From the IMG/VR virus record IMGVR_UViG_3300023184_000406, positions 1-29,206 of that record: a DNA stretch of 29,206 nucleotides, one strand, 5' to 3'. The position numbers and the translations under genes were made by a program. Positions 1 through 29,206 of the stretch are shown piece after piece; the stretch's first letter is position 1; each line of letters starts with the position of its first letter. The stretch is from a virus. A model generated the notes under the pieces. The model was not told where the DNA came from, did not search any database, and saw only the letters and a program-made list of their open reading frames with translations.

Positions 1-708
1 TGCACCTGAAGCACCTGAAGCGCCCGAAGCCCCAGGGTTTCCCTTTCCTCCAGCAGCACCAACTGTATTTGCGTTTGGTGGGTAAGTACCAGCAGAACCA
101 TCAGCCCCAGTAGAACCTGCAGCGCCTGCTGAGCCCGCAGAACCTACTAAACCTGTTGCACCTACTAGACCCGTCGCACCTGCTAGACCTGTTGCTCCAG
201 TTGCACCAGTTGCTCCTACGCCCGTGGCTCCACTTGCGCCAGCAGACCCAGTAGTTCCTAGAGAGCCACCGCCGATTGGAATCATTCCGCTCGTATCCAT
301 AAATATTCCGCCAGACATGGCATTTATATTTTTATATAGAAATGTTGGAAGCGCAGTTATTGCAGGGTTTGTTCCGCCTCCACCTTGACCACCAGCACGA
401 TATGTAATTGCGGACTGTGAATGACCCTTAACTGTTCCGTCTGAAATTGTTGATGCTGCTTCGCCGACAACGCCACCAGATAAGGAGCCAATACCTATGT
501 ATCCTTCATTTGAAAGTGTGTTGCGTACAAAAACTCTAAAACCATTTGTGTTTAATAAGACACCAGAGTTAATAGTTAAGTTGTTGTAATACATATCGCT
601 AGTAATGCTTGTATTTGAAGATACAATTACATTTCCATCAGCACCCGTGCCATAAACAGAGTCGTTTGCTGCCCTTGTAACGCTTGTTTCAATTCTTGAA
701 ATAGCCAT
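1..708 (-). CDS. Collagen-like tail fibre protein, C-terminus cut by window edge
   Basis: The reading frame opens with ATG at 708 and stays open for 236 codons to base 1, so the gene is partial. The N-terminus (MAISRIETSVTRAANDSVYG) leads into a domain of about 100 residues with the pattern DSVYGTGADG, then YYNNLTI, then NGFRVFV. A glycine-rich stretch follows, then a collagen-like Gly-X-Y region ([16 protein letters not shown]) that ends at the edge in GAS triplets. The first domain clearly resembles one in the preceding gene (711-1475), so the two are tandem paralogues. The start lies two bases after that gene's stop, which suggests translational coupling. It probably forms part of the adsorption apparatus. 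The fibre role is inferred from architecture and neighbours. Confidence 0.75.
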   Translation of the reverse strand, partial: MAISRIETSVTRAANDSVYGTGADGNVIVSSNTSITSDMYYNNLTINSGVLLNTNGFRVFVRNTLSNEGYIGIGSLSGGVVGEAASTISDGTVKGHSQSAITYRAGGQGGGGTNPAITALPTFLYKNINAMSGGIFMDTSGMIPIGGGSLGTTGSAGASGATGVGATGATGATGLAGATGLVGATGLVGSAGSAGAAGSTGADGSAGTYPPNANTVGAAGGKGNPGASGASGASGA

Positions 709-710
709 GT

Positions 711-1475
711 TTAAACCTGCTGAATGTAGTTTACGGTTCCTGCGTTTGCACCAGTTACGTCTGTTGAAATAGTAGCAGGAAGTGCGTCAGCAGAAGAAAC
801 TATAATTATGACTCCGCCACCAGCGGGAGAAGTTGCTGGTGCTTTGATGTAGCCAGTTCCAGATGCAGGACCACTGATATAGCGAGCAGCAAGGATTACA
901 ATTCCTCCACCTGCTTGCGCAGTACTACCAGCGCCTCCACGAAGCCATGTAGGGCCTCCTGATGCTGTTATGGAGTATCCAGTAATTGCTTGTAGGGGTT
1001 GTTTGAAATAGTTAGAGCCGCCCAATGCAGCAATTGGTGCAGTTGCTGTATAGGTTGCAGTTGCGTTACCACCAAGACTGTGTGTTACTGAAGTCGTGGC
1101 TGCTCCACCTTGATAGATAGAACCACTAGTTGCATAGCCAGTCGTAAAGCCAACAATGGAACTTGTACCAAAACGTAAGGTGCCCTTAACAAAGATTCTA
1201 TATCCGTTAGGCGCAAGACGAACGCTGTTGCCCAATGTTAAATCATTGAAGTAGAGGTCAGTTGTCATGGAGTAGACACTTCCTGAAGGAATCATCCCTA
1301 AAACAGTAGTCGTGCCATCAAGGGTCGCATCGCCATCAGCGCCTGTTCCGTAAACAGAGTCAACGCCTTCGTTGTAATAGGCATTCCAAACAGAGCCGTC
1401 CCATTGCCAACTCTTAGAACCAACAGTATAAATTTGGTTTGTGTATGGAGAAGCAGGAAAAGTAATCGCTGGCAT
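711..1475 (-). CDS. Tail fibre / adhesin protein, glycine-rich beta structure
   Basis: This 254-residue protein starts at ATG 1475, which shares one base with the stop of the collagen-like gene before it (TAATG). The first 35 residues form a short module with an SWQWDGSVWN motif of the kind repeated in phage fibre proteins. Residues from about 38 (DSVYGTGADG) to 105 (NGYRIFVKGTL) match the N-terminal domain of the next gene. The remainder is rich in Gly, Ala, Ser and Thr with regularly spaced hydrophobics (GGGIVILAARY, GGGVIIIVSS), suggesting a beta-helix or beta-sandwich. No catalytic motif was seen. It is probably a host-recognition component assembled with the large fibre; the exact role is unknown. 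Confidence 0.7.
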   Translation of the reverse strand: MPAITFPASPYTNQIYTVGSKSWQWDGSVWNAYYNEGVDSVYGTGADGDATLDGTTTVLGMIPSGSVYSMTTDLYFNDLTLGNSVRLAPNGYRIFVKGTLRFGTSSIVGFTTGYATSGSIYQGGAATTSVTHSLGGNATATYTATAPIAALGGSNYFKQPLQAITGYSITASGGPTWLRGGAGSTAQAGGGIVILAARYISGPASGTGYIKAPATSPAGGGVIIIVSSADALPATISTDVTGANAGTVNYIQQV

Positions 1476-1479
1476 TACG
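1459..1479. repeat. 21-bp exact direct repeat, copy 1 (junction of two fibre genes)
   Basis: This stretch spans the TAATG stop/start junction between the giant fibre and the following adhesin gene, plus the first codons (MPAIT). An exact copy lies at 11083-11103, just after the spike-fibre gene. Confidence 0.8.
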
Positions 1480-4400
1480 CAGGACCTATGTCTTCAATCC
1501 AAAACAATTGTTCAGCAGACGATGCCCCAACAATAGCATCGGGGTTTGTGTTTAGTGCACCGTTTCCACCGCATCGCATATAAAGGGTAAAAGTTTTTGA
1601 TGCGCTCCCCGAAGTAACACCCAGCGAGGACGCATCGGTAATGTATGTACCCGTGATGTACTGGGGATAGTTTGCCAAAATTGTTTCTCCTTGATACCAC
1701 AAAGTTTTATTACTTCCACTGGTACTGGTAAAATACAATGCGTTGGCACCACTATTTGCTGATGGTTGAAAACCGAGAGAGCCACTAATACGGTATTTTC
1801 GTCCTGTTGTGATTGTTATTGATTTACTAAGAACAGCAAGTGGTGTGGTGGCAACAATTGCTGTTGTTGCGGTTGCACCAACACCATCAATAAAACCCCA
1901 AGGTGCATTCCAGGGTTTAGACCATGCAGAACCATCGTAGGTTAGTTCGTTTTTGGTATCTGTCTCATAGACATGTTGACCAGTCCACGGGGAAGAGGGA
2001 CGAGTAGTAGAAGTTGCTTGGTACGGCGACATTGTTCCGCCACCTAGTTCAACCCATGCTGAGTTGTAATAGATGTAAGAAGCACCAGTAGAAGTGTTAA
2101 ACCAAAGGTTGCCAGCAGATGGGGAAACTGGTGCAGTTGCAGAACTTGTTAGTGGAGCACCTGGACCCGTTGGTCCTGACACTCCAGTTGCGCCTGTTAC
2201 GCCAGTCGGTCCAGTGGGACCAGTCGCACCAGTTGTTCCTGAGACGCCTGAAACCCCAGACACTCCAGAAACACCACTAACACCACTAACACCACTTACG
2301 CCTTGGGGGCCAGAAACTGTTGAAGGTGTTCCACTGACACCCGAAACTCCAGATACCCCAGATACTCCTTGAGGACCAGTTGCGCCGATAACTCCCGAAA
2401 CTCCTGAGACACCAGAAACTCCAGACGGTCCAGTTGCACCGATTACGCCTGATGGACCACTAACGCCACTAACACCCGAGACTCCGCTGACGCCACTAAC
2501 ACCTTGAGGACCTGTGGCACCGATTACGCCTGACACTCCAGAAGGACCTGAGACTCCGGATACTCCTGAGACACCGGAAACTCCACTTACCCCCTGAGGT
2601 CCAGTTGCTCCTATAACACCACTAGGACCCGAAACTCCTGAAACGCCAGATACCCCAGAAACACCAGACACGCCACTAACTCCAGAAACACCTGAAATTC
2701 CACTAACACCACTTACGCCTTGTGGTCCAGTTGGACCTGTTGGGCCTACAGGTCCAATACCACCAGTCTCAACCCATTGAATATTGTCGGTGCCAATTTT
2801 AATAGCATTATTAGTAGCGGTACCAACTACAGTTTGAATATAGGTTCTACCAGCATGGTCGCCTGCTTCAACAAGGGTAAAGTCACCTGCTTCAACTTCG
2901 CCAGCAATGCTGTTGTCAAAGTCCGTTGCACGAGTGAACTTATATTTAGAACCAGCAGAACCAAGACTTGTTACGGTATAAATACCGTTTTCAATAGGGT
3001 TTGTTCGTCCCGAGAAAAGAACACGGTTTCCTACAATAATCGTTGCTCCGCCTGCTACAGAAATAGCACCGTTGGCATTTGCTTCAATATATGCACCGAC
3101 ACCGTAGCCTTCGCTTGCGTCTGCGGTTCCAGCAAAATAAGTGCTTGCGCCCATTGTGTCCACAACGGTTTTTACTGTTGCGTGAGCGTTTTGTGCTCCA
3201 GGAACACCGCTTACTCCACTAACACCACTAACTCCGGATACACCAGAAGGTCCACTCACACCACTAACACCACTTACGCCAGAAACACCACTGACTCCTG
3301 AAACGCCCGAGACGCCACTGACACCACTTACTCCCTGTGGTCCAGTCGCACCAACGACACCACTGACGCCTGATACTCCAGAAACTCCACTGACGCCTGA
3401 TACTCCAGAGACGCCAGATACCCCAGACACGCCTTGTGAGCCAGTCGGACCCGTGTCTCCAATGACTCCCGACACTCCCGATACTCCCGAAGGACCTGTT
3501 GCGCCAACAACTCCCGACACACCACTAGGACCCGAAACTCCTGAAACGCCAGATACGCCGCTGACGCCCTGAGGTCCTGTGGCACCGATTACACCCGAAA
3601 CGCCTGAAACGCCCGAAACACCCTGCGGACCAGTTGGGCCTGTAGCCCCAGTAGTTCCTGAAACACCGCTTACTCCAGAAACACCTTGTAAACCAGATGG
3701 TCCTGTTGCTCCCGTATCACCAGTAGTTCCACTTATTCCACTGACGCCGCTTACGCCTGAAACACCAGAAGGGCCAGTGGCTCCAACAACACCGCTAACA
3801 CCGCTAACACCCGAAACTCCGCTTGCACCATGTTCGGCAAATACCGTCCACCAAACACTTTCAGAAGGCGCTACTCCATCAATTGTTTGAATGCAAATCC
3901 AAGACGAACCACCATATGTAACTACATGGTTTGAGTAGTACTGTGCTCCGTTGTCGTACGCTCCACGGAAAGTAAAACCAATACCTGTGGCACCGCTTAC
4001 TCCAGAAACACCAGAAACACCACTTACGCCTGAAGCACCAGACGGTCCTGTAGCACCGATTACACCCGATACCCCCGATGGACCCGTGTCTCCAATGACT
4101 CCAGAAACGCCGCTTACACCAGAAACTCCAGATGGTCCTGTTGCACCAATAACACCGCTTACGCCGGAAACACCACTTACGCCCGATACACCGCTTACAC
4201 CAGAAACTCCTTGTGGGCCTGTGGCTCCAATAACCCCAGAAACACCTGATGGTCCAGATACTCCACTGACACCACTTACTCCCGAGACCCCCGAAACACC
4301 GCTAGGTCCAGTTGCACCAGTGTCGCCCTTGTCACCAGTGCGAACAAATGTAATAGTTACATCGGTACCGTTTGTCCACGAAGGCGAAGAGCCGGTAAGA

Positions 4401-5308
4401 AAAGAAATTGGAACCTTGTAGTAGGTAGATGCAAAAGTGTGAGAACCAGTAATTGCGTAGTAAACAAACTGCGACGATTCTCCTACTGCTTCTACTCTAA
4501 AGTGACCTTTAATTGCAGATGTTGAATCATCAATTGTGTCCAAGTACGCAGATACGTCGTTAGATGTAAAATCAATTGGGTCTATGTACAAAAATGTTGC
4601 ACTAGAAAATGTTGAATCAAATTTTAAGTTTGTTGCACCAGGGTCTGTATCTGACGTATTGGTTAGATAATTATAAGAGAATGTTGCGCCGCCAAATGAG
4701 CCGGTAAGTCCAGTCGCACCAACGACACCACTTACGCCCGAAACTCCAGAGACACCCGAGACACCCGAGACACCCGAGACACCCGAGACACCCGAGACGC
4801 CACTTGCTCCCTGTGGTCCAGTCGCACCTATAACGCCGCTGACACCGGAAACTCCAGAAACTCCAGAGATGCCACTGACCCCAGAGACACCCTGTGGTCC
4901 AGTTGGGCCAGTTGCGCCGATGACTCCAGAAACACCAGAAACGCCAGAAGGACCAGTTGCGCCGATAACGCCCGAAACTCCAGAAGGACCACTTACTCCC
5001 GATACGCCGCTTACACCAGAAACTCCAGATGGGCCAGTTGCGCCAACAACTCCAGATACTCCGCTAGGACCCGAGACTCCAGACACTCCCGAGACTCCAG
5101 AGACTCCAGAGACTCCAGATACGCCCTGTGGGCCTGTGGCACCAATGGGACCAGAACTATAAGGAAGAAGGCTCCAAACTTTGTCACCGTCACCTACTTT
5201 AAACTTACCTGTATCAGTTTCTAATCCAAGTTCTCCTACAGCAAGTTTTGGGTCTGAGCCAGTCCACTCTGCTGCGGTGCCGCGTCTAAGTTGAATCTGA
5301 ATAGCCAT
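1475..5308 (-). CDS. Giant collagen-like (Gly-Val-Ser repeat) tail fibre
   Basis: The protein has 1277 residues. The start is taken as ATG 5308, not the TTG three bases upstream, because AGGAGG (5315-5320) sits six bases before it and the ATG overlaps the previous stop (TGATG). Residues 1-50 ([26 protein letters not shown]) form an N-terminal domain common in phage fibres, probably for tail attachment. Four collagen-like stretches of GVS, GPS, GPQ and GAT triplets follow. They are separated by three globular domains: about 206-326; about 441-493, aromatic and carbohydrate-binding-module-like ([11 protein letters not shown]); and about 701-846, containing [21 protein letters not shown], a module also seen in the 6257-7555 fibre. 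The C-terminus has a shared [20 protein letters not shown] module and a unique beta-rich head of about 130 residues, the likely receptor-binding tip. The fibre role is well supported; the receptor is unknown. Confidence 0.85.
1921..2151. repeat. Diverged direct repeat of fibre C-terminal module, copy 1
   Basis: This segment encodes the [30 protein letters not shown] module and the following linker ([25 protein letters not shown]). It aligns without gaps to 11494-11724, offset by 9573 bases, with scattered mostly silent differences. The flanking C-terminal heads differ, so it marks a module boundary. Confidence 0.8.
2155..5155. repeat. Collagen-like coding repeats, four blocks
   Basis: The blocks lie at about 2155-2760, 3200-3835, 3990-4330 and 4700-5155. 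They are made of 9-bp units coding Gly-X-Y, mostly Gly-Val-Ser, broken by [12 protein letters not shown] and GDTGPS. Units mostly differ at synonymous positions, so the protein pattern is conserved more than the DNA. Read in the opposite sense they create long false open frames of Thr-Pro-Glu triplets. Confidence 0.9.
4749..4793. repeat. Perfect 9-bp tandem repeat, five copies
   Basis: Five identical copies of gagacaccc lie head to tail, followed by a one-base variant. Each copy codes one Gly-Val-Ser triplet on the minus strand. A shorter perfect run of gagactcca (three copies) lies at 5091-5117. Perfect copies within otherwise diverged repeats suggest recent slippage expansion. Confidence 0.9.
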
Positions 5309-6018
5309 CAAACACCTCCTGAATCAAGCGAAGTAATACCACCGTAATTAGTGGATGGGAAGCCCCCGTCTATATTAACAACAGAAGTACCCGATACACC
5401 GGTACTACCTGTAGCACCTGTGGGGCCAACGGGTCCGGAAGGTCCGGAAGGTCCGGAGGGTCCGGAAGGTCCGGCCTGTCCCCCAATTTCAACCCATTCA
5501 GAATTGTAGTAGACAAAAGTTTTACTAGTGTCGGACTCAAACCAAATCTGGCCAGCAACAGGGTTGCTTGGTGCGGTATCGGAGATTGTTGCCCCACCTG
5601 CGGCGCTAGCGTTCACCCATGCATTGCCATTCCATTGAAGAACTTGATTAGTGGCAATGTTTGTGATTGTTACGTCGGTTAAGTCATCAAGAGCAGCAAC
5701 GGTTGATGCAGTTCCTGGAGCAAATTTGGTTCCGTCAAATTTAAGTACTTGATTGCTTGCTGCACCAGAGGTATCTACTTCAATACCATCAATGTAAAGT
5801 ACGGGAACCTTGAGAGTGTCGTCTGTTTTGAGAACATTTGCCTCATCGCGATAGAGGTTTACGTCTCCAACGTTTGTTCCGTCGCCCCAAACCAGGCGTC
5901 CGCCACCTTGAACCTGGATTCTTGCATAGGTGTCACCGTCAACATAAATCGTTAACCCATCAGAGCCAGCAGATGACAACTGCCTAATAGCGATGGGGGT
6001 AATAAATTTCTGTGTCAC
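5308..6018 (-). CDS. Tail fibre protein with short Gly-Pro-Ser collagen segment
   Basis: This 236-residue protein begins with GTG at 6018 (translated MTQKFITPIAIRQL); no ATG lies between the upstream in-frame stop and this codon. AGGAAG lies 11 bases upstream and a closer GAGG is probably too near. The first half is a fibre shaft domain (YVDGDTYARIQVQGGG, VLKFDGTKFAPG, DDLTDVTI). Around residue 145 is the SDTAPSNPVAGQIWFESD / FVYYNSEWVEIG module shared with two other genes. A short collagen-like GPSGPSGPSG run follows, and the end contains NIDGGFPSTNYGG. It is probably a minor fibre or connector for the giant fibre that follows it. Its stop overlaps the next start. Confidence 0.75.
   Translation of the reverse strand: MTQKFITPIAIRQLSSAGSDGLTIYVDGDTYARIQVQGGGRLVWGDGTNVGDVNLYRDEANVLKTDDTLKVPVLYIDGIEVDTSGAASNQVLKFDGTKFAPGTASTVAALDDLTDVTITNIATNQVLQWNGNAWVNASAAGGATISDTAPSNPVAGQIWFESDTSKTFVYYNSEWVEIGGQAGPSGPSGPSGPSGPVGPTGATGSTGVSGTSVVNIDGGFPSTNYGGITSLDSGGV
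5315..5320 (-). promoter_or_regulatory. Strong Shine-Dalgarno for the giant fibre
   Basis: The minus strand reads AGGAGG six bases upstream of ATG 5308. It is a full consensus and decides the start. It lies inside the coding sequence of the upstream gene, where it specifies part of the C-terminal SGGV. Confidence 0.85.
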
Positions 6019-6041
6019 GACCTCAATCGCTTCCTATGTTG

Positions 6042-6057
6042 TTGCCCCTCAGGGCAA
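6042..6057. other. Short hairpin between holin-like and fibre genes
   Basis: A perfect 6-bp inverted repeat (ttgccc / gggcaa) with a 4-base loop lies in the 43-base gap after the 62-residue gene. No T-tract follows on the minus strand, so it does not look like an intrinsic terminator. It could be an mRNA-stabilising or processing hairpin. Confidence 0.35.
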
Positions 6058-6061
6058 GACG

Positions 6062-6250
6062 TTAAGCCTTTTTGCCGAAGGCAGTGTCTTTTGGATTCAA
6101 GTAACGAAGGATAACAGGAAGTGCCGCTGCCCAGAGAGCATTAGCAGTAAGTTTCAAGTCGTTTGTTGCAACATATGTTGCGACTGCTGCACCAAGGACG
6201 CTTCTTGCGTACGATGCTGCCATTGCTTTTTGTTCTGCTGTGATTTTCAT
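6062..6250 (-). CDS. Small hydrophobic protein, possible holin
   Basis: This 62-residue protein begins MKITAEQKAMAASYARSVLG. It has an amphipathic or hydrophobic stretch at about residues 15-30 (ARSVLGAAVATYVA) and a second at about 37-50 (ANALWAAALPVILRYL), then a charged end (NPKDTAFGKKA). Size, two weak hydrophobic segments and a basic tail suit a small phage holin or other membrane protein. Its place among fibre genes with no endolysin beside it weakens that reading. The membrane association is visible only as hydrophobicity; the lysis role is inference. Confidence 0.55.
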   Translation of the reverse strand: MKITAEQKAMAASYARSVLGAAVATYVATNDLKLTANALWAAALPVILRYLNPKDTAFGKKA

Positions 6251-6256
6251 CTTTTC

Positions 6257-7555
6257 CTATCCAGTTACGACGATGTGATAATCGTCGGCACCAATTGAGC
6301 CGTTCATAGTAACAACAACCGCGTCAGTGCTTGAGCGAACTATATCGCAATTGACTGTTTCGCCAGTTGAAACTTGATAGACCTGAACAGTTACGTTCTT
6401 GGTGTTGAAGTTATGCGTAACTGTTGTGGTTGAAACACCAACGGAAGATGCAGCACATGCTTGATGAACAACTCTTGCAAGAACTGCGGTTGAGGTTGTT
6501 TGACCAGATGTTTCGGTAAAACCAAGGTTTGTACGAGCACTTGCAGCAGTTGAGGCACCAGTACCACCATCAGCAACAGCAATATCTGTACCGTTCCAAA
6601 CGCCGGTAGTGATTGTTCCAAGGGTTGTAATGGTTGCTTGACCAACATATGTTGAGTCAATGTCAATGGCGTTTGCAGTAACCGAGATACGTCCAGAAGT
6701 TCCAACAGCATTAACAGTGGTGCCGTCTTTAGTAAGACCGTCACCAGCGATTACCGCACCAGCACCAGAGAACTGAACCCAGTTCATGGCATCTGTACCT
6801 ACGGCAATTAGTCCGTTGCTTGAAACAACGAAGCCTGAGTCGGCGTTTACTGTTCCTTCTTCAACGAAAGTAAATGTTCCACCCGATACTGTTCCGGTGT
6901 CTGCGGTTCCATTTGCATCGGCTGCACGAACTGCTGCTCCTGATTCCTGAACAACGTAGATACCGTTCTGTGATGCTGTACCTTGGTTCTTTACAAGAAC
7001 ACGGTCACCAGCAACAAGGGTAACTGACGTGTCAAGGGTATCGCCTTCTTCAAGTTCATTAGCAATGTTTACAGCGGCTGTGGTGGCGGCACGAACAGAC
7101 TGCTTAACATCAAGACCTTGACGGGCTGCGTCTACATAACCCTTGGTGGCAGCATGGGCTGCGTCAGTTGGGGTTGCGACTTTAATGTTTCCATTGCCAT
7201 CACGCTTGACCAACTTAGAGGCTGTTGCAGCATCAGTTGCGTCATTAAGTGCATTCCAAAAACCTGAGGAGAGTAAACCGGCAGAGTCAGTGTCTGCAAG
7301 GTTGAGGGTAAGTGTTACTGTTCCATTTGACTCACCGATGGTGATTGCGTCAGTGTAAGAACCGCCACTCGTGACGCTGTTGACAAACTTGCGCCACGCC
7401 GAGCCACTATAAACCTCAATGCTGTCAGTAGCACTGTTGTAGTACATCCGACCTTCAAAAAGGCCAGTACTTGGGGCTGTACCCAGCACTTCAAAAGTGG
7501 CATTTAAGAGTTGATTCTGATTTAGGTCAATATTTGTAAGAAATTTAGTTGCCAT
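6257..7555 (-). CDS. Tail fibre protein
   Basis: The protein has 432 residues with ATG 7555 preceded by AAGGA. The N-terminus (MATKFLTNIDLNQNQLLNA, then GRMYYNSATDSIEVYSGSAW) is a fibre attachment pattern found in many tail fibres. In the middle, about residues 150-270, lies the module VKQSVRAATTAAVNIA, LEEGDTL, VAGDRVLVKNQ, NGIYVVQESG, TFTFVEEGT, related to globular domain 3 of the giant fibre. A typical ADGGTGASTAASARTNLG fibre motif sits near residue 340. The last 70 residues form a beta-rich tip (TVTHNFNTKNVTVQVYQVS, IGADDYHIVVTG). It is probably a structural adsorption protein. No enzyme motif was seen. Confidence 0.85.
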   Translation of the reverse strand: MATKFLTNIDLNQNQLLNATFEVLGTAPSTGLFEGRMYYNSATDSIEVYSGSAWRKFVNSVTSGGSYTDAITIGESNGTVTLTLNLADTDSAGLLSSGFWNALNDATDAATASKLVKRDGNGNIKVATPTDAAHAATKGYVDAARQGLDVKQSVRAATTAAVNIANELEEGDTLDTSVTLVAGDRVLVKNQGTASQNGIYVVQESGAAVRAADANGTADTGTVSGGTFTFVEEGTVNADSGFVVSSNGLIAVGTDAMNWVQFSGAGAVIAGDGLTKDGTTVNAVGTSGRISVTANAIDIDSTYVGQATITTLGTITTGVWNGTDIAVADGGTGASTAASARTNLGFTETSGQTTSTAVLARVVHQACAASSVGVSTTTVTHNFNTKNVTVQVYQVSTGETVNCDIVRSSTDAVVVTMNGSIGADDYHIVVTG

Positions 7556-7566
7556 TAGGTTTTTCC

Positions 7567-7893
7567 TTAGGTTAGATATGCCAGTCCTGAGAACGGCACA
7601 GTGAAGGAAACCGTCAGTTGTGTCGTACTGTCATATTTTACATCACCAAAGACTGCGGTGTCTGCAGAATCAACAATGGTGACAGATGGGTGTCCGCCAA
7701 GCGTGTGGATTATTACCCAATTTGCTGATGCGCTTTCCTGAATATGTACGTACCTACGGGTACGAATAGCATTTCCTCCACCTATTCCACCACTTACTAC
7801 AAGTACCTGGTTGGGAGAATCTTGGTTTATTAATACTTGATTAGGCGTATCTTCATGAATGTTTACATTGTTTGGAATAGAAAAATTACTCAT
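7567..7893 (-). CDS. Small tail protein with fibre-tip-like domain
   Basis: This 108-residue protein overlaps the previous gene by 4 bases (ATGA). Residues 15-35 contain two similar units (DTPNQVLINQ and DSPNQVLVVS). The C-terminal 60 residues (YVHIQESASANWVIIHTLGG, PSVTIVDSADTAVFGDVKYD) follow a pattern common at the ends of phage fibre and baseplate proteins: a His-Asn/Thr-Leu-Gly core, a predicted beta-strand Asp-Ser segment and a hydrophobic end. It is probably a baseplate-associated or fibre-accessory protein. Function beyond that is not known. Confidence 0.65.
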   Translation of the reverse strand: MSNFSIPNNVNIHEDTPNQVLINQDSPNQVLVVSGGIGGGNAIRTRRYVHIQESASANWVIIHTLGGHPSVTIVDSADTAVFGDVKYDSTTQLTVSFTVPFSGLAYLT

Positions 7894-8255
7894 CGCGTAA
7901 CCTCTTTTGATAACGTAAATGCGCCTTGTATAACTCTTGACACAACGTCATCATCGCTTATGATTTCAAGGTCGTAAACCCCACTGCTTGCAAGTGCTGC
8001 TGTTTGTTCTGGCGACATCAAGATAGATATACGACCATCAAGTCCTTGAATATATATTCCCCCATTTTCTGTAGTTAGCGTAATTATTACAGATGTTGAC
8101 TCAATGGTTCTTCTAACCTGCATTCTTGCCGTAAAACCAGAAAGGTCATACGTATGATAAATAGTTGGGTCTACTTCATCTGGATATTTCAATTCAAGGG
8201 TGCGCGAAAATGTTGTGCCTTGCTCGCAAAATATATTATATGTTCCTGCAATCAT
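7890..8255 (-). CDS. Conserved baseplate/tail accessory protein
   Basis: The protein has 121 residues; ATG 8255 has GGAGAGAAA just upstream. It begins MIAGTYNIFCEQGTTFSRTL and continues with a beta-sandwich pattern: DLSGFTARMQVRRTIE, IITLTTENGGIYIQG, GRISILMSPEQTAALASSGV, YDLEIISDDDVVSRVIQGAF, ending in EVTR. This layout is familiar from many phages and prophages between baseplate and fibre genes, and resembles the N-terminal part of BppU-type baseplate proteins. It probably links fibres to the baseplate. The family is recognised by pattern only. Confidence 0.65.
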   Translation of the reverse strand: MIAGTYNIFCEQGTTFSRTLELKYPDEVDPTIYHTYDLSGFTARMQVRRTIESTSVIITLTTENGGIYIQGLDGRISILMSPEQTAALASSGVYDLEIISDDDVVSRVIQGAFTLSKEVTR

Positions 8256-8288
8256 TTTCTCTCCAATGTATACAACAGTATAAACGCT

Positions 8289-9530
8289 TTAAATTTCTGC
8301 ATAGTCAAGACGGCCAAATTCAACATTGTCCAGCGTTAACGTAATTGCATTTACTGCTTCGTGATAAATTTTATATCCTGCAGGTCTTGCCTGTTCGGCA
8401 GCAAGTAAAACATTTGGGCTTGTATCTCCAGCAACTGCAACATCTGGGGTTTCTGAAGTTCGCGTAATAACTCTTATTTTCCAAATGTCATTAAGATAGT
8501 TTGGAGTTATAGAAACAAGTTTTTGTCCAGTGAGAACAAACTGAATAGCATCACGCAACGCTGTTTTTGTTCCAGAAGCACGCCCAAGCAGTGATGTCTC
8601 AAGTTGCCATTTTCGGTAAGCGTCAGTGTCTGTTATTAATGGTTCACCAGTAGTTCCATCATATAAATTTCTTTGATACGAATAACCAACTGCCTGAAAT
8701 GTCCATCTGTGATATTTTTCAAGGAAATTGTCTGGGTTGGTTAATGTGCTAATTGCCCAAGGAGATGTTTTTGTTCCATCATATGGCAGTTCGGATGTAT
8801 CAAATTCATACCAGTCTGCATACATCTGCATTGCATCGTGAATCCCATAAGTTAAAACATCTACAAATCTAAAAAATGGAAATTGTGGCTCAGTTTGTTT
8901 TTTGTCATACTCCCAATAGAAATCTGGCATATTTCTTACTACTGACCTAAGTGCAGTATTAGTGAACCAACCGTTATCCCACACAAGGTTTGGCATTGTA
9001 AAATATATATTATTTAATCCTGCTCCACTTATTGTTATTTCAATTTTGGGATATATGGAGCCAGTAAATGGACGTGGATAAGTGAGTGGATTTGACCTTA
9101 TTATTGACCAGGTTTGGCCTTGGTGTTCTTTAACTACAGGTGCATATGGGGTAGTCCAGTCAAATGTATTCTCAGCAACATTGTTAGCATCATGTTTAAA
9201 TGCAGTAGAAGTTGAATACCCACTTACTGCACACTTTACAACTCCGGTAAAAACAAAATCTGAACCTTGGTCTTGTTGAATATTAAAACAACTATTTAAT
9301 GCAGTACCAGTAAGGGTTATTTTTATATCGTCTGTAGTTAATGGTGATATGACCATTACATATCTATTGCTTATAAAAAAGTTTTCGTTAGTAATTACTG
9401 GAGTTAGCGTTGCTGAACCATTTGTAACTACCCAAGGGTTTACATATTCAGAAACAGAATAACCTTGACCAAGTTCGTTATCAATATTTAACGCTTGATA
9501 ATCATTGAATCTTTGAAGTATTGTTGGCAT
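8289..9530 (-). CDS. Probable baseplate wedge protein (gpI-like position)
   Basis: This 413-residue protein shares one base with the stop of the J-like gene (TAATG), the place usually held by the P2 gpI / T4 wedge partner. The first 200 residues look like a beta-sandwich (YVNPWVVTNGSATLTPVI, IEITISGAGLNNIYFTMPN) similar to a carbohydrate-binding jelly roll. Residues about 195-250 are aromatic (MPDFYWEYDKKQ, FPFFRFVDVLTYGIHDAMQM). The C-terminal third (YRKWQLETSLLGRASGTKTA, IQFVLTGQKLVSITP, IWKIRVITR) resembles gpI-type tail proteins that ask for repeated wedge geometry. The assignment rests on position and general pattern; the N-terminal beta domain would be an extra attachment module. Confidence 0.6.
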   Translation of the reverse strand: MPTILQRFNDYQALNIDNELGQGYSVSEYVNPWVVTNGSATLTPVITNENFFISNRYVMVISPLTTDDIKITLTGTALNSCFNIQQDQGSDFVFTGVVKCAVSGYSTSTAFKHDANNVAENTFDWTTPYAPVVKEHQGQTWSIIRSNPLTYPRPFTGSIYPKIEITISGAGLNNIYFTMPNLVWDNGWFTNTALRSVVRNMPDFYWEYDKKQTEPQFPFFRFVDVLTYGIHDAMQMYADWYEFDTSELPYDGTKTSPWAISTLTNPDNFLEKYHRWTFQAVGYSYQRNLYDGTTGEPLITDTDAYRKWQLETSLLGRASGTKTALRDAIQFVLTGQKLVSITPNYLNDIWKIRVITRTSETPDVAVAGDTSPNVLLAAEQARPAGYKIYHEAVNAITLTLDNVEFGRLDYAEI

Positions 9531-10732
9531 TAGTTAACAACTGTCAGTATTACGTTTATATTATCGGTATACGTGACTGGAAGTACTCCCTTTTGTGCGT
9601 ACTCTAGGTCCCCATCAATATTGACGGAAGAATTACCATCAAGCGCAGTTAAAGCAACACTTTCAGTTGCTACAACACCAGGAATGTTTTTTATTACAGA
9701 ATAAAGATAAGACTTTCTTAACTTTGTATCAAATGGCACCGTTGCGGGAGAAGTCATTGCAGAAATAATTGACTTAATATTTTCTTCTAAGATTGTTGGG
9801 TCATATGAGGCATTATAAATAATCTCAACATCAACTTGGATACTAGTTATTTCAGCATCAAGAACACCAATAGTCAATCCGGCAACTGCCCTATCTGCTA
9901 CACCAACTAAAATTTCATACTTTAGTTCTGGTGATGTTGCAGCGCCTTGACCATAAACAAAAATGGTTAGATGGCCGGGAACGTCAGCCGCACCAAAAGT
10001 CAAATCATCTTGATGGTCAGTTAGGTCATAAGTTTTAACTCTGTTAACTGAAAGAAAGTTTGACAAAACATAAGCATCAATTTGTGTAGATTTTCCGAAG
10101 GCTGAAGAAAGAGAACCAAGATAAGAAGCCGACCTTGAAAGATACTCATAATCGGTTTCCTGAACTTCACCATACTCAACAATTGAATAAAGGGTTGGTT
10201 GATAAAGGTCGGACGATGTAGATTCAATACTCATTGGAACGCCGGTAGTGATTTGAGGCAATGCAATCAATTCCGTGCATCTTGCTTGAACTACTGCAGT
10301 CGGCAAAGCAGGACTACCAGTTCCGTCTATTGCGTCAATAACGGCAGAGTCAACAACTTGAAAATACATTGACTGAGCATTATCAAGACCATTCATATCG
10401 TAACGAATCAAAAGTCCTGCGGGGATGGATGCTCCGTCATAAGTGATAGACGTAAACTCAAGTTCAATAATTGGATAGGTTCCTTCGTTTCTTGGAGCAC
10501 CAAGAATATTAAGCAAACCAAGCATTACTCTGTCTGGCAGTCTGTTAATTGCTGCAAGGCTTAATGATGAAATATATGAAGTTGCTTGAAGTATTGCATC
10601 TTCAGGTGTTCCTTGACGAATAGTCAACTCTGGGATAGAAAGGCGTGCATAGTCAAGGGCAGCCAAATAAATATCTGCTGGCTCTTGGTCAAAAGATGTT
10701 AAATTTACATATCCAGAAAAATCTATTGGCAT
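9530..10732 (-). CDS. Baseplate J-like protein (wedge)
   Basis: The 400-residue length is normal for P2 gpJ / Mu gp47 relatives, which form the baseplate wedge. The N-terminus (YLAALDYARLSIPELTIRQG, TPEDAILQATSYISSLS, INRLPDRVMLGLLNILGAPR) has the helical start and Gly-Ala-Pro-Arg segment expected of the family. It continues with beta strands carrying PAGLLIRYD, and ETDYEYLSRSASYLGSLSSA, the conserved region that in J proteins reads as E(S/T)D..yl.R. The C-terminal third includes VGVADRAVAGLTIGVLDAEI, TSIQVDVEIIYNASYDPTIL and a helix-rich KSYLYSVIKNIPGVVA. It lies directly after the gp25-like gene, as usual. Confidence 0.88.
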   Translation of the reverse strand: MPIDFSGYVNLTSFDQEPADIYLAALDYARLSIPELTIRQGTPEDAILQATSYISSLSLAAINRLPDRVMLGLLNILGAPRNEGTYPIIELEFTSITYDGASIPAGLLIRYDMNGLDNAQSMYFQVVDSAVIDAIDGTGSPALPTAVVQARCTELIALPQITTGVPMSIESTSSDLYQPTLYSIVEYGEVQETDYEYLSRSASYLGSLSSAFGKSTQIDAYVLSNFLSVNRVKTYDLTDHQDDLTFGAADVPGHLTIFVYGQGAATSPELKYEILVGVADRAVAGLTIGVLDAEITSIQVDVEIIYNASYDPTILEENIKSIISAMTSPATVPFDTKLRKSYLYSVIKNIPGVVATESVALTALDGNSSVNIDGDLEYAQKGVLPVTYTDNINVILTVVN

Positions 10733-10734
10733 TT

Positions 10735-11034
10735 TTACTCTACAATTTCAAACTTGAACGCAACGGTTGTTGCATGCGTGATGGGGTTTATTGATTTCTC
10801 TAACGACCTTATTTGTACTTCGGGTATGAACTTAGCAGCGTTTAAGATAAACAGCCCTGTGTCAATACCTGTAAATGAAGGGTCAGCAACTCCAAAATCG
10901 GGAGTTATCGGTTGCACCCCTGGTTCGGTAAGAAGGGTAACTGTCAACATTTGTTGAAAATATTCATAGGTGTTTTCGTATACCTTCTTGAACCCTGTTT
11001 CGTCAAAAGATACCGGAAATGCAATGCTGTCCAT
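10735..11034 (-). CDS. Baseplate wedge protein, gp25 / gpW family
   Basis: The protein has 99 residues, close to the usual size of the T4 gp25 / P2 gpW family, which starts sheath polymerisation at the baseplate. The core shows YFQQMLTVTLLTEPGVQ followed by TPDFGVADPSF, matching the family pattern of a helix, Leu-Thr-rich strand, Thr/Arg-Glu-(P)Gly turn and Phe-Gly. The C-terminus (EVQIRSLEKSINPITHATTV) fits the final strand pair. It stands immediately upstream of the J-like gene. The typical Arg of the RPGE turn is replaced by Thr-Glu-Pro-Gly here. Confidence 0.82.
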   Translation of the reverse strand: MDSIAFPVSFDETGFKKVYENTYEYFQQMLTVTLLTEPGVQPITPDFGVADPSFTGIDTGLFILNAAKFIPEVQIRSLEKSINPITHATTVAFKFEIVE

Positions 11035-11053
11035 TTGTTAATTATCCCACATC

Positions 11054-11098
11054 GCTACCCTTTGTAGCATTTACTGAGTTTTAAAGTAATCGCTGGCA
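11054..11098 (-). pseudogene. Vestigial 14-codon start of a fibre gene
   Basis: The spike-fibre stop overlaps an ATG (TAATG) that reads MPAIT, then diverges (LKLSKCYKG) and stops at 11054. The first five codons and the junction are identical to the start of the 711-1475 adhesin. It looks like a remnant left by module exchange rather than a working gene. Confidence 0.55.
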
Positions 11099-11103
11099 TT
11101 ACG
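11083..11103. repeat. 21-bp exact direct repeat, copy 2
   Basis: This is identical to 1459-1479 and covers the TAATG stop/start junction at the end of the spike-fibre gene plus the first five codons of the vestigial frame. It marks the likely boundary of a copied or recombined segment. Confidence 0.8.
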
Positions 11104-12487
11104 GAATTCCGACTACGGTTATATTACGGCGTTCATATCTAGCAGTTACGCCCGAATCTCCAGATTTATATTTCATAGTAAAAACATTACTTCCAACATT
11201 TAGCCCTGTAACTAAAAAAGTTGCAGACAAAGTAACAAGACTTCCGCCTAATCTATGGTCTAAGGCTTGGTCATCATTTGCCACAACTGTTGTTGCTCCA
11301 GATACGGCAAAACCAGCATAAACTTGAATACCGCCTGCCGTGCTATTGCTATCTATTGTTGCGGTGATAGTAACTAACGCTTTAGAACCAGTAGCAACCG
11401 TTACTGAAGGCCCGCTAGTTGTCAAGTTTGTATATGAAATAGATGCTGTTGATTCAAGGGTGTTTACTACCGCACTTTGTGGAGTTAAACATACCCATGC
11501 TGAACCATTATAAACATGTTCAAGACTTGTATCTGTCTCATAAACATGTTGACCAGTCCACGGAGAAGACGGACGAGTAGACGATGTTGCTTGGTATGGC
11601 GACATTGTGCCACCACCTAGTTCAACCCATGCTGAGTTGTAATAGATGTATGCGGCACCAGTAGACGTGTTAAACCAAACTTGACCAGCAGTTGGAGATA
11701 CTGGAGCCGTTGCGGAACTTGTTATACCAATTGGACCGGTCGGTCCAGTAGCGCCAGTCGGTCCACCGGCAGGACCAGTAGCACCTGTTAACCCAGTAGG
11801 ACCGCTTGGACCTGTAGCGCCAATAACTCCAGAAATTCCAGAAACTCCCGAAACTCCTGAAACTCCAGAAACTCCAGAAACACCGGAGACACCTTGGGGT
11901 CCGCTTGGTCCAGTAGCACCCATGACACCACTTACACCAGAGACGCCACTGGCTCCTTGTGGTCCAGTTGCGCCAATCACACCAGAGACTCCAGAGACTC
12001 CACTGGTTCCAGAAACTCCGCTAATACCAGAGACTCCCGATGGGCCTGTTGGTCCTCCTGCAGGACCAGAAGGTCCAGTTGCTCCCGTAGCGCCCGTTGG
12101 GCCAGGTATGGATGGTCCAACTTCAGTCCATGATGAATTGTAATAGATAAAAGTTTTACCCGTGTCAGACTCAAACCAAAGGTCGCCTTGTATTGGAGAA
12201 GGTGGCGCAGTATCAGAAACTGTTACTTGAGAACTTCCCAAAACTCCAACAGGGCCTATTGCGTACACTTCGGACAAACTGTGGTCCAAGAACGTACAAA
12301 TAACCTGTTGCCCTACGGTTAGTTGTTTCCATGAAGCAACATACATTGGACCAAACGTTGCGCCTAATGCAGGAATGTAGACAATGACCTTGTTGTTCTC
12401 TACGGTATTTCTTACAACTCCTAAGTATGTTCCACCTGGTTCTCGGGGGTGTGACGAACCTTTTTGTCTATTGATGTAATCAGCCAT
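11099..12487 (-). CDS. Baseplate spike OB-fold protein fused to collagen-like fibre and adhesin head
   Basis: The protein has 462 residues. Residues 1-85 (PGGTYLGVVRNTVENNKVIV, YIPALGATFGPMYVASWKQL, VGQQVICTFLDHSLSEVYAI) look like the OB-fold N-terminal domain of gp5/gpV-type baseplate spike proteins, and the gene sits right after the hub. Instead of a beta-helix spike, it continues with a fibre module (LWFESDTGKTFIYYNSSWTE), a Gly-X-Y region at about 125-254, a second fibre module ([20 protein letters not shown]) and a beta-rich head at about 335-462 (VTVATGSKALVTITATIDSN). Both fibre modules recur in other fibre genes here. Either the spike has acquired an adhesive arm, or this is a fibre using an OB-fold for attachment. 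Confidence 0.75.
   Translation of the reverse strand: MADYINRQKGSSHPREPGGTYLGVVRNTVENNKVIVYIPALGATFGPMYVASWKQLTVGQQVICTFLDHSLSEVYAIGPVGVLGSSQVTVSDTAPPSPIQGDLWFESDTGKTFIYYNSSWTEVGPSIPGPTGATGATGPSGPAGGPTGPSGVSGISGVSGTSGVSGVSGVIGATGPQGASGVSGVSGVMGATGPSGPQGVSGVSGVSGVSGVSGVSGISGVIGATGPSGPTGLTGATGPAGGPTGATGPTGPIGITSSATAPVSPTAGQVWFNTSTGAAYIYYNSAWVELGGGTMSPYQATSSTRPSSPWTGQHVYETDTSLEHVYNGSAWVCLTPQSAVVNTLESTASISYTNLTTSGPSVTVATGSKALVTITATIDSNSTAGGIQVYAGFAVSGATTVVANDDQALDHRLGGSLVTLSATFLVTGLNVGSNVFTMKYKSGDSGVTARYERRNITVVGIP
11494..11724. repeat. Diverged direct repeat of fibre C-terminal module, copy 2
   Basis: This aligns without gaps to 1921-2151. It encodes [20 protein letters not shown] and [17 protein letters not shown] in front of a head domain unlike that of the giant fibre. 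Confidence 0.8.
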
Positions 12488-12490
12488 GAT

Positions 12491-14020
12491 TTAACACCTA
12501 TACCCTGCTGGGGCTTTGCCATTTGCTATTTTTTTCCATGATTTAGGAAATCGTTTTTTTAAAATTGCTACAGCAACCTCATGAAGTTGTTTTTTTTGAA
12601 ATTGCGCCGTCTCAAAGTTGGTAAATTTACCACAGTGCAGTCCGTCTAAAAGATACTTGTCCAATGCGTCGCTTTCGGTATAAAGAATACCAACACCATC
12701 TAAACACCAGACTCTTTCAATTATCACATAAATAGAATTTGCAACATCGTGCCAAATATAAGTAGCAGAAGTTCCTCCTTCTCCATCCAGGGCTGCAACA
12801 GGCCTATTCCACAAGTCTATGTTCCCTACGGCTACAACGTTTTCTCCAGCAACCGCATCTGGGATTTTTGGATATGTTAAAGGAGTTGATGCAGAAGCAA
12901 CCGGCTTGACTTTGGCAGGAATTGGAATCTCTGCCCCTTTTTGTGATGGGCGAGCCTGTAGTGATTTGTCTGCTCCGGCTTCTATGGTGTCATAAATGGC
13001 ACTAACAACAGGCCCAATTTCTAGGTCTTGAATTTTTTCTCTAGGAAGAAGTTCTGGTGTTCTGAACGTAACGCTTACAGGCTCTGTTGATACTTCTTTA
13101 AAAGTAACGTCTGTTATTACATAAAGCCCACTCATGGTCGGGATACCAGCAATTTTGATTGTCATCCCAGGACGAAGACGCATACCGTTTTTTCTATCAA
13201 CAACCATTGAACCCTGAACCTCAAATGGGTCGTTGTCTGACCTTCTTACGGTTGGCATTTGCATTAAGAAAAAATGTTTTTCGTTCTTATGGTTTGGATA
13301 GTTAAATGGGATGTAGCGAACAAATGGTGTTTTTTCAACTTTTTTGGTTTGCTTGTTTATGATGGGTTTTGAGTTTTTATCAAGTTTTACTTTTCCACCC
13401 ACTTTATTGGTCCCCCATTTGCCAAGAAACCATCTTTGAGACCCAAAATAAATAACTCCATCGGATTCAAAGAGCGCATAATTTGCTGCACTTGCAAGAC
13501 CCTGCATGACATTCCACAAATTTTCCGCTTGTTTGTTACCATTGGAAGTTGAAATGCTCTTACTTTTTGTAGTGTTTTCTACTACTGCTTTCATTTTATA
13601 TTTTTTTGCAGCGTTCGTTATAAAGTCTTGATTAGCCCCTTGAATTTGAGATGCTTTTCTATCTCTCTTCATTTGCTGTATGCCTTTTGGGCGTGCTTCA
13701 ATAGTCCATACAGCAGAGTTGCTGTCTTTTTGACTACATTCAACACTGGCTATTTCGTATAGAAGAGTTACGTACAGAAACGAGCCTTCACCGCCTGGAG
13801 CGTTTTCGGGAGATACAGATTTTGATTTATACAAAACATCTCTGCCAACTACAAAAAAGTTTGCTTTTCCCATTCTCATACCAGGGTCAAGAACTTCAAA
13901 AGATATTTGACTTGCTTCATTCATAGAAAAATTAACATCTAGTGTCAAGATGTTTTTATTAATATCTTCTATTTGCCTAGTTGAAAGTGAGGCTATGCGA
14001 ATTGTGTCTTTTTCAATCAT
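12491..14020 (-). CDS. Baseplate hub protein (gpD/gp27-like) with extra C-terminal domain
   Basis: The protein has 509 residues; ATG 14020 overlaps the previous stop (ATGA). The first 350 residues fit late-control-D type hub proteins: an initial beta domain (ILTLDVNFSMNEASQISFEV, LDPGMRMGKANFFVVGRDVL), a middle with helical DFITNAAKKYKMKAV and LWNVMQGLASAANYALFESD, and a closing barrel with GMRLRPGMTIKIAG and MSGLYVITDVTF. After a Pro-rich linker, residues about 400-505 carry GNIDLWNRPVAALDGEGG, then DALDKYLLDGLHCGKF and a helix. This matches the shape of a small domain widespread in phage virion proteins (Asn-Arg-Pro ... Tyr..Thr/Asp-Gly-X-His-X-Gly-X-Phe), of unknown role. The hub forms the central tube end above the spike. 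Confidence 0.75.
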   Translation of the reverse strand: MIEKDTIRIASLSTRQIEDINKNILTLDVNFSMNEASQISFEVLDPGMRMGKANFFVVGRDVLYKSKSVSPENAPGGEGSFLYVTLLYEIASVECSQKDSNSAVWTIEARPKGIQQMKRDRKASQIQGANQDFITNAAKKYKMKAVVENTTKSKSISTSNGNKQAENLWNVMQGLASAANYALFESDGVIYFGSQRWFLGKWGTNKVGGKVKLDKNSKPIINKQTKKVEKTPFVRYIPFNYPNHKNEKHFFLMQMPTVRRSDNDPFEVQGSMVVDRKNGMRLRPGMTIKIAGIPTMSGLYVITDVTFKEVSTEPVSVTFRTPELLPREKIQDLEIGPVVSAIYDTIEAGADKSLQARPSQKGAEIPIPAKVKPVASASTPLTYPKIPDAVAGENVVAVGNIDLWNRPVAALDGEGGTSATYIWHDVANSIYVIIERVWCLDGVGILYTESDALDKYLLDGLHCGKFTNFETAQFQKKQLHEVAVAILKKRFPKSWKKIANGKAPAGYRC

Positions 14021-15429
14021 GGCAGAGTTGTTGAGTCAGTACCCACTGTTGGTAGAAGGCTTCCTGTTAAAAAATCAGTAGTTCTTGTGTACTGGTTAGT
14101 TGCTGGTGTGCCTGGAGGTTTCAGAGGTGTAGTAGAAGCCTTTTTGAGCGGAGGGAGTACGGCAAGTGTCCCCATGTTTGGGTCTGAGTACTCTGTAAGG
14201 TTTAAAGTAACTTCGGCAACAGATGCTTCATGTATGCCACCTGGAGTAAATCTAGTCGTATTTACGGATAGGTCTGAAATTACAAATTGAATCTCTTCAC
14301 CAGTTTTTGTAAATGGAAATTTCCATGACTTGCTGAGATATGGCGTGCAGTTGACAAGTCTTATTGGGTGTGGTGTTTGGGCTATTTTTCTAATTAAATC
14401 CAATTGGGTTTCAATTGAATTTTTCATTCCGTCTAAAGGGCCTTCTTTTATTGTTGCAGAAATAACAAATTTAAATGAAACTTTTAATAAATTGTATTTA
14501 CCCCAATCGGTAAGCGCAAAATTTCCAGGTCTATCTATTTCATTCCACGTAGAAGCGAGTTGTGAAAATTCAAAAGAATTAGGAACTATATCAATAGTAA
14601 AAATTTTTCTAATTTGTGAATAGTTATTAGGATTTACTTGGTCTGCTAAAACGTAAGTCTGAAGGATGTATGGAGTATCAGGAGTAACTGCAAAGTCTTT
14701 TGCTGCTACTCCAAGATTGTTGGTTGTTTCAACTCTTGTAATTTTTTGAAGCGTTCCTGGCTGAATAGGGCTTGGTGTTGTCGTATTATTAGGGCTACTA
14801 GGGGCGTTGCTTCTTCCACCAGTTTTGCTTGATTCAGAGCCTGCAGCACCTGCTTGTGGAGATGGGGCATTAGTTCCCGGCATTGTTGCTGCTGGTGATG
14901 GCGCTCCTCCAGAACGACCCGCTGCTGCTGGATATTTTTTATAAAAAGCACCGAGATTGGTATAGTCAATAGATGCTATTTCTTTTTGCTGTGCTTTAAT
15001 TTGGGCAATAGAACCATCAAGACTAAATGCAATAGTTTTTAAGTCTCCGGCAGGTCCTGTACCTTGAGGGGCCTTGGGGTCCCACTGAACCCAATACAGC
15101 CATGCTCTGGAATCTTTTCCATTACTTGTCTCCATAAAATAACGCTTGTTATCAGTTGTCCATGAACTTGTTGTGGGACCTGTACCCGTAAATATAATTG
15201 AAATAAAAAGGTTTCTTTGTAAATAAGTATTTCCAGATTTTATATATACATATTCATCCGTAGACATGAACATTTCATCAATAGATGTGTTATTTATGTA
15301 ATGCCTATTTGTGTCTCGCACAAGGGTCCATGATGGATATATCCTGTTTCCAGATTCATTCCAAACGTCAATAGGAATTGAATACTTAGACCATGCTGAT
15401 TCTGGAATCGTTCTAATTATGTCAGCCAT
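14017..15429 (-). CDS. Baseplate / tube-proximal tail protein (LysM-type tail protein position)
   Basis: This 470-residue protein lies between tape measure and hub, where contractile phages encode the tube initiator or gp53/XkdP-like protein. Residues 1-160 form one domain (PSWTLVRDTNRHYINNTSID, DSRAWLYWVQWDPKAPQGTG). Residues about 165-230 are a disordered-looking linker rich in Ala, Pro, Gly and Ser. Residues about 270-410 look like a tail-tube-type beta domain with DIVPNSFEFSQLASTWNEID, ALTDWGKYNLLKVSFKFVIS, THPIRLVNCTPYLSKSW-like spacing and IQFVISDLSVNTTRFTP, EVTLNLTEYSD. The C-terminal 50 residues are Pro/Thr-rich. No LysM motif was recognised, so the assignment is mainly by position. 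Confidence 0.55.
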   Translation of the reverse strand: MADIIRTIPESAWSKYSIPIDVWNESGNRIYPSWTLVRDTNRHYINNTSIDEMFMSTDEYVYIKSGNTYLQRNLFISIIFTGTGPTTSSWTTDNKRYFMETSNGKDSRAWLYWVQWDPKAPQGTGPAGDLKTIAFSLDGSIAQIKAQQKEIASIDYTNLGAFYKKYPAAAGRSGGAPSPAATMPGTNAPSPQAGAAGSESSKTGGRSNAPSSPNNTTTPSPIQPGTLQKITRVETTNNLGVAAKDFAVTPDTPYILQTYVLADQVNPNNYSQIRKIFTIDIVPNSFEFSQLASTWNEIDRPGNFALTDWGKYNLLKVSFKFVISATIKEGPLDGMKNSIETQLDLIRKIAQTPHPIRLVNCTPYLSKSWKFPFTKTGEEIQFVISDLSVNTTRFTPGGIHEASVAEVTLNLTEYSDPNMGTLAVLPPLKKASTTPLKPPGTPATNQYTRTTDFLTGSLLPTVGTDSTTLP

Positions 15430-15431
15430 TG

Positions 15432-18400
15432 TTATGACCTTTCATTCTTTGAACGTTGAATAGAATTAATTTTTTGCATCACTCTATTTGCTATTGTTTC
15501 AGCATCAGTATTTCCACCAGAGATTGTGAACTGGTAATAATTTGTTGAGCCACCACCAGAAGAACGCATCACTCCGACGCTTGTGTTTGGACTGGCAGTA
15601 TCACCCATTGCTCCAGGTCCTGGAACTACATGAAGATGACGTTCTCCACCAATACCATGGAACTCAGCAAAGCCACCAGTGTTATTTACGAGGGTTCCGT
15701 ATTGCCCAAGATTTTGTCCAGTTAGGTCATATGCGCGTCCTGTGACATGGTCCGAATTAATAGAACCAAGACCAGTAGTTCTATAAGCAGACGTCATTGT
15801 CCGCTTGCCTGTCAATTGGCCGTTAAGTGAAGAATGACGAGCCATAGTCTGGCTAAGCCTACTTGTTGTCGTATCTCCAATTTGAGAACCACGAGGCGTC
15901 ATTGTGTCTTTAATAATTCCTGCTTCTTTAAACAGGTTTCTCATGGCGTCTGCTTTAAACCATTCAGGCGTTTCGGCAAGGTTGCTCTGAAACATTGCGC
16001 CTACGTCAGTAATAAAGGTTTGGTACTTTGCTGCTAGTTCTTTATCAATGCCAGTCATATCAATTTGGCCCTTGCCATTAGCACCAAGTGCAGAAGTTGT
16101 TAGTCCGGTCAATCCAGTAAATCCATTACTAAAGTCTGTAACTCCAGCAAAGCCTCCCGATGCTTGTGTTGACAATGCCATTCTTTGTTCTGGTGTCATT
16201 GCAAGGATTTGAGATTTAAGACCGGTTGCATCCCCAACTTTCATGTCCTTACCTGCCAAGAACTTAGTAATTTGGTCTGTGATTTGCGTAGAACTATTTT
16301 CAGTAAGCATTTTTTCTACTGCTGTTTGGTCTTTCCCAACTCCACCAGCATGGAATTGGTCATACAGACCATATCCATAACTCTTTTTATCGGTATAGAA
16401 CTTACTGTCTTTGTTTCCATAAAGGGACGTATAGGCGGTTGATGCTTTTGTAGCGTCTCCACCATAAAGAGCCATCAAGTCGGTACCAGCACCTTGGAGG
16501 TAGTCTCTAATGTCGCTTTCTCCAAGGCCTCCGGCCGCTTTGGCCTCAGCAAGTCCGCGACCTCTTTTGTCTAGCGAAGCAGAAGCGGCGTCAAACGCTT
16601 TACGCTTGTCAAAGATGCCAAACGCTTTTGCGTAGTCATCGGAAGCCTGAGCACGCCATTGGTCAGATGTCTGCATTGTCGCCATACCAAGAGCCTTGAT
16701 GGCGTCTGCCGCATCCATGCTTGAATCCACAAGGTTAACGTTCATGCTTCTTGCAAGGTCAACTAATTCTTGTTCCGACTTACCGGTGGCCTCTTTAAGA
16801 ACAGCAAGTTTTTCCATGTAAGCAGCATTTAGATGTCCAGAGACTAAAGCATTATCTGAGTTTTGTTGTCCAAAAGCACTCAATGATGTATCTGCAGCAT
16901 TTTTCATATCTCCAAGTTGAGACTTGCTTATGTCAATACCGTACTTGCCTTGGTTGTTGTAGACATTGTTAAGAATGTCTTTACTTCCCATTCCTCCTGC
17001 TTTAAGAGATTCAATATAGCTATTAAGGTCGGAAAACTTATTAGTAATTGTGTCAAAAGCCTTACTTATTACAGAAGCACCTTTAGTGCCAGGTTTCATT
17101 GAGAGTGCTGCTTCGTTTACTGCACCATAAATCATTTCATTCATGGAAGTAGTAACGGCTTCACGGGCTTTCTTTTTGGCTATCTTTGACTTGTTGCGCC
17201 AGCCCATGATTGCTCCGCTAATTCCACCAAGTACTGCGCCTACTGCTGCTCCTGCTGGTCCTGCAACTTGCATACCAAGTGCTGCACCACCGCCTGCTCC
17301 AAGAAGTGCTCCGCCGGCCGCTGTTCTTGAATTCATTGCTCCACCAAGACCGGCAATTGCTGCTCCAAGTAACGGGCTTTCACTTGAAACAGCAGAACCA
17401 AGAGCAAAAGAACCCTGAGCAGATTTATCAACTTTAGAAGATAGTAATCCAAGACCTAAAGTTGCACCCATGCCCGCCATGGGGCCATTAAGGGCCTTGC
17501 CTGCTTTTGTTGCACTAAATCTTTCTCTAGCATTTCTCATGCCAGACATTGTTCTTCCTATAGCGCCAGGAGAACTTCTTTTTTGTGCCTGCATTGCAGC
17601 GTATTCGTCTGGAGTAATTTTGCTGAACTGCGTAGCGGCCCAGTTTGACATGCGCGCACCAATGGCGTCTTTGCCCATGCTCCAGCCTTTTTTGGAACCC
17701 ATGTAACTACCCCACGCACGTCCTCTTGGACTAAGGCTTGAGCGCTGACCCGTGTATGTTGTCGGTACGTTTGAATTATTTTTTACTGGAGTTCTATTTG
17801 GTGAAGGTGGTCCCTGCATTGGTCCGGTCGGTCCGCCTCCTCCTGCTGGTCCACCTGCAGCCTGCATTAGCATTGTTGCTGCGCTTCTTAATCCATTAGC
17901 AGAACCACTAAGGGAAGAACCTGCACTACTAAGTCCACCAGTTGCTTGATTGAGTGCAGCCATGCTTGAGCCATATATGCCGCCTGGTCCTCCAGTATTT
18001 GCAACTCCAGGAAGACTTGCTCCACCTAATCCTGGCGTCATCTTCGTCATACCAAGAAATCCACCCTTGGTTCCCGACATTGCTTTGCCAACATTTCTTG
18101 CTGCCAGCAATGTGAATAGTGCCCCCATTCCTTTACCACCAAATTTTGAAGCAATTGAATCAACAAGTTTTAATACGCTAGTAAACGTGTTAATCAACAT
18201 CGTTGCACCAGATATAACTTTGTTAATAAAAGGAAGGAGGTCTTGCCATAGTTTGCTTATAACGCTTGTCATTTTCATAAAAGAAGCAATTAGTTCACCT
18301 ATTCTTGAACCAAAATCTAAAACGGTTTGTTTATTTTCTTGAAGAAAAGTATTAAAACTTCCAAACTGACCAGAAATTTGGTCAGCAATTGGTTTAAACA

Positions 18401-19673
18401 TTTTTCCAAACGCTTTTTCAATTACTTTTGCACCATCAATCAATGGTCTTAGCATGTTGGCAATTGCTTTAAACCCGTCTTTAAATTTACTCCACCAGTC
18501 ACCAATTTTTGAAAGCATGCCCTGTGTTCTTGGAAGATACAAAAGAATTGTTCTTGTCATGAATCTTTCAAGTTTGTCTGCGGCAGATACAAGACTGTCA
18601 GCAAGTGTTGTGGCACCGAATCCACTCATTGCTCCAGACAGTGTTCTAAATCCTCTTTGAAAGATTAAAAATATTTCTTGAGCGCCTTTTTTGAGTGGTT
18701 TTAAGAACGGGTCGCCAAGTGCAGTAAATTGACTTTTTACCGAGTTGAAATATCCCTTAAGAGTATTAATTAAGGTTCCACTTATAGTGTCAAACTGTCC
18801 TTGAACTCCAGCGACTTTTGCAAGTTCACCACTTGTGATTGCTTTTTTAAGACCTTCTTTAGTGGTGATATGTAGTTGCCTTAAAGCGCTTTGCATTGCT
18901 CTCTTGTCAGGAAATAAAGATAATGCCGCAGTTCTTGCTTCGGACCATCTGGTTTTGTTCTTTTGAAGAATTGCAATCAGTTCTCCGGCTTTTTGGATTC
19001 CCTGTTCAATGGGTTGTCCAGCAGAAGCAAAATCCATAAGACTCTTAAGCATCTTCTGGCTTCCAGCGTCAAATCTTGAAGTCTTAGAAACAGCATCAAA
19101 TGCTTTTTGGAGGTTTTTTACACCAACAGCAGCAAGGTCTGAATCTTGAGTTAAAGAACGCATTGATGCAGTTGCAGTTTGGAGATTGCTTCCTAGTTCG
19201 CTTGTTCCGTACCTAAACGCATACATTGCAGCCGTCTGCTCTTCCATGGCTGCTGCAACGGCACCCAGGGCCGCTCCTGCGGCTATGGCACCACCACTAA
19301 GCAGTTGTAGACCACCTCTGTATGCTTTCATGGCTACGTTACCTATAATAAACGCACCATGAACCGCAAGCATGGAGGCCGAAAGTAAACCCATTTCTGC
19401 AGCAGCAGCCTTTGATGCAAGACCAAGACCTTTATTCAACATTTTTCCGGATTCTTTGACCATCTTGTCAAGTCCATCAAAGTGTTCTTTATAATAGTTT
19501 GTTCTATCGCCAAGAAGTTCTTGGTAGCCATTGTTTGTTTTTAAAGCAGACGACAATGACTTTTTTTGAAACATTGCGTCAGTCGCGGCAAGTTTCTGTA
19601 ACTTCCGCGTAGTTTGGTCAATCTGACGGTTGTCAGCATTGGCCTCAATTTTAATTACAACTCTTTCGGCCAT
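15432..19673 (-). CDS. Tape measure protein with C-terminal M15-like peptidase domain
   Basis: This is the longest gene (1413 residues). ATG 19673 is chosen because GGAG sits five bases upstream; an ATG 18 bases earlier has no such site. It begins as a long helix (IDQTTRKLQKLAATDAMFQK), has hydrophobic stretches at about 92-112 and 124-143, and a Gly/Ala-rich one near 795-830. Near the end, SDHVTGRAYDLT (His1309, Asp1316) and RHLHVV (His1346, His1348) reproduce the Ser-X-His-X6-Asp and His-X-His zinc-site pattern of M15/D-Ala-D-Ala carboxypeptidase-type peptidases. The domain could open peptidoglycan as the tail penetrates. At roughly 0.15 nm per residue, the tail would be about 200 nm long (inference). 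It follows the chaperone gene, as expected. Confidence 0.9.
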   Translation of the reverse strand: MAERVVIKIEANADNRQIDQTTRKLQKLAATDAMFQKKSLSSALKTNNGYQELLGDRTNYYKEHFDGLDKMVKESGKMLNKGLGLASKAAAAEMGLLSASMLAVHGAFIIGNVAMKAYRGGLQLLSGGAIAAGAALGAVAAAMEEQTAAMYAFRYGTSELGSNLQTATASMRSLTQDSDLAAVGVKNLQKAFDAVSKTSRFDAGSQKMLKSLMDFASAGQPIEQGIQKAGELIAILQKNKTRWSEARTAALSLFPDKRAMQSALRQLHITTKEGLKKAITSGELAKVAGVQGQFDTISGTLINTLKGYFNSVKSQFTALGDPFLKPLKKGAQEIFLIFQRGFRTLSGAMSGFGATTLADSLVSAADKLERFMTRTILLYLPRTQGMLSKIGDWWSKFKDGFKAIANMLRPLIDGAKVIEKAFGKMFKPIADQISGQFGSFNTFLQENKQTVLDFGSRIGELIASFMKMTSVISKLWQDLLPFINKVISGATMLINTFTSVLKLVDSIASKFGGKGMGALFTLLAARNVGKAMSGTKGGFLGMTKMTPGLGGASLPGVANTGGPGGIYGSSMAALNQATGGLSSAGSSLSGSANGLRSAATMLMQAAGGPAGGGGPTGPMQGPPSPNRTPVKNNSNVPTTYTGQRSSLSPRGRAWGSYMGSKKGWSMGKDAIGARMSNWAATQFSKITPDEYAAMQAQKRSSPGAIGRTMSGMRNARERFSATKAGKALNGPMAGMGATLGLGLLSSKVDKSAQGSFALGSAVSSESPLLGAAIAGLGGAMNSRTAAGGALLGAGGGAALGMQVAGPAGAAVGAVLGGISGAIMGWRNKSKIAKKKAREAVTTSMNEMIYGAVNEAALSMKPGTKGASVISKAFDTITNKFSDLNSYIESLKAGGMGSKDILNNVYNNQGKYGIDISKSQLGDMKNAADTSLSAFGQQNSDNALVSGHLNAAYMEKLAVLKEATGKSEQELVDLARSMNVNLVDSSMDAADAIKALGMATMQTSDQWRAQASDDYAKAFGIFDKRKAFDAASASLDKRGRGLAEAKAAGGLGESDIRDYLQGAGTDLMALYGGDATKASTAYTSLYGNKDSKFYTDKKSYGYGLYDQFHAGGVGKDQTAVEKMLTENSSTQITDQITKFLAGKDMKVGDATGLKSQILAMTPEQRMALSTQASGGFAGVTDFSNGFTGLTGLTTSALGANGKGQIDMTGIDKELAAKYQTFITDVGAMFQSNLAETPEWFKADAMRNLFKEAGIIKDTMTPRGSQIGDTTTSRLSQTMARHSSLNGQLTGKRTMTSAYRTTGLGSINSDHVTGRAYDLTGQNLGQYGTLVNNTGGFAEFHGIGGERHLHVVPGPGAMGDTASPNTSVGVMRSSGGGSTNYYQFTISGGNTDAETIANRVMQKINSIQRSKNERS

Positions 19674-19711
19674 GCCATCTCCGCTATGCAAGTGTTAAGG
19701 CAAAACCACAT

Positions 19712-20415
19712 TTATTGCGTCGCAGCCTGCTTCTGCTGCTCCTCGCGGTCTCTAGTTATGATTTTAGCACAAGCCATGCGTACGACCCAATCAACATCTG
19801 AGCAGTCAAGCAGACGTAAAGGGTCTGTTCCAAAAAGTTCCCCCAGCCGTGCTGCGGAGATTAATAATGGGTCGGAGAGTAAATCGTCTACGACCCCTTC
19901 GTAGGGTCCACCGTATCAACCGTGTCCCCGTAACCCGACGCATCAAGAATTGCCAAAGCGGCTGATTCAATATGTGGGTCAACGCCAAAAAACTCACGAA
20001 CACAGTCAGGTAGCGCACGAGTCGTATCGGTCATTGCAAGGATTTCCTCTGATGCAAAGCCCAATGGATAGCCTTCGCCATCAAAGACTTCTTCGCCATC
20101 AATACAGATTCCGACAGTTGTATTTCCAATTACATAGCAACCAAACTTTGAACCATCAAGACCATTTTTGGAGTCTTCTCCACATGCTTTACGCCAACGC
20201 TTCATATCGTTTTGAGTAATGTTTGGACTAATTTTAAGCGTTACATTTGGACGCTCTGGTACTTCAAGATAGACAACTTGGCGTTCAACCTTCTTGCTGA
20301 TTGTCTCACGGAGACGGTCAAGAAGTGTTGGTTCTACAGGTTTAGCCGTAGGCTTTTCAGCCTTTTTGCTAGGTGTAGTTTCTGGGGTTTCTTCTGAATA
20401 AAGTGAATCGCTCAT
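19712..20415 (-). CDS. Tail assembly chaperone, -1 frameshift fusion product
   Basis: The fusion is read as complement(19894-20415) then, after slipping back one base, complement(19712-19894), giving 234 residues. The downstream frame has no start of its own near the junction and reads VVDDLLSDPLLISAARLGEL, FGTDPLRLLDCSDVDWVVRM, ending in a Gln-rich tail at TAA 19712-19714. This is the DP..ISAARL-type extension seen in lambda G-T-like tail assembly chaperones. It sits between tube and tape measure, the conserved place for such frameshifts. The fusion chaperone would bind the tape measure while the tube polymerises on it. Supported by frame continuity and position, not by expression data. Confidence 0.8.
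19888..19899 (-). promoter_or_regulatory. Probable -1 ribosomal slippage site
   Basis: On the minus strand the zero frame reads AAG GGG TCG TAG. The GGGG run (19894-19897) lets tRNA-Gly re-pair on GGG after slipping back one base. In the -1 frame a TGA lies just eight codons upstream of the run, so the shift must occur within a short window, and GGGG is the best candidate in it. Confidence 0.7.
19888..20415 (-). CDS. Tail assembly chaperone, unshifted product
   Basis: The 175-residue zero-frame product starts at ATG 20415 and ends at TAG 19888. It has an acidic/Lys-Pro-rich N-terminus (ETTPSKKAEKPTAKPVEP), then LLDRLRETISKKVERQVVYL and a beta-rich domain (RPNVTLKISPNITQNDMKRW, VIGNTTVGICIDGEEVFDGE). 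It closes with TTRALPDCVREFFGVDPHIE and LAILDASGYGDTV. It lies between tail tube and tape measure, which defines the lambda gpG-like partner. The short form is normally made in excess over the fusion form. The 64-base gap upstream holds no gene. Confidence 0.8.
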   Translation of the reverse strand: MSDSLYSEETPETTPSKKAEKPTAKPVEPTLLDRLRETISKKVERQVVYLEVPERPNVTLKISPNITQNDMKRWRKACGEDSKNGLDGSKFGCYVIGNTTVGICIDGEEVFDGEGYPLGFASEEILAMTDTTRALPDCVREFFGVDPHIESAALAILDASGYGDTVDTVDPTKGS

Positions 20416-20479
20416 AACCAGAAAACTAGCACATCAATATTCAACTATGCGCAACTAAGCGCGTCAATAATTGTTTTAA

Positions 20480-20962
20480 TTATGCTGTTGTAACAGCAGC
20501 AGTTGGTCCTGCTACGTCTTGCACTGAGAAAGTAAGTGCAAAGGTTGCTGGAGCACCGGCTGAAGAGTCACCATCTGGCTCAGTAAGACCTACGAGGAGG
20601 CAGTTTGAGTAAATTCGGTCTGGCTTATTTGAAGCCAAGTCACAGTTATAAACCGATACGGTCACGTTGTAGTAAGCAGTTCCAACTTTTGTGCGGAGTT
20701 TTTGCAACTTTTCAGCAATTCCGCTACCGGCATCGCTGTGTACGTCATCATCGTCATAATGAGCGGTAAGGGTAAGGTCACCAATCTCGTATGGCGCACA
20801 GATGACTGTGGGGAATGTGGCTCCGCCTGTGTAGATTTTCTCAACCGAGGCGGTGATTTCTCCACCTGAGATTTGAGCGAATCTAAATCCGGTCCATTTT
20901 ACGCCCGCAGTGTCAACTGGAACGATTGTTGCGAGTACTTGCCTCTGTGCTACTTTTGCCAT
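20480..20962 (-). CDS. Tail tube protein
   Basis: This 160-residue protein immediately follows the sheath gene, as contractile tail tubes do, and has the usual size. It is almost all predicted beta structure: FRFAQISGGEITASVEKIYT, APYEIGDLTLTAHYDDDDVH, TAYYNVTVSVYNCDLASN and APATFALTFSVQDVAG. The Glu-Ile-Gly-Asp-Leu-Thr-Leu-Thr segment is typical of tube monomers that stack as hexameric rings. A short helix (SGIAEKLQKLRTKVG) lies in the middle. It forms the inner channel for DNA. Confidence 0.88.
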   Translation of the reverse strand: MAKVAQRQVLATIVPVDTAGVKWTGFRFAQISGGEITASVEKIYTGGATFPTVICAPYEIGDLTLTAHYDDDDVHSDAGSGIAEKLQKLRTKVGTAYYNVTVSVYNCDLASNKPDRIYSNCLLVGLTEPDGDSSAGAPATFALTFSVQDVAGPTAAVTTA

Positions 20963-20977
20963 TGCAATGCTCCTGTG

Positions 20978-22450
20978 TTAGACAACCGACGTTGTAAGGT
21001 TTGATTTGACGATTGTTACGTTGATTCTGTCACCGATGCTTGAGACGCGAACGCCAACTTCGGCTTTAATGATTCCGTTAGCAACTTGCGTGATTGGGTT
21101 AATTGAAGCATTGCACTTCACTGTGTACCCAATGTCGGTCTTATTGCCGTTGGCATCGTACGCTTCGTATAGCGCACCAAGAAGGCGAAGGCCCTCAAGG
21201 AGGCTGATTAAGCGAGACTGGACATCACCGTAAACGGTGTTGCGTCCATTAATAACAGAGAACAAAAGGTCATCAAGTTGCGAGTAAGCCTGCACGACGA
21301 CTGTATTAAGAACATCTTGTGCTGTGTAATAGCGGAAGTTTGCACTATCGCTAGAGCATGAACGTGCACCGTAGATTCTTACTGAGTTGGCAATGATGCG
21401 GATTGCATTAACACCAGCCTCGTCAAGCGTGTCACCTGCGGCTGCATCAACATCACTTGCTACACCAGAAACAAAACGGGCTTTAGACAAAAGACCAGCG
21501 GCTGGCTGATGAGGGCCAGTCTGGTTGTGTGCAAGTGCGCGCTTTGCAGCAACGTAACCGTCTGGTGGAATCAATCTTGATACTCCGGAAACGGCTGTTG
21601 GTACATAAACCCATGGGAAGTAGTAAGCGGCATGCTCGGCATTGTCGTAAGCGGTGATTGCTGCTGCATCATCAATTGCATCACCAGAAGTGGCAGATGA
21701 AGAAGAGTGAAGAATCGCAAGACGGTTGTTTGTATTTGCATGGTCAACAAGCGCTTTTTGAACCGTTTCAAGCGATGTTTCTGGAATGGAAACCGCTCCG
21801 TCGCCATATGAATCGTCAAACAACTCAAGGGCTGTAGAGTAATCGGCAAGCACTGCGGCAGAACCTGCTGCACCCTCGCTAAAAGCAGAACGGGCAGAAA
21901 CTACTGGAAGCGGGTTCACGTTTTCTGAAGCAAGGTCTACTGCGTATACATACAAAGAAGACGATACTCCAGTGTTGATTGCATTAATCAGGCCTGCTAC
22001 TGTCGTTTTTGCACCAGTGTTAATGAGGAGTGTATCGTTGTGCCAAATCTTAATTGCTACAGAGTCAGCAAGAGTTGCATCAGTATCAACAACTTGAATT
22101 TCAAGTCCTGTTGACCATGTACCTTCACCAAGAGCCCAAACCTTAATGGTTGGGTCTGTCTCGCTATCTGAAAGAACTTCAAAGCCTTCGGTTGCGCCTG
22201 AGCCAACTACGCGAGAAACTTGAGCACGTGTGCCGCCTTCTTCAAAGAAAGCCTGAACTGTTGGGTGCAAGTAAGCAGTTGAGACATAACCGCCGAAACG
22301 TGACTCAAACTCCTCAAGACTTTGTACTGTTACAACGGAACCTACAGGACCGCGCTCAGCAAATCCTGCAATAAATAGTTGTGAAGAAGAACGTACGGTC
22401 GCATTTGTTGGACCCGTGCGTACTGCAGTTGAAATTGTTACTCCTGGCAT
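20978..22450 (-). CDS. Tail sheath protein
   Basis: The 490-residue length is normal for contractile sheaths. The N-terminus MPGVTISTAVRTGPTNATVR, then FIAGFAERGPVGSVVTVQS, SLEEFESRFGGYVSTAYLHP and QAFFEEGGTRAQVSRVVG are the signature start of the family. Late segments PDGYVAAKRALAHNQTGPHQ, PAAGLLSKARFVSGV, AGVNAIRIIANSVRIYGARS and DDLLFSVINGRNTVYGDVQS match the conserved C-terminal polymerisation domain. The end YTVKCNASINPITQVANGII, RVSSIGDRINVTIVKS is the C-terminal strand that interlocks subunits. It contracts around the tube during infection. Confidence 0.95.
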   Translation of the reverse strand: MPGVTISTAVRTGPTNATVRSSSQLFIAGFAERGPVGSVVTVQSLEEFESRFGGYVSTAYLHPTVQAFFEEGGTRAQVSRVVGSGATEGFEVLSDSETDPTIKVWALGEGTWSTGLEIQVVDTDATLADSVAIKIWHNDTLLINTGAKTTVAGLINAINTGVSSSLYVYAVDLASENVNPLPVVSARSAFSEGAAGSAAVLADYSTALELFDDSYGDGAVSIPETSLETVQKALVDHANTNNRLAILHSSSSATSGDAIDDAAAITAYDNAEHAAYYFPWVYVPTAVSGVSRLIPPDGYVAAKRALAHNQTGPHQPAAGLLSKARFVSGVASDVDAAAGDTLDEAGVNAIRIIANSVRIYGARSCSSDSANFRYYTAQDVLNTVVVQAYSQLDDLLFSVINGRNTVYGDVQSRLISLLEGLRLLGALYEAYDANGNKTDIGYTVKCNASINPITQVANGIIKAEVGVRVSSIGDRINVTIVKSNLTTSVV

Positions 22451-22459
22451 GATACCTTC

Positions 22460-22870
22460 CTACTGCTCATCGCTTTTTGGCTTATCGTCTGTAGATTCTA
22501 ATTGTACAGATGGCTCTGGTTCTTCTTGTGCAACTGTTTCAGAAGATTCTTGTTCAATTTCTGGTTCAGGTGTATTTTCAGACTTTTGTGGTTTTTGTTT
22601 CTTTGCCAATTTATCTTCTTTTGGCTCGGATACAAGGCTTTCATTGACTTTATGAACAATAAGTTCTTTAAAATCAATCGCTCTTTGAACACCAGGATTG
22701 TCAAGGCATGTACCAAAAGATTGTCCCGGTACAATCGTTTCTTTTGGAGAACCAACTTCAATTGTTCTTCCAGAAACGTTTTTTACGCAAATTGTTTGCG
22801 CATCTGCCAAAAATGCAGAACAATCATGGGGCGTTCCAAATTTAACAACAACATGTTTGTGTTCAGTCAT
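22460..22870 (-). CDS. Hypothetical protein with acidic low-complexity tail
   Basis: ATG 22870 is preferred because GGAG lies six bases upstream; the frame stays open further to a TTG at 22909. The 136-residue protein has a compact first half (HKHVVVKFGTPHDCSAFLAD, TICVKNVSGRTIEVGSPKET, IVPGQSFGTCLDNPGVQRAI) and a second half dominated by Glu, Lys, Pro, Ser and Gln (KPQKSENTPEPEIEQESSET), probably disordered. It lies between the terminator-like gene and the sheath, so a role at the head-tail joint or as an accessory protein is possible. No family was recognised. Confidence 0.7.
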   Translation of the reverse strand: MTEHKHVVVKFGTPHDCSAFLADAQTICVKNVSGRTIEVGSPKETIVPGQSFGTCLDNPGVQRAIDFKELIVHKVNESLVSEPKEDKLAKKQKPQKSENTPEPEIEQESSETVAQEEPEPSVQLESTDDKPKSDEQ

Positions 22871-22930
22871 TTGCATCTCCAATAGTGCTTGTAATGGATT
22901 GTACAGCAATTATCGTCTGCTGTTTGTAAG

Positions 22931-23527
22931 TTACAACTGGTGAGGAAGACTATTCAACTCAACGTCAAATGTTGAAACAATTCCAATATTTCTACGTGCC
23001 ACAATTTCATCTATTGCTAGGTCGTAGGAGATGTATGCCCCAGCAAGAAATCTGTCACCTTTCAAAAGTGTCAAATCTGAAAATTCTTCACGCATTGAGC
23101 CTTCGTCAATAATCGCTCTAAATGAATCACGTGGGTCAGTGGCCTTCAGGCAGGGGTAATCAAGTAACGCTGACCGAACTGTCGTGGTTAGCCTGTCTCG
23201 CATGACTGTGGCTTCCTGAGCACCCTCTGTACGAACCCAGACATAGGTCCTCATTGAGTAATTAACCCTATACAGAGGGTCAATAGAGTCATAGCCAATT
23301 CTTTCAAGTCTGCTAGTTGAAATTACAACCGTAATAACGGTAGGCCATGCGTCAAGAGCAAGAGGTTCATGAGTAAAAAACGACTCAGGAGTGGGGAGGG
23401 TTATGTCATCAACACCCCACCCGTTTCTATAGTCAACAAGACGGACTGGAATATCTTCTTCAAGATATGAGTTGACATAGTTTTTAGCAAATTGAGGTCC
23501 ATGCATCAAGAATGGTGTTGATGTCAT
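22931..23527 (-). CDS. Tail terminator / tail completion-like protein
   Basis: This 198-residue protein overlaps the previous stop by one base (TAATG). It begins MTSTPFLMHGPQFAKNYVNS and holds DIPVRLVDYRNGWGVDDITL, AWPTVITVVISTSRLERIGY, YRVNYSMRTYVWVRTEGAQE and a helix ATVMRDRLTTTVRSALL. The end, SDLTLLKGDRFLAGAYISYD, LAIDEIVARRNIG, gives strands of the type seen in terminators, where a beta sheet backed by helices caps the tube. Its position between a gpG-like gene and the sheath supports this. The assignment is by order and general pattern. Confidence 0.6.
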   Translation of the reverse strand: MTSTPFLMHGPQFAKNYVNSYLEEDIPVRLVDYRNGWGVDDITLPTPESFFTHEPLALDAWPTVITVVISTSRLERIGYDSIDPLYRVNYSMRTYVWVRTEGAQEATVMRDRLTTTVRSALLDYPCLKATDPRDSFRAIIDEGSMREEFSDLTLLKGDRFLAGAYISYDLAIDEIVARRNIGIVSTFDVELNSLPHQL

Positions 23528-24012
23528 TAGTTGCTTCCAAACTTCATGTTGTCATTAACGATGTGTTGTTCTATTTGACGGCCAAGTTCTTCACTGAAAC
23601 CTACTGGCTCAAAAACCAATTTTCTTGCTGGCATCTTTGTTGTTCCGTACTGGTGGAATTTTGCATACTCAACACTGGTACCAAACTCTGCACTCATATC
23701 GTTAATTACTTTTACAGAGTTATTTAAGTCAGCAAGGCTTCTAAATAGTTCCCCATTTCCGCGCACCATTATTGGGTCTCCAGGGAAATGACTTAACTTC
23801 CATGCAGAATAAGAAGCAGATAAGGGAGCCCATCCACCAGAAGGAAGACCTGAAGCAGTGAAGTTCTCTGCATTTGCTTTTTCTAGTTCTCTTTGAGCCC
23901 AATGAAAAACGGGCTTTAAGTTTGAAGACCTTTTGGACATGCCTTTTAGAAAGCGTTCGGCCTTGTCGGCATCAATTTTTACATGAATAGAAACGTCGGA
24001 TTTACTGGACAT
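23527..24012 (-). CDS. Virion morphogenesis protein, gpG/HK97 gp10-like
   Basis: The protein has 161 residues. The C-terminal FGTSVEYAKFHQYGTTKMPA followed by RKLVFEP is the hallmark of the Mu gpG / HK97 gp10-type tail completion family (Y...HQ.G...PAR..). Upstream, HWAQRELEKANAENFTASGL and GGWAPLSASYSAWKLSHFPG fit the same family, as does RGNGELFRSLADL. These proteins join the finished tail to the head or act late in morphogenesis. It shares one-base TAATG overlaps with both neighbours, so the block is tightly coupled. Confidence 0.82.
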   Translation of the reverse strand: MSSKSDVSIHVKIDADKAERFLKGMSKRSSNLKPVFHWAQRELEKANAENFTASGLPSGGWAPLSASYSAWKLSHFPGDPIMVRGNGELFRSLADLNNSVKVINDMSAEFGTSVEYAKFHQYGTTKMPARKLVFEPVGFSEELGRQIEQHIVNDNMKFGSN

Positions 24013-24668
24013 TATCCGACTACTCTATTCCTCTTGTACTTCTTGACAGACAGAAGTTCTCGTTCTGTAAAACCAGTATCTAGAGGGGCTACGTTTCTTG
24101 AGTTTAAGTCTTTTACGCCAACAACATCATCGTGCATATTTTGCATTTCTCTTGTTGCCGCTCTAAGGATTAATAACTTGAATGCGGGAATTTGAGTTCC
24201 GTCAATACCGGCAGTGTAGGTAACTTTTATAATATCGTCGGCAAGTGAGAAGTACACATCAATACCGTATCTTCTAACGACGTAATCATTGCCCACTTCA
24301 AGAGTTGTTTGGTTGTGGCCAATTCTTTTAAGTTTTACAGACTCAACTTCAAATACTGGCGTATTTCTTAAGTACACAGTTTCAGGAGGGAGCGCATAGT
24401 TGACTGCACTATTGGATGCATTTCCATTTGACGTGTAGTACGAACTTTCCAAATTCTGCTGATAAAAAAATGAACTCATTGGCATGGGATTATTGACAGC
24501 AGGAGTTACGTATTCTTCGTCTTCATAGGTCGTCAATTCAACAGGACGGCGAAGATATGACTCAAGTTCGCTCTGAAGCCCCATGAGGACCATTTCTGCA
24601 GCGTCTTGCTGCCTGAGAGAGAACCTGATGTCCATATATGTTGTAAGTTCTTGAACAGACACAAGCAT
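24012..24668 (-). CDS. Head-tail connector protein (gp6/adaptor-like)
   Basis: The protein has 218 residues. Its N-terminal helical part (LVSVQELTTYMDIRFSLRQQ, DAAEMVLMGLQSELESYLRR) is typical of head-tail adaptors that dock under the portal. A beta-rich insert in the middle (ALPPETVYLRNTPVFEVESV, DYVVRRYGIDVYFSLADDII, KVTYTAGIDG) is followed by helical KLLILRAATREMQNMHDDVV and a basic ending (TERELLSVKKYKRNRVVG), the pattern of actinophage-like connectors. The overlap and order with the gpG-like and terminator-like genes support this. Confidence 0.72.
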   Translation of the reverse strand: MLVSVQELTTYMDIRFSLRQQDAAEMVLMGLQSELESYLRRPVELTTYEDEEYVTPAVNNPMPMSSFFYQQNLESSYYTSNGNASNSAVNYALPPETVYLRNTPVFEVESVKLKRIGHNQTTLEVGNDYVVRRYGIDVYFSLADDIIKVTYTAGIDGTQIPAFKLLILRAATREMQNMHDDVVGVKDLNSRNVAPLDTGFTERELLSVKKYKRNRVVG

Positions 24669-24704
24669 TGCGGACCCCTAACGGCTCAGAAAGCCAAAAA
24701 TGAC

Positions 24705-24869
24705 TTATCGGCCGCGGCGACGGCCAAAGATGTCACGAAAACGCTCACCCTCAACACCACCACCGCCTGCACGGCGACGGACACGCTGAGTAGCGGTATT
24801 CACTGCACGACGGACTTTACCGATGCTACGTCCGATTCGTTCGCTTGTTGTAAGTTTTGTTTGACCCAT
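24705..24869 (-). CDS. Tiny arginine-rich protein
   Basis: This 54-residue gene has a good ribosome site (AAGGG six bases before ATG 24869). The product MGQTKLTTSERIGRSIGKVR continues with RAVNTATQRVRRRAGGGGVE and ends GERFRDIFGRRRGR, about a quarter arginine. It is strongly basic, with a four-Gly hinge. Position just upstream of the connector suggests a virion or DNA-binding accessory, but no family was recognised. Codon use differs from neighbours only through the Arg content. Confidence 0.6.
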   Translation of the reverse strand: MGQTKLTTSERIGRSIGKVRRAVNTATQRVRRRAGGGGVEGERFRDIFGRRRGR

Positions 24870-24907
24870 GTCAAGCCCTTTCAGGACGGTTTACTTGATT
24901 GTATCAG

Positions 24908-25459
24908 TTAACGGTCTTGGTTTGGTGGCGATTCTATTGCCAACATTGACGCAAGAGTCCCTGGAGGAGCCTCTACAGGCACCCAAGCACGAGAATATTT
25001 ATGCTCAGAAATCTTTCTATTTTTCAAAAGGTTTCCGTCAAGCATTAAGTCAAACTCGTCTTTTTTCATCGCAAGTTGCCGATTAAGGCTTTCGCGATTG
25101 GATTTCCCAGAAAAAACCAATTCTCTAATTACTGTTGACATTGGCTTTGCAACAATAGAACTTCTCCCACGATTTATTCGCAGGTGCATGAGCATCGCCT
25201 CGTACTTGTCGCAATCAATAAAAACAACAGGAACAAAACTTTCACATTTTGCAATAATTGTTTTTTGGTTTTTGGCAAGCATTAACCGTTCATTGCCATC
25301 AATTACTTCCATAGTTGAGCGATGGACAATAATCGGAATAATGAACCCAAAGTCCTCCAAGGACGCCGCCAGAACCAGAAGGTCAGGGCGAAGTATGTAG
25401 GTGGTTTTGTATGGGGCAATCTTAAGTTCGTCTGTACTAACCATCTCATAGTTGGTCAT
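24908..25459 (-). CDS. ParB-like N-terminal domain protein 2
   Basis: The protein has 183 residues and overlaps the PAPS-reductase-family gene by 14 bases. It shows the ParB/Srx fold order: APYKTTYILRPDLLVLAASL, EDFGFIIPIIVHRSTMEVID, GNERLMLAKNQ, PVVFIDCDKYEAMLMHLRIN, RGRSSIVAKPMSTVIREL. The Asp-Gly-Asn-Glu-Arg core corresponds to the ParB box with its Arg kept. A C-terminal helical region follows (NRESLNRQLAMKKDEFDLML). No DNA-segregation partner (ParA) is present, so a partition role is unlikely. It probably binds DNA or nucleotide together with the neighbouring PP-loop protein. Confidence 0.8.
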   Translation of the reverse strand: MTNYEMVSTDELKIAPYKTTYILRPDLLVLAASLEDFGFIIPIIVHRSTMEVIDGNERLMLAKNQKTIIAKCESFVPVVFIDCDKYEAMLMHLRINRGRSSIVAKPMSTVIRELVFSGKSNRESLNRQLAMKKDEFDLMLDGNLLKNRKISEHKYSRAWVPVEAPPGTLASMLAIESPPNQDR

Positions 25460-26597
25460 AGTGTTCTCCTTCTAGTACTTGTTCTGCTGCTTTATGCCTA
25501 AGAGTGTTGGCTTTGGTTTTTGGCCCAACTGGCGCTGCTGCTGAAACGTTAATCTCGTTCATTAACAAGTTTCTAATCAGCCAGTTGATGGGATATGAAA
25601 AAGGGTCAGTGACGTGTTTGCGCCGAAAGTCAGCAACGTAAGATTTTGCACGACGCCTATCATCTTCCCCCAAAAAGTTTTCTTCAATACAGCGTTTAGC
25701 CCCATTAAATCCGTCTTTTGCATAGTCATCAATATATTTTTCAATATTGAACTCTGGCCACCAGCGACGTTGTGCATCTATATTGGGCCAAATCTTTTCA
25801 AGTTTGTCATAGAACTCTGGCTCAGTAGCAACAAGGTCTCCTATTCGGCGAATTGCCACACAATGAAGCGGAATGCCGACACGAGTATTTGAACCAGTCA
25901 AAGCAGCGAGGTCGTAGTACTCACAATATTCGGCATTGTGTTCTTCTGAAATAAATTTAAATACATCATCTGTCTGCCAGTCATAGATGACCTTTGCAAA
26001 CTTCAAAGGGATGGATTTCTTCATTCTGTATGGAGACACGATGTAGTTCTCATGAAGTTTTTGAACAAGAGAGCGATAGCGAACCATTGACTCATTCGCA
26101 CGAACTCCGGTTATGAAAGCAACAGAGCCTGTCTTGCCTTGCATCGTATAGTAGTCAATTGACTCTTTAAGCGGCTCGTCTTCATCAAGACCAAAGTGAT
26201 TTACATTGATTGCCCACTCAGGCATCTCCCTGACCCATCTGCCTTGCTTGCGTCGTTCAGGACCCCACATAACAACCGGCGTGCGATTTCCAAGAACCCA
26301 TACTTCAGAACCGGAAGGGAGGCAATACCACTCCAAATCAACCCAGTCATAGTTACGAATTTTGTTTACATAGTCCACAACAAGAGGGCTGACCATTTCT
26401 TCGTCTCGGAAGATTACTTTGACTGGTCCGAGTCCTCGTTCTTCATGAACTTCTTTAGCCAAGTAAAGCACTGCTGTGCTATCTTTTCCTCCAGAAAACT
26501 GAACGCAAACAGTATCAAAAGTATCATAAACGTGCCTTATCCTCTGTCTTGCAGCCTCTACACAATCAATGTCAAGAAACATCCTCTGTCTGGTCAT
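25446..26597 (-). CDS. PAPS-reductase-family PP-loop protein (IbrA-like)
   Basis: The protein has 383 residues. Residues 31-41 (CVQFSGGKDST) are the PP-loop that binds the phosphates of ATP or PAPS. Further family features are VIFRDEEMVSPLVVDYVNKI, the SVAFITGVRANESMVRYRSL segment, and a C-terminal region (WQTDDVFKFISEEHNAEYCE, RVGIPLHCVAIRRIG). No paired-cysteine [4Fe-4S] motif of true APS/PAPS reductases is visible, so sulfate assimilation is unlikely. The layout fits the IbrA/DUF3440-like group that travels with ParB-like partners. Proteins of this type are suspected of DNA modification or regulation; this is family knowledge plus inference. TAATG overlap with the upstream small gene. Confidence 0.82.
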   Translation of the reverse strand: MTRQRMFLDIDCVEAARQRIRHVYDTFDTVCVQFSGGKDSTAVLYLAKEVHEERGLGPVKVIFRDEEMVSPLVVDYVNKIRNYDWVDLEWYCLPSGSEVWVLGNRTPVVMWGPERRKQGRWVREMPEWAINVNHFGLDEDEPLKESIDYYTMQGKTGSVAFITGVRANESMVRYRSLVQKLHENYIVSPYRMKKSIPLKFAKVIYDWQTDDVFKFISEEHNAEYCEYYDLAALTGSNTRVGIPLHCVAIRRIGDLVATEPEFYDKLEKIWPNIDAQRRWWPEFNIEKYIDDYAKDGFNGAKRCIEENFLGEDDRRRAKSYVADFRRKHVTDPFSYPINWLIRNLLMNEINVSAAAPVGPKTKANTLRHKAAEQVLEGEHYDQL

Positions 26598-26776
26598 TAG
26601 TATTTCACAATCTGAGATAAACGTTGGTTCTCCGCACGAATATTGTCTATTTCGCGGTTAAGTCTTATATTATCCATATTCAACCGAATTAGTTCATCTC
26701 TACAGGCAATAGTGAGAGACATTGCTTCTTCGGGGTCAGTGCACCAATACAGTTTTTCTATAAGTTCATCAAACAT
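26597..26776 (-). CDS. 59-residue coiled-coil protein between ParB and PP-loop genes
   Basis: The frame runs from ATG 26776 to TAA at 26597-26599, sharing one base with the next start. The product begins MFDELIEKLYWCTDPEEAMS and continues LTIACRDELIRLNMDNIRLN, REIDNIRAENQRLSQIVKY. Its second half has a leucine-zipper-like heptad pattern (Leu, Ile, Asn, Ile at regular spacing). It fills the gap between two cassette genes exactly, which argues that it is real. Coiled-coil dimerisation or bridging of its neighbours is an inference. No family was recognised. Confidence 0.65.
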   Translation of the reverse strand: MFDELIEKLYWCTDPEEAMSLTIACRDELIRLNMDNIRLNREIDNIRAENQRLSQIVKY

Positions 26777-26782
26777 GACGAC

Positions 26783-27580
26783 TTAAATTTCAATATGCTG
26801 GTCTACGAAATCAATCAATTTTTCAGCGGTTGTATTTCCAGCGATTGCAGGGTCGTTGCGAAGCCAGCGCACGAATTCATACCAGCGAGCCTGCTGTTGA
26901 GGGTTGTCAAAGACTATTGTGTATTGAACTACAGCCTGTGGAGCGTTACCGGCGGCAGTCATGGTGCTTCCCTTTACGGCAAGTTCACGATGGTCCTCAG
27001 AAGAGGGAGCAATAATGCGTCGCTCTCCATCTTCATCTTCTCGCACTAGTGAGGTAAGAGCCTGTGCTGTTGCCTCCGCAGCAGCATTAATGAGAGGCTG
27101 AAGTACTGGAGTGATATATGAAGTTGAAACCCCATCAGACCATTTTTGCGCATCTGCATGCTCGCTAATTTCAGCAAGTTCAAACTCGTCCCAACCAAGA
27201 CCATCTAGGAGTTCAGGGTAAATATCAGAAACATCTACAAGCATTTCGTTAAGGGCAGACTGTTCTGTGTGACCAAGTTCCATGGTGCGGTTGTCTGCTA
27301 AAGCAAAAGCAATAGCACGAGAATTATCTGCATCAAAAACGACAGCAGCAATATGTGTCCACCCAAGTTTTTTGGCGGCTTCCATCTGATGGTTGCCAGC
27401 AATAACAGTTGAAGTTCCGTCATCGTTTGGCCTGATGACGATTGGCTTTACTTGACCAAATTCAACATAGGAAGAAGTAATCGCAGAGATATTGCCTCGG
27501 CGTGGGTTTCCCTCAAGAGGGACAAGAGAATCTATTGGGACAAGGAGTGATTCAATGTCTTTGGATACGTTATATTTCAA
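26783..27580 (-). CDS. ParB-like N-terminal domain protein 1 (IbrB-like)
   Basis: The protein has 265 residues and starts at TTG 27580 (overlapping the previous stop), since no ATG lies in the first domain; AGGTG is just upstream. Residues 1-95 are a ParB/Srx domain: PIDSLVPLEGNPRRGNISAI, FGQVKPIVIRPNDDGTSTVI, AGNHQMEAAKKLGWTHIAAV. In the nucleotide-binding box the usual Arg is Gln (GNHQ). A middle segment (AFALADNRTMELGHTEQSAL, LPELLDGLGWDEFELAEIS-like) is usual for phage ParB-like proteins. The C-terminal part, with QYTIVFDNPQQQARWYEFVR, is a small alpha/beta extension. It pairs with the PP-loop protein as IbrB does with IbrA. Confidence 0.85.
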   Translation of the reverse strand: MKYNVSKDIESLLVPIDSLVPLEGNPRRGNISAITSSYVEFGQVKPIVIRPNDDGTSTVIAGNHQMEAAKKLGWTHIAAVVFDADNSRAIAFALADNRTMELGHTEQSALNEMLVDVSDIYPELLDGLGWDEFELAEISEHADAQKWSDGVSTSYITPVLQPLINAAAEATAQALTSLVREDEDGERRIIAPSSEDHRELAVKGSTMTAAGNAPQAVVQYTIVFDNPQQQARWYEFVRWLRNDPAIAGNTTAEKLIDFVDQHIEI

Positions 27581-27924
27581 TGTGACACCTGTGCTCTCAC
27601 GTTGGCGTTAAGCGTACGCATTGCATCAATGGAGGCACGCAGGGATAAAAGTTTTTCACGCTTTGACTTGACAAGAGCCTCAGCAATCTTGTAATCAAAG
27701 TTTTCGTCAGCAAGTTTATAGTCTGCCCACGCTTCACGTTCTTTAATTGAACCCTTAGCAGAAAGATACTCTTTTGCCCAGTTCGCTTTATACAAAGACT
27801 CTTTTTTGGCATTGTCTTCAGCAAGAGACTCAAAAGCCTCAGTGTGCTCTTCAAGCATTTCAATTAAACGCAAAATCTCATGTTCAATATCCACTTGACT
27901 AATAGGACTATTACGCGAAATCAT
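27577..27924 (-). CDS. Coiled-coil protein of unknown function
   Basis: This 115-residue, almost fully helical protein has GGAGAAAA before ATG 27924, and overlaps both neighbours (14 bases with the RuvC-like gene, 4 with ParB 1). The sequence EHEILRLIEMLEEHTEAFES, LAEDNAKKESLYKANWAKEY, FDYKIAEALVKSKREKLLSL shows long heptads without glycine or proline breaks. Small helical proteins of this kind often stand beside RuvC-like genes in phages. A role in recombination, replication or as adaptor is only inferred from position. Confidence 0.65.
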   Translation of the reverse strand: MISRNSPISQVDIEHEILRLIEMLEEHTEAFESLAEDNAKKESLYKANWAKEYLSAKGSIKEREAWADYKLADENFDYKIAEALVKSKREKLLSLRASIDAMRTLNANVRAQVSH

Positions 27925-28447
27925 TTTTCTCCATTAAGTTTTCCATTGGCGACCAATCTATCTTTTCAAAAGCAGAAAGTTGTTCTTTTGTCCACTGATA
28001 TGCAGATAAACCCATTTTAGTTAAAGCCATCTGTTCAAGAACCCATGCATCACATTCGTCGTTTCCCGAAGCGCCATTAAAAATAATGCCAGTCTTTGCC
28101 GAAATGGCAGAAATAACTTCGCCTTTAGATGCGTTGCCTCGTCCAGTTGCAAACTTTGCACGACATGTGGGGGGTATTTCAACAATTGCAATGTTGCATT
28201 CAAACAGCGTCATTCGGACACAGCCACCCAATTCACCGATACTGAATGCTTGTCCACTTCGGGAAGCAAATGAGTAGCCCTCAATAATCACGCAGGCTAT
28301 TTCGTTTTCTAAGCATTTATGCAGTATGCTCTTGGTCACTTCGGAAAGACGCTCAGCACCTCGGGTCTTGGGCTTTATAACGCTGGTTTTTTGGTTTATG
28401 GATATACCTGTTGATGTTAAAGATAAATCAAGGCCCATAAAGTTCAT
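27911..28447 (-). CDS. RuvC-like Holliday-junction resolvase
   Basis: The protein has 178 residues, the usual RuvC size. It keeps the four acidic catalytic positions: Asp7 in MGLDLSLTSTG, Glu56 in CVIIEGYSF, and Asp130 with Asp133 in NDECDAWVLEQ. Other RuvC-like segments are ARSGQAFS-like SRSGQAFSIGELGG and FATGRGNASKGEV (Lys108), which fit the phage branch. It would cut branched DNA made during recombination or packaging. A weak ribosome site precedes ATG 28447, and ATG 28438 (MGLDLS) is an alternative start. It is the first gene of the leftward block. Confidence 0.88.
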   Translation of the reverse strand: MNFMGLDLSLTSTGISINQKTSVIKPKTRGAERLSEVTKSILHKCLENEIACVIIEGYSFASRSGQAFSIGELGGCVRMTLFECNIAIVEIPPTCRAKFATGRGNASKGEVISAISAKTGIIFNGASGNDECDAWVLEQMALTKMGLSAYQWTKEQLSAFEKIDWSPMENLMEKNDFA

Positions 28448-28513
28448 AACTCTGCCACAGTATCAGAAAATCTAGTAATATGTTCTTGTACCCTATAGTC
28501 ATCAGGAAACACA
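28448..28513. promoter_or_regulatory. Divergent intergenic region, probable promoter(s)
   Basis: This 66-base gap separates the leftward block from the rightward genes and is the only place in the window where both directions must start. A TATAGT hexamer upstream of the plus-strand ORF is close to a -10 box, but no convincing -35 is spaced from it. On the minus strand TGATACT is a weak candidate. No phage late-promoter consensus could be named. Confidence 0.4.
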
Positions 28514-28597
28514 ATGTCTGGAATTATCCCACCATCAATTGACGGCTTGTGCGGTTATGGATACGGTGGAAGTGAAGGAAAACAATATGCCTATTAG
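28514..28597 (+). CDS. 27-residue ORF of unknown function
   Basis: ATG 28514 is preceded by AGGAAA (28504-28509) and reads MSGIIPPSIDGLCGYGYGGS then EGKQYAY and TAG. It overlaps the next start by 11 bases. The Gly/Tyr-rich peptide resembles no family known to me. Good ribosome site and position at the head of the operon support it, but its length alone gives little proof; it may be a leader peptide. Confidence 0.4.
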   Translation: MSGIIPPSIDGLCGYGYGGSEGKQYAY

Positions 28598-28868
28598 ACA
28601 TGGAATTTTAACAATTAATACCACGAGGTCGGAGGTGCTTGTTGACGATATTGATATGGTCCAATATTCCATGACTATGTCTATTCAGAATATTGATGAA
28701 ACTGGAGTAATTTATCTTGGTGACAGCACAGTCACCGCAGAAGACTATGGTTATGCACTTGTCCCGGGGGATTCATTTACGTTAGACGATGTTGGTCGTC
28801 GCCCTGGTCTTTACGCCATATCTGACGTAAATGGGACACAAGCCGCCGTAATAAGGATTTCACAATAA
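28587..28868 (+). CDS. Small beta-rich protein, possible structural protein
   Basis: ATG 28587 is chosen over an upstream TTG at 28539 because GAAGGA lies seven bases before it. The 93-residue product is predicted beta throughout ([80 protein letters not shown]). This pattern suits small virion surface or decoration-type proteins. Its stop overlaps the start of the collagen-like gene (TAATG), tying the two together. Structural role is inferred. Confidence 0.65.
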
Positions 28869-29206
28869 TGAAAATTGGAGGAAACGGTGGAGGCATCCCA
28901 GGACCTCGCGGACTTCCCGGCAGGTCAATAAATTTTAAAACCGCTGTAGCAACATTCAGCGCTTTACCCGCTGGCTCTGAAGATGATGCACGAATTGTTC
29001 TTGATGAGGGCCATATCTATATTCACAATGGATTTTCGTGGGTAGATGGTGGTCAGTTTCAAGGACCAGATGGTGCCACAGGCGCAACTGGTCCTACTGG
29101 TATTACTGGCCCAACAGGTGCGACTGGTGCGACTGGTGCGACTGGTGCTACTGGTGCTACTGGTGCTTCCGGTGCTTCCGGTGCTTCCGGTGCTTCCGGT
29201 GCTTCC
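28868..29206 (+). CDS. Collagen-like fibre protein, N-terminal part, cut by window edge
   Basis: The reading frame runs from ATG 28868 (overlapping the previous stop) for 113 codons to the last base. It begins [20 protein letters not shown], then a domain with [40 protein letters not shown], a pattern common at the start of phage fibre proteins. It then goes into collagen-like [19 protein letters not shown] and ends in five perfect GAS units. It is probably a virion fibre expressed separately from the main tail block. The C-terminal end is not visible. Confidence 0.75.
29162..29206. repeat. Perfect 9-bp tandem repeat at the window end
   Basis: Five identical copies of ggtgcttcc (Gly-Ala-Ser) run to the last base. 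The true copy number is unknown because the window stops here. Confidence 0.9.

Follow-up and report, generated by a model that had tools for sequence, protein, structure and literature searches.

What does a protein of the PAPS-reductase family do when it is encoded between two different ParB-like proteins, next to the tail genes of a virus? The question is raised by an uncultivated virus record that was analysed over its whole length of 29,206 bases (the window) and that carries contractile-tail genes, including those for tail sheath and baseplate; no cultured phage near-identical or closely related to it was found. An earlier note on this DNA had described a tight run of six genes here, and all six open reading frames were recovered at the same coordinates on the minus strand, spanning positions 24908-28447:

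27911-28447, minus strand: RuvC-like resolvase (phrog_159, 6.9e-31)
27577-27924, minus strand: helical protein of 115 amino acids (phrog_1389, 1.5e-12)
26783-27580, minus strand: ParB-L, with a ParB_N N-terminal domain and a TTG start (ParB_N, 9.8e-9; phrog_723, 3.5e-39)
26597-26776, minus strand: helical protein of 59 amino acids (phrog_3671, 5e-4)
25446-26597, minus strand: PP-loop protein of ATP-pyrophosphatase fold, 383 amino acids (PAPS_reduct PF01507, 1.5e-9; phrog_2302, 5.8e-79)
24908-25459, minus strand: ParB-S, IbrB-type (phrog_2159, 4.5e-29; 0.11 with Pfam alone)

From the RuvC-like gene to ParB-S, successive genes overlap by 14, 4, 1 and 14 nt, the last of these being the PP-loop/ParB-S overlap, and the single gap (6 nt) lies between ParB-L and the gene for the 59-residue protein. 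Downstream of the run follow genes for head-tail adaptor, neck and tail sheath. A scan for sigma-70-type promoters and terminators gave no excess over shuffled sequences, and domain-profile scans of proteins from the window, itself a 29-kb fragment, revealed no ParA.

ParB-L / PP-loop / ParB-S is a conserved unit

Gene order was analysed in 80 viral loci fetched with the PP-loop protein, in extra viral loci from a second profile scan and in 80 bacterial or archaeal loci: profiles of the three core proteins were run over all of them, and distinct loci with room were counted. Of 112 distinct viral loci with room, 99 have ParB-S immediately after the PP-loop gene, whilst ParB-L is found upstream of it in 57 of 71, an order far beyond what chance would produce. 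The conservation that the earlier note had proposed to look for in related phages is thus present, and the bracketing of one PP-loop protein by two ParBs proves to be the regular arrangement of one PP-loop clade rather than a peculiarity of this contig. Within the window's phage group the stable block reads RuvC, 115-residue protein, ParB-L, a variable insert, PP-loop, ParB-S, adaptor and neck. Two large contigs, 106 kb and 138 kb long, carry the PP-loop, ParB-S and ParB-L genes tens of kilobases apart and retain all three; the remaining checked loci lacking ParB-S are contigs of 14-44 kb, possibly fragments. Where the trio of ParB-L, PP-loop and ParB-S is dispersed, the PP-loop gene has a pyrimidine-dimer glycosylase and a SNF2 helicase as neighbours, and no modification enzyme.

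The other genes of the run behave differently. The 59-residue protein, regarded in the earlier note as a coiled-coil link, was detected solely in very close relatives and is often replaced or missing elsewhere: in the insert between ParB-L and PP-loop, its place or that of a relative can be taken by other small proteins, by the thymidylate synthase ThyX or a histone-deacetylase-like protein, or be left empty, and hence it is not a conserved link. The small coiled-coil proteins were accordingly rejected as core parts, being variable or missing among relatives. The 115-residue protein is encoded upstream of the PP-loop gene in 57 of 71 viral loci, is a conserved neighbour in the window's phage group only and did not turn up when cultured trio phages were searched. 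A RuvC gene is likewise found upstream in 57 of 71 viral loci, and a RuvC-like gene also lies just past the terminase in Bclasvirinae; the role of the resolvase is probably in general DNA metabolism.

Outside the window's group, Arthrobacter Laroyevirus, Mycobacterium prophi79-1, Gadjet and many of its relatives, Rhizobium RHph_I4 and Bacillus 055SW001 also carry the trio, at a PP-loop identity of 31-37%. Several trio phages encode a small methyltransferase, in some cases between trio and terminase, and the terminase is often the next gene. In a tree of 88 PP-loop proteins (a quick method, with long branches) all trio members form one clade with 100% SH-aLRT support, apart from the bacterial IbrA type; the unit is ancient and widely conserved. 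No description of the trio was found among openly licensed papers.

By sequence, the PP-loop protein and ParB-S are an IbrA/IbrB-type pair, a comparison already drawn in the earlier note and borne out by the bacterial loci: a ParB-S-type (IbrB-like) gene is next to the IbrA-type PP-loop gene in 71 of 71 loci with room. IbrA/IbrB and E. coli YbdN/YbdM share with the phage pair the PP-loop core, the invariant motifs and a short ParB directly after it, whereas the phage PP-loop protein lacks DUF3440, falls into a separate clade and has a second, longer ParB upstream. PF11922 (DUF3440) was found at loci L194 (3.3e-32), L168 and L163, and neither in the window protein nor at L160 and L161; it is present on the bacterial IbrA-type proteins examined and missing from the trio-clade members examined. 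A search of E. coli genomes with the pair from Citrobacter as query gave no match.

Conserved residues and predicted folds of the core proteins

The family alignment of the PP-loop protein reveals invariant SGGKDS, D65/E67, R166, E169, S170, R173, D206, W207 and D211, and we predict that this protein is the catalytic core of the cassette. Its AlphaFold model (pLDDT 88.4) has as nearest solved folds the PAPS domain of FAD synthase (Z 16.9) and PAPS reductase (Z 14.6), along with other PP-loop enzymes. The sequence contains no CxxC, no CC pair (Fe-S) and no ECGxH tail, in agreement with the earlier note, which had seen no Fe-S cysteine motif and had held that sulfate assimilation does not fit: a CysH-type PAPS reductase was rejected since the C-terminal catalytic cysteine tail is missing. 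No cysteine is kept family-wide in an alignment reaching from phages to bacteria, C31, C92 and C225 being invariant only within the window's phage group. The missing family-wide cysteine, Fe-S pair and PAPS-reductase tail make sulfur transfer less likely, and this chemistry is also not favoured because no phage cysteine desulfurase was found: PF00266 was detected in none of 20 large related contigs, with all 14 control genomes positive. The conserved chemistry instead points to adenylation, resembling that of the FAD synthase/TilS fold, over dedicated cysteine-based sulfur transfer.

Both ParBs retain the features of nucleotide-binding members of their family. In ParB-S the nucleotide motifs of the N-terminal ParB domain are intact (xPI; GxER, residues 55-58; INR, residues 95-97), and D54, G55, R58, N96 and R97 are kept from phages to bacteria; the ParB-S profile matches the solved ParB 4umk (2.2e-6, positions 14-144), and the stretch after the N-terminal domain can be aligned to Spo0J in its helix-turn-helix region. 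ParB-L consists of a CTPase-type ParB N-terminal domain, a linker modelled with low confidence and a conserved C-terminal domain with the motif YTIVFDxPxQQxRW..F.RWL. Residues 11-143 of its model match ParB bound to a CTP analogue (7bnr, Z 14.3), and the nucleotide motifs are conserved.

ParB and genomic slot are shared with DNA-modification cassettes

To judge by its position in relatives, the trio most likely marks phage DNA chemically. What separates ParB (gp1) from the terminase in Bclasvirinae depends on the genus: this slot holds DpdA-QueC-QueD-QueE-FolE for preQ0 synthesis in Hedgerow, with Saguaro likewise encoding preQ0 synthesis with DpdA; a Tet/JBP-like gene, an amino acid:DNA transferase (ADDT) and a P-loop kinase in JAMaL; a Tet/JBP-like gene and a deacetylase in Baee; and PP-loop and ParB-S in Gadjet. 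The flanking genes are orthologous, with Gadjet 47-50% identical to Hedgerow, Baee and JAMaL in the gp1 ParB and 58-60% identical in the terminase. For Rosebush it has been reported that approximately 28% of G is present as dPreQ0 and that several restriction enzymes were resisted (PMC6884629). The trio thus resembles the Rosebush-type preQ0 cassette (ParB-DpdA-QueC-QueD-QueE-FolE) in slot, in orthologous ParB and terminase and in the RuvC nearby in Bclasvirinae, but lacks the DpdA/Que genes and has PP-loop and second ParB in their place. Cassettes with Tet/JBP, ADDT and kinase for thymidine or cytosine hypermodification have a ParB of the same family directly before them, often near the terminase, although their enzymes are other than those of the trio and the chemistry is presumably different.

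ParB-L relatives were sampled down the match list, spread by hand, and their gene neighbourhoods read. They adjoin Mom (Appa, Martha), DpdA/QueC-E (Finch, Saguaro, StAugustine), Tet/JBP with a glycosyltransferase alongside (Altadena) and ADDT (AnarQue), and some, including that of Shambre1, themselves carry the annotation DNA methyltransferase. Amongst the non-trio neighbourhoods, a recognised or likely modification gene was present in 12 of 18, a raw count from a hand-spread sample; two were ambiguous (Jace, AnClar), and four had no evident modification gene (DalanDe, Gray, Abba, JNU_P11). In contig G009, from the window's own phage group, a ParB gene overlaps a Tet/JBP gene that scores above Pfam's cut-off. 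The trio's ParB partner therefore belongs to a family recurrently found with phage DNA-modification enzymes, and published work holds further cases: ParB-domain proteins beside carboxymethylcytosine enzymes and ParB-methyltransferase fusions, of a role stated to be unknown (PMC12783734), and a ParB gene within a predicted thymine hypermodification set (PMC11955845).

The PP-loop profile was present in five of five trio phages and absent from 13 phages with other ParB-linked cassettes; as a test of mutual exclusion, a PF01702 (TGT/DpdA) search is limited by the profile, which fails to detect the gene annotated in Hedgerow itself. Among the 20 large related contigs, none encoded a C5-cytosine methyltransferase and one an N6/N4 methyltransferase, and given this near-absence of methyltransferases and the absence of desulfurases, the trio stands out in most of them as the most conspicuous candidate for a modification system.

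Weighing the possible roles of the trio

We consider the trio to be a predicted phage DNA-modification cassette, with a probability of approximately 0.6. In the mechanism that we propose, the loading of both ParBs onto phage DNA would depend on nucleotide, with ParB-S binding via its helix-turn-helix-like region, and they would deliver the PP-loop enzyme to the DNA; this enzyme may then consume ATP in adenylating a group of the DNA or of a precursor, from which another group would displace AMP. The marked DNA, once packaged, would resist host nucleases and so protect the phage from bacterial defences. We counted for this reading the replacement within the Bclasvirinae slot, the ParB-L neighbours, contig G009, the methyltransferases of trio phages, the retention of the three genes when dispersed, the absence of the PP-loop protein from phages with other ParB-linked cassettes and the published ParB links. 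Counted against it were the six ParB-L neighbourhoods that were ambiguous or without an evident modification gene, the window's cassette having no precursor-synthesis gene, and the nearest named pair, IbrA/IbrB, being known as an eib activator.

This last point leads to the main rival, in which PP-loop and ParB-S activate phage late genes in an IbrAB-like manner and ParB-L adds a further DNA-binding regulator. IbrA/IbrB are not known to have a role beyond activating eib genes, and that IbrAB activates transcription rests solely on genetic work in E. coli ECOR-9. The identity of the pair by sequence and adjacency speaks for such control, as do the enhancement of Eib expression by IbrB, the listing of E. 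coli YbdM as a putative transcription factor, the helix-turn-helix-like region of ParB-S and the existence of CTP-binding ParB-fold repressors such as KorB; PMC7649339, citing Sandt 2002, describes IbrA/IbrB as an activator of eib genes. However, transcription control explains neither the catalytic PP-loop residues nor the slot shared with proven DNA-modification pathways in sister genera, and we regard it as unlikely. The two readings would be compatible should the mark influence transcription. More tentatively, and with somewhat less than even odds, the trio may represent an ATP-activated, ParB-guided DNA modification new to phages, with bacterial IbrA/IbrB acting likewise and altering expression via the mark; an IbrA-type PP-loop enzyme would in that case work without dedicated sulfur-carrier cysteines.

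A function in packaging or DNA handling, in which ParB clamps and the PP-loop protein would help to process the genome alongside terminase, RuvC and head genes, would agree with the position of the trio, which in most relatives adjoins the terminase or head-tail adaptor genes, and with RuvC in the same run, but the trio is located elsewhere or dispersed in some genomes and sister phages package their DNA with modification genes in its place: this role appears improbable. Slightly more improbable still is nucleotide sensing or counter-defence, for example against Dnd-type phosphorothioate defence or nucleotide depletion. The earlier note had named these two roles beside DNA modification, and while the last has gained strong positional support, nothing specific was found for the others. 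An action on nucleotides has been proposed for ParB/Srx-fold proteins, and Dnd systems often include the ParB-superfamily protein DndB (PMC10853773); the trio shares a PAPS-reductase-type PP-loop with Dnd, Ssp and BREX-4 (DndC, SspD, BrxP), yet the weak similarity to DndC/BrxP is strongest over the N-terminal PP-loop region and no association with defence genes was seen. Membership in DndC was rejected, the score of 31.5 bits being far below the curated cut-off of 290.4 bits of the DndC equivalog model, and the trio further differs from these systems in lacking DndA/D/E, a family-wide cysteine and, in the 20 contigs, a cysteine desulfurase, although a host enzyme could serve. That the protein is a true PAPS reductase of auxiliary sulfur metabolism, as its PF01507 match and routine annotation would have it, is very improbable given the missing ECGxH tail and Fe-S pair, the lack of a cysteine kept across the family and the constancy of its ParB partners.

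PAPS-reductase-like phage genes are usually filed under sulfur metabolism, and our analysis shifts the likely role of one large clade among them in the direction of DNA modification; it may also account in biochemical terms for the IbrA/IbrB pair, which is so far unexplained. The findings further suggest that ParB proteins are the partner common to many different phage DNA-modification enzymes, and they predict that the virion DNA of Gadjet-type, Laroye-type and Bacillus 055SW001 phages is modified.

Candidate modification genes in related phages

A gene for a 209-aa ParB and one for a Tet/JBP-type dioxygenase overlap at L262:2355-3964, a locus on the same contig as L038, in a phage of the window's own group. 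The dioxygenase scores above the Pfam cut-off, and the pair is a candidate for a second ParB-linked modification system within one genome.

JAMaL and Baee, Bclasvirinae phages exhibiting other genes in the trio's slot between ParB and terminase, carry the name 'queuine tRNA-ribosyltransferase' on their gp2 genes, from PHROG 6059 and from the record, respectively. The Pfam signal at these genes is Tet_JBP, sub-threshold in both, and the annotation looks wrong:
L258:785-1759, JAMaL gp2
L261:819-1697, Baee gp2

Genes named 'adenylate kinase' lie upstream of the terminase in AnarQue, JAMaL and Ottawa (L240:6481-7023; L256:2512-3057; L258:2834-3460, the last in JAMaL). P-loop nucleotide kinase 3 (PF18751) is the family that the AnarQue and JAMaL genes hit, which suggests that they encode hypermodification kinases.

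Neighbours of the trio genes

Several contigs have an insert between ParB-L and the PP-loop gene:
L067:1959-2822, L077:8470-9405 and L084:8587-9468, histone-deacetylase-family protein (Pfam-tested in L077)
L030:8286-8975, ThyX thymidylate synthase

In a dispersed trio, the gene immediately ahead of the PP-loop gene encodes a pyrimidine-dimer DNA glycosylase (L147:5582-6004). Arthrobacter Laroyevirus has the trio plus a second, longer ParB-L gene at the left end (L007:226-1422).

Collagen-like reading frames

Two lie in the window:
1475-5311, tail-fibre gene with collagen-like repeats, 1278 aa
28868-29206, second collagen-like ORF, opposite strand to the tail-fibre gene, running off the contig end
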